Assembly: GCF_000518485.1 (NCBI RefSeq)
Contig: NZ_JADR01000001.1
Location: 186,001 to 250,000 of the forward strand
Length of the DNA stretch: 64,000 bases
From: Olleya marilimosa CAM030
Lineage (GTDB): Bacteria > Bacteroidota > Bacteroidia > Flavobacteriales > Flavobacteriaceae
Direction: 5' to 3'
The position numbers were made by a program, and so were the translations under genes. Below are positions 1 to 64,000 of this stretch, in pieces. Every line of letters starts with the position of its first letter. Within the stretch, counting starts at the first letter, position 1. The notes below the pieces were generated by a model. It searched no databases. It worked only from the letters and a program-made list of their open reading frames with translations, and had not been told where the DNA came from.

Positions 1-1187
1 ATGGTTCCGAAATTAATGACGATCCTTTACAACCCATTTCACGATTTGCAACAGAATTGATTGCAGAAAAAGGAGACGACACACCAATTACTTGGATGCA
101 TAGAAGCGAGCGTTTTGCCGAAAAATTAGCAACTCCAGATGTTACTGTTGCAGATATTATTGGTGATGTGGATCCAATAAAAGCAGCAAACTTAAAACTG
201 AGTTATGCAGACGACAGAGTAATACATTACGGAATGATTCCGCGTGCAAACCGTTGCATTTTTGTTATAAACGAGTTGCCAGATTTGCAAGCCAGAATAC
301 AAGTGGCTTTGTTTAATATTTTGCAAGAAGGAGATATTCAAATTAGAGGATTTAAATTGCGTTTACCTTTAGATATGCAGTTTATTTTTACTGCAAACCC
401 TGAAGATTATACCAACAGAGGAAGCATTGTTACACCTTTAAAAGATAGAATTGGATCGCAGATATTAACGCATTATCCAACAGATATTGAAACTGCAAAA
501 ACAATTACACAACAAGAAGCAAAATCGGATAGTCGTCAAAAAGAAAGTATTCACGTACCAGAATTGGCTAAAGATTTACTTGAACAAATTGTTTTTGAAG
601 CTAGAGAAAGCGATTTTATAGACGAGAAAAGTGGTGTAAGTGCACGTTTAAGTATTACTGCTTTTGAGAATTTATTGAGTACAGCAGAATTACGTGCGTT
701 AAAATCTGGAGATGAGACTACAACAGTAAGATTGTCGGACTTTTTAGGAATTATTCCAGCTATTACTGGTAAAGTAGAATTGGTTTATGAAGGTGAACAA
801 GAAGGCGCAGCACAAGTGGCTTATAACTTAATTGGTGAAGCAGTAAAAAGTCTGTTTCCAGAGTTTTTTCCGAAGATAGAAAAATTAAAAAAACAAGAAG
901 ATGTTACTCCTTATGACGACATCGTCTCTTGGTTTTTCAACCATTCTGAAGGTTTCGAGTTATTAGATGGTTTACGTGATAAAGAGTATAAAGCATTATT
1001 AGATGCAGTTTCTCCTTTAGATGATTTATTGGCAGAACACCAACCAAAACTAACCAAGCAAGAAAGCTATTTTGTAAAAGAATTTGTGCTTTGGGCTTTA
1101 GTGGAATACAAGCAATTAAGTAAATATAGATTTACCGAAGGGATTCAGTTTAAAGATCCTTATGGTAGTTTTATTAGTGGTTTATAA
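1..1187 (+). CDS. MoxR-family AAA+ ATPase (5' end cut off)
   Basis: The reading frame is open to the left edge (first full codon at base 3), so the Walker A region and N-terminus lie outside the window. The visible part has a Walker B-like strand CIFVINE (bases 255-275, with Asn where Asp is usual), a sensor-1 segment FTANPED (bases 387-407), and then a helical C-terminal lid. This is the MoxR/magnesium-chelatase-like AAA+ group, which usually works as a chaperone with von Willebrand A-domain proteins. No vWA gene follows here, because the next gene is convergent. The exact substrate cannot be told. A shared hairpin ends transcription. Confidence 0.8.
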   Translation, partial: GSEINDDPLQPISRFATELIAEKGDDTPITWMHRSERFAEKLATPDVTVADIIGDVDPIKAANLKLSYADDRVIHYGMIPRANRCIFVINELPDLQARIQVALFNILQEGDIQIRGFKLRLPLDMQFIFTANPEDYTNRGSIVTPLKDRIGSQILTHYPTDIETAKTITQQEAKSDSRQKESIHVPELAKDLLEQIVFEARESDFIDEKSGVSARLSITAFENLLSTAELRALKSGDETTTVRLSDFLGIIPAITGKVELVYEGEQEGAAQVAYNLIGEAVKSLFPEFFPKIEKLKKQEDVTPYDDIVSWFFNHSEGFELLDGLRDKEYKALLDAVSPLDDLLAEHQPKLTKQESYFVKEFVLWALVEYKQLSKYRFTEGIQFKDPYGSFISGL

Positions 1188-1205
1188 TTTTAAACTTAAA
1201 ACAAT

Positions 1206-1240
1206 AAAAAAGCGCATCATTTTTAATGATGCGCTTTTTT
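1206..1240. terminator. Bidirectional rho-independent terminator
   Basis: A 10-bp GC-containing stem (AGCGCATCAT / ATGATGCGCT) with a 5-nt loop is flanked by an A-run on the left and a T-run on the right. It therefore works for both of the convergent genes at 1-1187 and 1243-2454. Confidence 0.85.
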
Positions 1241-1242
1241 GT

Positions 1243-2454
1243 TTAAGCCAATGTGGTAACCACTTCAATAGCGCTATGTAGTGTTTTATGTACTGGACAT
1301 TTATCTGCAATTTGAAGCATACGTTGTATTTGCTTCTCGTCTAAATTTCCTTTTAATTTAATCTCTCTGTTAAAGGTATCTACTTTAATTTCTTTTTGCT
1401 CACCATTTTCAATAGCTTGCTTTGTTACTTTAGTATGCGAAGTATGTACTTCTATATTTTGTAAATCCCAACCTTTTCGTTTAACATACATTTGAACGGT
1501 CATTGCTGTACAAGCAGATAATCCGGCAGAAACCAATTCGTAAGGCGAAGGCCCAAAATCGTTACCACCATAACTTGTAGGTTCATCAGCCATCATAGTG
1601 TGGTTTCCAACCGTCATTTGTGTCGTGAAACCATCTTCGGCGTCTAAGCTAGCAACAGCTTGATGCGTTGTAGAAACAGTGTTTGTTTTAGGAATAGAAA
1701 TATAGCGTTTTGCCCAAGTTGCAATGACGCTTCCTACGTAAATAGAATCTTCTTTTTTCATTAATAAATGATCTGCTCCATCAAGCGTTACAAAACTTTT
1801 AGGGTGTCTAGCAGCAATGTAAATTTCTTCAGCATTCGCAATACCAACTGTAGTATCTTGAGGCGAATGCAGTACTAACAATGCTTTGCGTAAGTTTTTA
1901 GCAACGTCTGGAAGCGACTTAGTTTCTATATCGTCTAAAAACTGTTTTTTAATTGTAAATGGTCGTCCACCAATACTCACATTTGCTTTTCCTATTGCTT
2001 TTATTTCTTCAACACTGTTTTGTATTAAATGTTTAACATGTTTAGGGTTTGAAGGTGCTCCAATAGTTGCAATTGCTTTAACAGAATCTATTTTAGAGGC
2101 TGCAAAAATAACAGCAGCTCCACCCAAAGAATGTCCAATTAAAAGGGTAGGAGCAGTATGGTTTTCTTTTAAATAATTAGAAGCACTAATTAAATCGTCC
2201 ACATTTCCAGAAAAATTGGTGTTTTCAAAATCGCCTTCACTTTCGCCTAAACCAGTAAAATCGAAACGTAACACACCAAACCCGTTAGACGTTAATTCGC
2301 GTGTAATATTTTTTACAGCAGATAAGTTTTTATTACAAGTAAAGCAATGTGCGAATATGGCAAAGTTATGAGGATGTTGATTTATAGGAAGCTCTAATCT
2401 GCCAACTAATTGTTGACCTTCAGCATTAGTAAAATTTATTTTTTGGATATTCAT
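1243..2454 (-). CDS. Alpha/beta hydrolase fused to an OsmC-family domain
   Basis: Two domains in one chain. Residues 1 to about 250 are an alpha/beta hydrolase with nucleophile elbow GHSLGG (Ser109), probable acid Asp200 (SPQD) and His229 (GADH). Residues about 262-403 are an OsmC/Ohr-type domain with the two expected redox cysteines, Cys315 (GLSACTAM) and Cys386 (DKCPVHK). OsmC-family proteins reduce organic hydroperoxides or related thiol-reactive compounds. The esterase partner might release or detoxify acyl substrates, but that is inference. The fusion is a known architecture in Bacteroidota. No signal peptide is seen, so it is cytoplasmic. Confidence 0.9.
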   Translation of the reverse strand: MNIQKINFTNAEGQQLVGRLELPINQHPHNFAIFAHCFTCNKNLSAVKNITRELTSNGFGVLRFDFTGLGESEGDFENTNFSGNVDDLISASNYLKENHTAPTLLIGHSLGGAAVIFAASKIDSVKAIATIGAPSNPKHVKHLIQNSVEEIKAIGKANVSIGGRPFTIKKQFLDDIETKSLPDVAKNLRKALLVLHSPQDTTVGIANAEEIYIAARHPKSFVTLDGADHLLMKKEDSIYVGSVIATWAKRYISIPKTNTVSTTHQAVASLDAEDGFTTQMTVGNHTMMADEPTSYGGNDFGPSPYELVSAGLSACTAMTVQMYVKRKGWDLQNIEVHTSHTKVTKQAIENGEQKEIKVDTFNREIKLKGNLDEKQIQRMLQIADKCPVHKTLHSAIEVVTTLA

Positions 2455-2510
2455 GGTGTTGCAATTTTATATTAAGTCGAAAAAAAGTGAAACCCTTTCA
2501 TTTAATAATA

Positions 2511-3083
2511 TTACCAAGTATCTCTAGATTTAATATTTGCTTCGCAGAAGTTTATGATTTCTTTTATTCTCTTCTGTTTAGTAGCTTCTCGTTTCGCTTG
2601 GTTTAGCCAATACAGATAGCTTTTTCTGTAAGAAGGTGCAAAGTTGTTATAGTTTTCAAAAGCTTTAAGATTTTCATCAAATGCCAATTGTAATGCGTCT
2701 GGAATAATGCCTTTTTCAACTGCATCTAAAGCAGTCCAGCTTCCGTTTTGTTTACCAATTTCTATACTTTCTAAACCTTTTGGATGCATTAAGTCTTCAG
2801 CAAGTAAGGCTTTAATATGCTTTTTGTTAAGTGCGCTCCACACGCTTTTAGGATTGCGTTTACAAAAGTATTGCCTGCGTTTTCCGTTTCCTAAACTTTT
2901 AACTGTACTATCTATCCAACCATAACACAAGGCAACTTTTACAGCTTCTTCCCAACGCATACTTTCGTTTTTGTGGTCTACTTTGTAAAAGATGAGGTAA
3001 ATGCCATTATCACTATCGTGATTGATGTGTAGCCATTCTCGCCATTCTTTATCAGATTTAAAATAGTACTCGTCAGTAGTCAT
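2511..3083 (-). CDS. YdeI/OmpD-associated family protein
   Basis: A 190-aa soluble protein. It contains the features of the YdeI/OmpD-associated (bacteriocin-protection) family: an N-terminal WREWL segment, the central CYGWIDSTVK stretch, and a C-terminal basic helix rich in Lys and Arg (about residues 150-185) after a short YxxxYLYWL segment. The biochemical role of the family is poorly defined; in enterobacteria YdeI has been linked to envelope stress and antimicrobial peptide resistance. The gene begins one base after the M1 peptidase stop, so the two are probably co-transcribed. Confidence 0.8.
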   Translation of the reverse strand: MTTDEYYFKSDKEWREWLHINHDSDNGIYLIFYKVDHKNESMRWEEAVKVALCYGWIDSTVKSLGNGKRRQYFCKRNPKSVWSALNKKHIKALLAEDLMHPKGLESIEIGKQNGSWTALDAVEKGIIPDALQLAFDENLKAFENYNNFAPSYRKSYLYWLNQAKREATKQKRIKEIINFCEANIKSRDTW

Positions 3084-3084
3084 T

Positions 3085-4734
3085 TTAAAGTGCTTTTACA
3101 TTCACATAAAAATTATTATCTACTTTTATATTTGAGTCTTTAGATTTTAATTTTAGGGTCTGATATTCTTTTGAAGGTGTTATCCAGTGATTAATACCAT
3201 TGACTTCAATTTTAATTGGCATCACAAAATCTTTTACTGTATTTGTCCATTTGTAATGCAATTTTTTACCTTCCACTTGATATTCTAAAACAGGAATTTT
3301 AGTAGTACGCAAATATTGATTAAAAATCTCTTTTAAATCCAAACCAGATTCTTCAGCTAAACAGTTTTCAATTTGTTGTGTTGTTACGGTTTGATGATAG
3401 AATTTTGAATTTAAAGTACGTAATATTTGTCTCCATTTTTCGTCATCATTAACTAGTTGACGTAAGGTATGCAGCATATTAGCACCTTTGTAATACATAT
3501 CTCCAGAACCTTCATTATTAACATTATATTGTCCAATTAAGGGTCTGTCATTTTGAATTCCTCTTCTTGTACCAATTACATACTCTGATGAGGCTTGTTT
3601 ACCGTAATAATAATCTAAAAATAAGCTTTCAGAATAAGCAGTAAAGCTTTCGTGTATCCACATATCTGCAATATCTACATTAGTAATATTGTTTGCAAAC
3701 CACTCGTGTCCAGCTTCATGAATGATGATAAAATCAAATTTTAAACCCCAACCTGTTCCGGATAAATCGCTACCCAAATAGCCATTCATATATTTGTTTC
3801 CGTAAGTTACAGAACTTTGGTGTTCCATACCTAAATAAGGGACTTCTACTAGTTTAAAACTATCTTCGTAAAACGGATAAGGACCAAACCAATGTTCAAA
3901 AGCTTTCATCATTTTTGGTGCATCTTTAAAATGGGTTTTTGCTTTTTCAAGGTTGTCTTTTAAAACGTAGTAATTCATGTCTAAATCACCTTTTTCGCCT
4001 TTAAAAACCTCAGAAAAATTAGCATAATCACCAATATTAATATTTACACCATAGTTGTTAATTGGGTTTGCTACATGCCAATTAGTTGTAATTGTTTCAT
4101 CTTTATTATCAATAATATTTTTAAGTCTTCCGTTAGACACATTCATTAGTCCTTTTGGAATAGTAACGCTAATATCCATACTATCTACTTCGTCATACAT
4201 ATGGTCTTTATTAGGCCACCAAACGCTTGCTCCAAGTCCTTGACAGGATGAGGCTATAAAATGATTTCCGTTTTTGTCTTTTTTCCAAGAAATTCCGCCA
4301 TCCCAAGGCGCTCTAACAGCTTCACGAGGTTTCCCTTCGTAATAGGCTATAACACTATTTGTTGCTCCTATTTTTTGCTGGTCTTTAAGCGTTACAAAGT
4401 GAGCATTTCCATCGTGTTTTATTTCTAGTTCTTTATTGTTTTGAGTCACTTTAGTCAGTACTAACGGTTCCTGCAAATCAATTTGTAACACTTGGTTTGG
4501 TTTTAAAACGGTATATTGAATGGTGTTTGTACCAGAGATTGTTTTCTGTTCTGGGTTAACTTTAATATCTAAATGATAATAGGATAAATCCCACCATTCG
4601 CGTTCTGGAGTAATACTTCCACGAAGCGTGTCTTGTCTAGTAAAGTTGTTTTTTTCTTGCAGTAAGCCTTGGGCTTTTGTTGATATACAAGGAGAAATTA
4701 CAAAAAAAAGTATTAGATAGAGTGTGTTTTTCAT
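3085..4734 (-). CDS. M1-family zinc metallopeptidase, exported
   Basis: A 549-aa aminopeptidase-like protein with an N-terminal signal peptide (hydrophobic residues 4-15, ending near AQG). The zinc site HEAGH lies at residues 339-343, with the third ligand Glu362 in WIHESFTAY. The substrate-binding GxMEN motif is present in the variant form GMEHQ (302-306). The N-terminal beta domain (about 45-235) precedes the catalytic domain; the chain is shorter than PepN and lacks the large C-terminal HEAT domain. It probably trims peptides in the periplasm or at the cell surface. Confidence 0.92.
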   Translation of the reverse strand: MKNTLYLILFFVISPCISTKAQGLLQEKNNFTRQDTLRGSITPEREWWDLSYYHLDIKVNPEQKTISGTNTIQYTVLKPNQVLQIDLQEPLVLTKVTQNNKELEIKHDGNAHFVTLKDQQKIGATNSVIAYYEGKPREAVRAPWDGGISWKKDKNGNHFIASSCQGLGASVWWPNKDHMYDEVDSMDISVTIPKGLMNVSNGRLKNIIDNKDETITTNWHVANPINNYGVNINIGDYANFSEVFKGEKGDLDMNYYVLKDNLEKAKTHFKDAPKMMKAFEHWFGPYPFYEDSFKLVEVPYLGMEHQSSVTYGNKYMNGYLGSDLSGTGWGLKFDFIIIHEAGHEWFANNITNVDIADMWIHESFTAYSESLFLDYYYGKQASSEYVIGTRRGIQNDRPLIGQYNVNNEGSGDMYYKGANMLHTLRQLVNDDEKWRQILRTLNSKFYHQTVTTQQIENCLAEESGLDLKEIFNQYLRTTKIPVLEYQVEGKKLHYKWTNTVKDFVMPIKIEVNGINHWITPSKEYQTLKLKSKDSNIKVDNNFYVNVKAL

Positions 4735-4821
4735 TACTATAAAAATTTCTTCTAAATTAATGAAAAATAAAAAACCACTTCACATTGTAGTGTTTTTTAA
4801 CTATTAAATTAAATAACAAAA

Positions 4822-4850
4822 AAAAGCTGTTTCATTACAAAACAGCTTTT
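4822..4850 (-). terminator. Terminator of the fad operon
   Basis: An 11-bp stem (AAAAGCTGTTT / AAACAGCTTTT) with a 7-nt loop lies 28 bp downstream of the fadE stop codon. A/T-runs on both flanks mean it can also block readthrough toward the M1 peptidase gene. Confidence 0.8.
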
Positions 4851-4878
4851 TAGGGTAATTAAAACTAAAACTTAATTT

Positions 4879-6687
4879 TTAGAAGCAGTATTTTCCTTCT
4901 GCTTTTACTTTTTCTGCAATCTCGATACGTAAATCTACGATATCTGGATAGTTAGCATATTTTGTAAAACGCTTAAGACCCATTAACATCATACGTTGTT
5001 CGTCGCCTTCTGCAAAAGAAATAATACTTTCTTTTCCTTTTTCTTCAACGATATCTACTGCGTGATATAAATATAATTTAGCCATCGCGATTTGAGCCGA
5101 TTGCTCAGCCTCGCTAGTACGTTTAACGTTTTTCTCAGTTCTTAAAATTGCAGATTCTGCCATGTAGATTTCAATTAAGATATCTGCAGCTGCAATTAAT
5201 AATTGTTGATGATCTTCTAACTGAGGACCATATTTTTGAACAGCACCACCAGCAACCATTAAAAATGCTTTTTTAAGCTTTTTAATCATTTCTTTTTCTT
5301 CTGAAAATAATTCAGAGTAATCAGGTGTTTCAAACGATGGTATACCCATTAATTCTTCTTGTACTTTAGATGCAGGACCTAATAAGTCAACGTGACCTTT
5401 CATAGCTTTTTTAACAAGCATACCAACGGTTAACATTCTGTTGATTTCATTAGTTCCTTCATAAATACGTGCAATACGTGCATCTCTCCAAGCTGACTCC
5501 ATAGGCGTTTCTTCAGAGAATCCCATTCCTCCAAAAATTTGGATTCCTTCATCTGCACAATTTTGCACATCTTCAGATACCGCAACTTTTAAGATAGAAC
5601 ACTCAATTGCGTATTCTTCAACACCTTTAAGTTCTGCTTCTTGATGTGTATTTCCAGCAGCTTCGCGCATTGCGATTCTGTCTTCAATATTTTTAGCAGC
5701 TCTATACGTAGCAGATTCACCAGCATAAGCACTTGCAGCCATTTCGGCTAACTTTACTTTAATTGCTCCAAAATCTGCAATAGGTGTTTTAAATTGTTTA
5801 CGCTCTGTAGCATAATTTACAGCAGTTGTTAAAATACGTCTTTGCGAATCTAAACAAGCAGCAGCTAATTTAATACGTCCAACGTTAAGTGCATTCATAG
5901 CAATTTTAAAACCTTCACCACGACCAGCTAACATATTTTCAGCAGGTACTACAGTGTCGTTAAAAAATACTTGACGTGTAGAAGACGCACGAATACCTAA
6001 TTTATGTTCTTCTTCACCTAAAGTAATTCCATTTGGATTTTCACTATCATACTCCACAATAAACCCAGTAATGTTTTTATCATCTTCAATACGAGCAAAA
6101 ACGATCATCACGCTACAGAAACCTGCATTTGAGATCCACATTTTTTGACCGTTAATTTTGTATGATTTTCCATCTGCAGAAAGCTCTGCAGTTGTTTTAC
6201 CAGAATTTGCATCAGATCCAGCTCCAGGCTCTGTTAAACAGTAAGCTCCAAACCACTCTCCAGATGCTAATTTTGGTACGTATTTTTGTTTTTGTTCTTC
6301 TGTACCATATAACGTAATTGGCATAGTACCAATACCTGTATGTGCACCAAAAGCAGTACTAAAAGAACCTGTTCCACTTGAAATATAATCACAAGTTAAT
6401 ACTGTAGAAACAAATCCCATTCCCATTCCGCCATAAGCTTCAGGAACTGCTACGCTTAAAAATCCCATGTCTCCAGCTTTACGCATAACGTCTTCAGTTA
6501 ATGCATAATCTTTAGCTTCAAAACGTGCTTTATGAGGAATAATTTCACGATCATTAAATTCCATTACAGAATCTTTCATCATTGCTTGCTCTTCTGAAAA
6601 ATCTTCAGGAGTAAACACATCATCACAATTTGTTTCTTTTACTAAGAATTGACCTCCACGAAGGATATCTTTTTCTAAATCTGCCAT
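4879..6687 (-). CDS. fadE: Acyl-CoA dehydrogenase
   Basis: A 602-aa flavoprotein catalysing the first oxidation of beta-oxidation (acyl-CoA to trans-2-enoyl-CoA). Visible landmarks are the CoA/FAD-binding LTEPGAGSDA segment (about residue 150), WISNAG, and the catalytic-region signature YEGTNEINRM (about 410). About 150 residues follow the ACAD core, as in the long FadE of Bacillus subtilis and mitochondrial VLCAD-type enzymes. It is the last gene of the marR-fadN-fadA-fadE operon, 27 bp after the thiolase; the order matches the Bacillus fadNAE operon. Confidence 0.93.
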   Translation of the reverse strand: MADLEKDILRGGQFLVKETNCDDVFTPEDFSEEQAMMKDSVMEFNDREIIPHKARFEAKDYALTEDVMRKAGDMGFLSVAVPEAYGGMGMGFVSTVLTCDYISSGTGSFSTAFGAHTGIGTMPITLYGTEEQKQKYVPKLASGEWFGAYCLTEPGAGSDANSGKTTAELSADGKSYKINGQKMWISNAGFCSVMIVFARIEDDKNITGFIVEYDSENPNGITLGEEEHKLGIRASSTRQVFFNDTVVPAENMLAGRGEGFKIAMNALNVGRIKLAAACLDSQRRILTTAVNYATERKQFKTPIADFGAIKVKLAEMAASAYAGESATYRAAKNIEDRIAMREAAGNTHQEAELKGVEEYAIECSILKVAVSEDVQNCADEGIQIFGGMGFSEETPMESAWRDARIARIYEGTNEINRMLTVGMLVKKAMKGHVDLLGPASKVQEELMGIPSFETPDYSELFSEEKEMIKKLKKAFLMVAGGAVQKYGPQLEDHQQLLIAAADILIEIYMAESAILRTEKNVKRTSEAEQSAQIAMAKLYLYHAVDIVEEKGKESIISFAEGDEQRMMLMGLKRFTKYANYPDIVDLRIEIAEKVKAEGKYCF

Positions 6688-6714
6688 TTTATAGTATTGT
6701 ATTAAGTTCTTTAA

Positions 6715-7905
6715 TTAGTTTAAAAATTCGAATATACCGCAAGCACCTTGACCTGTTCCAACACACATGGTAACTGCACCATATTTACCTTTCATGTCTT
6801 GCTTACGCATTTCGTCAAATAGTTGTACAGATAATTTTGCTCCTGTACATCCTAATGGGTGACCCAATGCAATTGCACCACCATTTACGTTAATTATATC
6901 TGGATTAAGATTTAGTTCTCTAATTACAGCTAAAGATTGCGAAGCAAAAGCTTCATTTAACTCAATTAAAGCTAAATCGTCTTGTTTTAATCCTGCTTGT
7001 TTTAATGCTTTTGGAATTGCTTTTACTGGTCCAATTCCCATAATACGAGGCTCAACACCTGCAGCAGCATAGTTTACCATTCTTGCAATTGGTTCTAAAC
7101 CTAGCTCTTTAACCATGTCTTCACTCATAACCATTACAAAAGCAGCACCATCACTCATTTGTGACGAGTTACCAGCTGTTACACTTCCTCCAGCAGCAAA
7201 TACTGCTCTAAGTTTAGCTAAAGCTTCTTTGCTTGTTCCTGCACGAGGTCCTTCATCTTTAGTTACTGTATAAGATCTGGTTGCTTTCTTTCCGTTAGCA
7301 TCAATATAAGTTTGTTCTACTTCAATTGGTACAATTTGATCTTGAAAACGATTTTCAGCTTGCGCTCTTAAGGCTTTCATATGTGAATTGTAAGCGAACT
7401 CGTCTTGGTCTTCGCGAGATACCTTAAACTGTTTTGCAACAGCTTCTGCAGTATTTCCCATTCCCCAATAATAATCTTCATGACCTGCTTTTACGATATC
7501 GTAGTTCAATTCTGGTTTAAAACCTGTCATTGGTACGCTACTCATACTTTCTGCACCACCAGCAATAATACAATCTGCCATTCCAGCTTGTATTTTTGCA
7601 GTTGCCATACCAATAGTTTCTACTCCAGAAGAGCAAAAACGGTTTACAGTTACGCCAGGAACATCCACAATATCTAATCCCATTAATGAGATTAAACGTG
7701 CCATATTTAATCCTTGAGAACCTTCTGGCATTGCGTTACCAACAATAACATCGTCAATACGCTTTGGGTCTAAACCTGGCAATTCCTTCATCATATACTT
7801 GATGGTTTCGGCTGCCAATTCATCTGTTCTTTTAAAACGGAACACGCCTTTTGGTGCTTTACCAACTGCGGTTCTGTATGCTTTTACTATATATGCTGTT
7901 TTCAT
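6715..7905 (-). CDS. fadA: Acetyl-CoA C-acyltransferase (thiolase)
   Basis: A 396-aa thiolase that cleaves 3-ketoacyl-CoA to acetyl-CoA and a shortened acyl-CoA. The acyl-accepting cysteine is Cys91 (NRFCSSG), and the C-terminal active-site loops are present: His349 (ALGHPLGC) and Cys381 (MCVGTGQG). The length is typical. It lies 5 bp downstream of fadN, which indicates tight co-transcription and probable complex formation with that protein. Confidence 0.95.
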   Translation of the reverse strand: MKTAYIVKAYRTAVGKAPKGVFRFKRTDELAAETIKYMMKELPGLDPKRIDDVIVGNAMPEGSQGLNMARLISLMGLDIVDVPGVTVNRFCSSGVETIGMATAKIQAGMADCIIAGGAESMSSVPMTGFKPELNYDIVKAGHEDYYWGMGNTAEAVAKQFKVSREDQDEFAYNSHMKALRAQAENRFQDQIVPIEVEQTYIDANGKKATRSYTVTKDEGPRAGTSKEALAKLRAVFAAGGSVTAGNSSQMSDGAAFVMVMSEDMVKELGLEPIARMVNYAAAGVEPRIMGIGPVKAIPKALKQAGLKQDDLALIELNEAFASQSLAVIRELNLNPDIINVNGGAIALGHPLGCTGAKLSVQLFDEMRKQDMKGKYGAVTMCVGTGQGACGIFEFLN

Positions 7906-7910
7906 TTTTC

Positions 7911-10319
7911 TTAGTTTCTTAAAGGTTTACCTTTGGTTAACATGTGCTGAATACGCTCTAAAGTTTTACGCTCTGTACATAAACTTAAGAAAGCTTCACG
8001 CTCTAAATCCAATAAATATTGTTCTGTCACGCGTGTTGGTTCAGATAAATCTCCACCTGCCATTACGTAAGCTAATTTATTAGCGATTTTCATATCGTGT
8101 TCAGAAATGTAATTTGAGTCTTCCATAGAGTCTGTTCCAACTAAGAACATACCTAATGCTTGTTTACCAAGAACTAAAACATCATCTCTTTTTACTGGTT
8201 GTGTGTATCCTGAATTAGCCATTAGCATAGCGTGTTGTTTCGCAACTGCTATTTGACGGTCTTTGTTAACCACAACAACATCTTTTCCTTTTTGAAGTAG
8301 GTTTAAGTCGAAAGCTTCATAAGCAGAAGTAGATACTTTTGCCATACCAATTGTTAAGAAATGTTCTTGTAAAACGTTTAATTGTACATCTCCTTTTTGG
8401 AACATATCTTGTGCTCTTAAAGCCATTTCTTTAGAACCACCACCACCAGGAATAACACCAACACCAAACTCTACAAGTCCCATGTAAGTTTCTGCTGCTG
8501 CAACTACTTTATCTGCGTGTAATGATAATTCACATCCACCACCTAAAGCCATTCCGTGAGGAGCAGAGATAGTTGGGATAGAAGAATAACGCATACGCAT
8601 CATACTATCTTGGAAATATTTGATAGCCATGTTAAGCTCGTCATATTCTTGCTCTGCAGCCATCATGAAAATCATTCCGATGTTTGCACCAACAGAGAAG
8701 TTTGCAGCTTGATTACCAACAACTAAACCAGCAAAATCTTTTTCGGCTAAATCAATAGCTTTATTTAATCCAGCTAAAACGTCTCCACCAATAGTGTTCA
8801 TTTTAGATTGGAATTCTAGGTTAAGGATTCCGTCACCTAAATCTTCTACAACAACACCAGAGTTTTTAAACACTTCGTTTGTTTTACGGATATTATCAAG
8901 GATAATGAAACTATCTTGACCAGGTATTTTAGTTTGTGCTTTTGCAGCAATATCATAATAATACGAAGCGCCTTCTTTTACTGTATAGAAAGAGGTGTTA
9001 CCAGAAGCAACCATATCGTTAACCCAAGCAGCAGGTTCTAAACCTTCCGCTTTCATTAATTCGATTCCTTTTTCTACACCAATTGCATCCCAAATTTGGA
9101 AAGGACCATGTTCCCAACCAAAACCAGCTTTCATGGCATCATCAATCTTGTAAAGCTCGTCTGAAATTTCTGGAATACGATTAGATACGTAAGCAAATAA
9201 TGCTGTGAAGCTTTTTCTGTAGAATTCGCCAGCTTTATCTTTCCCTTTGACTAGTACTTTAAAACGGTCAACTACTTTATCAATCGTTTTCGTTAATTCT
9301 AAAGTTGCAAATTTTGCACGTTTATTAGGTCTGTATTCTAGGGTATTTAAGTCTAAAGATAAAATGTCTTTAGTCCCATCTGCATTTCTAACTAATTTAT
9401 AAAAACCTTGTCCAGTCTTGCTACCTAACCATTTATTTTCCATCATTGTGTTGATGAAGCTAGGTAATTCAAATAACTCTAAACGTTCGTCATTAGGACA
9501 GTTTTCTCTAATTCCGTTTGCAACGTGAACCAAAGTATCTAAACCAACAACATCAACGGTACGGAAGGTTGCAGATTTTGGACGACCAATGACTGGTCCA
9601 GATAATTTATCTACTTCCTCGATAGTTAAATCTAAATCTTTAACTGCATGAAATAAACTTTGTATGCTGAAAATACCAACTCTGTTACCTATAAATGCAG
9701 GTGTGTCTTTAGCTACAACAGACGTTTTTCCTAAGAATTTTTCGCCATATTCATTTAAAAACTCTAAAACAGAAGCATCTGTTTTTGGTCCTGGGATTAT
9801 TTCGAATAATTTTAAGTAACGTGCAGGATTAAAGAAGTGTGTTCCGCAGAAATGCTTTTGGAAATCTTCACTACGACCTTCACTCATGAATTTTATAGGA
9901 ATACCAGAAGTATTAGATGTAATTAAGGTACCTGGAGTTCTGTATTTTTCTAGTTTTTCAAACACTTGTTGTTTAATATCAAGTCTTTCTACTACAACTT
10001 CCATAATCCAGTCTACATCTGCTACTTTAGCAATGTCGTCTTCTAAGTTTCCTGTAGAGATGCGACTTGCAAAAGATTGGCTGTAAATAGGAGAGGGTTT
10101 AGATTTTAAAGATGCAGTTAAAGCATCATTTACTAATCTGTTTCTTACGACTTTGTCTTCTAAAGTTAATCCTTTAGCTTTTTCTTTGTCGTTTAGTTCT
10201 CTAGGAACGATGTCTAATAATAATACATCTACACCAATATTGGCGAAGTGACAAGCAATACCAGATCCCATTATTCCGGAACCAATAATCGCTATTTTTT
10301 TAATTCTACGTTTGCTCAT
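7911..10319 (-). CDS. fadN: 3-hydroxyacyl-CoA dehydrogenase / enoyl-CoA hydratase, FadN type
   Basis: An 802-aa bifunctional beta-oxidation enzyme. The NAD-binding Rossmann motif GSGIMGSG (residues 13-20) and the dehydrogenase catalytic segment HFFNPA (161-166) come first. The crotonase domain comes last (about 480-750), with GMALGGGCELSLHAD and the following GVIPGGGG loop. This dehydrogenase-first order is the FadN arrangement, the reverse of E. coli FadB. It begins 1 bp after the marR stop codon and is followed closely by fadA and fadE. Confidence 0.94.
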   Translation of the reverse strand: MSKRRIKKIAIIGSGIMGSGIACHFANIGVDVLLLDIVPRELNDKEKAKGLTLEDKVVRNRLVNDALTASLKSKPSPIYSQSFASRISTGNLEDDIAKVADVDWIMEVVVERLDIKQQVFEKLEKYRTPGTLITSNTSGIPIKFMSEGRSEDFQKHFCGTHFFNPARYLKLFEIIPGPKTDASVLEFLNEYGEKFLGKTSVVAKDTPAFIGNRVGIFSIQSLFHAVKDLDLTIEEVDKLSGPVIGRPKSATFRTVDVVGLDTLVHVANGIRENCPNDERLELFELPSFINTMMENKWLGSKTGQGFYKLVRNADGTKDILSLDLNTLEYRPNKRAKFATLELTKTIDKVVDRFKVLVKGKDKAGEFYRKSFTALFAYVSNRIPEISDELYKIDDAMKAGFGWEHGPFQIWDAIGVEKGIELMKAEGLEPAAWVNDMVASGNTSFYTVKEGASYYYDIAAKAQTKIPGQDSFIILDNIRKTNEVFKNSGVVVEDLGDGILNLEFQSKMNTIGGDVLAGLNKAIDLAEKDFAGLVVGNQAANFSVGANIGMIFMMAAEQEYDELNMAIKYFQDSMMRMRYSSIPTISAPHGMALGGGCELSLHADKVVAAAETYMGLVEFGVGVIPGGGGSKEMALRAQDMFQKGDVQLNVLQEHFLTIGMAKVSTSAYEAFDLNLLQKGKDVVVVNKDRQIAVAKQHAMLMANSGYTQPVKRDDVLVLGKQALGMFLVGTDSMEDSNYISEHDMKIANKLAYVMAGGDLSEPTRVTEQYLLDLEREAFLSLCTERKTLERIQHMLTKGKPLRN

Positions 10320-10320
10320 A

Positions 10321-10776
10321 TTATTTTAATGTGTGTTCTTTTTGATTGTATATTTTTTTATTGGATATCAATTCATTTATGGTATCCGAAACTTCATAAA
10401 AGCTTTTTAACTTTTCCTCAGATACGTGTTCTCTAATTGCTTCATTAAAAACTAAAACACGTTCTTTTGCATCTTTACGTTTTTCTTTACCAAATGGAGT
10501 TAGATAAATTAATACACCACGACCATCATTTGGATTTGGTCGACGTACTATTAAATCCATTTCTTCCATACGTTTCAGGATTCTAGAAAGACTAGTTGCT
10601 TCCATACCCATAATTGGACCTAATGAGGTTGAAGGTGTGCCTTCTTCTTGATCAATACTTAATAGTGTAAACCCAGTAGCCATAGTTGTACCAAATTTAG
10701 CAGCTTCTTCATTATACATTTTATTAACTGCTAACCACGTGGTTCTAAGCACGTAATCTATGGTTTTATCTTTCAT
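10321..10776 (-). CDS. MarR-family transcriptional regulator of the fad operon
   Basis: A 151-aa winged-helix repressor. The recognition-helix region (SLSRILKRMEEMDLIVRR, about 80-97) and the wing with its Asp-Gly-Arg tip (NPNDGRG) are intact. It is the first gene of the fadN-fadA-fadE operon, and a perfect 28-bp palindrome overlaps the operon promoter, so an autoregulated, acyl-CoA- or fatty-acid-responsive repressor is the natural inference. MarR dimers bind such palindromes. Confidence 0.9.
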   Translation of the reverse strand: MKDKTIDYVLRTTWLAVNKMYNEEAAKFGTTMATGFTLLSIDQEEGTPSTSLGPIMGMEATSLSRILKRMEEMDLIVRRPNPNDGRGVLIYLTPFGKEKRKDAKERVLVFNEAIREHVSEEKLKSFYEVSDTINELISNKKIYNQKEHTLK

Positions 10777-10805
10777 ATTAGAAACTTAATAAATGGTTAT
10801 ATTTT

Positions 10806-10845
10806 CAAAGATAGTAAAAATTTATTATGCATGCATAATAAATTT
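10806..10845 (-). promoter_or_regulatory. fad operon promoter with 28-bp palindromic operator
   Basis: On the minus strand a Bacteroidota -7 element TATCTTTG (10813-10806) lies 30 bp from the marR start codon. Just upstream, 10818-10845 is a perfect inverted repeat with no spacer; each arm is AAATTTATTATGCA and the centre is GCATGC. It fills the region between the -7 and the expected -33 position, where no clear TTG is seen. The placement fits a repressor-binding site, most simply for the MarR protein encoded next to it. Confidence 0.75.
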
Positions 10846-10860
10846 AAAATTAGTGTATAA

Positions 10861-10890
10861 AAAAAGCTACCTAAATTTAGATAGCTTTTT
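10861..10890 (-). terminator. Terminator after the acyl-CoA ligase gene
   Basis: The stem AAAAAGCTA / TAGCTTTTT is extended by CTAA/TTAG past one mismatch, with A/T-runs at both ends. It separates the ligase gene from the fad operon promoter. Confidence 0.75.
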
Positions 10891-10914
10891 GTAGTTATAT
10901 TTTTTTTTAAAATA

Positions 10915-12684
10915 TTAATATCCGTAAATATCGTTGTATAATGCTTTATATTTTTCTTTAATTATTTTACGTTTTAGTTTTAAAGTAGGTGTTAAGTGTC
11001 CAGCTTCTACTGTCCAAGCTTCAGCTGTTAATCTAAATTGTTTAATTTTTTCCCACTTAGCAAATTTAGTGTTTGCTATGTCTATCTCTTCTTGTATACG
11101 AGCTATTACTTCTGGGTTAGCAACTAACTCTTCATTATTGCCTAGAGTTTTATTATGTATTTTAGCCCAATTTCTAATAAATTCAAAGTCAGGTTGTATA
11201 ATTGCTGCTGGCATTTTTTCGCCTTCACCAATAACCATTACTTGATCAATAAATCTAGATTGTTTACATCTGTTTTCTAATAATTGTGGTGCTACATATT
11301 TACCACCAGAGGTTTTAAACATTTCTTTTTTACGATCGGTAATTTTTAAAAAACCTTCGTCATCAATAACACCTATATCTCCAGTGTGGAAATAGCCATC
11401 TTTAATGACTTCTGCAGTTTTGGCTTCATCTTTATAATAACCCATCATGACTTGCGGTCCTTTTACGCAAATTTCTCCGTCTTCGGCAATTTTAACTTCG
11501 GTACGGTCTAATAATTTACCAACAGTCCCAATTTTAAATCCTCCGTTGCGCATATCATTTACAGATACAACAGGAGAAGTTTCGGTTAATCCATAACCTT
11601 CCATAACACCAAATCCTGCTGCATTAAATACACGTGCTAATCTTGGTTGTAAAGCAGCACTACCAGAAGCCATTACTGCAACTTCGCCTCCAAGTGCAGC
11701 TTTCCATTTGCTAAATATTAATTTATTTGCAAGATTTAGTTTTTGTGTATACCACCAACCATTTTCGCCATAGGGTTTGTATTGTAATCCTACGTCTACA
11801 GCCCAGAAAAATAATTTTTTCTTAATACCAGTCAACTCTGCACCTTTAGCAATAATTTTGTCATATACTTTTTCCAATAATCTAGGTACAGCAGTCATGA
11901 CTTGTGGCTTAACCTCTTGGGCGTATTCGCTTATTTGGTCAATAGGAGCGTAGTGTATTGAGGCACCACAATATTGATATAAATATATAAGCATGCGCTC
12001 ATATACGTGGCATAATGGTAAAAAACTTAAGGCTCTTGCTGATCCTAATTCGATTGGTATTCTTTTAAAACTTTCTAAAGCATTGCTAACTAAATTATCG
12101 TGAGATAGCATTACTCCTTTAGGTTTTCCAGTTGTTCCGGAAGTATAGATTAGTGTTGCTAGGTCACTAGCTTTAACATTGTCTTTTAAATTTTCAACTT
12201 CGGCTTGGTTAGATTGATCTTTTCCTAGCTCTAATACTTCGTTCCAGTTTTTACAATTTTCTAATTGATCAAAGCAGTAAACTTCTATTAATGATGGTAC
12301 TTCTGCTTTTATTTTTATGACTTTATCATAAACTTCTTGACATGATATAAAACAATATTTTGCTTCTGCGTGATTTAAAACGTATGCGTAATCCTCTTCA
12401 GATATTGTAGGATAGACTGGTACATTTTGTGCGCCAAGTTGCAAAATACCAATATCCATGATATTCCATTCTGTACGATTAGTTGAGGATATTACTGCTA
12501 TTTTATCATTTTTTGTGATGCCTAATCTTAGTAATCCTCTACTAATTGTGTTGGCCTGTTCTAAATATTTTTTTGTAGAAATTGATACCCATTTACCGTC
12601 ATATTTTGTTGATAATGATTTTTCAAGATTATATTTTTCAAGTTGATAGTATGGGAAATCGAAGAGTCTAGTTATTTCTATCAT
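10915..12684 (-). CDS. Long-chain fatty acid-CoA ligase (AMP-forming)
   Basis: A 589-aa member of the ANL adenylate-forming superfamily, FadD15-like. It has the P-loop TSGTTGKPKG (about residue 180), the adenine-binding YGLTETSP motif (about 365), the GDIG hinge-region motif and the TDRKKEM stretch with the conserved Arg/Lys. It activates free fatty acids to acyl-CoA for the beta-oxidation operon that lies just downstream on the same strand. It has its own promoter and terminator, so it is a separate transcription unit. Confidence 0.92.
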   Translation of the reverse strand: MIEITRLFDFPYYQLEKYNLEKSLSTKYDGKWVSISTKKYLEQANTISRGLLRLGITKNDKIAVISSTNRTEWNIMDIGILQLGAQNVPVYPTISEEDYAYVLNHAEAKYCFISCQEVYDKVIKIKAEVPSLIEVYCFDQLENCKNWNEVLELGKDQSNQAEVENLKDNVKASDLATLIYTSGTTGKPKGVMLSHDNLVSNALESFKRIPIELGSARALSFLPLCHVYERMLIYLYQYCGASIHYAPIDQISEYAQEVKPQVMTAVPRLLEKVYDKIIAKGAELTGIKKKLFFWAVDVGLQYKPYGENGWWYTQKLNLANKLIFSKWKAALGGEVAVMASGSAALQPRLARVFNAAGFGVMEGYGLTETSPVVSVNDMRNGGFKIGTVGKLLDRTEVKIAEDGEICVKGPQVMMGYYKDEAKTAEVIKDGYFHTGDIGVIDDEGFLKITDRKKEMFKTSGGKYVAPQLLENRCKQSRFIDQVMVIGEGEKMPAAIIQPDFEFIRNWAKIHNKTLGNNEELVANPEVIARIQEEIDIANTKFAKWEKIKQFRLTAEAWTVEAGHLTPTLKLKRKIIKEKYKALYNDIYGY

Positions 12685-12713
12685 TGGTTTATTTGCGAAG
12701 TTGTTAAGAGTTG

Positions 12714-12743
12714 CAAAGTATGAAATTTTATTTCCATTTCAAA
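12714..12743 (-). promoter_or_regulatory. Probable promoter of the acyl-CoA ligase gene
   Basis: On the minus strand, TTTG (12743-12740), an 18-bp spacer and ATACTTTG (12721-12714) approximate the Bacteroidota consensus TTG-N17-23-TAnnTTTG, with one mismatch in the -7 box. It is 29 bp upstream of the start codon. No copy of the fad palindrome is seen here. Confidence 0.5.
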
Positions 12744-12750
12744 TAGCAGT

Positions 12751-12781
12751 AAAAAAAAGGAGCTGTAATTAAACAGCTCCT
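12751..12781 (-). terminator. Rho-independent terminator
   Basis: The stem GGAGCTGT / ACAGCTCC with a 6-nt loop is followed, on the minus strand, by eight T residues. It probably ends the AraC-type regulator transcript, although the 166 bp between that stop codon and the hairpin hold nothing else I can identify. Confidence 0.7.
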
Positions 12782-12947
12782 ATGCTAACTGATTGATAGC
12801 GTGAATATATGCTTTTTTGATTTTTATTTAATAACTAACTATTTTTAAATGAATCCCTTAACTTTCATTTAAATTAAATAAATCACATAAATTCGAAGCT
12901 AAATTATGTAAAATCTTTTGTTTAAATGATGTAAAAAATCGTAAAAA

Positions 12948-13748
12948 TTAGAGTTTTAAATAATTATTTAAGAAAATATTCTCTGATTTGAAGTAATCTG
13001 AGGGCTTTTGGTTCATAAATAATTTAAAGTCTTTAGTAAAATGCGACAGATCATAATAGGCATAATAGTCTATTAATTCTGATATTGAAGCTTTTTTGGC
13101 TTCATACTGTTTCATTAAGCTTAAAAACTTATATAGCTTTATAAATTTTAAGGGTGTTAAGCCTATGGTTTTTTTAAACTGTACTTCTAAATGTTTTTGC
13201 GAAATTGGAAAAATTTTAAGTAGTTCTTCTACATTAATTTTACCTTCTTTTTTATAAATCACTTTTACAGCTTCATCTACTAATTTAGTGTTTTTACTCT
13301 CGTACACTTCTAGCTTTTGTAGTTGATTTTCTATGCGTTTTGCTAATGCTGTACCCTTTAAATTTTCTTTAAAAATTGGACTTAATAGTGTATATAACTT
13401 ATTGTCTATCTCAGAAAGACTAACGTGTTTATCGGTAAGTTTTGAAATATCAGTTTTTAATATCTTATAAAGTGCTGTAGGATGAAAATTTATTCCAAAA
13501 TTAAAATACGGATTAGTAGCCTTTACTACATAAGACTTATAGGATTGTCCTAAAACTACTAATCCGTTGCTGTTATAAGTTACTTTATTACACTCCGTTT
13601 GAATAGGTGTATTGGTGTATATAATATGTGATTGTGCAGTAGGTATAACTTTTGATTTTAAAGGTATACTAGACTGATCAACAGTTAGTTCAAAAAAGTT
13701 TTGTACCAACTGGTTAGTGTTGGTACATTTTATATATCTAAAATTCAT
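12948..13748 (-). CDS. AraC-family transcriptional regulator
   Basis: A 266-aa protein with a C-terminal AraC double helix-turn-helix (about residues 165-260): LKIFPISQKHLEVQFKKTIG, TPLKFIKLYKF and then DLSHFTKDFKLFMNQKPSDY. The second half carries the usual family signature, with SHFTKDFK in place of SHFSRxFK. The N-terminal 150 residues resemble the beta-rich sensor part of regulators in this phylum but carry no motif I can tie to a ligand. It may be transcribed with purL upstream or alone; no regulated neighbour is obvious. Confidence 0.85.
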   Translation of the reverse strand: MNFRYIKCTNTNQLVQNFFELTVDQSSIPLKSKVIPTAQSHIIYTNTPIQTECNKVTYNSNGLVVLGQSYKSYVVKATNPYFNFGINFHPTALYKILKTDISKLTDKHVSLSEIDNKLYTLLSPIFKENLKGTALAKRIENQLQKLEVYESKNTKLVDEAVKVIYKKEGKINVEELLKIFPISQKHLEVQFKKTIGLTPLKFIKLYKFLSLMKQYEAKKASISELIDYYAYYDLSHFTKDFKLFMNQKPSDYFKSENIFLNNYLKL

Positions 13749-13818
13749 TAATAGCTTTATGTTCTGAATTATTACAGCATAAACCTAAGAAATTTATTAA
13801 AAAAAAATATGAATTATC

Positions 13819-16800
13819 TTACTTTTTATTTTCAATCCAATGCTTAGCATTTGTAAAAGCCTCTAACCAAGGTGATACTTCATCTTGTCTGTTTTCTGGG
13901 TAATTTGCCCAATTCCATTGAAACGTTGAACGCTCTATATGAGGCATCATTACTAAATGACGTCCAGTTTTATCGCATAACATTGCAGTATTAAAATCTG
14001 ATCCATTTGGATTTGCAGGATAACTGTCGTAACCATATTTTGCAACGATGTTATATTCTTGCTCTGACTTAGGAAGATTAAATTTACCTTCGCCATGACT
14101 TATCCAAACGCCTAAAGTCGTGTCTTTTAATGTTGAAAGCATTACCGAGTTATTGTCTTGAACTGTTACCGAAGTAAATGCGCTTTCATGTTTTTTAGAG
14201 TCATTATGAAGCATTTTTCCATGCACATCATGTTCTGGATTAATCAACTCTAATTCCATAAATAATTGACAACCATTGCAAATACCAATGGATAAAGTAT
14301 CTTCTCTTTTAAAGAAGTTATTTATGGCTTTATTAGCGTTTTCATTATATTTTATTGCTCCAGCCCAACCTTTGGCAGATCCTAAAACATCACTGTTTGA
14401 GAAACCTCCAACAGCTCCTAAAAACTGAATGTCTTCTAAAGTTTCGCGACCAGAAATTAAATCTGTCATGTGTACATCCTTAACATCAAAACCAGCTAAA
14501 TACATTGCATTTGCCATTTCACGTTCAGAATTACTTCCCTTTTCACGTAAAATTGCTGCTTTAGGTCTTGGTTTATTTTGGTCAATAATTGGAAGTTTTC
14601 CCGTAAAATGTTTAGGGAAGCTATATTGTAAGGCTTGATTTTTATAGTTGCCAAAACGTGTTTTAGCAAGTCCATTTGCAGTTTGTTTTTGGTCTAATAA
14701 AAATGACGTTTTATACCACATGTCTCGTAACCTAGAGACAGTCATGGTAAAGACTTCAATACCGTTTATAACACTTAGGGTATCACTATTAGTTACTTTA
14801 CCAATGTTATGAAAAGCTATGTTAGCATCTGTAAGCGTTTTTTCTATGGAAGCATCTTTAGATTGAAAAACAATCCCAGAATTTTCAGAGAATAATACTT
14901 TACAAGAATCCTTTTGGTTTAAAGCAGTAATATCTAGCTCTGCACCTAAATTAACATCTGCAAAACATAATTCTAATAACGTAGTAATCAATCCGCCAGA
15001 AGCAACATCATGTCCAGCTATAATTTGATTATCCTTTATTAATTTTTGGATAGTATTAAATACTGTTTTAACGTACTTAGCGTCTTTAGTATTAGGAGTA
15101 TTATTACCAACTTTATTTAAAATTTGAGCAAAACTACTTCCTCCTAATTTAAAGTCATCTTGTGATAAGTTTATATAATATATGTCACCTCCTTGTTTTT
15201 TAAAAACAGGCTCGATTACATTTTTAATGTTGTTACAGTTTGCTGCTGCAGAAATTATAACTGTTCCAGGAGAAATTACTTCTTCATTTGGATACTTCTG
15301 TTTCATTGATAGCGAATCTTTACCTGTAGGAACATTGATTCCTAAGTCAATTGCATATTCTGAAATAGCTTGTACAGCATCATATAAACGTGCATCTTCA
15401 CCTTCATTTTTACAAGGCCACATCCAGTTTGCAGATAGCGACACAGATTGTAGACCATCTTTTAGAGGTGCCCAAATTATATTGGTTAATGCTTCTGTAA
15501 TACTGTTTCTGCTTCCAGCAACAGGATCAATTAATCCAGAAATAGGAGCGTGTCCAATTGATGTTGCGATTCCTTCTTTTCCATTATAATCTAAAGCCAT
15601 TACACCCACATTATTTAACGGGATTTGTAATGGTCCAACACATTGTTGTTTAGCGACTTTACCACCAACACAACGGTCCACTTTATTTGTTAACCAATCT
15701 TTACATGCTACAGCTTCAAGTTGTAATACTTGGTCTAAGTAATCGTAAAATAAGTTTGGGTCATAAGAGATACCACCATAATTTCTGTCCATTGTGGTAT
15801 CTGTCATTATTGTTTTTGGTGAACTACCAAACATATCCTCTAAAGCTAAATCCATTGGTGTGTCACCTTTGGTTTTAGATTTAAATGTAAATCTATTGTT
15901 TTCTGTAACGTCACCAACAGTATAAATAGGAGAACGTTCTCGTTCTGCAATTCTGTTTAAATGTTCCAAATGTTTTTCTGCAATAACTAATCCCATTCGT
16001 TCTTGAGATTCGTTACCAATAATTTCTTTAGCAGAAAGTGTTGGATCACCAACAGGTAAGGCGTCTAAATCAATAGTTCCACCTGTATCTTCAACTAATT
16101 CTGATAGACAATTTAAATGTCCACCAGCACCATGATCATGGATAGATACTATAAAGTTTTCGTCGCTTTCTACCATTCCACGTACAGCATTGGCAGCACG
16201 TTTTTGCATTTCTGGGTTGGAACGTTGCACAGCATTAAGCTCTATACCAGAAGCAAACTCTCCTGTATCTGCAGAGGATACTGCAGCTCCACCCATTCCT
16301 ATACGATAGTTTTCACCACCTAAAATTACTATTTTATCACCTTTTTTAGGTGTTTCTTTTAATGCTTGATCTGCTTTTCCATAACCAATACCTCCAGCTT
16401 GCATGATTACTTTGTCGTAACCAATTTTTCTGTTTGTTCTTTTTTCACCGTTAATAATGGTGTTTTTTGCTTCGTCGTGTTCAAACGTTAAGACAGAACC
16501 ACATATTAAGGGTTGTCCAAATTTGTTACCAAAGTCTGATGCACCATTACTAGCTTTTATTAAAATATCCATTGGTGTTTGGTATAACCAAGGACGTGCA
16601 TCCATAGCTTGTTCCCATGGTCTGTTTTCTTCTAATCTAGAATAAGACGTCATATAAACAGCAGTTCCTGCTAATGGTAATGATCCTTTTCCACCAGCTA
16701 ATCTGTCTCTAATTTCTCCTCCAGATCCTGTTGCAGCACCATTAAATGGCTCTACGGTTGTTGGAAAGTTATGTGTTTCCGCTTTAAGCGAAATAACAGA

Positions 16801-17517
16801 GTCGTAATCTTTTTTTACATAGAAATCAGGAACATCTGCACGTTTAGGTGCAAACTGCTCTACTTTAGGACCTTTTATAAAAGCAACATTATCTTTATAA
16901 GCCGAAACGATACTGTTTGGATGTTGCTTTGAGGTTTCTTTAATTAACTTAAAAAGCGATGTTGGTTTTTCTTGACCATCAATGACAAAAGTCCCATTAA
17001 ATATTTTATGACGACAATGTTCTGAGTTGACTTGAGAGAATCCAAAGACTTCTGAATCTGTTAATGGACGACCAATTTTTTTTGAAACGCCTTCTAGATA
17101 TTCAATTTCTTCGTCATTTAAGGCTAAACCTTCTTTTTGGTTGTAAGAGGCTATATCCTCAATATTTAATATTGGTTCTGGTTGGATATTTATAGTGAAA
17201 GACTCTTGGTTTAATCCGTTATATTTTTCTGAAATCATTGGGTCAAAACCTGTAAAATCTTTTTGGCAAGCTTCAAATTCTTCAATTCTGACAATGCCTT
17301 CAATACCCATATTTTGAGTAATTTCTACTGCATTTGTACTCCAAGGTGTAATCATTGCAGCTCTAGGACCAACAAAAAAAGCATCTAAAGATGCTTGTTC
17401 TATTTTTGGCTGGTTGCCAAATAACCAAATCAATTTAGAGATGGTTTGCGTTGATAATTCTTTTGTTGCTTGAACAGCAAAAAGGTTACTGTTTTGGTTT
17501 CCGAAGAAATGAATCAT
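13819..17517 (-). CDS. purL: Phosphoribosylformylglycinamidine synthase
   Basis: A 1232-aa, single-chain (large-type) FGAM synthase for the fourth step of purine synthesis: FGAR + Gln + ATP to FGAM. The N-terminal PurS-like part is followed by two AIR-synthase-like repeats (ETHNFPTTVEPFNGAATGSGG and the DHGAGGHLN loop) and a C-terminal class I glutaminase domain with nucleophile Cys in GICNGCQL and His in ISHGEGKF. The ATG at 17517 follows a TAAATTTG -7 box (17561-17554 on the minus strand). Long open frames on the opposite strand within it are shadows. Confidence 0.97.
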   Translation of the reverse strand: MIHFFGNQNSNLFAVQATKELSTQTISKLIWLFGNQPKIEQASLDAFFVGPRAAMITPWSTNAVEITQNMGIEGIVRIEEFEACQKDFTGFDPMISEKYNGLNQESFTINIQPEPILNIEDIASYNQKEGLALNDEEIEYLEGVSKKIGRPLTDSEVFGFSQVNSEHCRHKIFNGTFVIDGQEKPTSLFKLIKETSKQHPNSIVSAYKDNVAFIKGPKVEQFAPKRADVPDFYVKKDYDSVISLKAETHNFPTTVEPFNGAATGSGGEIRDRLAGGKGSLPLAGTAVYMTSYSRLEENRPWEQAMDARPWLYQTPMDILIKASNGASDFGNKFGQPLICGSVLTFEHDEAKNTIINGEKRTNRKIGYDKVIMQAGGIGYGKADQALKETPKKGDKIVILGGENYRIGMGGAAVSSADTGEFASGIELNAVQRSNPEMQKRAANAVRGMVESDENFIVSIHDHGAGGHLNCLSELVEDTGGTIDLDALPVGDPTLSAKEIIGNESQERMGLVIAEKHLEHLNRIAERERSPIYTVGDVTENNRFTFKSKTKGDTPMDLALEDMFGSSPKTIMTDTTMDRNYGGISYDPNLFYDYLDQVLQLEAVACKDWLTNKVDRCVGGKVAKQQCVGPLQIPLNNVGVMALDYNGKEGIATSIGHAPISGLIDPVAGSRNSITEALTNIIWAPLKDGLQSVSLSANWMWPCKNEGEDARLYDAVQAISEYAIDLGINVPTGKDSLSMKQKYPNEEVISPGTVIISAAANCNNIKNVIEPVFKKQGGDIYYINLSQDDFKLGGSSFAQILNKVGNNTPNTKDAKYVKTVFNTIQKLIKDNQIIAGHDVASGGLITTLLELCFADVNLGAELDITALNQKDSCKVLFSENSGIVFQSKDASIEKTLTDANIAFHNIGKVTNSDTLSVINGIEVFTMTVSRLRDMWYKTSFLLDQKQTANGLAKTRFGNYKNQALQYSFPKHFTGKLPIIDQNKPRPKAAILREKGSNSEREMANAMYLAGFDVKDVHMTDLISGRETLEDIQFLGAVGGFSNSDVLGSAKGWAGAIKYNENANKAINNFFKREDTLSIGICNGCQLFMELELINPEHDVHGKMLHNDSKKHESAFTSVTVQDNNSVMLSTLKDTTLGVWISHGEGKFNLPKSEQEYNIVAKYGYDSYPANPNGSDFNTAMLCDKTGRHLVMMPHIERSTFQWNWANYPENRQDEVSPWLEAFTNAKHWIENKK

Positions 17518-17632
17518 TATATTTTAGTTTGAGTGTTGTTTTTTATAAAGACACAAATTTAGGTTTTTTAAGGCTAATTATTGATAATAATTACTGCTTA
17601 ATTTAAGAGTTATTCACGAGGTTTTGAACAAA

Positions 17633-17660
17633 AAAAAGCGACTTAATTAAGTCGCTTTTT
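17633..17660 (-). terminator. Terminator of the endonuclease gene
   Basis: A perfect 28-bp inverted repeat (arm AAAAAGCGACTTAA) with T/A-runs at the ends lies 22 bp beyond the endonuclease stop codon. The shape and position fit a terminator rather than an operator. Confidence 0.8.
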
Positions 17661-17681
17661 AAATTTTGGATTAAGATCTAC

Positions 17682-19505
17682 TTATTCTTTAATCAGTTTT
17701 TTAGTAATACTACCGTTGTTGTTTTGTAGTCTTAAAATGTAGACACCTTTACTTAAGCTGGATAGACTAACTTTATTGTTTTTAGAAGTCACGTTACCTT
17801 TTAAAATCTTTTTACCTAAAATATCATAGATTTCAAAGCTAGAGTTTTCATTAACCTCAATAGTTAATAAGCTAGATTTAATAGGGTTTGGATATATTTT
17901 GATTTCTTGTTTGTTAAAGTCTTTAGTGCTTAGCGTAAAGCATGTCCATGATAAATCATCAATTCTAACTCTATTTCCTGACGATAGATTTACTAGTTGG
18001 ACAGTAATGTTATCCACAATATTAATATTGTTTATTGTGGTTGTAGTTGCTACTGTATTGTCTCCAGTGTATGGCACAGTTCCAACAGACGTACCATTTA
18101 CCAAAACATCTAAATTTCCTGCAGATCCACCAAAAGTAAGTTGTGTAGTAACTGTTAAACTACCAATACCTCCAGGAAGCGCAGGAGATGTTAATGATCC
18201 GTTTCTAATACAAATTGCTCTAGAGTTTATTTGTTGGTCAGTTCTAGCGTCTGTTGCAGTCCAACCGTCAGTAATACCATCATTTCCTGTCCAAACTCTT
18301 GTTGCATATGAACCTTGATTTGCTGGTATATTTTCAAAATCTTCAGAAGGACAATTGTTGTCGGTTGGTGTTCCTGCTAATGTAGTTTCAGTTGCTGTTG
18401 CACTTAAATTAGATTGATTTCCTGCAGCATCTTTAGCTAATATTGTAAATGTATAACTAGTCTCTGGTGATAAACCAGTCACAGTAAAAGTTGTAGCATC
18501 AGAACCAGTATTTGTGTAATAAGTTCCATCAACGTATACATCATATGTTGTAACTGCAGTGTCATCTGTTGATGCAGTCCAAGTTAGGTCTATAGTGGTT
18601 TCAGTAGGATTGTTAGCTACTAAATTTAATGGAGTAGAAGGTGCTTGTGTGTCTGTTGGTGGTTGACTTCCCCATCTGTTTTCAGCAGGTGTTCCTCCCC
18701 AAATTACTGTTGCTAAATAAGGGTTGTCAATAAATGGATTACGATTTCCTTGTGCATAGGTGTTTGAAGTATTAGCGTGATATGTATTTCTGTTATCTTC
18801 AATTAACGATACAGGGTCCTCAGCGTTCCAGTCTAATAATATGTTAATCATATTTGGATCAATACTATTAGTGGTTCCGTTTACAGCATAAGTAGGAAGA
18901 CATTGGCTTCCGTATCTTGTGTACATGTACATTATAATTCTTGCTGCATCACCTTTATATTCGTCACCTGGATACCATAGGCTTGAACCACTACTTGTGT
19001 TTCCTGCGTTTCCGGATCCTGCTGCAAATTTTTTATTTCCACGATTAGAATTCATTTGAACGTCCGATGGTCTTAAGTTATGACCATCAGCATAAGGTGG
19101 ACCTGAGGAACCAGAACTATCTAAACTAGGATTTGCTAATGAGTTAGGGAACACATGTTCTCTATTCCAATCAGTACCACTATTCCCACCGTTTAAGTTT
19201 TTATTTCTTGTTCTGTCAGTAACGTGATTGTTATCTGTGTCGCTATAACCGTAAAATAATCTAACGTTATTACTGTTGTCAGTATCTTCATCAGTCATTT
19301 TACTAGCTTCCCAAATACCTGGCGTGTAACTTAAGCTATTGGTATGGTTAACAGCAGTAACAACAGCTAAGTCATTAAATAAATCTAATTGTGTCTTAGT
19401 AAAGTCTACACCATTATAGTAAGCTTGAAGCTCTGTAGGAGGTGTTAACTGCGCATAACTAAAAGCAGTTATTAAAAATGATAGTAATAAGTAAAATTGT
19501 TTCAT
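17682..19505 (-). CDS. Secreted endonuclease I with FN3 domain and T9SS sorting domain
   Basis: A 607-aa, multi-domain exported nuclease. It has a signal peptide (residues 1-18, ending SYA), an endonuclease I domain (about 20-275) with the family's DGHNLRPSDVQMNSNRGNK core, a fibronectin type III domain (about 288-375), a beta-rich region (about 380-530), and a C-terminal T9SS type A sorting domain starting at IKIYPNP and ending KKLIKE. It probably degrades extracellular DNA/RNA for phosphate and nucleosides. Monocistronic, with its own terminator. Confidence 0.92.
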   Translation of the reverse strand: MKQFYLLLSFLITAFSYAQLTPPTELQAYYNGVDFTKTQLDLFNDLAVVTAVNHTNSLSYTPGIWEASKMTDEDTDNSNNVRLFYGYSDTDNNHVTDRTRNKNLNGGNSGTDWNREHVFPNSLANPSLDSSGSSGPPYADGHNLRPSDVQMNSNRGNKKFAAGSGNAGNTSSGSSLWYPGDEYKGDAARIIMYMYTRYGSQCLPTYAVNGTTNSIDPNMINILLDWNAEDPVSLIEDNRNTYHANTSNTYAQGNRNPFIDNPYLATVIWGGTPAENRWGSQPPTDTQAPSTPLNLVANNPTETTIDLTWTASTDDTAVTTYDVYVDGTYYTNTGSDATTFTVTGLSPETSYTFTILAKDAAGNQSNLSATATETTLAGTPTDNNCPSEDFENIPANQGSYATRVWTGNDGITDGWTATDARTDQQINSRAICIRNGSLTSPALPGGIGSLTVTTQLTFGGSAGNLDVLVNGTSVGTVPYTGDNTVATTTTINNINIVDNITVQLVNLSSGNRVRIDDLSWTCFTLSTKDFNKQEIKIYPNPIKSSLLTIEVNENSSFEIYDILGKKILKGNVTSKNNKVSLSSLSKGVYILRLQNNNGSITKKLIKE

Positions 19506-19629
19506 TGGTAAATTTTAAAGTGTAATACAATAAGTAAAGTAAATGTATGTCTGCTATTTTTAATTAAATATCATTGATTTAAAGAATGTTATCTTTAAAA
19601 TGCGTTTTTTTAAGTTGAAATATAATTGT

Positions 19630-20841
19630 TTATTTTCTTTCTAAAAGTGCCATGTAAAATCCATCATAGCCAGTTTGGTGAGATAAAATTTTATTATCCT
19701 TAACTAATGAAAACTCTTTACCGCTTTCTGAAGCTAAAAATTTGGATACTTGATCTTGGTTTTCTGATGGTAAAATAGAACATGTAGCATATACTAATTT
19801 TCCTCCAGATTTGACCATTCTAGAATATGAACTCAAGATTTCGGTTTGTGTTTTTTTTATTTTTTCAATAAATTCAGGTTGCATTTTCCATTTAGCATCT
19901 GGATTTCTTCTTAAAACACCTAATCCAGAACATGGCGCATCTATTAATACACGATCTGCTTTATCATAAAGTTTTTTAATAACTTTAGTAGAGTCTATAT
20001 GTCTAGGCTCAATATTATGCGCTCCAGCTCGTTTAGCACGACGTTTTAATTCTTTTAATTTATTGTCGTAAATATCTAAAGCAATAATTTGGCCTTTATT
20101 TTCCATTAAACTTGCAAGATGTAATGTTTTACCACCAGCACCAGCGCAAGTATCTACAACACGCATTCCAGGTTCTACTTGTAAATATTCTGCAACTAAT
20201 TGTGAAGAGGCATCTTGTACTTCAAAATGACCATTTTGAAAAGCTTCGGTAGTAAAAACATTACCACGTTCGGCTAATTTTAAAGCATTTGGGTATTTAG
20301 CTAACTCTTCAGTTTCAATATCTAAATCAAATAAATCTGATTTAAGTTTTTCTCTAGTTGTTTTAAGTGTGTTTACTCTTAGGATAACATCTGCTTGCTC
20401 ATTTAATGCAGCAGCTTCTTTAGTCCAAACATCTTCTCCTAAAGCTTTAGCAGCTAACTCATCCATCCAATCAGGAAAAGATTCTTTAATTTTTCTAATT
20501 TTAGAAAATTCGTCAAAACGTCCCTTAATTTTTCTTGTAGGTGTGTTTTCAAAATATTTCCAGTCAGGAAGAGAAATTCCTTTTAAAGTAGCCCAAACAG
20601 CAAACATACGCCAAATTTCGTCTCTGTTAAAAGGTTCTTTAACTTCAGCTATTTCGGCATAAAGACGTTTCCATCGTACAATATCATAAGTCGTTTCGGC
20701 AACAAAACCTCTATCACGACTTCCCCAACGTTTATCACGTTTAAGTAATTGTTGTACAACTTTATCTGCATAATGCCCTTCATTAAAGATTAATAATAAA
20801 CCATCAACGGTTGCAAAGCATAAATTTTTGTGTAAGCGCAT
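19630..20841 (-). CDS. RsmB/NOP-family rRNA cytosine-C5 methyltransferase
   Basis: A 403-aa SAM-dependent RNA methyltransferase. The SAM-binding motif is CAGAGGKTLHLA; the two catalytic cysteine segments are DAPCSGLGVLRRNP (motif IV) and YATCSILPSEN (motif VI). An N-terminal NusB-like helical region precedes the fold. An ATG 42 bp further upstream (20883) is in frame, but a -7 box TAACTTTG sits between the two ATGs, so I choose MRLHKN at 20841. It likely modifies 16S rRNA; the exact cytosine cannot be told. Confidence 0.92.
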   Translation of the reverse strand: MRLHKNLCFATVDGLLLIFNEGHYADKVVQQLLKRDKRWGSRDRGFVAETTYDIVRWKRLYAEIAEVKEPFNRDEIWRMFAVWATLKGISLPDWKYFENTPTRKIKGRFDEFSKIRKIKESFPDWMDELAAKALGEDVWTKEAAALNEQADVILRVNTLKTTREKLKSDLFDLDIETEELAKYPNALKLAERGNVFTTEAFQNGHFEVQDASSQLVAEYLQVEPGMRVVDTCAGAGGKTLHLASLMENKGQIIALDIYDNKLKELKRRAKRAGAHNIEPRHIDSTKVIKKLYDKADRVLIDAPCSGLGVLRRNPDAKWKMQPEFIEKIKKTQTEILSSYSRMVKSGGKLVYATCSILPSENQDQVSKFLASESGKEFSLVKDNKILSHQTGYDGFYMALLERK

Positions 20842-20862
20842 TTTTTTGTATTTAATAACGTG

Positions 20863-20870
20863 CAAAGTTA
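20863..20870 (-). promoter_or_regulatory. -7 promoter element of the rRNA methyltransferase gene
   Basis: TAACTTTG on the minus strand matches TAnnTTTG exactly and lies 21 bp upstream of the chosen ATG. No good TTG is found at the -33 distance. It decides the start codon of the gene. Confidence 0.5.
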
Positions 20871-20954
20871 CGGTAAATAACACGAATTTGTGTTACTTTT
20901 TAACATTAAGATATTATAGATTTGTTATTTAGAAAATAATTTTAAATAAATGCG

Positions 20955-20982
20955 CAAGTTTTTTTAATCTATGGCATCTAAA
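20955..20982 (+). promoter_or_regulatory. ECF-type promoter, copy 1 (sigma factor gene)
   Basis: CAAGTT-N14-CATCTAAA, with CAAGTT at 20955-20960 and CATCTAAA at 20975-20982. It lies 28 bp before the TTG start of the ECF sigma gene. The same pair of boxes recurs four more times in the next 5.2 kb. It does not resemble the housekeeping TTG/TAnnTTTG promoters of this genome, and suggests that the sigma factor controls itself. Confidence 0.75.
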
Positions 20983-21010
20983 GTATTAACAACTGGAATA
21001 AATAGCATTT

Positions 21011-21589
21011 TTGACAGAAACAGATTTTATACACCAACTTAAGGCACAAAACAGAGCGTCTTATAGTAAGCTTTTGGAGGATTTTCAGCACAAAGTGTAT
21101 GGGACTTGTTTATCTTTTGTGCCAAATAGGGAAGATGCAGAGGATATTGCGCAGGAGGTTTTTGTAGAGGTTTTTAATTCTATTGATAAATTTAAGCAAG
21201 AGTCTAAACTATCCACATGGATATATAGGATTACAACTAATAAATGTTTAGAGTTTATTAGAAAAAAAAATGCTAAAAAACGTTTTGCATTTTTACAATC
21301 CTTATCCGGAAATGATTATAATCTTGATAAAGCAAGTTACTTTACAGAGATTAATCATCCAGGATTAGTATTGGAACAAAAGGAAACCAGTGAGGTCTTA
21401 TTTTTAGCTATTAACAAATTGCCAGAAGCACAACGTATAGTTTTTACATTAAATAAAATTGATGATAAAAGCTATAAAGAAATTAGCGAAATTACTAATA
21501 GAAGCATTGGGTCCATTGAATCTTTATTGTTTAGAGCCAAAAAGAATTTACAAAAAACATTAGAAAATTTTTATAAAAATCAAGAGTAA
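21011..21589 (+). CDS. ECF RNA polymerase sigma factor (module 1)
   Basis: A 192-aa sigma-70 group 4 protein. Region 2 covers about residues 25-90 (NREDAEDIAQEVFVEVF, then STWIYRITTNKCLEFIRKK); region 4 covers about 130-185 (LPEAQRIVFTLNKIDDKSYKEI, SIGSIESLLFRAKKNL). The start is TTG at 21011: an in-frame stop lies four codons upstream and no ATG is available in frame. The following genes encode a single-span anti-sigma candidate and a periplasmic sensor-like protein, an order resembling CnrYXH-type metal-responsive sigma systems. I infer that it drives the five CAAGTT/CATCTAAA promoters of this region. Confidence 0.93.
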   Translation: MTETDFIHQLKAQNRASYSKLLEDFQHKVYGTCLSFVPNREDAEDIAQEVFVEVFNSIDKFKQESKLSTWIYRITTNKCLEFIRKKNAKKRFAFLQSLSGNDYNLDKASYFTEINHPGLVLEQKETSEVLFLAINKLPEAQRIVFTLNKIDDKSYKEISEITNRSIGSIESLLFRAKKNLQKTLENFYKNQE

Positions 21590-21591
21590 CG

Positions 21592-21619
21592 CAAGTTTTT
21601 AAAAACTTTTACATCTAAA
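21592..21619 (+). promoter_or_regulatory. ECF-type promoter, copy 2 (anti-sigma candidate)
   Basis: CAAGTT (21592-21597), 14 bp, CATCTAAA (21612-21619). It sits directly after the sigma gene stop and only 5 bp before the ATG at 21625. A transcript starting at the usual distance from the downstream box would begin at or next to the start codon. Confidence 0.65.
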
Positions 21620-21624
21620 TTAAT

Positions 21625-21939
21625 ATGAACGCAAATAAAAATATTCAAGATAAAATAGATAGCACATTAAATGCTTTAGATACGTTAAATAGTGTCCAAG
21701 TGTCTCCTTTTTTTAAAGATAAAACTATGCAAAAAATGTTTGCAGAAAAACAAACTATTTCTAAGTCTTGGAGTTGGTTTACACCACAATTACAATTAGC
21801 AACGTTAGTCTGTGTAGTTATTGTAAACGTTTATGCTATCCGTCAAATAAAAAGCACAAAATATAATGAAGCTATCTCTAGTTTTGCCTCAGATTATGGA
21901 CTGAGCTCTGAATCAGAATCTTCATTATTTAATTTATAG
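21625..21939 (+). CDS. Single-span membrane protein, candidate anti-sigma factor (module 1)
   Basis: 104 aa. A polar N-terminus (about residues 1-50, presumably cytoplasmic, containing SPFFKDKTMQKMF) precedes one transmembrane helix (LQLATLVCVVIVNVYAI, about 56-72) and a short acidic tail outside. This layout is that of small anti-sigma factors such as CnrY, and the position right after an ECF sigma gene supports the role. Sequence similarity alone does not prove it. The next gene starts 2 bp after its stop. Confidence 0.7.
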   Translation: MNANKNIQDKIDSTLNALDTLNSVQVSPFFKDKTMQKMFAEKQTISKSWSWFTPQLQLATLVCVVIVNVYAIRQIKSTKYNEAISSFASDYGLSSESESSLFNL

Positions 21940-21941
21940 TT

Positions 21942-22403
21942 ATGAAAAAAAATACAGTTTTATATCTGTTACTAATTGTTTTAATTATAATGAATGGATT
22001 TTTTCTATTCAATTATATTGGACGTCCAGGTCAGAATGGACCTAAAGCTTCAGGAGATTTTATAGCTTCAGAATTAAATTTTAATGACCAACAATTAGCA
22101 CAATTTAAAAGTTTAGAGACTAAACACCATGATGTTATGCGTGCAGTTGGTGATGATATTAAGTCTTTAAAAGATCAATTATTTACTAACATTACAGCAA
22201 AAGCTGTCAATCAAAAAGATATTGACAATTTAATAGCAAACATTGCAGACAAAACAATAATTAAAGAAAATGAATTGTTTAAAAGGCTACGAGGCATCTA
22301 CAAGTTATGTGATGATAAACAAAAAGAACAATTTAAATCAATTATAAAGAAAGCACGAAGATTTGATAATCAAGGACCAAAACATCCTAGAAGACCAGAG
22401 TAA
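21942..22403 (+). CDS. CnrX/CpxP-like periplasmic sensor protein (module 1)
   Basis: 153 aa: an N-terminal membrane anchor (about 5-25) followed by a helical periplasmic domain, as in the Spy/CpxP and heavy-metal-sensor (CnrX) families. The first helix carries KHHDVM (His62, His63, Met66), side chains able to bind a metal; the C-terminus is basic (KHPRRPE). In CnrYXH, CnrX senses Co/Ni and controls release of the sigma factor by CnrY. The same triad order here suggests a metal or envelope-stress sensor; the ligand is unknown. Confidence 0.75.
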   Translation: MKKNTVLYLLLIVLIIMNGFFLFNYIGRPGQNGPKASGDFIASELNFNDQQLAQFKSLETKHHDVMRAVGDDIKSLKDQLFTNITAKAVNQKDIDNLIANIADKTIIKENELFKRLRGIYKLCDDKQKEQFKSIIKKARRFDNQGPKHPRRPE

Positions 22404-22420
22404 AACGCTTTTCTAAAATT

Positions 22421-22456
22421 AAAAAAGACCTTCAGTAAATTGAGGGTCTTTTTTTT
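22421..22456 (+). terminator. Terminator after the sigma/anti-sigma/sensor genes
   Basis: The stem AAAAAAGACCTTCA / TGAGGGTCTTTTTT (one G-U pair) has a 6-nt loop and continues into a T-run. It closes the first transcription unit of the ECF region. Confidence 0.85.
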
Positions 22457-22481
22457 GTGTTTTGTTTAACATACTTACACA

Positions 22482-22509
22482 CAAGTTATTTAATAAATAG
22501 TCATCTAAA
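22482..22509 (+). promoter_or_regulatory. ECF-type promoter, copy 3 (EF-hand/CotH unit)
   Basis: CAAGTT (22482-22487), 14 bp, CATCTAAA (22502-22509), 26 bp before the ATG of the EF-hand gene and after the preceding terminator. Spacing and both boxes match copies 1, 2 and 5. Confidence 0.75.
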
Positions 22510-22535
22510 TAGGCATAACAAATAAATTTTTAGAT

Positions 22536-22820
22536 ATGAAAAGTAACTTATTAAGTAAAGCAGTTTTAGTTTTTGGATTAACAATTTTAAGTGTTAATAG
22601 TACCAATGCACAATCTAACGATAGAGATAAAAAGGAGCCACCTACTTTTAGTCAATTATTAAAAGAAATGGATAAGGATGAAGATGGTAAATTATCTAAA
22701 ACAGAAATTAAAGGACCTTTAAAAGACAACTTTGATAAAATTGACGCAGATGAAGATGGTTTTATTACTGAAGCAGAATTTAAAAAAGCTCCAAAACCAA
22801 AAAAAAGAGAACGTAAATAG
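22536..22820 (+). CDS. Small exported two-EF-hand protein
   Basis: 94 aa with a signal peptide (about 1-25, ending NAQ). Two canonical EF-hand loops, DKDEDGKLSKTE (46-57) and DADEDGFITEAE (70-81), are separated by the linker IKGPLKDNFDKI; both have acidic residues at positions 1, 3, 5 and 12 and Gly at 6, so Ca2+ binding is expected. The tail is a run of Lys/Arg. The same two-loop module with nearly the same linker forms the C-terminus of the YHYH protein at 25005. Co-transcribed with the CotH gene, 31 bp downstream. Confidence 0.88.
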   Translation: MKSNLLSKAVLVFGLTILSVNSTNAQSNDRDKKEPPTFSQLLKEMDKDEDGKLSKTEIKGPLKDNFDKIDADEDGFITEAEFKKAPKPKKRERK

Positions 22821-22851
22821 TTAGCTAAAATAACCAATAAACCATAATGAT

Positions 22852-24288
22852 ATGAAGTACATAAATAGTAAATTAAATCTGTTACTAATAGTAATTGCAT
22901 TTAGTGTAACGTTAACAACTTTTAGTTCTTGTAACAATGATGAAGATGTAATAACAACGACTGAGGAAGACGAGGTTGCAGTAGTAATTGATGATACAGA
23001 TTTTGAAACTACAGATTGGACAACAGCAACCCATAGTAAGGATGCAGATCCAAATTTTGACGAAGTCTTTGAAGATAACGCAGTAAAAAGACTAGACATT
23101 GTCATTACAGAAGCACGCTGGCAAGCCATGTTAGATGATATGACAAATCTATACGGTACATTTGGTTCTGGAGCAGGAGGACCTGGAGGAGGTTTAACCG
23201 AAACTGATGAAGATCCAATTTTTGTACCTGCCGAAGTATATTATAATGGTATACAATGGTATCGTGTAGGTGTTAGATTTAAAGGTAATTCTAGCTTACA
23301 AACTAGTTGGCAAAATGGGATTTTAAAATTGTCTTTTAAATTAGATTTTGACGAGTTTGAAGATGACTATCCGCAAATAGATAACCAACGTTTTTATGGC
23401 TTTAAAAAATTAAGCCTTAAAAATAATTATGATGACAAGTCTATGTTGCGCGAAAAAGTAGCTACAGATGTTTTTAGAAACGCAGGATTAGTAGCTTCGC
23501 ACACTGCTTTTTATACAGTTTATGTAGATCATGGTGAGGGACCACAATATTTTGGCGTGTATACTATGGTGGAGGAAGTAGATGATACGGTTTTAGATAC
23601 ACAATTTTCTGATGACGATGGTAACTTGTATAAGCCAGATGGTGATGCAGCTAGTTTTGCTCTTGGAACTTATAATGAAAGTGAATATGTTAAAAAAACA
23701 AACGAAGATGAAGGCGATTTTAATGATGTTGCTAGCCTTTTAGCTGTGGTAAACGATGAGTCTAGAATAACAGACCCTGAAACTTGGAGATCAAACTTAG
23801 ATGCTATTTTAGATACTGATGTGTTTTTAAAATACTTAGCAGTAAACACAGTAGTCCAAAATTGGGATACTTATGGAAGGATGACTCATAATTATTTTTT
23901 ATATAATAATCCTGATACAAGCAAGCTAACATGGATTCCTTGGGATAATAATGAAGCATTGCAAACAGGAAAAATGGGAGGATCATTACCATTGGACTTT
24001 TCTGGATTAAATAGCGCAGAATGGCCATTAATAGGTTATTTGTATCAAGATTCGGTTTACAAATCACAGTATGATACTTATGTGCAAGACGTTGTTGATA
24101 ATGCTTTTAATGTTAGCACAATTCAATCTCTTTATACAAATTATGCAGCGTTAATACAACCTTATGCAACATCAGAAGTTGCTGGTTATAGCTTTTTAGA
24201 AAACGGATCAGATTTTCAAAATGCAGTTAATCAATTAAATACGCATGTATCTTCACGTGCTGCTGCAGTAAGTGATTATTTAGATTAA
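22852..24288 (+). CDS. CotH-kinase family lipoprotein
   Basis: 478 aa. The signal peptide ends at lipobox cysteine Cys27 (FSSCNND), followed by an acidic stretch. The CotH domain covers about residues 75-400: VRFKGNSS, then FYGFKKLSLKNNYDDKSMLRE, the YFGVYTMVEEVDD strand and the C-terminal IPWDNNEAL segment, where the WDxD motif of many relatives reads WDNN. CotH proteins are secreted protein kinases (in Bacillus they phosphorylate coat proteins). A surface or periplasmic kinase acting on a neighbouring secreted protein is possible but inferred. Confidence 0.9.
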   Translation: MKYINSKLNLLLIVIAFSVTLTTFSSCNNDEDVITTTEEDEVAVVIDDTDFETTDWTTATHSKDADPNFDEVFEDNAVKRLDIVITEARWQAMLDDMTNLYGTFGSGAGGPGGGLTETDEDPIFVPAEVYYNGIQWYRVGVRFKGNSSLQTSWQNGILKLSFKLDFDEFEDDYPQIDNQRFYGFKKLSLKNNYDDKSMLREKVATDVFRNAGLVASHTAFYTVYVDHGEGPQYFGVYTMVEEVDDTVLDTQFSDDDGNLYKPDGDAASFALGTYNESEYVKKTNEDEGDFNDVASLLAVVNDESRITDPETWRSNLDAILDTDVFLKYLAVNTVVQNWDTYGRMTHNYFLYNNPDTSKLTWIPWDNNEALQTGKMGGSLPLDFSGLNSAEWPLIGYLYQDSVYKSQYDTYVQDVVDNAFNVSTIQSLYTNYAALIQPYATSEVAGYSFLENGSDFQNAVNQLNTHVSSRAAAVSDYLD

Positions 24289-24317
24289 AAATTATAATTA
24301 ATTTGTTGATAGTAGTT

Positions 24318-24351
24318 AAAGGCTTCATTATGTAAAACTTATGAGGCCTTT
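24318..24351 (+). terminator. Terminator after the CotH gene
   Basis: The stem AAAGGCTTCAT / ATGAGGCCTTT (one wobble pair) has a 12-nt loop and T-rich flank, 29 bp downstream of the CotH stop. Confidence 0.6.
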
Positions 24352-24406
24352 ATTATCTCGATATACAATTAACACGAAACACATTCAACATAAAAATATT
24401 TAATAA

Positions 24407-24435
24407 CAAGTTTTATATAAAAAAAATCATCTAAA
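24407..24435 (+). promoter_or_regulatory. ECF-type promoter, copy 4 (EF-hand/YHYH unit)
   Basis: CAAGTT (24407-24412), 15 bp, CATCTAAA (24428-24435), 20 bp before the ATG at 24456. The boxes are identical to the other copies; the spacer is one base longer. Confidence 0.7.
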
Positions 24436-24455
24436 GCTTATAAACAGGATTTAAA

Positions 24456-24983
24456 ATGAAAAATAACCAATTAAAAACAGGACTTACAATTTTTTCAATG
24501 CTATTATGTTTTAGCGTTTTTGCTCAAGGACCTCCAGGTGGAGGTGGACAAGGCGGAAGAGGAGGCGGAAGAGGTCAGCAACGTGGTGGCACACCAGATG
24601 CGTCTGAAATTCTTTCAAAATTAGACACTAATAAAGATCAAGTGATTGATAAAGAGGAAGCTGCTAATGATAAAAGAGGAAAAATTGTTAAAGATTTTGA
24701 TGTTATTGATACTAACGAAGATGGAGTCATAGATTTAGATGAATTGAAAGCGTCTTTAGATGATAAAAAACCTAAAAAGATTTCAGCAAATAAAATAATT
24801 AAAGAAGTAGATGATAATGCAGACGGAACTTTAAACGAATTAGAAGTTGCTGCAAAAAATAAAATAGAATTATCGGACAATTTTAGTAAGATTGATACTA
24901 ATAGTGATGGCGAATTAGACTTAGCTGAGTTAAAGGCGTTTTATGAAACACATGATAAACCCAAACGTAAAAAAAGAGATTGA
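24456..24983 (+). CDS. Exported four-EF-hand protein with Gly-rich segment
   Basis: 175 aa. A signal peptide (about 1-24, ending FAQ) is followed by a Gly/Arg-rich segment (25-45) and four EF-hand loops: DTNKDQVIDKEE (57-68, Gly6 replaced by Gln), DTNEDGVIDLDE (85-96), DDNADGTLNELE (119-130) and DTNSDGELDLAE (147-158). The last three are canonical, so a calmodulin-like Ca2+-binding secreted protein is expected. The C-terminus is basic. It shares a transcript with the YHYH gene 21 bp downstream. Confidence 0.88.
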   Translation: MKNNQLKTGLTIFSMLLCFSVFAQGPPGGGGQGGRGGGRGQQRGGTPDASEILSKLDTNKDQVIDKEEAANDKRGKIVKDFDVIDTNEDGVIDLDELKASLDDKKPKKISANKIIKEVDDNADGTLNELEVAAKNKIELSDNFSKIDTNSDGELDLAELKAFYETHDKPKRKKRD

Positions 24984-25004
24984 TTTAATTTCAAAAAAAA
25001 GAAT

Positions 25005-26147
25005 ATGAAAAGCCTATATAAAGTTTTAGTACTTGTAATGCTTGGTCTGTTGTTTGGTTGTAATAGTCAAAAAAAGACAACAACACATAGCCATGATGGA
25101 TTACAAAATCATTCGCATGATACAGATCACACATTTAAAACAACAAATAATTACTATGGTAATTATGAGCTTGAAGACACTACGTATGGTACAAAAACTA
25201 AGGTTACGGTTAATGGTGATATACGTGTTATGGTAACTAATTCGTTGCCAAACCACGAAACAGGTACATTTCCTAATCAAGGAAATCCTAATACTATAGC
25301 AGCTCAAAATATTACCTATAAATTTCCGGTGACACCTAAATATACAGGAAAAGCACAGTGGATGAGAGAGCCAGGAATAGCTTTAAACGGTATAAAATTT
25401 GAACCTCAAACAGCAGAGGTTGTTGTTTGTGATACAGGAGAAAATTATCGTGTAGAGGCTATTCAGGATGTTATTGATTTAGGTTTGGATTTTAATCATG
25501 CTCACGTACAACCTACAGGAGCTTATCACTATCATGGTACACCAACATCTCTAATTTCAAAATTTGATATAGGACAAGATTTGGTTCATATAGGTTTTGC
25601 TCATGATGGATTTCCTATGTACTATTCTAAAAGTGGACAATATAAACCTAGCTTTAAATTGTTAGACGGAACCAGAGAAGGTGAGGATTGTACTTATGAT
25701 AATCCACATCAACATATGGATATTGCTGTTGGAGGACATCATGACGGAACGTATGGTTCAGATTACGAGTATGTAGCTGGTTATGGCGATTTGGACGAGT
25801 GTAATGGTATTACTGTAGATGGTAAGTATATGTATTTAGTAACTAATGAATTTCCTTACGTTGGTCGTTGTGTTATGGGAGAAGTAGAAAGTCAAGAACA
25901 AGGACCTCCAAATGGTCAACAAAATGGTCAAGAAGGACGTCCAGAACCATCACAGATTATTAAACATATGGATGATAATAAGGATGGCAAATTGTCAAAA
26001 AATGAAGTTAAAGGACCTTTAAAAGAAGATTTTACTAAAATAGATGCTAATGACGATGGGTTTTTAACTAAAGAAGAATTGCAAAAAGTCTCAAATAACA
26101 GAGGTCAAAGACCACTCGGAAAAAAAACTCAAGTTGAAAAAAAATAA
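25005..26147 (+). CDS. YHYH-domain lipoprotein fused to two EF-hands
   Basis: 380 aa. The lipobox ends at Cys19 (LLFGCNS); a His-rich segment follows (His28, 30, 36, 38, 42). The YHYH domain covers about 60-290, with the name motif GAYHYHG (174-177), AHDGFPMYY and a second His cluster (HQHMD, GGHHDG). After a Gln/Gly/Pro linker come two canonical EF-hand loops, DDNKDGKLSKNE (323-334) and DANDDGFLTKEE (347-358). YHYH-domain function is unknown; the clustered histidines suggest metal binding. The fusion joins a Ca2+ module to a likely transition-metal module. Confidence 0.85.
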   Translation: MKSLYKVLVLVMLGLLFGCNSQKKTTTHSHDGLQNHSHDTDHTFKTTNNYYGNYELEDTTYGTKTKVTVNGDIRVMVTNSLPNHETGTFPNQGNPNTIAAQNITYKFPVTPKYTGKAQWMREPGIALNGIKFEPQTAEVVVCDTGENYRVEAIQDVIDLGLDFNHAHVQPTGAYHYHGTPTSLISKFDIGQDLVHIGFAHDGFPMYYSKSGQYKPSFKLLDGTREGEDCTYDNPHQHMDIAVGGHHDGTYGSDYEYVAGYGDLDECNGITVDGKYMYLVTNEFPYVGRCVMGEVESQEQGPPNGQQNGQEGRPEPSQIIKHMDDNKDGKLSKNEVKGPLKEDFTKIDANDDGFLTKEELQKVSNNRGQRPLGKKTQVEKK

Positions 26148-26162
26148 ATTTTGCTAAGACCG

Positions 26163-26190
26163 CAAGTTTTTAAAATATCACGCATCTAAA
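26163..26190 (+). promoter_or_regulatory. ECF-type promoter, copy 5 (YHYH/MORN/SCO unit)
   Basis: CAAGTT (26163-26168), 14 bp, CATCTAAA (26183-26190), 30 bp before the ATG at 26221. No clear terminator separates it from the gene at 25005, so the unit may also receive readthrough. Confidence 0.75.
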
Positions 26191-26220
26191 AGAACATAAT
26201 CCGCTAACAACAACGCAAAA

Positions 26221-27054
26221 ATGAAAAACGTATTTAAATCATCTATTTTAATATTAACTATATGTGTAATATTTGTATCCTGTAGTGATGACGACGCAGC
26301 AAATACTGGTACAACAACAGAAGGAGATGTAACAGCAGCAACATTGCATAATGCATTTTCAGAATTTAATGCAACTAATACCACCATTACATTAAATGGT
26401 ACCAATGTTACAATTCAAACTAATGGGTTGCCTGACCATACGTCACCTTATTGGTCCAATACAGTTTCAAGATCTTTAGTAGGTCCGCAAGGTGTAACTT
26501 TTACAACAGTTTCTAACGCTGACCATCCATTATGGGTTGAGCCAACAGTAACAAGTTATGATCAAATGGCACCAGGAAATATTGACGATTTTAATGGATC
26601 ATACTCCTTAACAGTATCTGCAAATCCACAATTAGCAAGTAGCAGTACAGCAACAGGATTAGGTGCTATTGGTATCTCAATTTCAGGATCTGTAATTTAT
26701 AATGATGAGGAAGGACCAAACGTACCTTTGGATAATGCAGTAGGATCTCTAGATTATACAGCAGCACATACAGGACCACAAAGTTATCACTACCATTTAG
26801 AGCCTAAAGCTTGGTCTAATGATGACGAAGCGTTAATTGGTATTATTGCAGATGGTTTTTTTCTTTATGGTCGTAAATGTAATGCAACAGGAACATATCC
26901 TACAGATTTGGATGCATCAGGAGGACATACAAGTACAACGCAACATACAACAACAGCAGAGTACCATTACCATATCCAAAACGAATTATATTTAAACGCA
27001 TATTATATTTTATTTCCAGGTGATTATCAAGGTACTCCAAGCAATATCCTTTAA
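26221..27054 (+). CDS. YHYH-domain lipoprotein
   Basis: 277 aa. The signal peptide ends at lipobox Cys21 (FVSCSDDD). The mature protein has two YHYH motifs, SYHYHLE (189-192) and EYHYHIQ (248-251), with IADGFFLYGR between them, a segment that parallels AHDGFPMYY in the other YHYH protein. It has no EF-hand. The family has no established activity; paired His motifs suggest a metal site. The MORN gene starts within its last 35 bases, so the two are translationally linked. Confidence 0.85.
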   Translation: MKNVFKSSILILTICVIFVSCSDDDAANTGTTTEGDVTAATLHNAFSEFNATNTTITLNGTNVTIQTNGLPDHTSPYWSNTVSRSLVGPQGVTFTTVSNADHPLWVEPTVTSYDQMAPGNIDDFNGSYSLTVSANPQLASSSTATGLGAIGISISGSVIYNDEEGPNVPLDNAVGSLDYTAAHTGPQSYHYHLEPKAWSNDDEALIGIIADGFFLYGRKCNATGTYPTDLDASGGHTSTTQHTTTAEYHYHIQNELYLNAYYILFPGDYQGTPSNIL

Positions 27055-27652
27055 AAACTGTTTTTTATTCAGTTTAATACTTTTTTTTAACTGTCAAAAT
27101 CAGACTAATAATACAGCGCTAGTTAATAACGCTCAAGCGGAAATAATAACTATTAATATCCCTAAGTCACAATTAGTCTTAAAACCAAACTTTGGTTTGG
27201 TCTACTTACAAGATAAGCCTTTTAGTGGGACGTCAATTTTAAAATATAATAACAACACTATTGCTGAAGCTATTGATTACAAAAACGGAATTAAAAATGG
27301 TGTTTTTAAAAAATGGTTTGAAGATGGCACATTAAGTTTTGAAGCTTTTTATGCCAATGGACAATTACATGGTGTGTCAAAATCATGGTGGTCAAATGGT
27401 AATTTAAGATCAGAGTCACATTATATAAACGGAAAAGCTAATGGTATTCAAAAACAATGGTATGTCTCTGGACAAAAATTTAAACTAATGACGTTAGTCA
27501 ATGGTAAAGAAGAAGGTATGCAGCAAGCTTGGAGACGTAACGGAAAAATTTATAATAACTATCAAGCTAAAAATGGTCGCATTTTTGGATTAAAACGTGC
27601 TAACCTGTGTTTTCAATTAGAAGAAGAAATTGTACAAGATGAAAAACTATAG
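27020..27652 (+). CDS. MORN-repeat lipoprotein (YwqK-like)
   Basis: 210 aa. The start is GTG at 27020, inside the 3' end of the YHYH gene; no ATG precedes the lipoprotein signal, whose cysteine is in LFFNCQN. Four MORN/YwqK-type repeats follow (about residues 75-190), each with an aromatic-rich W(F/W/Y/R)..G core such as WFEDGTLSFEA and WWSNGNLRSES. MORN repeats form extended beta sheets and mediate contacts. The usual database label of YwqK antitoxin is not supported by any toxin gene here. Confidence 0.75.
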   Translation: MIIKVLQAISFKNCFLFSLILFFNCQNQTNNTALVNNAQAEIITINIPKSQLVLKPNFGLVYLQDKPFSGTSILKYNNNTIAEAIDYKNGIKNGVFKKWFEDGTLSFEAFYANGQLHGVSKSWWSNGNLRSESHYINGKANGIQKQWYVSGQKFKLMTLVNGKEEGMQQAWRRNGKIYNNYQAKNGRIFGLKRANLCFQLEEEIVQDEKL

Positions 27653-28295
27653 CTTATTATTTTTAGTAGTATTATTATGTAACTGTAAAGGTAAAACCGA
27701 AGTTAAAAGTAGTAGGGTAAATGCCTTACCTTATTATAGCGATGCTAGTTTTACGCCTCATTGGTTAGAAGGTAAAACAACCGATTTAAAATCGTTTCAT
27801 AAAATACCAGAGTTTACATTAACAAATCAAGATGGACAACAAATCACACAAAAAACGTTTGAAAATAAAATTTACGTAACAGATTTCTTTTTTACATCAT
27901 GTCCTGGGATTTGTCCAAAAATGACAGAAAACATGTCTGTATTGCAAGACGCGTTTAAAGATGATGATCAAGTCTTATTATTATCACACTCCGTAACACC
28001 AGTTAAAGATTCTGTATCAATTTTAAAACATTACGCAGAAGGTAAAGGCGTAATAACTAATAAATGGCATTTAGTTACAGGAGACAGAAAACAAATTTAT
28101 GATTTAGGAAGACAAGCTTATTTTGTTGAAGAAGATTTAGGAAACAAAAAGACAGATGATGACTTTTTACATACCGAAAATTTTGTATTAATTGATAAAA
28201 ACAAACATATACGAGGCATTTATAATGGATTAAATAAAACTGCTGTACAACAATTAATAGCAGATATAAAAACCTTAGAGATTGAAGACAAATAA
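27639..28295 (+). CDS. SCO-family copper chaperone lipoprotein
   Basis: 218 aa from the ATG at 27639, which overlaps the MORN gene by 14 bp. A lipoprotein-type signal (LLCNCKG) leads into a thioredoxin-like SCO domain with the copper-binding pair Cys88 and Cys92 (SCPGICP) and the conserved His in FLHTENF near residue 175. SCO proteins deliver Cu(I) to the CuA site of cytochrome oxidase or reduce its thiols. No oxidase gene lies nearby, so a role in the metal chemistry of this ECF regulon is possible. Confidence 0.92.
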   Translation: MKNYSLLFLVVLLCNCKGKTEVKSSRVNALPYYSDASFTPHWLEGKTTDLKSFHKIPEFTLTNQDGQQITQKTFENKIYVTDFFFTSCPGICPKMTENMSVLQDAFKDDDQVLLLSHSVTPVKDSVSILKHYAEGKGVITNKWHLVTGDRKQIYDLGRQAYFVEEDLGNKKTDDDFLHTENFVLIDKNKHIRGIYNGLNKTAVQQLIADIKTLEIEDK

Positions 28296-28316
28296 TTTTG
28301 GTTGATTATTTTTTTT

Positions 28317-28347
28317 GAAAAGCTTCGCTGTAATGGTGGAGCTTTTC
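28317..28347 (+). terminator. Probable terminator after the SCO gene
   Basis: The stem GAAAAGCT / AGCTTTTC has a 15-nt loop and is followed by a T-rich stretch. It would end the YHYH-MORN-SCO transcript. Confidence 0.5.
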
Positions 28348-28370
28348 TATTTTTATAAAAAATAACAATC

Positions 28371-29468
28371 ATGAAAAAAATAATATATTTAATATTTGGT
28401 ATTTCGCTTATAATTGGATTAGGAAGTTGTGGTGTTGGAAAATATAAAGTAGCATCTAAACCTGAAGCAAAAACATTTTCTTCAGTTACAATTGATACGC
28501 TTATTGAAGATGAAACCCTAAATGTTAGAGCTATTGAGGTTGTTGATTCAGTTGGTCTAGCTTACTTAACTTCAGATGGTAAATTTGGCATGTATTTTAA
28601 TAATGATGCGCCAGAATTTGATACCATTAAAAAAGCATTACCTATTCAAATAAAGCATGATACAATTACTCCAAACTTTAGGGCATTGGCTATTGCGGAT
28701 AATAAAGGGTTTGGTTTAAGTATCGGTTCGCCTGCTTTGGTTTTTAATTTAGATGTTGATTTGCATAAAAATACTGTGGTTTACCAAGAAAATCATGAAA
28801 AAGCATTTTATGATTCTATGGCGTTTTGGAACGAAAATGAAGGTATCGCTATAGGAGACCCAACAGATGATTGTTTAAGTGTTATTATTACAAGAGATAA
28901 AGGAAAAACATGGACTAAACTATCTTGTGATGTATTACCAAAAGCTAAAGACGGTGAAGCTGCTTTTGCTGCAAGTGATACTAATATTGCAATGGTAGGT
29001 GATAAAACATGGGTTGCAACAGGAGGTAAGGCAAGTCGTATATTATATTCACCAGACAAAGGTTACACGTGGCAAGTATTTGATACACCAATAATACAAG
29101 GCTTAGAAACTACAGGTATATATAGTATTGATTTTTATGATGAAAACAATGGATTTGCTGTAGGAGGAGATTATACTAAAGCGGACAATAATGTTGCTAA
29201 TAAAATAAGAACTTTAGATGGTGGAAAAACCTGGCAAGTAGTTGCTGACGGAGTTGGTCCAGGTTACAGAAGTTGTGTGCAGTATGTCCCAAATAGTAAT
29301 GCAAGACAATTAGTTGCTATAGGTTTTAAAGGGATAGATTATAGTAGTGATGCTGGTACTACTTGGACGCATTTAAGTGATGATGGATATTATACTTTAC
29401 GTTTTTTAAACGACAGTACTGCGTATGCTGCAGGAAATAAGAAAATTAGTAAACTAACCTTTAAATAG
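28371..29468 (+). CDS. BNR/Ycf48-like beta-propeller lipoprotein
   Basis: 365 aa with a lipobox at GLGSCGV (about residue 20). BNR/sialidase-type blades recur as Asp-x-Gly-x-(T)-W signatures: DKGKTWTKL, DKGYTWQVF, DGGKTWQVV, DAGTTWTHL. This matches the Ycf48/HCF136-like propeller group, often labelled oxidoreductase in this phylum without evidence for that activity. No CAAGTT/CATCTAAA motif precedes it and a hairpin separates it from the SCO gene, so it probably lies outside the ECF regulon. Confidence 0.8.
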   Translation: MKKIIYLIFGISLIIGLGSCGVGKYKVASKPEAKTFSSVTIDTLIEDETLNVRAIEVVDSVGLAYLTSDGKFGMYFNNDAPEFDTIKKALPIQIKHDTITPNFRALAIADNKGFGLSIGSPALVFNLDVDLHKNTVVYQENHEKAFYDSMAFWNENEGIAIGDPTDDCLSVIITRDKGKTWTKLSCDVLPKAKDGEAAFAASDTNIAMVGDKTWVATGGKASRILYSPDKGYTWQVFDTPIIQGLETTGIYSIDFYDENNGFAVGGDYTKADNNVANKIRTLDGGKTWQVVADGVGPGYRSCVQYVPNSNARQLVAIGFKGIDYSSDAGTTWTHLSDDGYYTLRFLNDSTAYAAGNKKISKLTFK

Positions 29469-29490
29469 ATTTTTTTAATAGTAGAAATAG

Positions 29491-29520
29491 CGTCATTCTG
29501 AATTTATTTCAGAATCTCAT
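29491..29520. repeat. Short intergenic hairpin, possibly a dispersed repeat
   Basis: CGTCATTCTGAA-TTTAT-TTCAGAATCTCAT contains an 8-bp stem (29495-29502 / 29508-29515). It resembles the TCATTCTGAA...TTCAGAATCTCA intergenic repeats common in Flavobacteriaceae chromosomes. Only one copy is seen in this window, so the repeat status rests on general knowledge. Confidence 0.4.
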
Positions 29521-29569
29521 AATTATTCAATCAAAGAATTTAAAATCAAAATAAGTTAAGTTTAATGTA

Positions 29570-29599
29570 AAAAAAAGAAGCCAATTGGCTTCTTTTTTT
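29570..29599. terminator. Bidirectional terminator
   Basis: A perfect 30-bp inverted repeat (A-run plus GAAGCCAA / TTGGCTTC plus T-run) lies between convergent genes. Its right edge overlaps the stop codon of the gene at 29598-30044. Confidence 0.85.
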
Positions 29600-30044
29600 A
29601 ATCTTTTTTATGTCTTCCTCTAAATTCTTCAATCATTTTTCTTTTAAAGGAGCGTTCTGCATTAAAGAGTAGTACAATTTTTTTGTAGCTAATTATTTTT
29701 GAAAGTTTATCCACGTAAATTTTATAGCTTTTTACTCTAGCGTCTTCCAAATCTTGCATGTCCTTAATTAAAGTTTCAGCTTCTTTGTTAGTTAATTTTG
29801 TAACATCAATATCCTTACGTTTGATGTCAGATGCGTCTCTTAATTTACTTTTTTGTGCTTCAAAGTCATTATAAATAGGCCAAAAAGCTTCAGCTTCTTT
29901 AGAAGTAAAATCTAATTGCTCTGTAATATGTGCTACTTTTAAAGCTTTAAGTTTTTCGTGTTGTTTTATTTTTTCTTTTTGTGCAATTGCACTAAAAGAA
30001 AACACTAAAACTAATAATGTTATAATATGTTTTTTCATAGTCAT
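29598..30044 (-). CDS. Spy/CpxP-like periplasmic protein, sensor of ECF module 2
   Basis: 148 aa with a signal peptide (about 1-21, ending AIAQ) and a charged, helical mature part. It contains the QLDFTSKEAEAFWPIYNDFE segment typical of Spy/CpxP-like proteins encoded beside flavobacterial ECF sigma genes. It is the third gene of the sigma - anti-sigma - sensor order in module 2, 5 bp after the previous stop. It probably senses envelope conditions; no metal-binding His/Met cluster like that of module 1 is visible. Confidence 0.7.
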   Translation of the reverse strand: MTMKKHIITLLVLVFSFSAIAQKEKIKQHEKLKALKVAHITEQLDFTSKEAEAFWPIYNDFEAQKSKLRDASDIKRKDIDVTKLTNKEAETLIKDMQDLEDARVKSYKIYVDKLSKIISYKKIVLLFNAERSFKRKMIEEFRGRHKKD

Positions 30045-30049
30045 GTGTT

Positions 30050-30532
30050 TTATTCTTGGTATAAGTCGTTTAAATCTATATCGTCAATATAGTCATCAAC
30101 GTCTATTAAATTATAATCTATAAAATCTGTTTGAGATAATTCCGAGTCATTAATTAATAAATTAAGATCATTAATTTCAATTTCATTTATAATATAGTTT
30201 TCTACAGTTTCTGTATCTAAGCTGTTTAATGTAGGAGCTGATTTAAAAAGGTTTATATTAAATAATAATACTATAGCAGCAGCGACACTAGATAACGATA
30301 CAATAGTTTTTTTGTTAAATAGGTTAAATACTTTAGGTTCTGGTTTATCTAATTTAGTTAAGATTTTGTTTTCTAAAGTTTCAAAATAACCATCAGGAAC
30401 ATTAAAACCAGAGGTTTTAGAATGTGATTCCAAAGCAGCTTGTGCTAGAATGGTATCTTCTAATCCTTCAAAGTAATCCTTTGGCAATTTAAAGCCTGAG
30501 GTCTTGATTGTATTTAGGGTTTCTTTTTTCAT
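30050..30532 (-). CDS. Membrane protein with N-terminal repeat, candidate anti-sigma factor (module 2)
   Basis: 160 aa. The cytoplasmic N-terminus holds two copies of the same unit, SGFKLPKDYFEGLEDTIL (about 11-28) and SGFNVPDGYFETLENKIL (about 42-59). One transmembrane helix (IVSLSSVAAAIVLLFNINLF, about 88-107) follows, then a strongly acidic C-terminal tail ending DDIDLNDLYQE. The location between an ECF sigma gene and a Spy-like gene supports an anti-sigma role; no known anti-sigma domain is recognised by eye. Confidence 0.6.
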   Translation of the reverse strand: MKKETLNTIKTSGFKLPKDYFEGLEDTILAQAALESHSKTSGFNVPDGYFETLENKILTKLDKPEPKVFNLFNKKTIVSLSSVAAAIVLLFNINLFKSAPTLNSLDTETVENYIINEIEINDLNLLINDSELSQTDFIDYNLIDVDDYIDDIDLNDLYQE

Positions 30533-30565
30533 TGTATTAATAAGACTAAAAAAAACGTAATTGGT

Positions 30566-31111
30566 TTAATGTGCTTTTAAATAGGCTTCTATTTTTTTTG
30601 AAGCTAAATGGTAAGATGCCTTTAATGCACCTTCGCTGGTGTCAAGTATTTCTGATAATTCGCTGTATTTTAAATCTTGAAAATATTTCATGTTAAACAC
30701 TAATTGTTGTTTTTCAGGAAGTGTAGCTATTGCTTTTTGAAGTTTAATTTGAATATCTTCTCCTTCAAAGTAAACATCAGATTGTAAATTGTTAATGGCT
30801 AAATCCTGAGCATCTTCATTAGTAATATTTTTTAATTTGGCATTTCTTTTTAAATGCGTTAAAGCTTCATTTGTTGCAATTCTATATAACCAAGAATATA
30901 ACTGACTATCGCCTTTAAATTTATTGATGTTTTTAAAAACTTTAATAAATGTATTTTGTAATACGTCATCAGCATCATCATGAGACTTTACAATATGTCT
31001 TATGTGCCAATACAAGCGCTCTTTATATAGCGTGATTAGTGTTTTAAAAGCAGCATTTTTTTGTGACTCAGATTGTAGTTGCTGCACTAAAAGTGTTTCG
31101 GTTTCTGACAT
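30566..31111 (-). CDS. ECF RNA polymerase sigma factor (module 2)
   Basis: 181 aa. Region 2 has DDADDVLQNTFIKVFKNI and SWLYRIATNEALTHLKR; region 4 has LPEKQQLVFNMKYFQDLKYSEL and EGALKASYHLASKKI. The gene starts a minus-strand unit with the anti-sigma and sensor candidates (gaps of 33 and 5 bp). A possible auto-promoter, AAACT-N15-AGTCTAAA (31146-31119), ends just before its ATG. A terminator at 31336-31366 isolates it from the exporter gene upstream. Confidence 0.92.
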   Translation of the reverse strand: MSETETLLVQQLQSESQKNAAFKTLITLYKERLYWHIRHIVKSHDDADDVLQNTFIKVFKNINKFKGDSQLYSWLYRIATNEALTHLKRNAKLKNITNEDAQDLAINNLQSDVYFEGEDIQIKLQKAIATLPEKQQLVFNMKYFQDLKYSELSEILDTSEGALKASYHLASKKIEAYLKAH

Positions 31112-31335
31112 ATTATTATTTAGACTCTAATTTAAAGTAATAGTTTAATTATTTTATTAAAATTTTTTCGATGTTTTTAAATAGTTGAATATCATGTAAT
31201 TAAATTTTTAAATCGGTTGAAATACTTATTTTTCTGTTTAAATACATGTTTTGCTTGTTTTATTTTATATTTTGTTTTAGCTTTATGTTGTTAAATTTAC
31301 TTTTGTTGTTGGCCCCAAATCTAACAATGCACAAA

Positions 31336-31366
31336 AAAAAAGGATAAACATTGTTTATCCTTTTTT
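31336..31366 (-). terminator. Terminator after the MsbA-like exporter gene
   Basis: An A-run plus GGATAAAC, a 3-nt loop, then GTTTATCC plus a T-run. It lies 20 bp downstream of the exporter stop codon. The rest of the 31112-31385 gap is AT-rich with no other recognisable element apart from the possible sigma promoter. Confidence 0.8.
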
Positions 31367-31385
31367 GATTTAAAATATGTTGGGT

Positions 31386-33215
31386 TTATTCAAAACTTTG
31401 CATTTCGACTAATCGTTTATACATTCCATTTTTATTTAAAAGTTCTGTATGATTACCTTGTTCAATAATTTCTCCTTTTTGCATCACTACAATATGATCT
31501 GCATTTTGAATTGTAGATAATCTATGTGCAATTACAATTGAAGTACGATTTTTCATCATATTTTCTAAAGCAACTTGTACTAAACGCTCGCTTTCTGTAT
31601 CTAAAGCTGAGGTTGCTTCATCCAAAATCATAATAGGAGGATTTTTAAGTACAGCTCTAGCAATACTTAATCTTTGTTTTTGACCTCCAGAGAAATTGTT
31701 TCCAGCATCACCTACGTTAGTTTCTATTCCTTGTGGTAACTCTTTAACAAACTCCCAAGCATTAGCAATTTTTAAAGCTTCCATTATTTGGTCATCTGTT
31801 GCATCTGGTTTACCTATTAAGATGTTGTTTTTTATGGTATCGTTAAATAAAATAGAATCTTGGGTTACTAATCCCATTAAGCTTCTTAACGATTTTTTGG
31901 TAACATTTTTAATATCGTGACCATCAACAGTAATGCTTCCGCTATTAATATCATAAAATCTAGTAACTAAATTAGCAATGGTACTTTTTCCGCTTCCAGA
32001 TTGTCCAACTAATGCGACTGTTTTTCCTTTAGGAACCTGAAGACTAAAGTTTTTAAGTACATAGTCATCATCATATTTAAATGAGATATTCTCAACAGTT
32101 AATTGGTTATTAAAGCCTTCTAAGACGGTTGCATTTGGTACGTCCGCAAGGGTGTCATCTTCATGTAAAATTTCAAAAACACGATCAGCAGCAGCCATTC
32201 CGTTTTTTACTTTGTAAGAGGCTTTGCTTATCGCTTTAGCAGGTGTTAAAATGTTGTAAGCCAACAGCATAAAAGCTAAAAAATCAGGACCTTTAATTAT
32301 TTTTTCTACAAGTACAAGTTGTCCACCATACCATAATAGAACAGCAATTGTTGCGATACCTAACACCTCACTTACAGGTCCTGCAAGATTATTTTTAAGT
32401 CCTATTTTATTAGATAGTTTAAGTATTCTATTAGATGAATTTGTAAAATTATTAGAGAAAATATTTTCAGCATTATAGCCTTTAACGATTTTTAAACCTG
32501 TTAAAGATTCTTCTACAATAGAAATTAGTTTTCCAGATTCCTGTTGTGCTTTTAATGAGTTACTTTTTAGGCTTTTCCCTATTCTAGAGATTGCAAATCC
32601 TGATATTGGAATAAAAAGTAGTACAAAAAGCGTTAGTTTCCATGTAAATGAAAACATAAGATATAATGAAATTAATATTGTTGCTGGCTCTCTAACTATA
32701 AGCTCTAAAACTATAAAAAAGGAGTTTTGCATTTCGTTTATATCTCCTAATATCCTTGCCATTACATCTCCTTTTTGTCTTTTAGAATAAAAACTTAATG
32801 ATAGGTTTATTATTTTGTTATACATATCCTTTCTTAAGTCGTTTAATACGCCATTTTTAAGATACATAATATGTTGGTTGGCAAAATACCCAAATAGATT
32901 TTTAAGTAAAAATGTTGAAATTACTAATGCAATTACGATGACTAAAGCCATTTGTGCGTTGCCATTTTCTAGATAACTACTAACTTTATAATTTAAAAGT
33001 TGTTCTCCATAGGTTTTAATGTCTGATATTCCAGTCCAAACTGGCGCTTTTTTTACTATGGTTGTGGATCCAAATAAAACGTTTAGCATAGGTATAAGTG
33101 ATACAAATGCTAACCCACTAAACAAGGCATATAATAAGTTAAAAAACACGTTAAAAACGACGTGTTTTTTAAATTTTTTTATAAATGGTAAAAGTTGATG
33201 TATTATTTTTTTCAT
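31386..33215 (-). CDS. ABC exporter, MsbA-like (fused permease and ATPase)
   Basis: 609 aa. Six transmembrane helices lie in the first 330 residues; the ATPase domain follows with Walker A GQSGSGKST, signature SGGQKQRLSIARA, Walker B IMILDEATSALD and the switch IVIAHRLSTI. It resembles lipid-A-core flippases (MsbA) and other homodimeric half-size exporters; the cargo cannot be fixed from sequence. It follows the phosphosugar mutase with no gap, so it shares its transcript and may serve envelope lipid or glycan export. Confidence 0.88.
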   Translation of the reverse strand: MKKIIHQLLPFIKKFKKHVVFNVFFNLLYALFSGLAFVSLIPMLNVLFGSTTIVKKAPVWTGISDIKTYGEQLLNYKVSSYLENGNAQMALVIVIALVISTFLLKNLFGYFANQHIMYLKNGVLNDLRKDMYNKIINLSLSFYSKRQKGDVMARILGDINEMQNSFFIVLELIVREPATILISLYLMFSFTWKLTLFVLLFIPISGFAISRIGKSLKSNSLKAQQESGKLISIVEESLTGLKIVKGYNAENIFSNNFTNSSNRILKLSNKIGLKNNLAGPVSEVLGIATIAVLLWYGGQLVLVEKIIKGPDFLAFMLLAYNILTPAKAISKASYKVKNGMAAADRVFEILHEDDTLADVPNATVLEGFNNQLTVENISFKYDDDYVLKNFSLQVPKGKTVALVGQSGSGKSTIANLVTRFYDINSGSITVDGHDIKNVTKKSLRSLMGLVTQDSILFNDTIKNNILIGKPDATDDQIMEALKIANAWEFVKELPQGIETNVGDAGNNFSGGQKQRLSIARAVLKNPPIMILDEATSALDTESERLVQVALENMMKNRTSIVIAHRLSTIQNADHIVVMQKGEIIEQGNHTELLNKNGMYKRLVEMQSFE

Positions 33216-34946
33216 TTAATCTAGTTGCATATCTTTAATGATAGCGTCAATCTTTGCTTCCAATTGTTGTTCCGTAGTTTCAAACTCTGACACATTGTCT
33301 AAAGTTGTATTTACGCTAATGTAAAATTTAATTTTTGGCTCTGTTCCACTTGGTCTTAAGGCTATTTTACTACCATCTTCAGTATAATAAATTAAAACGT
33401 TTGATTTAGGAACATCAATAGGACTTGTTGTGTTATCTATTGTGTTTTTTGATTCAGATAATAGGTAATCTTCAATGCTTACAACTTTAGATCCATTGAC
33501 TATTGTTAAAGGGTTTTCTCTAGCGTCAATCATCATTTGCTTGATTTCTTGTGCGCCTTCAATACCTTTTTTAGTCATAGATATTAAGCGCTCTTTGTAA
33601 AGACCATGTTGAGTGTATAGTTTTATTAATTCTTTGTAAAAAGAGCTGCCTTTAGCTTTAGCTTGAGCAGCAATTTCGCAAGCTAATAATGCAGAAGTGA
33701 CTGCATCTTTATCGCGTACAAAATCTCCAACCATAAATCCAAAACTTTCTTCTCCACCACCAATAAACTCTTGATTAGGAAAGTCTTTAATCATTTTAGC
33801 GATCCATTTAAATCCAGTTAGTCCTATTTTGCACTCAACGTTATAAGCTTTTGCTAGTACAGACATCATTGGAGTAGATACGATTGTGCTTCCTATAAAC
33901 TGATTGTTGGTAATTTTATTGTTGTTTTTCCATTGGTCTAACAAAAAGGTGGTCATCATGACCATAGTTTGATTTCCGTTAAGTAATAACATTTTATTGT
34001 CTAAACCTCTTACAGCAATACCAACTCTGTCACTATCAGGATCTGTACCTATTACAATATCTCCATCCACTTTTTCTGCTAATTCTAAAGCCATCTTTAA
34101 TGCTTCTGGCTCTTCTGGGTTTGGTGATTTAACTGTAGGGAAATCGCCATTAGGTTCACGTTGTTCTTCAACAATATGTACATTATTATAACCTGCACGT
34201 TTAAACGTTTCTGGTATGCTAGTTATGGAAGTTCCGTGTAAGGATGTAAATACTATATTTAGGTTATCCTTGGCATCTTGTGATGTGTTAAAGCTTCCGT
34301 TTTTAACAGCTGCATCTATAAACACATCATCAACTTCTTTTCCAATATATTCTATTAATTCAGGCTTAGCTTCAAATTTAATTTCGGCATAATCTAAAGC
34401 GTTAATAATATTAATTATTTGAGCATCTTGTGGTGGTACTAATTGTCCACCATCTTGCCAGTATACTTTGTATCCATTATATTCTGGAGGATTATGTGAT
34501 GCTGTTAATACAATACCACAATGACATCCAAGGTGTTTTAAGGCAAAAGATAACTCTGGAGTAGGACGAAGGTCTTCAAATAAATAGACTTTTATATTAT
34601 TTGCAGAAAAAACATCTGCAACGACCTTTGCTAGACTTTTACTATTGTGTCTGCAATCAAAAGCTATAGCTACTTTGTGGTCTTCTCCGGGAAAAACGGT
34701 TTGCATATAATTGCTAATACCTTGTGTGTTTTTACCAAGTGTGTATTTATTAATACGGTTTGTACCAATACCCATTACACCACGCATGCCTCCTGTACCA
34801 AACTCTAAGTCTTTATAAAAACTTTCATTTAGCTCATTAGGTTGTGTTGCGATTAGGTTTTTTATATGGTCTTGTGTGTCTTGGTCAAAAGTTGGTGTCA
34901 ACCAAGTGTTTACTCGGTTTAAAAGTTCTGGTTCTATATGTCTCAT
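33216..34946 (-). CDS. Phosphosugar mutase (phosphoglucomutase/phosphomannomutase)
   Basis: 576 aa, alpha-D-phosphohexomutase superfamily. The phosphoserine loop is [13 protein letters not shown], the metal-binding loop is [11 protein letters not shown], the sugar-binding loop is [10 protein letters not shown], and the phosphate-binding loop is [14 protein letters not shown]. It interconverts hexose 1- and 6-phosphates, feeding glycan precursor synthesis. Substrate preference cannot be told. The immediate neighbours, an exporter and a glycosyltransferase, fit envelope glycan metabolism. Confidence 0.9.
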
Positions 34947-35018
34947 AGGTTATTGTATTAAAAGCAAAAATAAGTAATTACTAAAGGGTTGGTATTTATA
35001 CTGTTGCTAAATTAAAGT

Positions 35019-35972
35019 TTAGCGTTTTAAATTTAGCGATTCTTTAATTAAATACCTTTTTTTATCTGTTTTTTGACGCAAAATTATTTCGCCTAAAAAT
35101 CCAGCAACAAAAAATTGTGATCCTAAAATCATGGTTACTAATGCTAGGTAAAACTCTGGTCGATCTGTTATTAAACGTCCCACTTTGTTAAAAAACAATT
35201 TGTCGATACCAATATACAGTGCAAAAATAAATCCAAGCCCAAACATAATAACGCCAAGTGCACCAAATAAATGCATAGGACGTTTACCAAATCTTGATAA
35301 AAACCAAATAGTTATTAGGTCTAAAAACCCATTGACAAATCGGTCCATCCCAAATTTAGTTTCGCCATATTTTCTGGCTTGATGTTGTACAATTTTTTCT
35401 CCAATTTTAGAAAAACCTGCGTTTTTAGCTAATACAGGTATGTATCTGTGCATTTCACCATTTACATCTATGTTTTTTACAACATTGTTATGATAGGCTT
35501 TCAGACCACAGTTAAAGTCATTTAATTTTACACCAGATGTTTTTCTAGCTGCCCAATTAAAAAGTTTAGAGGGTAAGTTTTTAGTTATTTTATTGTCATA
35601 ACGTTTCTTTTTCCAACCAGATACTAAATCAAAGTCTTGTTTAGTAATCATGTTGTAAAGATCAGGTATTTCCTCTGGGTTATCTTGTAAGTCAGCATCC
35701 ATAGTGATTATTACATCTCCTGTTGCTGTAGCAAAACCAGCGTGTAATGCTTGGGATTTTCCAAAGTTTTTTAAAAATCTGATACCTTTAACGTTGTTGT
35801 CCGTTTCTTGAATTTTTTGAATGATTTTCCAAGAATTATCTGTACTACCATCATCTATAAACAATAGCTCATAAGAAAAACCATTGGTTTGCATGACATT
35901 TGCAATCCAATGGTGTAATTCTGTTAATGATTCTTCTTCGTTAAGTAGTGGTATGACTACTGATATGTTCAT
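35019..35972 (-). CDS. Family 2 glycosyltransferase, DPM1/ArnC-like, membrane-bound
   Basis: 317 aa. The GT-A domain starts at SVVIPLLNEEESL and has the metal/nucleotide-binding DADLQDNPEE motif (about residue 93). Two hydrophobic helices (about 228-258 and 270-295) anchor the C-terminus, as in polyprenyl-phosphate sugar transferases. It probably moves a sugar from a nucleotide donor to undecaprenyl phosphate at the inner membrane. Confidence 0.88.
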   Translation of the reverse strand: MNISVVIPLLNEEESLTELHHWIANVMQTNGFSYELLFIDDGSTDNSWKIIQKIQETDNNVKGIRFLKNFGKSQALHAGFATATGDVIITMDADLQDNPEEIPDLYNMITKQDFDLVSGWKKKRYDNKITKNLPSKLFNWAARKTSGVKLNDFNCGLKAYHNNVVKNIDVNGEMHRYIPVLAKNAGFSKIGEKIVQHQARKYGETKFGMDRFVNGFLDLITIWFLSRFGKRPMHLFGALGVIMFGLGFIFALYIGIDKLFFNKVGRLITDRPEFYLALVTMILGSQFFVAGFLGEIILRQKTDKKRYLIKESLNLKR

Positions 35973-36007
35973 AATTTAATTTGAAATATAATTCAAATAT
36001 AAAACTA

Positions 36008-36538
36008 TTATAGGTCTTCGTTAGTTTTTTTCATTATTAATGAAACAATAAGTCCAATAACAGCTTGTATTACTAAAAACATGGCTGTAGATTGTATTTG
36101 TGGCATTAACGCGAATTGGTTTTTTTGCGCTTCCATAAGATCTAAAGTTTTAGCGATTTCCTCTTCAGGAGCGTTGAAATTTTTCATGATTTGTAATGTT
36201 GCTTCAATTGTTTTTTCTTTTAAAGCAACAGCAGCTTCAGGGTCGATAAAATTAAAAACAAGTACACTTACCAAAGTGCTAATTATTACACCTATTGCAA
36301 CCGTAATAAAATAGGAGCTAAAACTTTCTTTAAATGAAATATAACCACCTAATGATGCTTTAGATTTTGATACAGAAATAATTCCGTAGACAATAATTAT
36401 AACGAATAATAAAATACCTAACCACCATTTAGTTAATAGGTCTAAGTATAAAGCATAGGCTAATACAGTGATTCCGCCTAAGGTTGCACCAAGGTACAGA
36501 CCAAAATTAATTGCGATTGATTTTATAGTTTTTTCCAT
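36008..36538 (-). CDS. DUF4199-type membrane protein
   Basis: 176 aa with four predicted transmembrane helices (about 12-30, 36-53, 73-100, 148-170) and the SLGGYISFKESFSSYFI segment of the DUF4199 family, commonly found beside this type of glycosyltransferase in Flavobacteria. The loop between helices 3 and 4 is charged (EKTIEATLQIMKNFNAPEEE). Function unknown. Located 35 bp upstream of the glycosyltransferase, so probably first gene of that operon. Confidence 0.75.
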   Translation of the reverse strand: MEKTIKSIAINFGLYLGATLGGITVLAYALYLDLLTKWWLGILLFVIIIVYGIISVSKSKASLGGYISFKESFSSYFITVAIGVIISTLVSVLVFNFIDPEAAVALKEKTIEATLQIMKNFNAPEEEIAKTLDLMEAQKNQFALMPQIQSTAMFLVIQAVIGLIVSLIMKKTNEDL

Positions 36539-36630
36539 AATTTTGTTGAGTTAATTAGTTAATAATCTATTAGTCTTAAAGTGCAATAATATGTTACAAT
36601 ATTACATAATTAATTTTTTTTCATAAATTA

Positions 36631-36661
36631 GTTGCTCAGTTGTAAAAAATACTTAAATTTG
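36631..36661 (+). promoter_or_regulatory. Housekeeping promoter of rpmE2
   Basis: GTTG (36631-36634), a 19-bp spacer and TAAATTTG (36654-36661) fit the Bacteroidota consensus exactly; the start codon is 37 bp downstream. Confidence 0.7.
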
Positions 36662-36698
36662 CACCTCGAATTTAGTTAAGATAAAAAAGCATTTAGCG

Positions 36699-36950
36699 AT
36701 GAAAAAAGGTATACATCCAGAAAATTATAGAATGGTAGCATTTAAAGACATGTCAAACGATGACGTATTTTTAACTAAGTCTACTGCAAACACTAACGAA
36801 ACTATTGAAGTTGATGGTGTTGAATATCCAGTTATTAAAATGGAGATTTCTAGAACGTCTCACCCATTTTATACAGGTAAGTCTAAACTAATTGATACAG
36901 CAGGACGTATCGATAAATTCAAAAACAAATACGCAAAATTTAAAAAATAA
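36699..36950 (+). CDS. rpmE2: 50S ribosomal protein L31, type B (zinc-independent)
   Basis: 83 aa, beginning [11 protein letters not shown], with the [11 protein letters not shown] segment. The CxxC zinc motif of type A L31 is absent, so this is the zinc-free form. Monocistronic between a consensus promoter and a terminator. Confidence 0.97.
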
Positions 36951-36971
36951 TTTTAGCGTTAACTATATTTT

Positions 36972-37001
36972 AAAAGCCTTTCATTTTTATGAAAGGCTTT
37001 T
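36972..37001 (+). terminator. Terminator of rpmE2
   Basis: AAAAGCCTTTCAT / ATGAAAGGCTTTT, 4-nt loop, then more T residues. Confidence 0.88.
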
Positions 37002-37093
37002 TTTGTTATCTTATTTTCAACTATTTTTGAGTTCTTAATATGCAAAGCAAAAAGCTTAAATGTATTTTGACTTCTAACTTAAAAAAAAATATA

Positions 37094-38269
37094 ATGAATT
37101 ATATCCTTTTTGATGGACCAGTACGCAACCAACTACTTCCATTTACATATACTAGACCTGTTGCAGATATCAGAGTTGGTATACTGACTATAAGAGAGAA
37201 GTGGGAATTGTACTTACAAACGACCACTACGACAGTGACTGAAGATTATCTAGCAGACAAATATCCTATGGTAGAGTTAGAAGAAAATGTTATGTTAAAT
37301 GCATCTTATTTACCAAATAATGAGTTGGTTGAATTGATTGTTGGTTTAGAAAAAAATCAAGCGATTTTTAAAGATGAAGATATTATAGCTTTTTACACCA
37401 CAGACACGCAAGAAGCTATTGATTTTGATACCTATGAAGCTATTGAGTTTGATAATGATATTACTAAAATTGAACACACTTGGGAGATTTTTTCTAAAAA
37501 CGGAGAAGCTATATTACAAGATTTTGAATTATTAACTAAAGACAGAAAGTCAGAACCAATACCTACTAGTAATAATATTATTGCACCAGAAAATATTTTT
37601 ATTGAAGAAGGAGCAGTTGTACAGTTTGCAACATTAAATGCTAGTGCAGGACCTATTTATATTGGTAAAGATGCCGAAATAATGGAGGGTAGTTTAGTTA
37701 GAGGTCCTTTAGCTTTATGTGATCATGCGACTTTAAAATTAGGAGCTAAAATTTATGGACCAACGACTATTGGACCACACAGCAAAGTAGGAGGTGAGGT
37801 AAATAACTCGGTTTTATTTGGATATTCTAATAAAGGTCATGATGGTTTTTTAGGGAATTCGGTAATAGGAGAATGGTGTAATTTAGGTGCAGATACTAAT
37901 AATTCTAATTTAAAAAACAATTATGTCGAAGTTAAACTATGGGATTATGAAACTGAACGTTTTGCTAAAACAGGATTACAGTTTTGTGGTTTAATGATGG
38001 GAGACCATAGTAAATGTGGAATTAATACCATGTTTAATACAGGAACCGTAATTGGTGTTAATGCAAATATCTTTGGTAGTGGTTTTCCAAGAAATTTTGT
38101 GCCAAGTTATAGTTGGGGAGGCGCCTCTGGTTTTACAACCTATTTAACGTCTAAAGCTTTTGAGGTTGCTAAAGTTGTAATGGCAAGAAGAGGTGTTGCA
38201 TTTACTAGTCAAGATGAAGCTATTTTAACTCAAGTTTTTGAGGACTCTAAAAAGTACAGAAAAGAGTAA
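37094..38269 (+). CDS. GlmU-family putative sugar nucleotidyltransferase
   Basis: 391 aa from the ATG at 37094; the frame extends upstream to 37040 but MNYILFDGP is the normal family start, and a -7 box TATTTTTG (37022-37029) precedes it. The N-terminal part (LPFTYTRPVADIRVGI) replaces a full nucleotidyltransferase fold, and the C-terminal half has the hexapeptide repeats of a left-handed beta helix (VRGPLALCDHATLKLGAK, TIGPHSKVGGEV). Relatives are called bifunctional UDP-GlcNAc pyrophosphorylase/acetyltransferase, but the usual GxGTRM loop is not visible, so activity is uncertain. Confidence 0.82.
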   Translation: MNYILFDGPVRNQLLPFTYTRPVADIRVGILTIREKWELYLQTTTTTVTEDYLADKYPMVELEENVMLNASYLPNNELVELIVGLEKNQAIFKDEDIIAFYTTDTQEAIDFDTYEAIEFDNDITKIEHTWEIFSKNGEAILQDFELLTKDRKSEPIPTSNNIIAPENIFIEEGAVVQFATLNASAGPIYIGKDAEIMEGSLVRGPLALCDHATLKLGAKIYGPTTIGPHSKVGGEVNNSVLFGYSNKGHDGFLGNSVIGEWCNLGADTNNSNLKNNYVEVKLWDYETERFAKTGLQFCGLMMGDHSKCGINTMFNTGTVIGVNANIFGSGFPRNFVPSYSWGGASGFTTYLTSKAFEVAKVVMARRGVAFTSQDEAILTQVFEDSKKYRKE

Positions 38270-38379
38270 GGATTAATTAATACAAACTATTGTAATTAAA
38301 AGGTTATTCGTCGAAATTGTAAGGTTTTATGGGTTAATTTTGAATTAAATTTTTATATTGATTAAGCTTAATAATCAAT

Positions 38380-39102
38380 ATGGGTTTTATTTTTATAAAT
38401 ACGCTTAGATTTTCTATCTTATATCTTCTGCTATACGTTTTAGATTCTTTTTTTAAGAATAATGAAGCGTTATATTCCTATAGATACTATACTAAAATTG
38501 CTTTAGGCAGTACTTTGTTGATTTTTTATTTATTTAAAACTAAGCAAAAGAATATTTTTAAAAAACGATTGATAATTTATGCGTTATCCTTATTTATAAT
38601 AGGCGATGTTTTTTTTATTACCGGAAATTCTGGTAAAATGACTCACTTTGTATTTGCAGCTTTTTTATTTATTGGAGCTAAAATTTGTTATTCGATACGA
38701 TTTTTAAATAGTAAAGATTTCAAGATTTCTAAATTAGTTCCTTTTTTACTATTCGGTTTTGCTTACATGACTATTATAACAAATTTGGTATACAATAATT
38801 TAGGTTATTATTTTTTTCCATTTTTAATGTACTTATTTGTAGTACTATTATTAATGCAATTTGCTTATTTAAGAAAAGGAGAGGTAAATGAATTAAGTTT
38901 TTGGTTAGTCATATTTGGTGTATTTTTCTCGATGATAGCAGATAGTATTAATATACTTAAAATATTTTATGACCCGTTAATTGCTTATAATAAAATTACT
39001 GTTATGTTTTTTTATTGTTTGTCTCAGTACATGATTATATTGGGAGTACTACAGGAAAATAGACCTATAAATAATAATAAAAAGCTTAAAGTAAATAGAT
39101 AG
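38380..39102 (+). CDS. YhhN-like (lysoplasmalogenase family) membrane protein, copy 1
   Basis: 240 aa, almost entirely hydrophobic, about seven to eight transmembrane helices. The first half includes IGDVFFITG and FVFAAFLFIGAKICYSIRF, similar in layout to the GDxxL...FxxGHLxY pattern of YhhN/TMEM86 lysoplasmalogenases, which split vinyl-ether lysolipids. The assignment rests on topology and these weak motifs. A paralogue of similar length follows 2 bp later. Confidence 0.6.
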   Translation: MGFIFINTLRFSILYLLLYVLDSFFKNNEALYSYRYYTKIALGSTLLIFYLFKTKQKNIFKKRLIIYALSLFIIGDVFFITGNSGKMTHFVFAAFLFIGAKICYSIRFLNSKDFKISKLVPFLLFGFAYMTIITNLVYNNLGYYFFPFLMYLFVVLLLMQFAYLRKGEVNELSFWLVIFGVFFSMIADSINILKIFYDPLIAYNKITVMFFYCLSQYMIILGVLQENRPINNNKKLKVNR

Positions 39103-39104
39103 TT

Positions 39105-39800
39105 ATGGGTAAGTTAATACGTTATTTTACACCTGTATTCTTGGCTTTGTTATTTTTAGATATTTATGTAAAAATTAATTTACCTATAATACCTTATAGG
39201 TATTACTCTAAAGTATTGGTGCTAGTCACTCTTATAATTTTTACTGGTTATTGTGTTTACAAGAAAAATAAGTTAAGCAATAAGTATGTTTTTTTTGGAT
39301 TAATTATTTTTTTTATAGGTGATATTTTAATTATTGATCATTTAAGTAAAACAAAGTTTATTATTAGCATATTACTTTTTGTGGTTGGTAAATTGATCTA
39401 CATTTTTAAATTTACACATAAGGAAGATTTTAGTAATAAGCGTTTACTACCATTTTTAGTGGTTTGTTTTTTGTCTGTTGCCTTTTTGTATAATCTAATT
39501 TTCACAAACCTAAAAGAGTATTTTATGCCAGTAACGTTATATTTTTTTATATCGTTAGTCATGACTCTTTTTGCTTATCTTAGAAAAGATGTAGCAAGTA
39601 ACAAAAGCTACTATACAGTTTTATCAGGCGTATTATTGTTTGTAATCTCTGAAGCTACAATGGTAGTTAAAACATTTTATGGCGACGTCCTATTCCAGGA
39701 TTTTATAGTAATGTTTGGTTACGGTTTTGGGCAGTATCTTATAATTTTAGGTTTAATGATAGACAAATCTAACAACAGTGATCTTGTCTCTAAAATATAA
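39105..39800 (+). CDS. YhhN-like (lysoplasmalogenase family) membrane protein, copy 2
   Basis: 231 aa with the same helix pattern as copy 1; matched positions include IGDILIIDH for IGDVFFITG, FAYLRKDV for FAYLRKGE, and FGYGFGQYLIILGLM for FYCLSQYMIILGVL. The pair is a clear tandem duplication that has diverged. It ends 15 bp from the convergent gene, with no terminator visible between. Confidence 0.6.
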   Translation: MGKLIRYFTPVFLALLFLDIYVKINLPIIPYRYYSKVLVLVTLIIFTGYCVYKKNKLSNKYVFFGLIIFFIGDILIIDHLSKTKFIISILLFVVGKLIYIFKFTHKEDFSNKRLLPFLVVCFLSVAFLYNLIFTNLKEYFMPVTLYFFISLVMTLFAYLRKDVASNKSYYTVLSGVLLFVISEATMVVKTFYGDVLFQDFIVMFGYGFGQYLIILGLMIDKSNNSDLVSKI

Positions 39801-39815
39801 AATTATTACTATTAC

Positions 39816-41432
39816 CTATTGTTTTTTAACATGCTTTAATTCTAATAAATTAATAGGATTATTTCCTAAACCAATAATGTTTTTTTGAGTAAATCTAATC
39901 ACTTCATCATAATATAATGGCACTATTGGAGCATTTTTAATAACTAAACTATCCATTTTAGCGTATAATTTAATCCTTTCTGATGCTTTGGTAGTGCTAA
40001 AAGCTTGGTTGTACCATTTATCAAAATCAGGGTTAGTAAAGTGGGTATAGTTTGGACCGTTTGGTGCAAAATTTTCTGTATAAAATAATGATAGATAATT
40101 TTGAGCATCTGGATAATCTGCAACCCAACTGGCTCTAAATAAATCTAATTTTCCGTTGGCTTTCCCTTCTTTTAAGGTGGACGCTGGAATAACATCAACA
40201 TTAATGTTTAAGCCAATTTTGGTAAGCTCGCGTTGTATGTATTCGCAAAAGTTAAGATAATTACTAGTTGTAGTAATTGTTACTTCTGGTGTTTTATTAT
40301 TGTTCTGTGCTTTGTATTCAGCAATAAGTTTTTTTGCTTTTACGGGTTGGTATGTATAACCAATGTTGGCATTATAACCAGGTAAACCTTTAGGTATAAA
40401 TCCACCATTAGCAGCTATTCCTATTCCGTTTCGTAAATAGGTCATCATTTTTTTTCTGTCAAAACCATAATTTATAGCTTCTCGTATTTGTTTGGATTGG
40501 ATTTCATTTAAATCAGAATCCATATAAAAAGCTAAATACTCTGTATTTAAATAGGGACCTCTATTTATGTTTATAGTCGATATGTATTTGTCTCTTAATT
40601 CTCCTTTTGTTGTCAGTATTTCGTCTTGATAAGAAGCGTCTAGGCTGTTTAAAAAATCCAAATTACCCTGAATAAACTGCATGAATTCGCCTTGTTTGTC
40701 AGGTAAAAAAGTAATAGCTACAGCTTCTAAATGTGGCAGTTTTTGATCATCTTTATTAGTTTCAAAATAATTTTCATTTTTTCTAAATACTAACTTGATG
40801 TTTTCTTCCCAGCGTTTAAATTTAAACGGACCAGTACCAATAGGGTTTGATCTAAACTCACTACCATAATGGGCTGTTATTTCTTTAGGTACCACACTAC
40901 AGTACTTCATTGTAAGTAAGCCTAAAAATGCAGGAAAAGGTTGTTTTAGTGTGATGTTAAAAACGCTATCATTTAAAGCTTTAAATGAATTTACTTTGTT
41001 AAAAATCCACTGACCAGAGGAGGCAACATTTTTATCTAATAATCTATTAAAACTATACTCAAAATCTGACGCGATAACTTGTCTTGTAGAGTCTTTTCCA
41101 AATAGTTTATGCTTATGAAAATAAATGCCTTTTTTAAGTGTAAAATTATAACTAAGACCATCTTCAGAGATTGACCATTTTTTAGCTATACTAGGCTTAA
41201 CAAGTAAGCTATCATCCATTTGGACAAGCCCATTAAATAATTGATTAATTGCCCAAATATCTGCGTTGTCTTTTGCAAATGCAGGATCCAAAGATCCAAT
41301 ATTTTTATGTTCGTTGTATCTAAATACTAAATGCTCCTTATTTGAGTTTTTTGAATTATTACAAGAGACCAATAAGGAAAATATAAAAATAAGGCTATAT
41401 ATAGGTAACGCTTTAGTTGTTGTAATAGTCAT
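39816..41432 (-). CDS. Oligopeptide-type ABC transporter substrate-binding lipoprotein
   Basis: 538 aa, extracellular solute-binding family 5 (OppA/DppA). The lipobox is LVSCNNS (about residue 24). Family landmarks: LDPAFAKDNADIW near the N-terminus, the KWSISEDGLSYNFTLKKG signature (about residues 85-102), and REAINYGFDRKKM. No permease or ATPase genes lie beside it, so it is an orphan component, possibly partnered elsewhere or acting in signalling or cell-wall peptide recycling. Confidence 0.9.
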   Translation of the reverse strand: MTITTTKALPIYSLIFIFSLLVSCNNSKNSNKEHLVFRYNEHKNIGSLDPAFAKDNADIWAINQLFNGLVQMDDSLLVKPSIAKKWSISEDGLSYNFTLKKGIYFHKHKLFGKDSTRQVIASDFEYSFNRLLDKNVASSGQWIFNKVNSFKALNDSVFNITLKQPFPAFLGLLTMKYCSVVPKEITAHYGSEFRSNPIGTGPFKFKRWEENIKLVFRKNENYFETNKDDQKLPHLEAVAITFLPDKQGEFMQFIQGNLDFLNSLDASYQDEILTTKGELRDKYISTININRGPYLNTEYLAFYMDSDLNEIQSKQIREAINYGFDRKKMMTYLRNGIGIAANGGFIPKGLPGYNANIGYTYQPVKAKKLIAEYKAQNNNKTPEVTITTTSNYLNFCEYIQRELTKIGLNINVDVIPASTLKEGKANGKLDLFRASWVADYPDAQNYLSLFYTENFAPNGPNYTHFTNPDFDKWYNQAFSTTKASERIKLYAKMDSLVIKNAPIVPLYYDEVIRFTQKNIIGLGNNPINLLELKHVKKQ

Positions 41433-41589
41433 TAAAATCTTGTCATTATTAATTTAAATAAGGATTTTTATGTGTAGATCTTTTTCTTTGGATAGAAAAA
41501 AATATAGCGTAAAGATAATCATTCTTACCATTCTCTTTTTTATTATAAAATTTGTTAATTATAAAATTTGTGTAATTTTAACTTAATAA

Positions 41590-41620
41590 AAAAAACCGAA
41601 GGTATTAGCTTCGGTTTTTT
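41590..41620 (-). terminator. Terminator downstream of the 98-aa GNAT-like gene
   Basis: AAAAACCGAAG, a 7-nt loop, CTTCGGTTTTT; flanked by A and T runs. It lies 21 bp past the stop codon at 41641. The remaining gap down to 41433 holds only AT-rich sequence. Confidence 0.85.
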
Positions 41621-41640
41621 TTATGTTTTTATTGTTAAAG

Positions 41641-41937
41641 TTAGATTCTGACACCTACAGGTAAAAGCTTTTTATATTGCCTATTACGCCTCATAAATTT
41701 TGCTATTTCAGGACTAGTAGGCATTACGCTTAAATTTCGTTCTTCAATATTGTCAAAAACAATTTTTAAAAACGCATTTACAAAATCTTCATTATCCTGT
41801 TCTTCAGGAACTATTAATTTGGTCAAAAAGATTTTTCTTTCTTGTAAAGAGTATTCTATTTTAGCGAAATGATTATCAATTTTCAGTTCAAATTGACGTA
41901 AAAAATCATTGTCAACTAACTCAGCTGCATCAATCAT
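41641..41937 (-). CDS. Small GNAT-like (NATD1/YidJ type) protein
   Basis: 98 aa. The C-terminal LSVMPTSPEIAKFMRRNRQYKKLLP parallels the conserved ending of the short Gcn5-related acetyltransferases of the NATD1 type (a Cys/Pro-rich strand, then AxxxRxxPEYxxLL). The glycine-rich acetyl-CoA loop expected in the middle (VPxxxxGxGxA) reads IVPEEQDNEDFVNAFL and lacks glycines, so catalysis is doubtful. Confidence 0.55.
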   Translation of the reverse strand: MIDAAELVDNDFLRQFELKIDNHFAKIEYSLQERKIFLTKLIVPEEQDNEDFVNAFLKIVFDNIEERNLSVMPTSPEIAKFMRRNRQYKKLLPVGVRI

Positions 41938-42061
41938 AATGTATAAAGTTTTATTAATTATTAGGGGAGTTTCAAAAATAGTACCAAACTATTTTATAGC
42001 TTTACACAACAAAGATACTCAAAAATCTAATAGTACTGTGTTTGTTTACTGTTAAAAGCTT

Positions 42062-42721
42062 ATGAATCAACAAGTAATACCTGTTTATTTAATGCCTGGT
42101 ATGGCTGCTAATCCTACGATATTTGAGCACATTAAATTGCCAGAACATCAATTTAAATTGTACTGGCTAGAATGGAAATTACCAAAACCTAATGAATCAT
42201 TATCTAGCTATGCCAAACGCATGTGTAAAGATATAAAACATGATAATCCTGTGCTTTTAGGAGTGTCTTTTGGTGGTATTTTAGTGCAAGAGATGAGTAA
42301 GTATATTAGTTGCAATAAAATTATAATAGTTTCAAGCGTTAAAACTAAACACGAGTTGCCTAAAAGAATGCGTCTGTTACGAGCTACAAAAGCTTATAAA
42401 ATACTACCAACGCAATTGCTTAGTAATATTGACTTATTAGCTAAATATGCTTTTGGTAATACTATTACTAAACGTATTGAGTTATATAAAAAATATTTAT
42501 CTGTAAGCGATAAAATGTATTTAGATTGGGCAATACAGCAAGTGGTTTGTTGGGATCAAGACCAAGCATTAGATAATGTAGTACACATACATGGAGATAA
42601 CGATAAAGTGTTTCCATTTGCAAACTTAGGAGCATGCGTTAGTATAAAAGGAGGAACGCATATAATGATTATTAATAAATATAAGTGGTTTAATGAAAAC
42701 CTACCTAAACTAATCGCTTAA
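42062..42721 (+). CDS. Alpha/beta hydrolase
   Basis: 219 aa, cytoplasmic. The nucleophile elbow is GVSFGG (Ser about 71), preceded by a YLMPGMAANP oxyanion-loop strand. Asp in HGDNDKVFP and His in GGTHIMI complete the catalytic triad. The substrate cannot be told. It lies 52 bp before the transglycosylase gene and may be co-transcribed. Confidence 0.85.
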   Translation: MNQQVIPVYLMPGMAANPTIFEHIKLPEHQFKLYWLEWKLPKPNESLSSYAKRMCKDIKHDNPVLLGVSFGGILVQEMSKYISCNKIIIVSSVKTKHELPKRMRLLRATKAYKILPTQLLSNIDLLAKYAFGNTITKRIELYKKYLSVSDKMYLDWAIQQVVCWDQDQALDNVVHIHGDNDKVFPFANLGACVSIKGGTHIMIINKYKWFNENLPKLIA

Positions 42722-42773
42722 ATATTAAGCGATTTGAATAAAATATTTTAAATTTAAACAAAAAGATAAGAAG

Positions 42774-43703
42774 ATGAAGATTGTACAAAAAAGTTTAGCT
42801 GTCGTTGGATTAGGCGTTCTAGGATTGTTATTTATAAATGCCTATCAAGATGCTCCTACAGATGAGAATTTTGAGAAAAAAATAATAAACGATTATAATG
42901 TTTATGCCATACAAATGCCAAGCTATTTAGAGTTTGCAGGAGAAGCAGTTCCGCTTTCTAATCCTGATATTTACGAGCGTATGGATAAAGAACTTTTAGT
43001 TAATACCTATTGGCAATCCAATGGTTTATTAATGTTTAAACGTGCCAAAAAATATTTTCCGATAATCGAACCGATTTTAGCAAAAAACGGAATTCCTGAC
43101 GATTTTAAGTATTTAGCAGTTATTGAAAGTGGCTTAACAGATGCACGATCTCCAGCAGGAGCAAGTGGATTTTGGCAAATTATGAAAGCAACTGGTCGCG
43201 AACATGGACTAGAAGTAAACGATAATGTGGACGAGCGATATAATCTAGAAAAAGCTACTGAAGTAGCCTGTGATTATTTAAAAAAGGCTAAAGAAAGTTT
43301 AGGATCATGGACCTCTGCTGCTGCTGCATACAATGCTGGGACTTATGGCATCTCTAAACGCTTAAAAGAACAAGATGTTAGTAGTTATTACGATTTACTT
43401 CTTGGCGAAGAAACAGGTAGATACGTTTTTAGGATAATTGCATTAAAAGAAATTTTATCTAATCCTGATACTTATGGATTTAATTTTAGAGAAAAAGATT
43501 TATATAAATCTGTACCAACTTATCAAGTAGCTGTTGATACTGCAGTAACTGACTTTGCAGGTTTTGCCAAACAATTTGGTATAAATTATAAAATATTAAA
43601 ATTACATAACCCATGGTTAAGAGAGCCACATTTAAATAATAGCTCTAGAAAACAATATTTTATAGATATTCCAAGAGAAGGTTATTACCAAACCAACCCG
43701 TAA
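42774..43703 (+). CDS. Lytic transglycosylase (MltD-like)
   Basis: 309 aa. One N-terminal hydrophobic segment (about 8-22) exports or anchors it. The SLT domain covers about residues 95-215: catalytic Glu in YLAVIESGL, followed by SPAGASGFWQIMKATG and the AAAAYNAG motif. It cleaves peptidoglycan glycan strands to 1,6-anhydromuramyl products. The C-terminus has LysM-like spacing but no convincing LysM. The stop is immediately followed by the cardiolipin synthase ATG. Confidence 0.92.
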   Translation: MKIVQKSLAVVGLGVLGLLFINAYQDAPTDENFEKKIINDYNVYAIQMPSYLEFAGEAVPLSNPDIYERMDKELLVNTYWQSNGLLMFKRAKKYFPIIEPILAKNGIPDDFKYLAVIESGLTDARSPAGASGFWQIMKATGREHGLEVNDNVDERYNLEKATEVACDYLKKAKESLGSWTSAAAAYNAGTYGISKRLKEQDVSSYYDLLLGEETGRYVFRIIALKEILSNPDTYGFNFREKDLYKSVPTYQVAVDTAVTDFAGFAKQFGINYKILKLHNPWLREPHLNNSSRKQYFIDIPREGYYQTNP

Positions 43704-45161
43704 ATGCTTGATTTTTTAACTCAATATTGGTGGACCATTGCAATTGCTATTAATTATATATTGGTAATAATAGCAGTAGCAACTATTTTATTTAAGTCCA
43801 TAAACCCTACAAAAACACTAACGTACATTATTGTATTGTTAGTGTTTCCTTTTTTTGGTCTGATTGTCTATTACTTTTTTGGGCAAGAGTACCGAAAAAA
43901 CAAAATTTTTAATCGAAAGGATGTTTTAAATAATCATTTAATACAATCTATCCATAAAGATTTAAAAATTCAACCAGAATCATTAAATCTATACGAACCT
44001 AAAATAGACGAAGATCAAATAAGGTTAATCCATTTACTTCAAAAAAATGACAAATCACCATTAACTAAATTTAATGATGTTGAAATTATAATCAACGGAG
44101 AAAATAAATTTGAAAAGCTATTTACAGATATTGATAATGCTAAAGAACATATCCATATTGAATATTATATCTTAAAAGATGATAATATTGGCACTAGATT
44201 TTTAGATTTATTATGCAAAAAAGCATCAGAAGGTGTCACTGTTAGATTAAGTTTTGATGATGTTGGTAGTAAAATTTCTTCTAAAATGAAGAAAAAACTA
44301 ACCAACGCAGGAGTACAGTACTTTGCTTTTATGCCTGTCCTGTTTCCAAAATTTACAGGTAAAATGAATTACAGAAATCACAGGAAAATTGTGATTATTG
44401 ATGGAGAAATAGGTTATGTTGGAGGAATTAATGTCTCAGACACTTATGTAAATTATCCCGAAAACAAAGCGTATTGGAGAGATACGCATTTAAAAATAAT
44501 TGGCGAATCCGTTTTTACTTTACAAACACAATTTTTAACCAATTGGAACTTTGTAGCAGATACTAGCTTGACTTTAAACCGTTCGTTTTTTCCACAAAAT
44601 AAGGTTAAAACAGTTACTCCAGTACAAATAGCAGCAAGTGGTCCTGATACAGATTGGGCTAATATTATGGAGGCCATTTTTTTTGCAATCGTAACTGCCG
44701 AAGATTATGTATACATTACAACACCTTATTTTATACCAAATGATCAAATCATTACCGCTATGCAAGTGGCTTCAAAAAGTGGTGTAGACGTAAGACTGTT
44801 AATTCCTGACAAATCAGATTCATGGACAGCTAAGCACGCTACAAATTCATATTTAGAACAACTTTTAGACGCAAATGTCAAGATTTATAGATATGAAAAA
44901 GGTTTTATTCATGCAAAAACTATGGTCGTGGATGATGTTTTTACAACCATAGGGACTTGCAATATGGACTATAGAAGTTTCAATATTAATTTTGAAATTA
45001 ATGCACTAATCTATAATAAAGAAAAGGCTATTGAAGCCAAAGCCATATTTAACAATGACCTAGAAAGTGCAATACAGATTAATTTAGAGCAATGGACAAC
45101 ACGCTCTAATATGAAGCGTATACAGGAAGCCTATTGTAGACTTTGGGCGCCTTTACTGTAA
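43704..45161 (+). CDS. cls: Cardiolipin synthase
   Basis: 485 aa with two N-terminal transmembrane helices (about 8-30 and 38-58) and two phospholipase-D HKD motifs: HRKIVIIDGEIGYVGG and HAKTMVVDDVFTTIGTCN. It condenses phosphatidylglycerol (or a related donor) to cardiolipin at the inner membrane. Length and motifs are typical of bacterial ClsA. It starts directly after the transglycosylase stop. Confidence 0.95.
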   Translation: MLDFLTQYWWTIAIAINYILVIIAVATILFKSINPTKTLTYIIVLLVFPFFGLIVYYFFGQEYRKNKIFNRKDVLNNHLIQSIHKDLKIQPESLNLYEPKIDEDQIRLIHLLQKNDKSPLTKFNDVEIIINGENKFEKLFTDIDNAKEHIHIEYYILKDDNIGTRFLDLLCKKASEGVTVRLSFDDVGSKISSKMKKKLTNAGVQYFAFMPVLFPKFTGKMNYRNHRKIVIIDGEIGYVGGINVSDTYVNYPENKAYWRDTHLKIIGESVFTLQTQFLTNWNFVADTSLTLNRSFFPQNKVKTVTPVQIAASGPDTDWANIMEAIFFAIVTAEDYVYITTPYFIPNDQIITAMQVASKSGVDVRLLIPDKSDSWTAKHATNSYLEQLLDANVKIYRYEKGFIHAKTMVVDDVFTTIGTCNMDYRSFNINFEINALIYNKEKAIEAKAIFNNDLESAIQINLEQWTTRSNMKRIQEAYCRLWAPLL

Positions 45162-45162
45162 A

Positions 45163-45205
45163 AAAAAAAGGTCAAACTAGTTTTAAACTAGTTTGACCTT
45201 TTTTT
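45163..45205. terminator. Bidirectional terminator after cls
   Basis: A long inverted repeat (GGTCAAACTAGTTT on one side, its complement on the other) with A- and T-runs, between convergent genes. Both can use it. Confidence 0.88.
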
Positions 45206-45223
45206 ATGTATTACGTAGTTAAA

Positions 45224-45802
45224 TTATCTACTACGTCTCTTTTGAGCACGTATTGATCCTCCTTGACCAAAGTGTTGTTTAGGTGCTTGAGCACGTTTCA
45301 TGTTTTCTTTCATCATTTTAATTTGATCAGTCAACATACCTTGTTTATCAAGTTTTTGTGCTTCAGCTAATAATGTCACTGCTTCTTGCTTTCTTCTTTT
45401 AGACATTGCAACACCAGCTAAATTAAGTTTTACCATAGCCATATCATGGTCCATAGACAGACCTAGTTGTTCTGCTTTCTTAAAGTAACGTTCAGCCTCA
45501 GTCATATTATCTTGTGACACCATAATACCATTTAAAAAATTATAATATCCTTGTTGCTTTCTAACCAAAGCAGTTTCTGGGTTTTTAATTTTATCTAACC
45601 ATTTTTTAGCACCAGGAAAATCTTGTTTTCTTAATTTTAAAAAGGCTAATAAAATAAATTCATTTTTAAAATATAAGAAGACAAATATTAGCGCTAAAAA
45701 GATGTACATGATACCATTACCTATGTTTCCTTCCACAAATTGCCAGATGGCTACACCAAAAATTCCGATTGCTAATATTAATTTTATTACTTTATTGTAC
45801 AT
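45224..45802 (-). CDS. DUF2892/TPR-like membrane protein
   Basis: 192 aa. Two N-terminal transmembrane helices (about 5-22 and 28-46) are followed by helical repeats with TPR-like spacing (GYYNFLNGIMVSQDNMTEAERYFKKAEQLG, then KLNLAGVAMSKRRKQEAVTLLAEA) and a basic tail ending RAQKRRSR. Probably a scaffold at the inner membrane; function unknown. Confidence 0.65.
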   Translation of the reverse strand: MYNKVIKLILAIGIFGVAIWQFVEGNIGNGIMYIFLALIFVFLYFKNEFILLAFLKLRKQDFPGAKKWLDKIKNPETALVRKQQGYYNFLNGIMVSQDNMTEAERYFKKAEQLGLSMDHDMAMVKLNLAGVAMSKRRKQEAVTLLAEAQKLDKQGMLTDQIKMMKENMKRAQAPKQHFGQGGSIRAQKRRSR

Positions 45803-45913
45803 TTTTTTAATTTTAAAAGTCTTGTATTACTTGATTTGTAACGTTTTTAAGCGTTATTTTTATTGGAGTACAAAGAAACTAAAAAAATCTTTAAAAATAT
45901 TTTTTAAATTAGG

Positions 45914-45944
45914 TTTGTGAAATAAAAAACTCGTTGTATATTTG
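45914..45944 (+). promoter_or_regulatory. Housekeeping promoter of rpmH
   Basis: TTTG (45914-45917), a 19-bp spacer, TATATTTG (45937-45944): an exact match to the Bacteroidota consensus. The start codon is 69 bp downstream. Confidence 0.75.
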
Positions 45945-46013
45945 CGCTCAGTTTTACGTAAAGCCTAAAACTAAATAAAACATATACTATTCAGATTTTA
46001 AAAAAATAAGACA

Positions 46014-46175
46014 ATGCCAAAAAGAACGTTTCAGCCATCAAAGAGAAAAAGAAGAAATAAACATGGTTTTAGAGAAAGAATGGCTTCTGCTAATGGTAGA
46101 AAGGTATTAGCTCGTCGTCGTGCTAAAGGAAGAAAGAAAATATCTGTTTCATCTGAAACTAGACATAAAAAATAA
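46014..46175 (+). CDS. rpmH: 50S ribosomal protein L34
   Basis: 53 aa, beginning [19 protein letters not shown] and ending ETRHKK, the conserved L34 sequence. Basic throughout. In this window it stands apart from the oriC neighbours (dnaA, rnpA) with which it is often found in other phyla. Confidence 0.97.
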
Positions 46176-46200
46176 TGTTTAACAATTGTTAACATGTTAG

Positions 46201-46230
46201 AGGCGTTACTTAGGTGTAACGCCTTTTTTT
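46201..46230 (+). terminator. Terminator of rpmH
   Basis: GGCGTTAC, 6-nt loop, GTAACGCC, then seven T residues. Confidence 0.9.
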
Positions 46231-46276
46231 GTATCTAATAATTACTATTTTTGATAATCGAAAAAAACAAACAAAA

Positions 46277-49129
46277 ATGCCAAAAAATCCTAAGTTAAAG
46301 TCTATTCTTATTATTGGTTCAGGTCCTATAGTTATTGGTCAAGCCTGTGAGTTTGATTACTCTGGTACGCAAGCACTAAGATCTTTAAGAGAAGACGGAA
46401 TCGAAACAATTTTAATCAATTCTAATCCAGCAACAATTATGACAGACCCTAGTATGGCTGATCATGTATATTTGTTGCCACTAAATACTAAATCTATTGT
46501 TCAAATTTTAAAAGAGCATCCACAAATTGATGCAGTATTACCTACAATGGGTGGGCAAACTGCACTTAATTTATGTATTGAAGCAGATGAAAAAGGCATT
46601 TGGAAAGACTTTGGTGTAGAGATTATAGGTGTAAATATTGATGCCATTAATATTACAGAGGATAGAGAGCAGTTTAGAGAGTTGATGCTTAAAATAGGTG
46701 TGCCTATGGCACCTCAAGCAACAGCAACTTCTTATCTAAAAGGTAAAGAAATTGCTCAAGAGTTTGGGTTTCCTTTAATAATTAGAGCTTCATTTACATT
46801 GGGTGGAGCAGGTGCGTCTTTTGTATATAAAGAAGAAGATTTTGACGAGTTATTAACACGTGGATTAGAAATTTCTCCAATTCACGAAGTTATGATTGAT
46901 AAAGCGCTAATTGGCTGGAAAGAATACGAGCTAGAATTACTTAGAGACTCAAACGATAATGTAGTAATTATTTGTTCTATTGAAAATATGGATCCAATTG
47001 GTATCCATACAGGAGATTCTATTACTGTAGCTCCAGCAATGACATTAAGCGATAAAACGTATCAAAAAATGCGTGATATGGCTATCCACATGATGCGTAA
47101 TATTGGTGATTTTGCTGGTGGATGTAACGTACAATTTGCAGTTAGTCCAGATGAAAATGAAGATATTATTGCTATCGAGATTAACCCTCGTGTATCACGT
47201 TCTTCAGCTTTAGCAAGTAAAGCAACAGGATATCCAATTGCAAAAATAGCTGCAAAGTTAGCAATAGGTTACCATTTAGACGAGTTAGAAAATCAAATTA
47301 CTAAATCTACATCAGCATTATTTGAGCCGACTTTAGATTACGTTATTGTAAAAATACCACGTTGGAACTTTGATAAGTTTGAAGGAAGTGATCGTACTTT
47401 AGGTCTACAAATGAAGTCTGTAGGAGAGGTGATGGGTATTGGACGTTCTTTTCAGGAAGCCCTTCACAAAGCAACACAATCTTTAGAGATTAAACGTAAT
47501 GGTTTAGGTGCAGATGGTAAAGGATATACTAATTACGAGCAGATTATAGAGAAGTTAACCTACGCAAGTTGGGATCGTGTCTTTGTAATTTATGATGCCA
47601 TTCAAATGGGAATCCCTCTAAGTCGTATACACGAAATCACAAAAATTGACATGTGGTTTTTACGTCAATATGAAGAATTGCACCAAATACAAAAAGAAAT
47701 TTCGACTTTTACAATTGATACTATAGGAAGAGATTTACTTCTTGAAGCAAAACAAAAAGGATATGGAGATAGACAAATAGCACACATGCTAAACTGTCTA
47801 GAAAGTCAAGTATATAATAAAAGAGATGAGTTAGGTATCAATCGTGTTTACAAATTAGTAGATACTTGTGCTGCCGAGTTTGAGGCAAAAACACCTTATT
47901 ATTACTCCACGTTTGAAAATGATGTAGAAACAGCAGACGGAACACGTTATGCACATAATGAAAGTATAGTTTCTGACAAGAAAAAAGTAATTGTTTTAGG
48001 TTCTGGACCAAACAGGATTGGACAAGGTATCGAGTTTGATTATTGTTGCGTACATGGTGTATTAGCTGCTGCAGAATGCGGTTATGAAACTATCATGATT
48101 AACTGTAATCCAGAAACGGTTTCAACCGATTTTGATACTGCAGACAAGCTATATTTTGAACCAGTTTTTTGGGAACACATCTACGATATAATTAGACATG
48201 AAAAACCAGAAGGTGTTATTGTACAATTAGGTGGACAAACAGCTTTAAAACTTGCTGAAAAATTATCTAAATACGGAATCAAAATTTTAGGAACTAGCTT
48301 TGAATCCCTAGATTTAGCAGAAGACAGAGGGTTGTTTTCTAACTTACTTAAAGAAAACAATATTCCTTATCCAAAATTTGATATTGCTACAACAGCAGAT
48401 GAAGCTGCTGCAATTGCAGATGTATTAGATTTTCCAATATTAGTAAGACCATCATACGTCCTTGGTGGACAAGGGATGAAGATTGTAATTAATAAACAAG
48501 ATTTAGAAGAGCATGTTGTTGATTTATTACGCAGAATGCCAGGAAATCAATTATTATTAGACCATTATCTTGATGGAGCGATTGAAGCTGAAGCAGATGC
48601 CATTTGCGACGGAGAAAATGTTTACATCATTGGTATCATGGAGCATATTGAGCCTTGCGGAATCCACTCTGGAGATAGTAATGCAACCTTACCACCTTTT
48701 AATTTAGGTGAGTTTGTAATGCAACAAATAAAAGATCATACCAAGAAAATTGCTTTAGCACTAAATACGGTAGGATTAATAAACATACAGTTTGCTATAA
48801 AAGATGATATTGTTTATATAATTGAAGCTAACCCAAGAGCATCACGTACAGTTCCGTTTATATCTAAAGCTTATGGAGAGCCTTATGTAAATTATGCAAC
48901 TAAAGTTATGTTAGGAGAGAAGAAGGTAACTGATTTTGATTTTAAACCTAAATTAGAAGGTTATGCTATTAAGCAGCCAGTATTTTCTTTTAATAAGTTT
49001 CATAATGTAAATAAAAAATTAGGACCAGAAATGAAGAGTACTGGAGAAAGTATTTTATTTATTGAAAGTCTTAAAGATGATCAGTTTTACGATTTATACG
49101 CTAGACGAAAAATGTATTTAAGCAAGTAG
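46277..49129 (+). CDS. carB: Carbamoyl-phosphate synthase large subunit
   Basis: 950 aa from the ATG at 46277 (MPKNPKLKSILI); the frame runs upstream to 46229, but that would start in the rpmH terminator, and a TATTTTTG -7 box lies at 46246-46253. Two ATP-grasp halves are present, each starting with an IGSGP-type loop (LIIGSGPIVIGQ and VLGSGPNRIGQG). The chain ends soon after LGPEMKSTGE of the second half, so the C-terminal MGS-like allosteric domain of E. coli CarB (1073 aa) is missing. Supplies carbamoyl phosphate for pyrimidines and arginine; no carA nearby. Confidence 0.95.
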   Translation: MPKNPKLKSILIIGSGPIVIGQACEFDYSGTQALRSLREDGIETILINSNPATIMTDPSMADHVYLLPLNTKSIVQILKEHPQIDAVLPTMGGQTALNLCIEADEKGIWKDFGVEIIGVNIDAINITEDREQFRELMLKIGVPMAPQATATSYLKGKEIAQEFGFPLIIRASFTLGGAGASFVYKEEDFDELLTRGLEISPIHEVMIDKALIGWKEYELELLRDSNDNVVIICSIENMDPIGIHTGDSITVAPAMTLSDKTYQKMRDMAIHMMRNIGDFAGGCNVQFAVSPDENEDIIAIEINPRVSRSSALASKATGYPIAKIAAKLAIGYHLDELENQITKSTSALFEPTLDYVIVKIPRWNFDKFEGSDRTLGLQMKSVGEVMGIGRSFQEALHKATQSLEIKRNGLGADGKGYTNYEQIIEKLTYASWDRVFVIYDAIQMGIPLSRIHEITKIDMWFLRQYEELHQIQKEISTFTIDTIGRDLLLEAKQKGYGDRQIAHMLNCLESQVYNKRDELGINRVYKLVDTCAAEFEAKTPYYYSTFENDVETADGTRYAHNESIVSDKKKVIVLGSGPNRIGQGIEFDYCCVHGVLAAAECGYETIMINCNPETVSTDFDTADKLYFEPVFWEHIYDIIRHEKPEGVIVQLGGQTALKLAEKLSKYGIKILGTSFESLDLAEDRGLFSNLLKENNIPYPKFDIATTADEAAAIADVLDFPILVRPSYVLGGQGMKIVINKQDLEEHVVDLLRRMPGNQLLLDHYLDGAIEAEADAICDGENVYIIGIMEHIEPCGIHSGDSNATLPPFNLGEFVMQQIKDHTKKIALALNTVGLINIQFAIKDDIVYIIEANPRASRTVPFISKAYGEPYVNYATKVMLGEKKVTDFDFKPKLEGYAIKQPVFSFNKFHNVNKKLGPEMKSTGESILFIESLKDDQFYDLYARRKMYLSK

Positions 49130-49201
49130 ATGGTATAAAAATAAATTATTGGTTTTAAGTGAGTTATAATATTTTTTTGTATTTTACATTAAAAAGAGAT
49201 T

Positions 49202-49831
49202 ATGACGAAAAAACTACTATTTATTTTATTTGCTTTTGTAGCTTTAAGCGTATCAGCACAAAACCAGACCGTTACAATAGATTGGAGTTTTGGCTCTAAC
49301 TCTAATGCAACTGGACCTAATAATAATGCAGATCGGACCATTGAGGTTGGAGATACAGTAATTTGGAATTGGTATTCTACTGGTACGCATAATGTAGTAA
49401 GAACTGGAGGCACGTCCTCTGATAATTTTGTAAGCAGTTTAATGACTACTGGAGCAACATTTTCACATACGTTTACGTCTATTGGTACAAATACATACCA
49501 ATGTAATCCACATCCAACAAGTATGTTTGGTGTAATTACAGTAGTACCAGAAGGAACATTAAGTGTACCTGATTTTGCAAAGCGTTTATCAGCAATAAGC
49601 TTATATCCAAATCCAGCAACATCGACTTTAAATGTAGAAATACCTTCTCAGATTAAAGAAGATTTGACAATTGAAGTTTATAATGTTTTAGGAAAAAAAG
49701 TACTATCAAAAACATTGAATCAATTAAAGACTAGTTTGTCTATATCTAATTGGAATGATGGTGTCTATTTAATAAAAATAACAGCAATTACTACTGGAAC
49801 AACAGTAACTAAACGATTTGTAAAAATTTAA
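49202..49831 (+). CDS. Secreted cupredoxin with T9SS sorting domain
   Basis: 209 aa. Signal peptide (1-19, ending VSA), a plastocyanin/azurin-like domain (about 22-117) with a complete type 1 copper site: His63 (GTHNVV), Cys101, His104 and Met108 (CNPHPTSM). A T9SS type A sorting domain (about 128-209, starting LSLYPNP-like ISLYPNP) follows. A blue-copper electron carrier delivered to the outside by T9SS is implied; the partner is unknown. Confidence 0.9.
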   Translation: MTKKLLFILFAFVALSVSAQNQTVTIDWSFGSNSNATGPNNNADRTIEVGDTVIWNWYSTGTHNVVRTGGTSSDNFVSSLMTTGATFSHTFTSIGTNTYQCNPHPTSMFGVITVVPEGTLSVPDFAKRLSAISLYPNPATSTLNVEIPSQIKEDLTIEVYNVLGKKVLSKTLNQLKTSLSISNWNDGVYLIKITAITTGTTVTKRFVKI

Positions 49832-49850
49832 TACAAACAATTAAGTATAA

Positions 49851-49879
49851 AAAAAGCCTTCAGAAAATGAAGGCTTTTT
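49851..49879. terminator. Bidirectional terminator
   Basis: AAAAAGCCTTCA, GAAAA loop, TGAAGGCTTTTT, lying between the convergent cupredoxin and thioesterase genes. Confidence 0.88.
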
Positions 49880-49883
49880 TTAT

Positions 49884-50438
49884 TTAAAAATTATCAGGTA
49901 AATCTATTCTAACTTTGTAATCTTTTAAAATTGGTAGATAATCTGTGTGTGAGAAGTCTTCGTGGTCAAACTCATATTGACGTTGTTTTTTAGTCTCCAT
50001 TCGCTTAATAGCTTTTAAAAAGCGTTTGACTTCAACCTTATCATTCAAAATAAGTCCAGCAACTTCCATGGATTGTCCATTATCATCTTTTGCAACCATT
50101 GTAAAGTAAGACGAGTTACAATGTTTGACAACGCCTGTTTGGATATTTTCGGCTTCAACACGTATTCCTACAACCATGGATGTATTACCAACAAAATTAA
50201 CTGAGGCTTTCATGGTCACAAGTTCACCAACCTCAATGGGACTTAAAAAATCTACAGTGTCTACACTAGCGGTTACGCAGTAGGTTTTAGAGTGTTTAGA
50301 GGCACAAGCAAAAGCAATTTGATCCATTAAATTTAAAATGTAACCACCATGTATTTTACCACTAAAGTTAGAGTGTGATGGTAACATTAATTCGGAAATA
50401 CTAATTCTAGAATCGTCTGCTTTTTTATATGCTTTCAT
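49884..50438 (-). CDS. Acyl-CoA thioesterase (hotdog fold)
   Basis: 184 aa with a single hotdog domain (about 10-130). The conserved GKIHGGYILNLMDQIAF segment and VDFLSPIEVGELV match the YciA/BACH-type cytosolic acyl-CoA hydrolases. It releases CoA and free acid from acyl-CoA. A basic helical tail follows (KRFLKAIKRMETKKQRQY). Its ATG overlaps the upstream stop by one base. Confidence 0.9.
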   Translation of the reverse strand: MKAYKKADDSRISISELMLPSHSNFSGKIHGGYILNLMDQIAFACASKHSKTYCVTASVDTVDFLSPIEVGELVTMKASVNFVGNTSMVVGIRVEAENIQTGVVKHCNSSYFTMVAKDDNGQSMEVAGLILNDKVEVKRFLKAIKRMETKKQRQYEFDHEDFSHTDYLPILKDYKVRIDLPDNF

Positions 50439-50689
50439 TATAGTTTTTGTTGTTCTATGTAATATTCAATTTGATTTTTTCTGTAAAATCCAACAACAAT
50501 TAAAGCCAGTCCAAAAAAGAGGCACATGACTATAATAAAGTTGTTTAATTCTTCTCTTTTACTCAGTTTACCAGGATCTAAAAGTGTGTCAAAACCAAAA
50601 GACAGTAGACCAGCTCCTAAAATAAATATATAAATATATTTAGCTCTCAAGCTCCATTTGTATATAGTATTTTGAGTAGACTCTGTCAT
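50438..50689 (-). CDS. Small two-helix membrane protein
   Basis: 83 aa. Two transmembrane helices (about 14-31 and 49-68) with a short loop containing DTLLDPGKLSKREE, and a polar C-terminus. No family recognised. Lies between the thioesterase and another membrane protein, all with gaps of a few bases, so it is part of the rmuC-led operon. Confidence 0.65.
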   Translation of the reverse strand: MTESTQNTIYKWSLRAKYIYIFILGAGLLSFGFDTLLDPGKLSKREELNNFIIVMCLFFGLALIVVGFYRKNQIEYYIEQQKL

Positions 50690-50691
50690 AA

Positions 50692-51057
50692 TTAATAATT
50701 GGAACGTCGCGTTTTATCTTCTTCAACTTTAGTAATAAAATATTTTGTATCACCTAACCAAAAAAACGTTTTGTAACGCTCAAAATAAGATAACTTGACA
50801 AACTTACCTTGTAGTCTATTTAAGTCATTAATGACTTGTTTTTCGTTGTCCTCAACAGAAAATTCAAAACGTTGTGCTTCAGACACACCTTGACTAATTT
50901 CGCCTTCCCATGTTTTAAACATTACGCCTTTTTTGCTAAATTTTACTAATTCTCCAGCTCTAACACCTTCACTGTAAGTTACAAAATAGATGAAACAAAA
51001 GTAGGCTCCAATAATTAGGACTATGGTTATTAATGCTTTAATTAAAAATTTTATCAT
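50692..51057 (-). CDS. Single-span membrane-anchored protein of unknown function
   Basis: 121 aa. An N-terminal transmembrane helix (about 5-28) is followed by a beta-rich domain with GELVKFSKKGVMFKTWEG and a final KYFITKVEEDK strand, suggesting an exported globular domain. Commonly found in Flavobacteriaceae; no enzymatic motif visible. Located 12 bp downstream of rmuC. Confidence 0.65.
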   Translation of the reverse strand: MIKFLIKALITIVLIIGAYFCFIYFVTYSEGVRAGELVKFSKKGVMFKTWEGEISQGVSEAQRFEFSVEDNEKQVINDLNRLQGKFVKLSYFERYKTFFWLGDTKYFITKVEEDKTRRSNY

Positions 51058-51069
51058 GGTTTATGGATA

Positions 51070-52455
51070 TTAATCTTGTGATTTAGCTCTGTTTATAATG
51101 GCTTCAGGCAAGGCTTTTTTTGCTTTAGCACCTAACTTTTTAATTTTTTCTACGCTTGTAATAAGGTTACCTTTACCTTCTACTAATTTATTCATTGCAG
51201 ACGAATAATCCTTTTTTGCATCGTCTATTTTTTTTCCTACACCTGTTAAGTCTTTGACTAAACCTTCAAATTTATCATATAATGCTCCTGCTTGTCGTGC
51301 AATTTCGATAGCATTTTGTTGTTGTTTTTCATTATTCCACATACTATCAACTGTTCTTAAAGTTGCTAATAGAGTAGAAGGCGTAACAATAACAATGTTT
51401 TTTTCAAATGCTTTGTTGTATAAACTATTGTCCGCATTAATAGCTACTGCAAAAGCAGGCTCGATTGGTATAAAAAGTAGCACAAAGTCAGGACTTTCAA
51501 TATCATATAAATCTTCATATTTTTTGTCAGATAATTGGTCTACATGTTTTCTAATAGAATTAATGTGCGCTTTTAAATATATTTCGCGCGCATCATCCTC
51601 TGCATTTACATAGCGTTCGTAATCTGTTAAAGACACTTTACTGTCAATAATCATTTTCTTATTGTCAGGTAAATGCAAAACAATATCTGGTAAAACTCGT
51701 GTACCATCTGCTCTTGTAAAATTTTGTTGTACAAAGTACTCTCTGTCTTTTTCTAAACCAGATTTTTCAAGGACACGCTCTAGCACTAATTCTCCCCAAT
51801 TTCCTTGCATTTTACTATCGCCTTTTAACGCTCTAGTCAAGTTGGTAGCTTCTTTGGTCATTTGCTGGTTTAAATCTTTTAAACCTAATAGTTGCTCTTT
51901 TAAAGCACTATGCATACTAATGCTTTCCTTTTGAGTATCATCTACTTTTTTCTCGAAGGTTAGTATTTTTTCTTGTAGTGGATTTAAAATATTTTTGATG
52001 TTTTCTTTATTCTGAAGGGTGAATTTTTCGCTTTTTTCATCTAAAATTTTAGTTGCTAATAGCTCAAAATCTTTACGTAACTGTTCTTGTCTAAGTTCTA
52101 GCTCTTCATCACGTTTTAAATTTAATTGTTGTAAGTTTTCAAAATCTGCATTTTTTCTAGCCAAATCTTCATTTAAAATATCCTTTTCACGTCGGATACC
52201 TTCGCGTTCTATTTCAATTTTAGAAATAGTTTGTTTCAACTCTTGTAATTGGGTGTTAAATGTTGCGTTTTGTCTTTCGCTTTCAGTGGTGTAAAACTGT
52301 TTTAAATCCGATAGTTGCTGTTGTAAATTAGCATTCCTTTCTTCCAAGGTGCTTTTTTCGCTTTTACTTTTAAGTTTAGTGAAAAGCATACCTAAATAAC
52401 CACCAATTATAGCAGCAATTAAAATAGCCAAAACAAGGATAATGTTGTCGTTCAT
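51070..52455 (-). CDS. rmuC: DNA recombination protein RmuC
   Basis: 461 aa. An N-terminal transmembrane helix (about 5-24) leads to a long coiled coil (about 30-175, rich in Glu, Lys, Leu), then the RmuC nuclease-like domain (about 215-400) with GNWGELVLERVLEKSGL, DIVLHLPDNKKMIIDSKVSL and DFVLLFIPIE. RmuC limits inverted-repeat recombination and belongs to the PD-(D/E)XK-like superfamily. First gene of the operon with the three small downstream genes. Confidence 0.93.
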   Translation of the reverse strand: MNDNIILVLAILIAAIIGGYLGMLFTKLKSKSEKSTLEERNANLQQQLSDLKQFYTTESERQNATFNTQLQELKQTISKIEIEREGIRREKDILNEDLARKNADFENLQQLNLKRDEELELRQEQLRKDFELLATKILDEKSEKFTLQNKENIKNILNPLQEKILTFEKKVDDTQKESISMHSALKEQLLGLKDLNQQMTKEATNLTRALKGDSKMQGNWGELVLERVLEKSGLEKDREYFVQQNFTRADGTRVLPDIVLHLPDNKKMIIDSKVSLTDYERYVNAEDDAREIYLKAHINSIRKHVDQLSDKKYEDLYDIESPDFVLLFIPIEPAFAVAINADNSLYNKAFEKNIVIVTPSTLLATLRTVDSMWNNEKQQQNAIEIARQAGALYDKFEGLVKDLTGVGKKIDDAKKDYSSAMNKLVEGKGNLITSVEKIKKLGAKAKKALPEAIINRAKSQD

Positions 52456-52551
52456 TTAAAATAAAAGGAATTTAATCAAAGATAGTTAATTTGTCTTTTA
52501 GTGCGAAGCTAAGCTTGAAATTCTAATTATGATTAAATTTCAAAGGAAAGA

Positions 52552-53346
52552 TTACTTTTTAACCCTAAAACTGCCTGTTTTTTCGTCAAAAACAATCATA
52601 TCTTCAGGAAACAGGTTAGAAAACGCACCTTTTTCGATTAAATTACATGGTGTGTCACTTACAATTCCCTGATCTGACATGACAATCATACTGTCGCATA
52701 ATTGGATGGCTAAATCTATTTCATGAGACGAAAATAAGATGGTTTTACCAGTATCTTTTGCTAATTTTTGAAGCAGTTTTAGGATGTATGCTTTATGATA
52801 CATATCTAAATGCGACGTAGGTTCGTCTAAAATAATTAAATCGGTATCTTGTGCTAAAGCACGAGCAATCATAACCTTTTGAAGTTGACCATCACTAAGC
52901 TCGAAACATTTTTTATGTTTTAAGTCTTCAATAGTTGTTTGCTTGATTGCATTATTTATAATTGCTACATCTGTGTCAGACAAATTTCCAACCCAATTGG
53001 TGTAAGGTTGACGTCCTAGAGCAACCAATTCAAACACGGTTAAGTTTTTTGCAGCAATAGGCTCTGTTAACACTAAACTTAAAGTTTTGGCAAGTTCTAA
53101 ATTAGAGTAGTTATCTAAACTTTGATTATTTATTAAAACTTGACCACTTAAAGGAGATATAACCTTTGTTAGTGTTTTTAAAAGTGTGGATTTACCAATC
53201 CCATTACCACCAACTAATCCAATTAATTCGCCTTTATTTAAACCAATATTAATATTTGATGCTACAATAGTTTGTGTTTTTTTAGACTGATAACCAACAG
53301 TTAAATTATCAGTTTTTAGGATGTTATGTTGGTTGTTTTCTTTCAT
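52552..53346 (-). CDS. btuD: Cobalamin/iron-type ABC transporter ATPase
   Basis: 264 aa. Walker A GGNGIGKST, signature LSDGQLQKVMIARAL, Walker B LIILDEPTSHLD, switch ILFSSHEID. It belongs to the FecE/BtuD group of siderophore-B12 importers. It is the last gene of a btuF-btuC-btuD set (1 bp after the permease), opposite a B12-riboswitch-controlled btuB, hence the B12 assignment; siderophore transport would be the alternative. Confidence 0.85.
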   Translation of the reverse strand: MKENNQHNILKTDNLTVGYQSKKTQTIVASNINIGLNKGELIGLVGGNGIGKSTLLKTLTKVISPLSGQVLINNQSLDNYSNLELAKTLSLVLTEPIAAKNLTVFELVALGRQPYTNWVGNLSDTDVAIINNAIKQTTIEDLKHKKCFELSDGQLQKVMIARALAQDTDLIILDEPTSHLDMYHKAYILKLLQKLAKDTGKTILFSSHEIDLAIQLCDSMIVMSDQGIVSDTPCNLIEKGAFSNLFPEDMIVFDEKTGSFRVKK

Positions 53347-53347
53347 T

Positions 53348-54379
53348 TTAAAAGACCATTTTACGTTGTCTTACTAACAACCAAACTACAATTGGTGCAC
53401 CAAATAAAGAGGTAATAGCATTAATAGGTAGCATGTAATCTGTGTTTGGTAATTGGGCAATACTGTCACAAATTAACATGATAATGGCACCAAATAAAAA
53501 TACAGCAGGTAATAATATTTTATGATTGGACGTGTTAAAAACTTGTCTAGTAACATGCGGAATAGCTAAGCCAATAAAGGCTATTGGTCCTGCAAAAGCA
53601 GTAATAGTACCTGCTAGTAGACTAGTAGCAATAATAATTAATAATCGACTTTGTTTAATGTTTAAGCCTAAGCTTTTAGCATAATTTTCGCCTAACAATA
53701 AGGTGTTAAGTCCTTTTATTGATAGAATGCTAAATAGGATACCAATACAATAAATGATAGCAAAAATACTAACCTCGTTCCAGTCCAAATCTCCTAAACT
53801 ACCAAAACCCCAAAAAATGTATTGCTGTAATTGTTCTGCACTACTAAAGTAGGATAGTACACTAACTATTGCAGCTGTAATACTACCAAACATTAATCCG
53901 ATAATTAATATAGCCATAGTATCTCTAACTTTTGAAGATACAATTAGGACTAATAATAACACTAAAAAACTACCTAAACTTGCAGCAATTACTAAACTCC
54001 ATTTAGTAAGTAAAAAAGTAGCTAAAAATCCACCAAAAATGCTGCTACCTAAAATAACTAATGCAACACCTAAACTTGCTCCAGAGGTAATCCCTAAGAC
54101 AAAAGGACCAGCTAAAGGATTTCTAAAAAGGGTTTGCATTAATAACCCAGAAATACCTAAACCAGAGCCTACTAATACAGCTGTAATGGCTTTTGGTAAA
54201 CGATAGTTTTGTATTATATATTGATGATTGTTTAAACTATCCGAATTTGTAAAAAAACTGTCTATAATAGTATTAAAAGTTATGGATACTGATCCTAAAC
54301 TTATGTTTACCAAAAATAATAGTACAAGCAGTATTGCTAATACTATAAAGGGAATGGTATAAGATTTGGATGTTATCAC
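53348..54379 (-). CDS. btuC: Cobalamin/iron-type ABC transporter permease (FecCD family)
   Basis: 343 aa with about ten transmembrane helices. FecCD signatures: YRLPKAITAVLVGSGLGISG, QTLFRNPLAGPFVLGITSGA and AGPIAFIGLAIPHVTRQ, the latter carrying the coupling-helix Gly. Homodimeric channel for B12 or ferric siderophore. Its start overlaps the binding-protein gene by 4 bp. Confidence 0.88.
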   Translation of the reverse strand: MITSKSYTIPFIVLAILLVLLFLVNISLGSVSITFNTIIDSFFTNSDSLNNHQYIIQNYRLPKAITAVLVGSGLGISGLLMQTLFRNPLAGPFVLGITSGASLGVALVILGSSIFGGFLATFLLTKWSLVIAASLGSFLVLLLVLIVSSKVRDTMAILIIGLMFGSITAAIVSVLSYFSSAEQLQQYIFWGFGSLGDLDWNEVSIFAIIYCIGILFSILSIKGLNTLLLGENYAKSLGLNIKQSRLLIIIATSLLAGTITAFAGPIAFIGLAIPHVTRQVFNTSNHKILLPAVFLFGAIIMLICDSIAQLPNTDYMLPINAITSLFGAPIVVWLLVRQRKMVF

Positions 54380-55533
54380 TTTAACGGTTTAAAAAAGTAA
54401 GTTTGATACTCTGGCAATAAGTCTGGATGACAAATTTTAATGATGTCCTTTAATACTAAATCAGGTCTAGATAAACCAAGTTCATAATACAAAACGCCTC
54501 CTGTTTTTCCTGTTGTATTTGCAAAAGAGTAGATAGCATTATTTTTAAAAGCATCAAACTGTGTGTAATGTGTATTAGCTGTTTGTAAAGCCTTTAGACT
54601 ACTATAATAAGATGGACTTAACCATAAATTAGCATGTTTTGCTTTTTCAAAAACAGCTTCAAAACTTAAAGCCAAACTGCCTTGAGATTTAGTGTCAGCA
54701 TATAAATAATTGATATTTGCATCTTTTAAAAATTGAGCTTCGGTACTTGTTCCATTGGGTAAATACCATACATCCTTATGCATTGCTCCACTAATGACTG
54801 TTGGTTGCTCAGTTACGCTTTGCGCTAATTGTTTTGCTGCTTTGTAGTTGGTTTCGATAGTTTTAAAAACAGAATCTGCTTGTTTTTCTTTATTAAATAA
54901 AGCACCAAAAAACTTAATCCATTCGGCTTTAGCCAAAGGTGTTTTTTCTACCCAATCACCATTATAAATTACAGGTATTCTGGCATTACTTATTGTTTTT
55001 AAAGATTTGCTTGTACCATCAACACCAAACCCAACCACTACATTTGGATTTAATTCTAATAACACTTCGGTGTTTAAACCTTCGTTTTTACCTAATTCTC
55101 TAACGTGTCCATTATCAATACGTTGTCTGATTTTTTCTGATGAAATATAATCACTACCAGGAAAACCAATCAACGATTTTTCTTCATTTAAAAGCTCTAA
55201 AGCAGGAATATGCGTTGTAGAGGTTACTACTATAGACGTTACAGGAGTAATGATTATGCCATCATATTCGTCTTTCATAAACGACGTTTTTGCAGCGTTT
55301 TCTTTACTAATTAAAACGTACTTATAGGTTTTTTCTGCTTTAGGCCAAGGGTTGTTAACGGTTAGTACTTTAAAATTGCTGTGATTTGTAATACTAAATC
55401 CTTCAGCGTAAGCGATACTATTATCCTCTTGTATTAAAGTAGGAAGTTTACTGTCAATACCTGGATCTTCCTTACAGTTTAGAAATAATAAAAATGAAAG
55501 TAATAGTAGTAAAAAAGCTTTGTTTTGTAACAT
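54376..55533 (-). CDS. btuF: Cobalamin-type ABC transporter substrate-binding lipoprotein
   Basis: Periplasmic-binding fold of the BtuF/FhuD group: residues such as DGIIITPVTSIVVTSTTHIPAL, VVGFGVDGTSKSL and NANINYLYA form the two lobes. I choose the ATG at 55533 (385 aa), because it gives a normal lipoprotein signal (MLQNKAFLLLLLSFLLFLNC); the ATG at 55587 would add 18 polar residues and overlap a divergent small gene. No riboswitch is found on this strand, although the divergent btuB has one. Confidence 0.85.
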   Translation of the reverse strand: MLQNKAFLLLLLSFLLFLNCKEDPGIDSKLPTLIQEDNSIAYAEGFSITNHSNFKVLTVNNPWPKAEKTYKYVLISKENAAKTSFMKDEYDGIIITPVTSIVVTSTTHIPALELLNEEKSLIGFPGSDYISSEKIRQRIDNGHVRELGKNEGLNTEVLLELNPNVVVGFGVDGTSKSLKTISNARIPVIYNGDWVEKTPLAKAEWIKFFGALFNKEKQADSVFKTIETNYKAAKQLAQSVTEQPTVISGAMHKDVWYLPNGTSTEAQFLKDANINYLYADTKSQGSLALSFEAVFEKAKHANLWLSPSYYSSLKALQTANTHYTQFDAFKNNAIYSFANTTGKTGGVLYYELGLSRPDLVLKDIIKICHPDLLPEYQTYFFKPLK

Positions 55534-55585
55534 TAGTAGCGCTTTAGCGGAATATTTTCCTTTAAATTTATATAAAATTTTAGTC

Positions 55586-55699
55586 ATGAGAGACGGTTCA
55601 AATTTAACAATATATATAGTAGGAGGAATTATATTATTACATTTTTTAATTGGCTTTATTTATTTAATCTATAAAATGAATAAGAAAAATGAAGAATGA
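55586..55699 (+). CDS. Candidate 37-aa single-span membrane protein
   Basis: A complete small frame, MRDGSNLTIYIVGG..., with one clear transmembrane helix (about 9-29) and a charged tail (KMNKKNEE). It fills the space between the divergent btuF gene and the B12 riboswitch. Its composition looks coding, not random, but no family is known to me and no promoter is evident. Confidence 0.4.
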   Translation: MRDGSNLTIYIVGGIILLHFLIGFIYLIYKMNKKNEE

Positions 55700-55727
55700 A
55701 TTAATTTAAAATAGTACATTCGCGCTG

Positions 55728-55928
55728 AATTTTGGTTTGACTTTGTGCTAATGCAAAGTCGATTAAAAGGGAATCTGGTTTAAATCCAGAACTGTTCCCG
55801 CAACTGTAAGTTTATGTTCAACATTGGTTGGACACCTTTTAAAGGATGTTATTCAAACTTAGACCACTGTTTTATTAAAAATGGGAAGGTAGAGTAACAT
55901 ATAACAAGTCAGGAGACCTGCCAGAATT
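55728..55928 (+). ncRNA. Cobalamin (vitamin B12) riboswitch
   Basis: The adenosylcobalamin aptamer is recognisable by its conserved blocks: AAAAGGGAATCTGGT...AACTGTTCCCGCAACTGTAA (about 55764-55808), GACCACTG (55862-55869), ATGGGAAGGT (55881-55890) and the B12 box AGTCAGGAGACCTGCC (55907-55922). P1 pairs AATTTTGG (55728-55735) with CCAGAATT (55921-55928). A hairpin at 55942-55960, 10 bp before the btuB start codon, may form the expression platform. B12 binding should lower btuB-btuG expression. Confidence 0.95.
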
Positions 55929-55970
55929 TGTCATCTAATATGATCTTCGGGAGAAAGATCTTTAAGATTT

Positions 55971-57821
55971 ATGAAAAAAACTATTGTATTACTAATTGCT
56001 GTATGTTGTAGTGTTGTGTCTTTTGCACAAACACAGCTAGACTCTGTTCAATATTTAGATGTTATTGAGCTTAGTGATATTAAGTTGAAACAAAATGCTG
56101 CAGGATTTAAAGTTACTGTTTTAAAAGACTCTGTTTTAAGTAAAAACACTTCTAATTTTACGGATTTATTACGATTTAATTCTAATATTTATTTTAAAGA
56201 AAACGGTTATGGGATGGTGTCTTCACCATCGTTTAGAGGGACTAATGCCTCGCAAACTGCTGTGATTTGGAATGGTATAAACATTAACTCTCAGTTAAAT
56301 GGTCAAACGGATTTTAATACCATAAATACCAATAACATTAATCAAGTGGTTATTAGAAATGGAGGAGGTAGTGTGCAATACGGAAGTGGAGCAATTGGAG
56401 GTAGTGTGCATTTGGATAACAGATTAAGTTTTACGAAACATTTAAAAAATGAGGTCAAACTTAACTATGGCAGTTTTGAAAGTAAAAACATTAGTCTTGT
56501 TACAGATTACGGACAAGATAAATTTGCTTTTAATTTAGGGGTAAATTTTATAGATTCTGATAACGATTACAAATATTTAGACTCTGATAAAATAAATGAA
56601 AATGGTGCATTTAATAATCTAAGTCTTAATGTTAATTTAGGGTATTTTATTTCTGAAAAAGATGTAATTAAATTATACCATCAATCTTTTATTGGTGAAC
56701 GTGAGTTTTCCGGAACAACTGCAACACCATCTAAAAGTAAATATGAAGATGAAAACTCTAGGTCGATGTTGGAATGGGTTAGTACACATCAAAACTATAA
56801 ATCTAATTTTAAAGTCGCGTATTTAAAGGAGTATTTTGAATTTTACCAAAACAAAAATTCTGAGTTTTATACTTTTGGACAAGTCAATACTTTTCTAGCA
56901 AAACATAATTTTAATTATAAATTATCTAAGCAGTTAAGTGTTACTAGTATCTTGGATTACAATCTTTTTAAAGGTGAAGGCAGTAGTTTTGGTAATCCAG
57001 AGCGATCAATCTTTTCTGCTACAGGGTTATTGCAATATAATCCAAGCACTAATTTAAACTTAGGTTTTAATGTAAGACAAGATGTGACCTCTGATTTTAC
57101 TAGTCCATTATTGTTTTCAATGGACGCTTTGATTGGGATTACCAAGTTTTATAAGGTCAAAATTAATGGGTCAAAAAATTATAGAATTCCAACATTTAAC
57201 GATTTGTTTTGGCAACCTGGAGGTAATTTTGATTTAGTGCCAGAATCGTCTTATCAATTTGATTTAGGTCATGTTTTAGACTTTAATTGGTTGCAACTAC
57301 AGTTGAATACCTACTATATTAAGTCGCAAGATTTGATACAATGGAAACCAAATATCTCTGGGTTTTGGTCACCACAAAATATAGCTGAAGCCCATAGTTA
57401 TGGTGCAGAAGTTGGTTTGACTATTAATAAAAAATATGATAATCACCAATTAACGTTTAGCTCAAATTATTCTTACACAGTTTCAGAAAATTTAGAAACT
57501 AATAAGCAATTAATTTATGTGCCTTTTCATAAAGCTAATGCCACATTAGCTTATAGCTTTAAAAGGTTTAGCGCACATTATCAGCAGCTTTTTAATGGAG
57601 ACGTCTTTACAACTTCCGATAATTTAAAAGGTCCATTTTATAGTTTACAATCTTATAATGTAGCCAACTTAGGCGTTAATTATAAAGTATTACAACATTC
57701 TAATCATGAATTAGAGTTGGGATTAAAAGTAAATAATCTGTTTAATAAACTATATCAAAACGTAGCATTTAGACCAATGCCAAACAGAAATTTTAATATT
57801 CAATTACACTATAAATTTTAA
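55971..57821 (+). CDS. btuB: TonB-dependent cobalamin receptor
   Basis: 616 aa, outer-membrane receptor. Signal peptide (about 1-19, ending SFA), plug domain (about 45-150: FTDLLRFNSNIYFKENG, GTNASQTAVIWNGI, NGGGSVQYGSGAIGGSVHL), then a beta barrel ending in an aromatic strand with terminal Phe (FNIQLHYKF). Location under the B12 riboswitch identifies the ligand as B12 or a relative. It is 8 bp upstream of the BtuG-like gene. Confidence 0.92.
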   Translation: MKKTIVLLIAVCCSVVSFAQTQLDSVQYLDVIELSDIKLKQNAAGFKVTVLKDSVLSKNTSNFTDLLRFNSNIYFKENGYGMVSSPSFRGTNASQTAVIWNGININSQLNGQTDFNTINTNNINQVVIRNGGGSVQYGSGAIGGSVHLDNRLSFTKHLKNEVKLNYGSFESKNISLVTDYGQDKFAFNLGVNFIDSDNDYKYLDSDKINENGAFNNLSLNVNLGYFISEKDVIKLYHQSFIGEREFSGTTATPSKSKYEDENSRSMLEWVSTHQNYKSNFKVAYLKEYFEFYQNKNSEFYTFGQVNTFLAKHNFNYKLSKQLSVTSILDYNLFKGEGSSFGNPERSIFSATGLLQYNPSTNLNLGFNVRQDVTSDFTSPLLFSMDALIGITKFYKVKINGSKNYRIPTFNDLFWQPGGNFDLVPESSYQFDLGHVLDFNWLQLQLNTYYIKSQDLIQWKPNISGFWSPQNIAEAHSYGAEVGLTINKKYDNHQLTFSSNYSYTVSENLETNKQLIYVPFHKANATLAYSFKRFSAHYQQLFNGDVFTTSDNLKGPFYSLQSYNVANLGVNYKVLQHSNHELELGLKVNNLFNKLYQNVAFRPMPNRNFNIQLHYKF

Positions 57822-57829
57822 ATCAAATT

Positions 57830-58876
57830 ATGAAAAAAATCATTTACTCAATTGTAACCTTATCATTATTAGTATTTTCTTGTTCTAATGATGACGATGC
57901 GTTTACACAACCAGAACCTTTAGGAGCTTATGAAAACGGAATTTTTGTAAGTGCAGAAGGTGGACCATCTTCAATTTCTTACATATCAAATGATTTTTCT
58001 GTAACAGAAAATCAAGTCTATTTTAATGTTAATAATGAAAACTTAGGCGTGTATTTACAATCTGTAGGTTTTAATAATGATAAGGCTTATATCGTTGTTG
58101 ATGCAGGAACAATCACAGTTGTTAATCGTTATACTTTTGAAAAATTAGGAACGATAGACACTGGTTTAACGTTACCAAGATATATTGCTTTTGATGGTAA
58201 TACTGCTTACGTTTCTGATTGGGCTGATCCAAATGATGCTACAGATGATTACATTGCTGTTGTAGATTTAAACTCTAATACAGTAACATCTACCATAGCT
58301 GTTGCTGAAGGACCAGAGCAAGTTTTAGTTAATTTGGATAAAGTGTTTGTATCACATAAAGGAGGTTACAATACTAATAATATAGTAACAGTAATTAATA
58401 CTGTGGATAGCACTACAGACACAATTACTGTACAATCTAAACCAGACGAAATGGCCATAAATAATCAAGGTCATTTGGTTGTGCTTTCTGGAGGTAACGA
58501 ACCATGGACAGGTAACGAAACACCAGCAGCAATAACAAAAATAAATGTTACAGATAACGCTATTGTATCATCTTTTGTTTTTGGAATAGGGCAACATCCA
58601 GGTTTAATGAGTTATAGTGATGGTAATACTTATTACATTTTAGATAATGCAGTATATGGATTGTCAGATACAGATACTAGTTTACCAACAGCTTCATTAT
58701 TTGACATTACTGCTACTAGTGCTTATGGAATGGCAGTAAAAAACAACTTGCTATATGTAACAGATGCTGGAAACTTTTCAGGAAATAGTACTTTAAAAGT
58801 ATATGATTTATCTTCTGGATCAGAAACCAATAGTTTTGACGTTGGAGTTATTGCTTCTAAAGTGTACTTCAACTAA
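57830..58876 (+). CDS. BtuG-like surface beta-propeller lipoprotein
   Basis: 348 aa. Lipobox LVFSCSND (Cys18 region) followed by an acidic stretch, then repeating YVTN-type blades (AFDGNTAYVSDW, VAVVDLNSNTVT, VVTVINTVDSTTDTITV). DUF5074/YncE-type propellers paired with BtuB act in Bacteroides as BtuG, which captures B12 at the cell surface and passes it to BtuB. The gene pair and riboswitch here make the same role likely. Confidence 0.88.
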   Translation: MKKIIYSIVTLSLLVFSCSNDDDAFTQPEPLGAYENGIFVSAEGGPSSISYISNDFSVTENQVYFNVNNENLGVYLQSVGFNNDKAYIVVDAGTITVVNRYTFEKLGTIDTGLTLPRYIAFDGNTAYVSDWADPNDATDDYIAVVDLNSNTVTSTIAVAEGPEQVLVNLDKVFVSHKGGYNTNNIVTVINTVDSTTDTITVQSKPDEMAINNQGHLVVLSGGNEPWTGNETPAAITKINVTDNAIVSSFVFGIGQHPGLMSYSDGNTYYILDNAVYGLSDTDTSLPTASLFDITATSAYGMAVKNNLLYVTDAGNFSGNSTLKVYDLSSGSETNSFDVGVIASKVYFN

Positions 58877-58908
58877 GAAATAGTTAATAAAACCACAAAC
58901 CAACCATT

Positions 58909-58939
58909 AAAAAGCCTCTAAATTATTTAGAGGCTTTTT
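58909..58939. terminator. Bidirectional terminator
   Basis: AAAAGCCTCTAAA, 3-nt loop plus, TTTAGAGGCTTTT, between convergent btuG-like and Dph6-like genes. Confidence 0.9.
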
Positions 58940-58963
58940 TATATTTTATACTTAAGGTGATAG

Positions 58964-59683
58964 TTACGGAATTAAGTCACAATACCAAACACCATAGGTT
59001 TCGGCATCACTTTTACAGATATCATTATCATTGGTTTTAGGCGCATTATATTCTCGGTATACTTTTTCTCCAATGGTAAACGGGATTGGGTTTTTAAAGA
59101 TTGGCCCATCAAAACAAAAGGTATGGAATTCGCCATTTTCTCCGCAAGGATCAACACCTTCAGGTAGGTTGTCTATAAAATTTTCATCTATAATAGTCCC
59201 AACAAAATCTTTATCAAAGTATTTAGAATTAGCACAAACCACTATGGTTTTAAAACCGAGCGCCAAAAACTCAGTAATAAGTTGTTTTGTATCGCGCTTC
59301 CATAATGGAAATATAGCTTTTATGTTTTGGGAGGCTAATTGGGTTTCTCTGTACATTTTTAAGTCCTCTAAATAGATGTCGCCAAAAGCACTATGTGTAA
59401 AATTGTCATCCTTTAACGTGGTTACAGTCTTTAGCATAATGTCTTCATAAGTGTCCATGCTTGGCATTTCTGGAAGTTCTATTAGACTGGATTTAATACC
59501 TAAAGCTTCGGTTTGTGCAATTAACAATACTTTACGTAAACCATGCATAGTTACACGATTATAGTGTGTATTTACTGTGGTAATTAATTGTTCAACAGAA
59601 TAAGTTTCGTCTTGTAATAAATGGTAAAGTGCTAAAGCAGAATCTTTACCTGAACTCCAGTTAAAATAAGTTTTATGTCCCAA
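58964..59683 (-). CDS. Dph6-like ATP pyrophosphatase
   Basis: 239 aa, adenine nucleotide alpha-hydrolase fold. The PP-loop is SSGKDSALAL near the N-terminus. C-terminal EGVDPCGENGEFHTFCFDGP is the Dph6/MJ0570 family signature. Eukaryotic/archaeal Dph6 amidates diphthine on EF2, a substrate bacteria lack, so the bacterial protein must do something else; its position beside B12 uptake genes, as in other Bacteroidota, suggests a corrinoid-related amidation. Inference only. Confidence 0.85.
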   Translation of the reverse strand: MGHKTYFNWSSGKDSALALYHLLQDETYSVEQLITTVNTHYNRVTMHGLRKVLLIAQTEALGIKSSLIELPEMPSMDTYEDIMLKTVTTLKDDNFTHSAFGDIYLEDLKMYRETQLASQNIKAIFPLWKRDTKQLITEFLALGFKTIVVCANSKYFDKDFVGTIIDENFIDNLPEGVDPCGENGEFHTFCFDGPIFKNPIPFTIGEKVYREYNAPKTNDNDICKSDAETYGVWYCDLIP

Positions 59684-59699
59684 TAGGTTTTGCGTTTCT

Positions 59700-61136
59700 T
59701 TATTTAAATACGTTTAATCCTTCACTATCAATGTACATATTGTCCTTTGTAATTGTGTTAAGCTTAGAGTAATCTTCTATTTTTAAGGTATTTAACATAG
59801 GTTGGTTACTAAAACGTCCATTACCAGTTATATGCTGTATGGCTCTTGCTAGAAGTGGTTCGTCTTGTTGCCCTAAAATACCGTAGTTTGCTACGTTTTC
59901 TTCTAAAGTTAATGTTGGTATCAAACCAGTTTCATATTCAAAAAAACCATCAGCATTTTCGCTTTTACCAACTAAAGGCTGCATTGCCCAAGTATGATTT
60001 GGATTAATACCTGTGGTGCAACTATAATTACAACTTGGACTATCATATAAGGTGGTTGAAAACTCATTTTTACCAACAGTAACATCACCAATATGTATTA
60101 CATCAAGGTAAGGTCTTAAGCAATTTATAACCAACTCACTAGCAGATGCAGAGCTACCTTGCGCTAAAATGTATACTTTATTTAGGTTTAAGGTATTAAT
60201 AGATGTACCGTCAGAGAGTTGATTTGTAAAATATTTATTAACCTGCTCATCGGTTAGGATGGCTTGTATTTTATTATTCCATTGTTGTTTTAAAAATACT
60301 GAGGTTGTTGGTTCTCCAGCAATCATACTTCCTAAATTAATAGCACTATTAACACTACCTCCTGGGTTGTAACGCAAATCTAGGACTAAGTCTTGGACAC
60401 CTTCTGCAGCAAATTGACCAAAAATACTATTAAGCTGTTGGTCATAACCGCTTGTAAAACGATTATACATTAAATAACCAACTTTAATACCTTCCACAGT
60501 AAAGGTATTAGCTATTAAAATCGGATTTTCTTCATAAACTTGTTTAGTAAGCGTAACGGTTTGACCTGTTAAAACAAGATTGTCGGATGTATCCAATTCG
60601 GCAAGACCAATAGTATAGGTATCGTTTCCAAAAAATAATAAGTTTCTGTAATTGTTTTCAGTTAATTGTATTCCGTCTACGGTTAAAAAAAAGTTTCCAC
60701 GTTGTAAGTTGTTTGTAGATGCGCTTGTATTTGGTAATACATATTGTACAACACCAAAAGCATTGCTGCCACCATCAATTAAACCAACACCAAATTCCAT
60801 TCCGTTACTTTTAGACACACCATTTAAAGTATTGTTTAAAGCAAAATAATCGTCTACAATCCAACTAAAACGGTCTTGATCAGATAATAAGCTATAAAAC
60901 ATTTGATCAGGCGTATCAAAACTATTTAAAAATTCAGAGTAATCTGTGGTATCTAAAAACCGGTCATCTGCCAAGTCTATAACTTGATCCTGCCAATAAT
61001 ACCACGTATTTAGTCCAGACCAAATAAAGTCTTTAATCTCTGTGTCAGAGATTGGGTTGTCGTCCATATCTTCATAACAGCCTAAAATAATAAACGGAAG
61101 TATAAGGACTAGGTATTTTATATTAATAATTTTCAT
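59700..61136 (-). CDS. S41-family peptidase lipoprotein
   Basis: 478 aa. Lipobox at ILGCYED (Cys20). A CtpA-like core: a PDZ-like region (about 130-190, LQRGNFFLTVDGIQL), then the tail-specific protease domain with DLRYNPGG, catalytic Ser in QGSSASASELV and the Lys in VTVGKNEF. It processes or degrades envelope proteins. It lies 16 bp upstream of the Dph6-like gene and diverges from ECF module 3. Confidence 0.88.
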   Translation of the reverse strand: MKIINIKYLVLILPFIILGCYEDMDDNPISDTEIKDFIWSGLNTWYYWQDQVIDLADDRFLDTTDYSEFLNSFDTPDQMFYSLLSDQDRFSWIVDDYFALNNTLNGVSKSNGMEFGVGLIDGGSNAFGVVQYVLPNTSASTNNLQRGNFFLTVDGIQLTENNYRNLLFFGNDTYTIGLAELDTSDNLVLTGQTVTLTKQVYEENPILIANTFTVEGIKVGYLMYNRFTSGYDQQLNSIFGQFAAEGVQDLVLDLRYNPGGSVNSAINLGSMIAGEPTTSVFLKQQWNNKIQAILTDEQVNKYFTNQLSDGTSINTLNLNKVYILAQGSSASASELVINCLRPYLDVIHIGDVTVGKNEFSTTLYDSPSCNYSCTTGINPNHTWAMQPLVGKSENADGFFEYETGLIPTLTLEENVANYGILGQQDEPLLARAIQHITGNGRFSNQPMLNTLKIEDYSKLNTITKDNMYIDSEGLNVFK

Positions 61137-61196
61137 AGCGCTAAAGGTTCTTTTTCATTATAAAAGTACTTACTTTATTTTATATTGAAAATAAAT

Positions 61197-61226
61197 TGTA
61201 ACAATTATAATAGTTGTTCGTCGTAA
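61197..61226 (+). promoter_or_regulatory. Probable ECF-type promoter of sigma module 3
   Basis: TGTAAC (61197-61202), 16 bp, CGTCGTAA (61219-61226), 19 bp before the ATG of the module 3 sigma gene. AAC in the -35 and CGTC in the -10 are classic ECF promoter features, and differ from the CAAGTT/CATCTAAA pair of module 1. Confidence 0.6.
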
Positions 61227-61245
61227 TAGAAACCAACCAACCAAA

Positions 61246-61755
61246 ATGACGCAGTCAGAGTTTTTAAAATTAGTAATGCCTTTTAAAGATAAGGTCTTTC
61301 GTTTAGCAAAACGATTACTAGTGTCTAGAGAAGAAGCAGAAGATGCCACTCAAGAGGTGTTGTTAAAATTATGGCGAAACAAAAGTCAGATAGAAAATTA
61401 TAAAAATGTGGAAGCATTTTCCATGACCATGACTAAAAACTTTTGTTTAGATAAATTAAAGTCGAAACAGTCGCAAAATTTAAAAATAGTACATAGTAAT
61501 TATCAAGACCATAATGTTGCATTACAAAAGCAAATAGAATTAAATGATAGTTTACAATGGGTTGCAAAGATTATTGAAGATTTGCCTGAACAGCAAAAAA
61601 TGGTAGTCCAATTAAGAGATATAGAGCAATATGATTTTGATGAGATAGCAAAAATGTTAGATATGAATCCTACAGCTGTACGTGTAGCACTATCAAGAGC
61701 AAGAAAAATTATAAGAGAAAAATTAACTAATACACATAATTATGGTATTAAATAA
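61246..61755 (+). CDS. ECF RNA polymerase sigma factor (module 3)
   Basis: 169 aa. Region 2: SREEAEDATQEVLLKLWRNK and FSMTMTKNFCLDKLKSK; region 4: LPEQQKMVVQLRDIEQYDFDEI and NPTAVRVALSRARKII. It overlaps the next gene by 14 bp. The promoter just upstream looks ECF-dependent, so autoregulation is likely. The downstream effectors are DUF4252 proteins. Confidence 0.92.
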   Translation: MTQSEFLKLVMPFKDKVFRLAKRLLVSREEAEDATQEVLLKLWRNKSQIENYKNVEAFSMTMTKNFCLDKLKSKQSQNLKIVHSNYQDHNVALQKQIELNDSLQWVAKIIEDLPEQQKMVVQLRDIEQYDFDEIAKMLDMNPTAVRVALSRARKIIREKLTNTHNYGIK

Positions 61756-62206
61756 TATAGAAAAATTACTAGAAAAGTACGAGAATGGCGAGACCACTCT
61801 ACAAGAAGAAGCACAGTTAAAAGACTATTTTTCGCAAGACACTGTCGCACCACATTTAGAATATTACAAAGCTATTTTTGCTTACTATGTAGTAAACCAA
61901 CAAGAAACCTTTACTAAAAACGTACCACTAAACACTAAAAAGAAAATTAATTTTAAGTGGTTAAGCGTTGCAGCAGTAGCAGTGTTAATGGTTGGTATTT
62001 ATTTTAATTTACCTAAGCAAGACACGATAACAGAAGCCGATAGACTAGCCTATAATCAAGCTAAATCCTATTTGTCTTTAGTATCACAAACACTTAATAA
62101 AGGTAAAGCACAAGTTAACTACTTAGATGCTATAACTAAAGCTGGCACACAAGTTGACTATTTAAAACAAATGGAAAGTCCAATACAAAGAACAATTAAA
62201 AAATAA
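61742..62206 (+). CDS. Membrane protein, candidate anti-sigma factor (module 3)
   Basis: 154 aa. N-terminus ENGETTLQEEAQLKDYF is of the kind found in Bacteroidota anti-sigma proteins; one transmembrane helix (about 78-95, WLSVAAVAVLMVGIYF) separates it from a helical exported domain. The 14-bp overlap with the sigma gene implies coupled translation, typical for sigma/anti-sigma pairs. Confidence 0.65.
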   Translation: MVLNNIEKLLEKYENGETTLQEEAQLKDYFSQDTVAPHLEYYKAIFAYYVVNQQETFTKNVPLNTKKKINFKWLSVAAVAVLMVGIYFNLPKQDTITEADRLAYNQAKSYLSLVSQTLNKGKAQVNYLDAITKAGTQVDYLKQMESPIQRTIKK

Positions 62207-62213
62207 ATTAAAA

Positions 62214-62813
62214 ATGAAAACAATAACTATAAATACAAACACAATGAAAAAGCATATAATCTTACTAGTAATGGCTGTTTTAATGTTACCCTTAACAGGA
62301 ATGGCTCAGCAAGATATTTTTGAAAAATATAGTGACAATGATAAAGTAAGTTACTTGTCATTAAAGCCTAAAATGTTTCAAATGCTTGCAAAAATGGATA
62401 TCGATACAGATGATGCCGAAGCTAAAGCCTACATGGATATGGTAAATAGTATCACTAGTTTTAAAACTATGGCAACAGATGATAAAGCAATAGCTAAAGA
62501 TGTTGCAACTTGGGTCGCATCAAAAAGCGGAACTTTAGAAGAATTAATGGTAATGAAAGATAATGGTGTAGTCATGAAAGTCTATATTAAAGAAGGTAAA
62601 GACGACAACCATGTTAGTGAGTTACTAATGCATATTAATGGTTTAGGAGCAGTGACTAAAGACTCAAAAATAAAAATTAATGGCGAAAACAGAAGCCTAG
62701 AAACCGTTGTGGTATCCTTTACAGGAAATATTGATTTACGTCAAATATCTAAACTGGTAAACAAAATGGATCTTCCAGGAGGTGATGAGTTAGAAAAGAA
62801 AAGCAATAAATAA
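62214..62813 (+). CDS. DUF4252 exported protein, copy 1
   Basis: 199 aa as listed; a second in-frame ATG at 62244 (MKKHIILLV...) would start directly at the signal peptide and may be the true start. The mature part is DUF4252: LEELMVMKDNGVVMKVYIKE and the GNIDLRQISKLVNKM ending. DUF4252 genes typically sit behind ECF sigma genes in Flavobacteriaceae; function unknown. Confidence 0.8.
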   Translation: MKTITINTNTMKKHIILLVMAVLMLPLTGMAQQDIFEKYSDNDKVSYLSLKPKMFQMLAKMDIDTDDAEAKAYMDMVNSITSFKTMATDDKAIAKDVATWVASKSGTLEELMVMKDNGVVMKVYIKEGKDDNHVSELLMHINGLGAVTKDSKIKINGENRSLETVVVSFTGNIDLRQISKLVNKMDLPGGDELEKKSNK

Positions 62814-62817
62814 ATTT

Positions 62818-63360
62818 ATGAAAACATCAATCAAATTATTATTTGCACTGTTTAGTATATCCATAATATTAGTAAGTTGTAAAGACGAAAACTCTATACA
62901 AACTTACTTTGTAGATCATCAGGAAAAGCCAGAGTTTTTGTCTTTTGATATCGCTGCAGACGTTATTGATTTTTCTAAAGCAGATTTAAATAAAGAAGAA
63001 CAAGAAGCGTATCAATCTATTAAAAAGCTTGATGTATTAGCTTATAAAGTTAATGACCAAAATAAAGATAGGTATGGTCAGGAGCTTGAAAAAGCTAAAG
63101 CTGTCTTTAATAATAAAAAGTACGAAGAGTTGATGGAGTTTAAAGACAATGGTGTAAATGTAAAAATTAACACCTATGGAAAAAACGACAAGGTTGACGA
63201 GTTTTTAGTACTTGCTAGCTCTAAAGAGATGGGCTTTACTATTGTTAGAGTGTTAGGTAATAACATGAAACCTGAACAGTTAATGAAACTGTCTAATAAG
63301 ATTCAAAACGCAGATGTAGATCAAGCTCAGTTTAAAAGCCTTATGGATATTTTTAAATAA
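62818..63360 (+). CDS. DUF4252 lipoprotein, copy 2
   Basis: 180 aa with lipobox ILVSCKD (Cys21). Shares with copy 1 the pattern YEELMEFKDNGVNVKINTY and a KLSNKIQN ending, so the two arose by tandem duplication, one being lipid-anchored and one a soluble exported form. Separated by 4 bp. Confidence 0.8.
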   Translation: MKTSIKLLFALFSISIILVSCKDENSIQTYFVDHQEKPEFLSFDIAADVIDFSKADLNKEEQEAYQSIKKLDVLAYKVNDQNKDRYGQELEKAKAVFNNKKYEELMEFKDNGVNVKINTYGKNDKVDEFLVLASSKEMGFTIVRVLGNNMKPEQLMKLSNKIQNADVDQAQFKSLMDIFK

Positions 63361-63385
63361 ATAACTATAGTTTAATGTAAATGTT

Positions 63386-63412
63386 AAAGGCTTATCCAAT
63401 GGATAAGCCTTT
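63386..63412. terminator. Bidirectional terminator
   Basis: AAAGGCTTATCC, 3-nt loop, GGATAAGCCTTT with T-run, between convergent genes. Confidence 0.9.
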
Positions 63413-63439
63413 TTATATTATATAACCATTATTTTATGG

Positions 63440-63643
63440 CTATTTTTTAAATTTTGTTTCAAAAAAATCATCATCACTATGACTAGTTTTTTTAACTAAT
63501 ACTAAATTTAAAATTACTGTTAGATAAACAAAAACAACTAAAGCAACGTAAAATGGATTATTTAATAAGCCTGTAATACCTCCAACAATTAAAAGTATTA
63601 AAGTTACAGTGCAAAGTATTAAAGATGTATTGTCATTAAACAT
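63440..63643 (-). CDS. Small two-helix membrane protein
   Basis: 67 aa. Two transmembrane helices (about 6-25 and 30-50) and a polar acidic/basic tail (SHSDDDFFETKFKK). No family recognised. It starts 1 bp after the purB stop, so it is translated from the same transcript. Confidence 0.6.
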   Translation of the reverse strand: MFNDNTSLILCTVTLILLIVGGITGLLNNPFYVALVVFVYLTVILNLVLVKKTSHSDDDFFETKFKK

Positions 63644-63644
63644 A

Positions 63645-64000
63645 TTATATACCTGTATAATTACTTGGTGATATGGCTTTTAATTCTGTTTTAATAGCAT
63701 CGCTAACCTCTAAGGTATCAATAAAATTTGAAATAGATGTTTTATTAATCGCTTCATTGGTTCTAGTTAATCCTTTTAAAGCCTCATAAGGGTTTGGGTA
63801 ACCTTCACGTCTTAATATGGTTTGTATTGCTTCTGCAACGACAGCCCAATTGTTTTCTAAGTCAGCCTCAAATTTAGCTTGGTTTAATAATAATTTACCT
63901 AAACCTTTAAGCGTTGATCCAAAACCAATTAAAGTATGTCCAAATGGGACACCAACATTTCGTAAAACAGTACTATCCGTTAAATCACGTTGTAACCTTG
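63645..64000 (-). CDS. purB: Adenylosuccinate lyase (C-terminal part; cut by the window edge)
   Basis: The visible C-terminal 118 residues contain QRDLTDSTVLRNVGVPFGHT, LENNWAVVAEAIQTILRREG and the ending SPSNYTGI, matching the E. coli-type PurB, which acts twice in purine synthesis (SAICAR to AICAR, adenylosuccinate to AMP). The N-terminus and active-site loop are outside the window. Confidence 0.95.
   Translation of the reverse strand, partial: RLQRDLTDSTVLRNVGVPFGHTLIGFGSTLKGLGKLLLNQAKFEADLENNWAVVAEAIQTILRREGYPNPYEALKGLTRTNEAINKTSISNFIDTLEVSDAIKTELKAISPSNYTGI

Follow-up and report, generated by a model that had tools for sequence, protein, structure and literature searches.

A two-box promoter, probably read by a single ECF sigma factor, heads the units of a gene cluster in Olleya marilimosa and recurs across its family

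The window analysed here, a stretch of 64,000 nucleotides from Olleya marilimosa CAM030 (contig NZ_JADR01000001.1, positions 186,001 to 250,000), carries a repeated two-box element, CAAGTT-N14/15-CATCTAAA, very probably the promoter that ECF sigma factor 21011 recognizes; it would head a regulon of five units under presumed anti-sigma and sensor control. An exact-pattern scan of the window returned exactly five matches, all on the + strand, with 0 expected by chance for the two-box motif (100 dinucleotide-preserving shuffles). Spacer and flanking sequence differ among the five sites, and the boxes do not:

20955..20982, + strand: promoter site 1, N14, exact boxes, before the sigma gene (PWM score 39.4)
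21592..21619, + strand: promoter site 2, N14, exact boxes, between the sigma gene and the anti-sigma candidate
22482..22509, + strand: promoter site 3, N14, exact boxes, preceded by a terminator-like hairpin (22421-22454)
24407..24435, + strand: promoter site 4, exact boxes, spacer of 15 nt
26163..26190, + strand: promoter site 5, N14, exact boxes, with the YHYH gene 26221 downstream

The initial annotation had placed five copies with identical boxes at 20955, 21592, 22482, 24407 and 26163, always upstream of a transcription unit or of the anti-sigma candidate. The exact scan bears out these positions (N15 at 24407, N14 at the other four) and the identity of the boxes, and a codirectional ORF lies behind every site (21011, 21625, 22536, 24456, and 26221). 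Site 2 fills most of the gap between its two neighbours, from 2 nt past the sigma stop codon to 5 nt ahead of the anti-sigma ATG. The broader claim that the element heads every transcription unit holds from 21 to 28.3 kb, but not for the next gene, 28371, which lacks an exact site. Comparison of the sites predicts that the -35 region is CGCAAGTTT and the -10 region GCATCTAAA, with a spacer from CAAGTT to CATCTAAA of 14 nt, rarely 15.

Three genes encode the sigma factor and its presumed regulators:

21011..21589, + strand: ECF sigma factor of 192 aa, starting with TTG (Sigma70_r2 1e-17, Sigma70_r4_2 1.8e-16)
21625..21939, + strand: candidate anti-sigma protein of 104 aa with a single apparent transmembrane segment (from position, topology, and conservation)
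21942..22403, + strand: 153-aa candidate for a membrane-anchored, Spy/CnrX-like periplasmic sensor (LTXXQ 1.9e-5)

The sigma protein carries sigma2 and sigma4 domains only, as expected of an ECF sigma factor, and its best PDB match is E. coli sigma-E (1.8e-23). Its regions 2.3-2.4, which contact DNA, are conserved above average (0.89 vs 0.79); region 4.2, averaged over its length, does not rise above the remainder of the protein (0.78 vs 0.79).

Across 299 genomes of the family, the motif follows this gene. An orthologue of sigma 21011 is present in 35 genomes, from 29 genera of one family, and the search leaves a gap between 2.3e-76 and the next best hit at 7.8e-41; the weak hits in genomes G076 and G287 were classed as sigma-minus. 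Exact N14 sites number 94 in the 35 sigma-plus and 17 in the 264 sigma-minus genomes, an enrichment of about 42-fold per genome whose significance is overstated, since the genomes are related and loci overlap between tests, so that the tests are not independent. At least one such site is found in 30/35 sigma-plus against 17/264 sigma-minus genomes, and the remaining five sigma-plus genomes have a junction site with 1-2 mismatches. Counts at the locus level cover 52 sigma loci; they exclude six from a set of 23 loci, namely two weak hits (L058, L059), one with a sigma factor only 43% identical (L057), and L045, L046, and L050, duplicates of L102, L103, and L115. Allowing one mismatch at most, these 52 loci hold 162 sites, of which 157 fall between genes; the median distance to the ORF is 25.5 nt, and three quarters of the downstream ORFs begin within 32 nt. 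The motif precedes YHYH genes in 13/13 sigma-plus loci examined and in 0/17 sigma-minus ones. In the 7 loci with a divergent EF-hand-YHYH-MORN-SCO operon, a site is flipped along with it (5 exact N14, 2 N15). Exact N14 matches number 116, where 197 shuffled motifs gave a mean of 0.01 and never more than 1. The original proposal that a single ECF sigma factor, 21011, reads all five sites is supported by a motif that follows the sigma gene, keeps a fixed 14-nt spacer, and stands before ORFs; its conservation in related genomes had been suggested as a check. What the comparison shows is the motif itself, how it is tied to the sigma gene, how strict its geometry is, and which sites are wired to which genes. 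By the same comparison the element has the form of a dedicated two-box promoter at fixed spacing, a feature by which ECF systems are recognized.

Exact matches by spacer number 116 for N14, 2 for N15, and 0 for N11-13 and N16-17. A general alternative spacer of 15 nt is ruled out both by these figures (2 vs 116) and by the N15 sites in the genomes (4 in 35 sigma-plus vs 33 in 264 sigma-minus), which are not enriched. The window's fourth site consequently rests on synteny: of the 16 non-duplicate relatives having the gene behind it, 11 place an N14 site with 0-1 mismatch before that gene. By this comparison, N14 is the real spacer and N15 a rare variant at homologous places. The genome-wide scan that the initial annotation had called for (3.34 Mb, 27 contigs) found the motif confined to the cluster and not common elsewhere. 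The N14/N15 form occurs in the window cluster only, and the N12-18 form adds one N13 match on contig 2. With up to two mismatches, N14 gives 84 matches against 72 for the reversed pattern, which is near background; the three one-mismatch N14 matches sit inside open frames of 167-368 codons, and the scan with mismatches allowed yielded no convincing further member of the regulon in this genome.

At the sigma/anti-sigma junction, a site with 0-2 mismatches occurs in 52/52 sigma loci; in 50 it lies 0-5 nt past the sigma stop, and in the other two 16 and 42 nt past it. A site before sigma itself is found in 20/52 loci, with none within 160 nt in the other 32. Most of these 32 show no recognizable promoter before sigma: the housekeeping -7 box TAnnTTTG lies within 200 nt in 2/32 (reversed control 10/32), and in 7/20 of the loci with site 1 (reversed control 6/20). 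This distribution suggests that negative feedback is a fixed part of the wiring and sigma autoactivation a lineage-variable one; positive autoregulation would be present in the window and its near kin rather than a general property. Early hallmarks of ECF factors were AAC at -35 and CGT at -10, since dropped as defining, and positive autoregulation of sigma, according to PMC8103513. The junction logo shows CGCAAGTTT and GCATCTAAA and does not display the AAC/CGT boxes.

The 21625 protein is presumably the anti-sigma factor of the 21011 sigma, as its place and topology suggest. Its orthologues conserve a PFFKDK segment with a hydrophobic stretch behind it. It belongs to no Pfam family, and no credible PDB sequence match was found up to E 5, a search that short two-helix proteins may escape. 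The class I zinc signature Hx3Cx2C is missing by eye from the window protein, which has no His, and from the orthologues listed, and the alignment holds no invariant columns fitting it. Not all class I anti-sigma domains bind zinc. According to PMC7406223, class I anti-sigma factors are associated with only 6% of Bacteroidetes ECFs.

Among the 299 genomes, the sensor gene was found in the 35 that have the sigma orthologue and, as a weak hit, in one more. The PDB profile match of its product is Spy (2.6e-5), and its predicted model (pLDDT 84.1) resembles CnrX 3epv, with a TM-score of 0.78 by target length and an rmsd of 2.9. Among the PDB matches listed by Foldseek, CnrX entries have the top TM-scores by query length (0.55-0.59); none of the matches listed reaches E <= 0.001, and those to CnrX have E values of 0.08 or more. 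Conserved residues are H62 (43/46), M66 (40/46), C123 (44/46), and His at 115 (27/46); the metal ligands of CnrX are H42, H46, E63, H119, and M123.

The presumed target units comprise the following features:

22536..22820, + strand: EF-hand protein, 94 aa (EF-hand_1 4.5e-10, two stretches)
22852..24288, + strand: CotH kinase-family protein, probable lipoprotein (CotH 1.8e-73; lipobox-like Cys by eye)
24456..24983, + strand: EF-hand protein, 175 aa (EF-hand_5 5.2e-15; EF-hand_1, three stretches)
25005..26147, + strand: YHYH-domain protein with C-terminal EF-hands (YHYH 7.3e-53, EF-hand_5 6e-9)
26221..27054, + strand: YHYH protein, probable lipoprotein (YHYH 6.1e-11)
27020..27652, + strand: MORN-repeat protein (MORN_2 1.1e-10)
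27639..28295, + strand: SCO1/SenC protein (SCO1-SenC 3.3e-26)
28317-28347: terminator-like hairpin between SCO1/SenC and gene 28371

The YHYH model is weak (pLDDT 67.9) and found no structural match at E <= 0.001. No metal-efflux gene was found among the window proteins or the representatives scanned.

Other readings of the boxes have to be weighed. A real promoter served by a different ECF sigma factor, such as the one encoded at 30566-31111, or by more than one, is very unlikely. This second sigma gene lies 9 kb away, and PMC9723704 considers an overlap between ECF regulons likely in Flavobacterium psychrophilum, but the second sigma unit has no exact site nearby, motif counts track the 21011 orthologue (the distribution search being for the 21011-type sigma), and related triads of sigma, membrane protein, and Spy-like protein in G076 and G287, whose sigma factors are 48-51% identical, have no such junction motif. 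The boxes might instead form an operator bound by a classical DNA-binding regulator, since fixed-spacing pairs also occur as operators and a 16-nt palindrome lies within site 2 (21592). The junction logo, however, does not show that palindrome as a fixed feature, the boxes are directional at their short distance before ORFs, and among the distributions of sigma, sensor, and YHYH genes those of sigma and sensor coincide, of which sigma has the DNA-binding domain; an operator is extremely unlikely. Finally, the copies could be functionless, either a dispersed repeat of recent origin or duplicates of upstream segments. The presence of five identical box pairs in only 5.2 kb might suggest this, yet spacers and flanks vary between copies, the boxes are fixed over 52 loci with sigma identity down to 60%, and composition-matched shuffled motifs do not recur, which leaves this reading a practically negligible probability.

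In the proposed scheme, transcription would start at these sites, and the small membrane protein 21625 would bind sigma and keep it inactive, itself controlled by the periplasmic Spy/CnrX-like 21942 protein. A signal, probably metal or another periplasmic stress, would release sigma, and free sigma would transcribe five units, namely itself, anti-sigma and sensor, EF-hand and CotH, EF-hand and YHYH, and YHYH-MORN-SCO1, whose products would make up the physiological output. The junction promoter is the conserved core of this circuit and would yield negative feedback and more sensor.

A close parallel in organization is the CnrYXH system of Cupriavidus metallidurans, with CnrH as sigma, CnrY as class II anti-sigma, and CnrX as metal sensor; it likewise combines an ECF sigma, a short membrane protein matched here by the anti-sigma candidate, and a membrane-anchored helical sensor. 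The window sigma matches CnrH at 3.1e-7, and the modelled sensor appears to share the membrane-anchored periplasmic CnrX fold. By contrast, the sensor is only about 6% identical to CnrX, the anti-sigma candidate has no detectable relation to solved CnrY, and the gene order is sigma, anti-sigma, sensor, whereas that of Cnr is Y-X-H; a CnrYXH-type regulon consists of metal-efflux pumps, of which the proteins scanned hold none. E. coli sigma-E (RpoE) is the closest solved relative of the window sigma, and its promoter consensus resembles the window element in the -10 box TCTAAA and the 16 nt from GTT to TCTAAA. It differs in the -35 box (GGAACTT in E. coli, CAAGTT here), the NCBIfam RpoE score is 97.5 against a cut-off of 236.15, and Pfam and PDB searches of the 21625 protein found no RseA-type anti-sigma. 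On the sensor side the E. coli parallel is Spy/CpxP, through the profile match to Spy. Within the same family, SM6 of F. psychrophilum is likewise an ECF-type motif with one ECF/anti-sigma unit among its targets, but according to PMC9723704 its -10 region has a CGT box and it heads T9SS-related genes, whereas the window has CATCTAAA at -10 and other targets.

ECF sigma promoters are scarcely known in Bacteroidota; PMC7366714 states that, as of 2020, none of the B. thetaiotaomicron ECFs had a known motif. A literature search found no paper on a flavobacterial regulon of this content, though one search was weak, with a term unable to match as a whole word. More tentatively, and with considerable doubt, the cluster may represent a widespread flavobacterial circuit with an invariant, sigma-driven anti-sigma/sensor promoter a few bases past the sigma stop and optional, probably later autoactivation, in which a CnrX-like His/Met/Cys sensor of a soft metal such as copper governs a secreted programme of calcium-binding EF-hand, CotH kinase, YHYH, and SCO1 proteins undescribed as a regulon. 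The sigma factor, its promoter, the presumed anti-sigma and sensor, and the targets are defined jointly across 29 genera, so that each step is directly testable, and the loci with and without a site before sigma offer a natural experiment on feedback wiring.

The window contains exactly five matches to CAAGTT-N14/15-CATCTAAA, on the + strand only (sites 1–5, at 20955, 21592, 22482, 24407 and 26163), against an expectation of zero from 100 shuffles. The starts and spacers of the five ECF-type promoters given in the initial annotation were reproduced. The genes and hairpins of the cluster are as follows.

Features of the cluster and of the gene directly behind it (start or span in the window; family handle in brackets)
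21011, ECF sigma factor
21625, anti-sigma candidate (104 aa; no Pfam family; a single apparent membrane segment)
21942, LTXXQ (Spy/CpxP) protein, sensor candidate
22421-22454, terminator-like hairpin
22536, EF-hand protein (EF1)
22852, CotH protein
24456, second EF-hand protein (EF2)
25005, YHYH protein with EF-hands (YHYH1)
26221, YHYH protein (YHYH2)
27020, MORN protein
27639, SCO1/SenC protein
28317-28347, terminator-like hairpin
28371-29468, BNR/YCF48-like lipoprotein gene, beyond that hairpin

According to PMC7824862, the YHYH domain is uncharacterised, and both zinc binding and a metal-dependent hydrolase function are predicted for it. Taken as a whole, the hairpin scan of the region is not significant (6 versus 2.9, sd 2.2, in shuffles). 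No terminator-like hairpin was detected from the sigma stop to the anti-sigma start, so that the anti-sigma and sensor candidates could be read from both site 1, before sigma, and site 2, before the anti-sigma candidate. The lipoprotein gene has no exact motif copy of its own; its BLAST group accounts for 29 ORF entries in motif-headed operons at 21 loci, window included. Further on, a second ECF sigma gene (30566-31111, -) is followed by genes of 160 and 148 aa of no clear family; the gene order of this unit (29598-31111) resembles the first triad, and no exact motif copy lies nearby. The Endonuclease I protein at 17682-19505 (-) carries an fn3 domain as well as a C-terminal Por secretion-system tail.

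A scan of the whole 3.34-Mb genome revealed no convincing motif members outside the cluster. The relaxed pattern (N12-18) gave one extra match, N13, on a different contig, the three N14 matches with one mismatch each lie inside a long open frame, and N14 matches with up to two mismatches (84, versus 72 for the reversed pattern) are near background. By this test, the recognisable regulon of this genome is the cluster itself.

Across the family, the motif tracks the sigma gene. Among 299 Flavobacteriaceae genomes (G-numbers; L-numbers are loci extracted from relatives), 35 encode a sigma orthologue at E <= 2.3e-76, the next-best matches being in G076 (7.8e-41) and G287 (1.3e-36); the sensor gene is found in 36, namely the same 35 and, weakly, G287. 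The exact N14/N15 motif occurs at 148 sites in 74 genomes (reversed-pattern control: 0-3 matches per genome). Sigma-plus genomes hold 94 N14 sites, spread over 30 of the 35, versus 17 in 17 of the 264 sigma-minus genomes, a split whose binomial p-value (1.5e-69) should not be read at face value, given that the genomes are related. N15 sites number 4 and 33, respectively. In the other five sigma-plus genomes, which lack an exact N14 site (G086, G188, G207, G211 and G248; loci L120, L116, L099, L118 and L108), the copy at the sigma/anti-sigma junction has one or two mismatches. G171, of the same genus, has neither a sigma match nor the motif.

Such a distribution might merely reflect that of the target genes, and the 26221-type YHYH gene, with homologues in 50 of the 299 genomes (24 sigma-plus, 26 sigma-minus), provides a gene-matched control. 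With a site defined as N14 or N15 with up to two mismatches, upstream DNA in the loci examined carried one in 13/13 from sigma-plus genomes (8 exact at N14) and in 0/17 from sigma-minus genomes, where the best candidates had 3-5 mismatches (L170 has just 305 bp upstream). These 13 loci overlap with the 52 sigma loci described below and are not independent of them. The motif therefore follows the sigma factor rather than the target gene alone, in support of the earlier attribution of all five sites to the sigma factor at 21011.

In the 52 sigma loci (34 and 17 from relatives, plus the window), exact matches on both strands comprise 116 with N14, two with N15 and none with N11-13, N16 or N17; for 197 shuffled motifs, exact matches averaged 0.01, with a maximum of 1. 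Of the N14 sites with up to one mismatch, 157 are intergenic and 5 intragenic, and 154 are followed by a codirectional ORF, the median distance being 25.5 nt (three quarters <=32 nt; 5-95% range 4-242 nt, with a simple ORF caller). The junction logo reads CGCAAGTTTT...GCATCTAAA. Site 2 includes, at 21593-21608, the perfect palindrome AAGTTTTTAAAAACTT of 16 nt; comparable stretches are present in some relatives without being general. In seven loci the EF-hand-YHYH-MORN-SCO operon runs divergently from sigma, and the site heading it is likewise on the opposite strand (five exact N14, one exact N15 in L054, and one N15 with one mismatch). The second EF-hand gene, preceded by an N15 site in the window, has an N14 site with 0-1 mismatch in 11 of 16 non-duplicate relatives and none in five.

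The regulon was tallied from the first six ORFs behind sites with at most one mismatch, by BLAST against window proteins, which yields lower bounds. Motif-headed operons include the anti-sigma and sensor families in at least 47 of the 52 loci each, YHYH2 in at least 37, MORN in at least 34, SCO in at least 33, EF1 in at least 26, sigma in at least 20, and EF2, YHYH1 and CotH in at least 15 each. A motif-headed operon at L099:10206-12304 (-) holds DUF4956 and a VTC-domain gene, of the polyphosphate-polymerase type. Seven of ten off-cluster exact N14 sites sampled in other sigma-plus genomes have an ORF downstream: sulfatase-like lipoproteins in two genomes (L124, L012), a PAP2 protein (L125), CotH (L126), YHYH (L127), a di-haem cytochrome c peroxidase (L025) and, 194 nt away, a VTC-domain protein (L029). 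L128 has no ORF in range, and the sites of L018 and L129, inside open frames of 138-152 codons, look like chance.

For the sensor candidate, a profile of 46 orthologues matched Spy in the PDB (2.6e-5). Its model (pLDDT 84.1, pTM 0.62) shows an N-terminal helix and a helical hairpin, with Foldseek matches to Spy, CpxP, ZraP and CnrX, none at E <= 0.001. Among the matches listed, TM by query length is highest for CnrX entries (3epv: 0.58 by query and 0.78 by target, at an rmsd of 2.9 and 6% identity). Possible ligands are conserved: H62 in 43/46, M66 in 40/46, C123 in 44/46 and His at position 115, Arg in the window, in 27/46. These soft ligands, together with SCO1, would point to copper as the signal, with calcium, zinc or redox as alternatives.

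Related sigma/membrane protein/Spy-like triads, with sigma factors 48-51% identical, occur at L184 (G287) and L185 (G076), where the motif is not at the junction; the triad design thus seems to recur with other promoters. PMC8103513 names AAC and CGT boxes, together with positive autoregulation, as early ECF hallmarks, and puts the autoregulated share of ECFs at about 55%. The window promoter has neither box, and differs in this from the F. psychrophilum ECF motif, reported with a CGT box (PMC9723704). A literature search, which did not extend to the main ECF classification, retrieved no description of such a regulon, and sigma 21011 may already be in a numbered ECF group. The system belongs to the ECF sigma kind, with a predicted promoter, cognate sigma and target genes that are well supported; what it senses, and its output, we infer.

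An informative aspect of the system is the feedback wiring of its sigma and anti-sigma promoters. A site follows the sigma stop codon in 52/52 loci (0, 1 and 2 mismatches in 34, 14 and 4), starting 0-5 nt beyond it in 50; in L112 and L114 the distance is 16 or 42 nt. In the window, the -10 box ends only 5 nt before the anti-sigma ATG (21619-21625), and this ATG lies 3-5 nt past the box in 8 of 51 loci with an assigned start, so that transcripts from site 2 may lack a leader in these cases; 5.5% of mRNAs are reported as leaderless in F. psychrophilum (PMC9723704). Scores within 160 nt before sigma are bimodal (20 loci >=22, 32 loci <=-8.3; reversed controls at most -0.6). On the sigma tree, this upstream site requires 5 changes, only 2 of them forced by well-supported branches, versus a shuffled mean of 16.3 (0/500 shuffles as low). 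It is missing from the deepest branches, Flagellimonas and Muricauda among them, the direction of change being tentative because the tree is midpoint-rooted with a long outgroup branch. A TAnnTTTG box at 20917 could be a source of basal sigma expression in the window; such boxes before sigma are no commoner than reversed controls, and none was found within 200 nt upstream in 30 of the 32 sigma genes without an own-sigma site (including L041-L044, L048 and L090). With the post-stop site in 52/52 loci and the upstream site in 20/52, sigma-dependent expression of the anti-sigma and sensor candidates thus appears to be the fixed element of this system, and sigma autoactivation the variable one.
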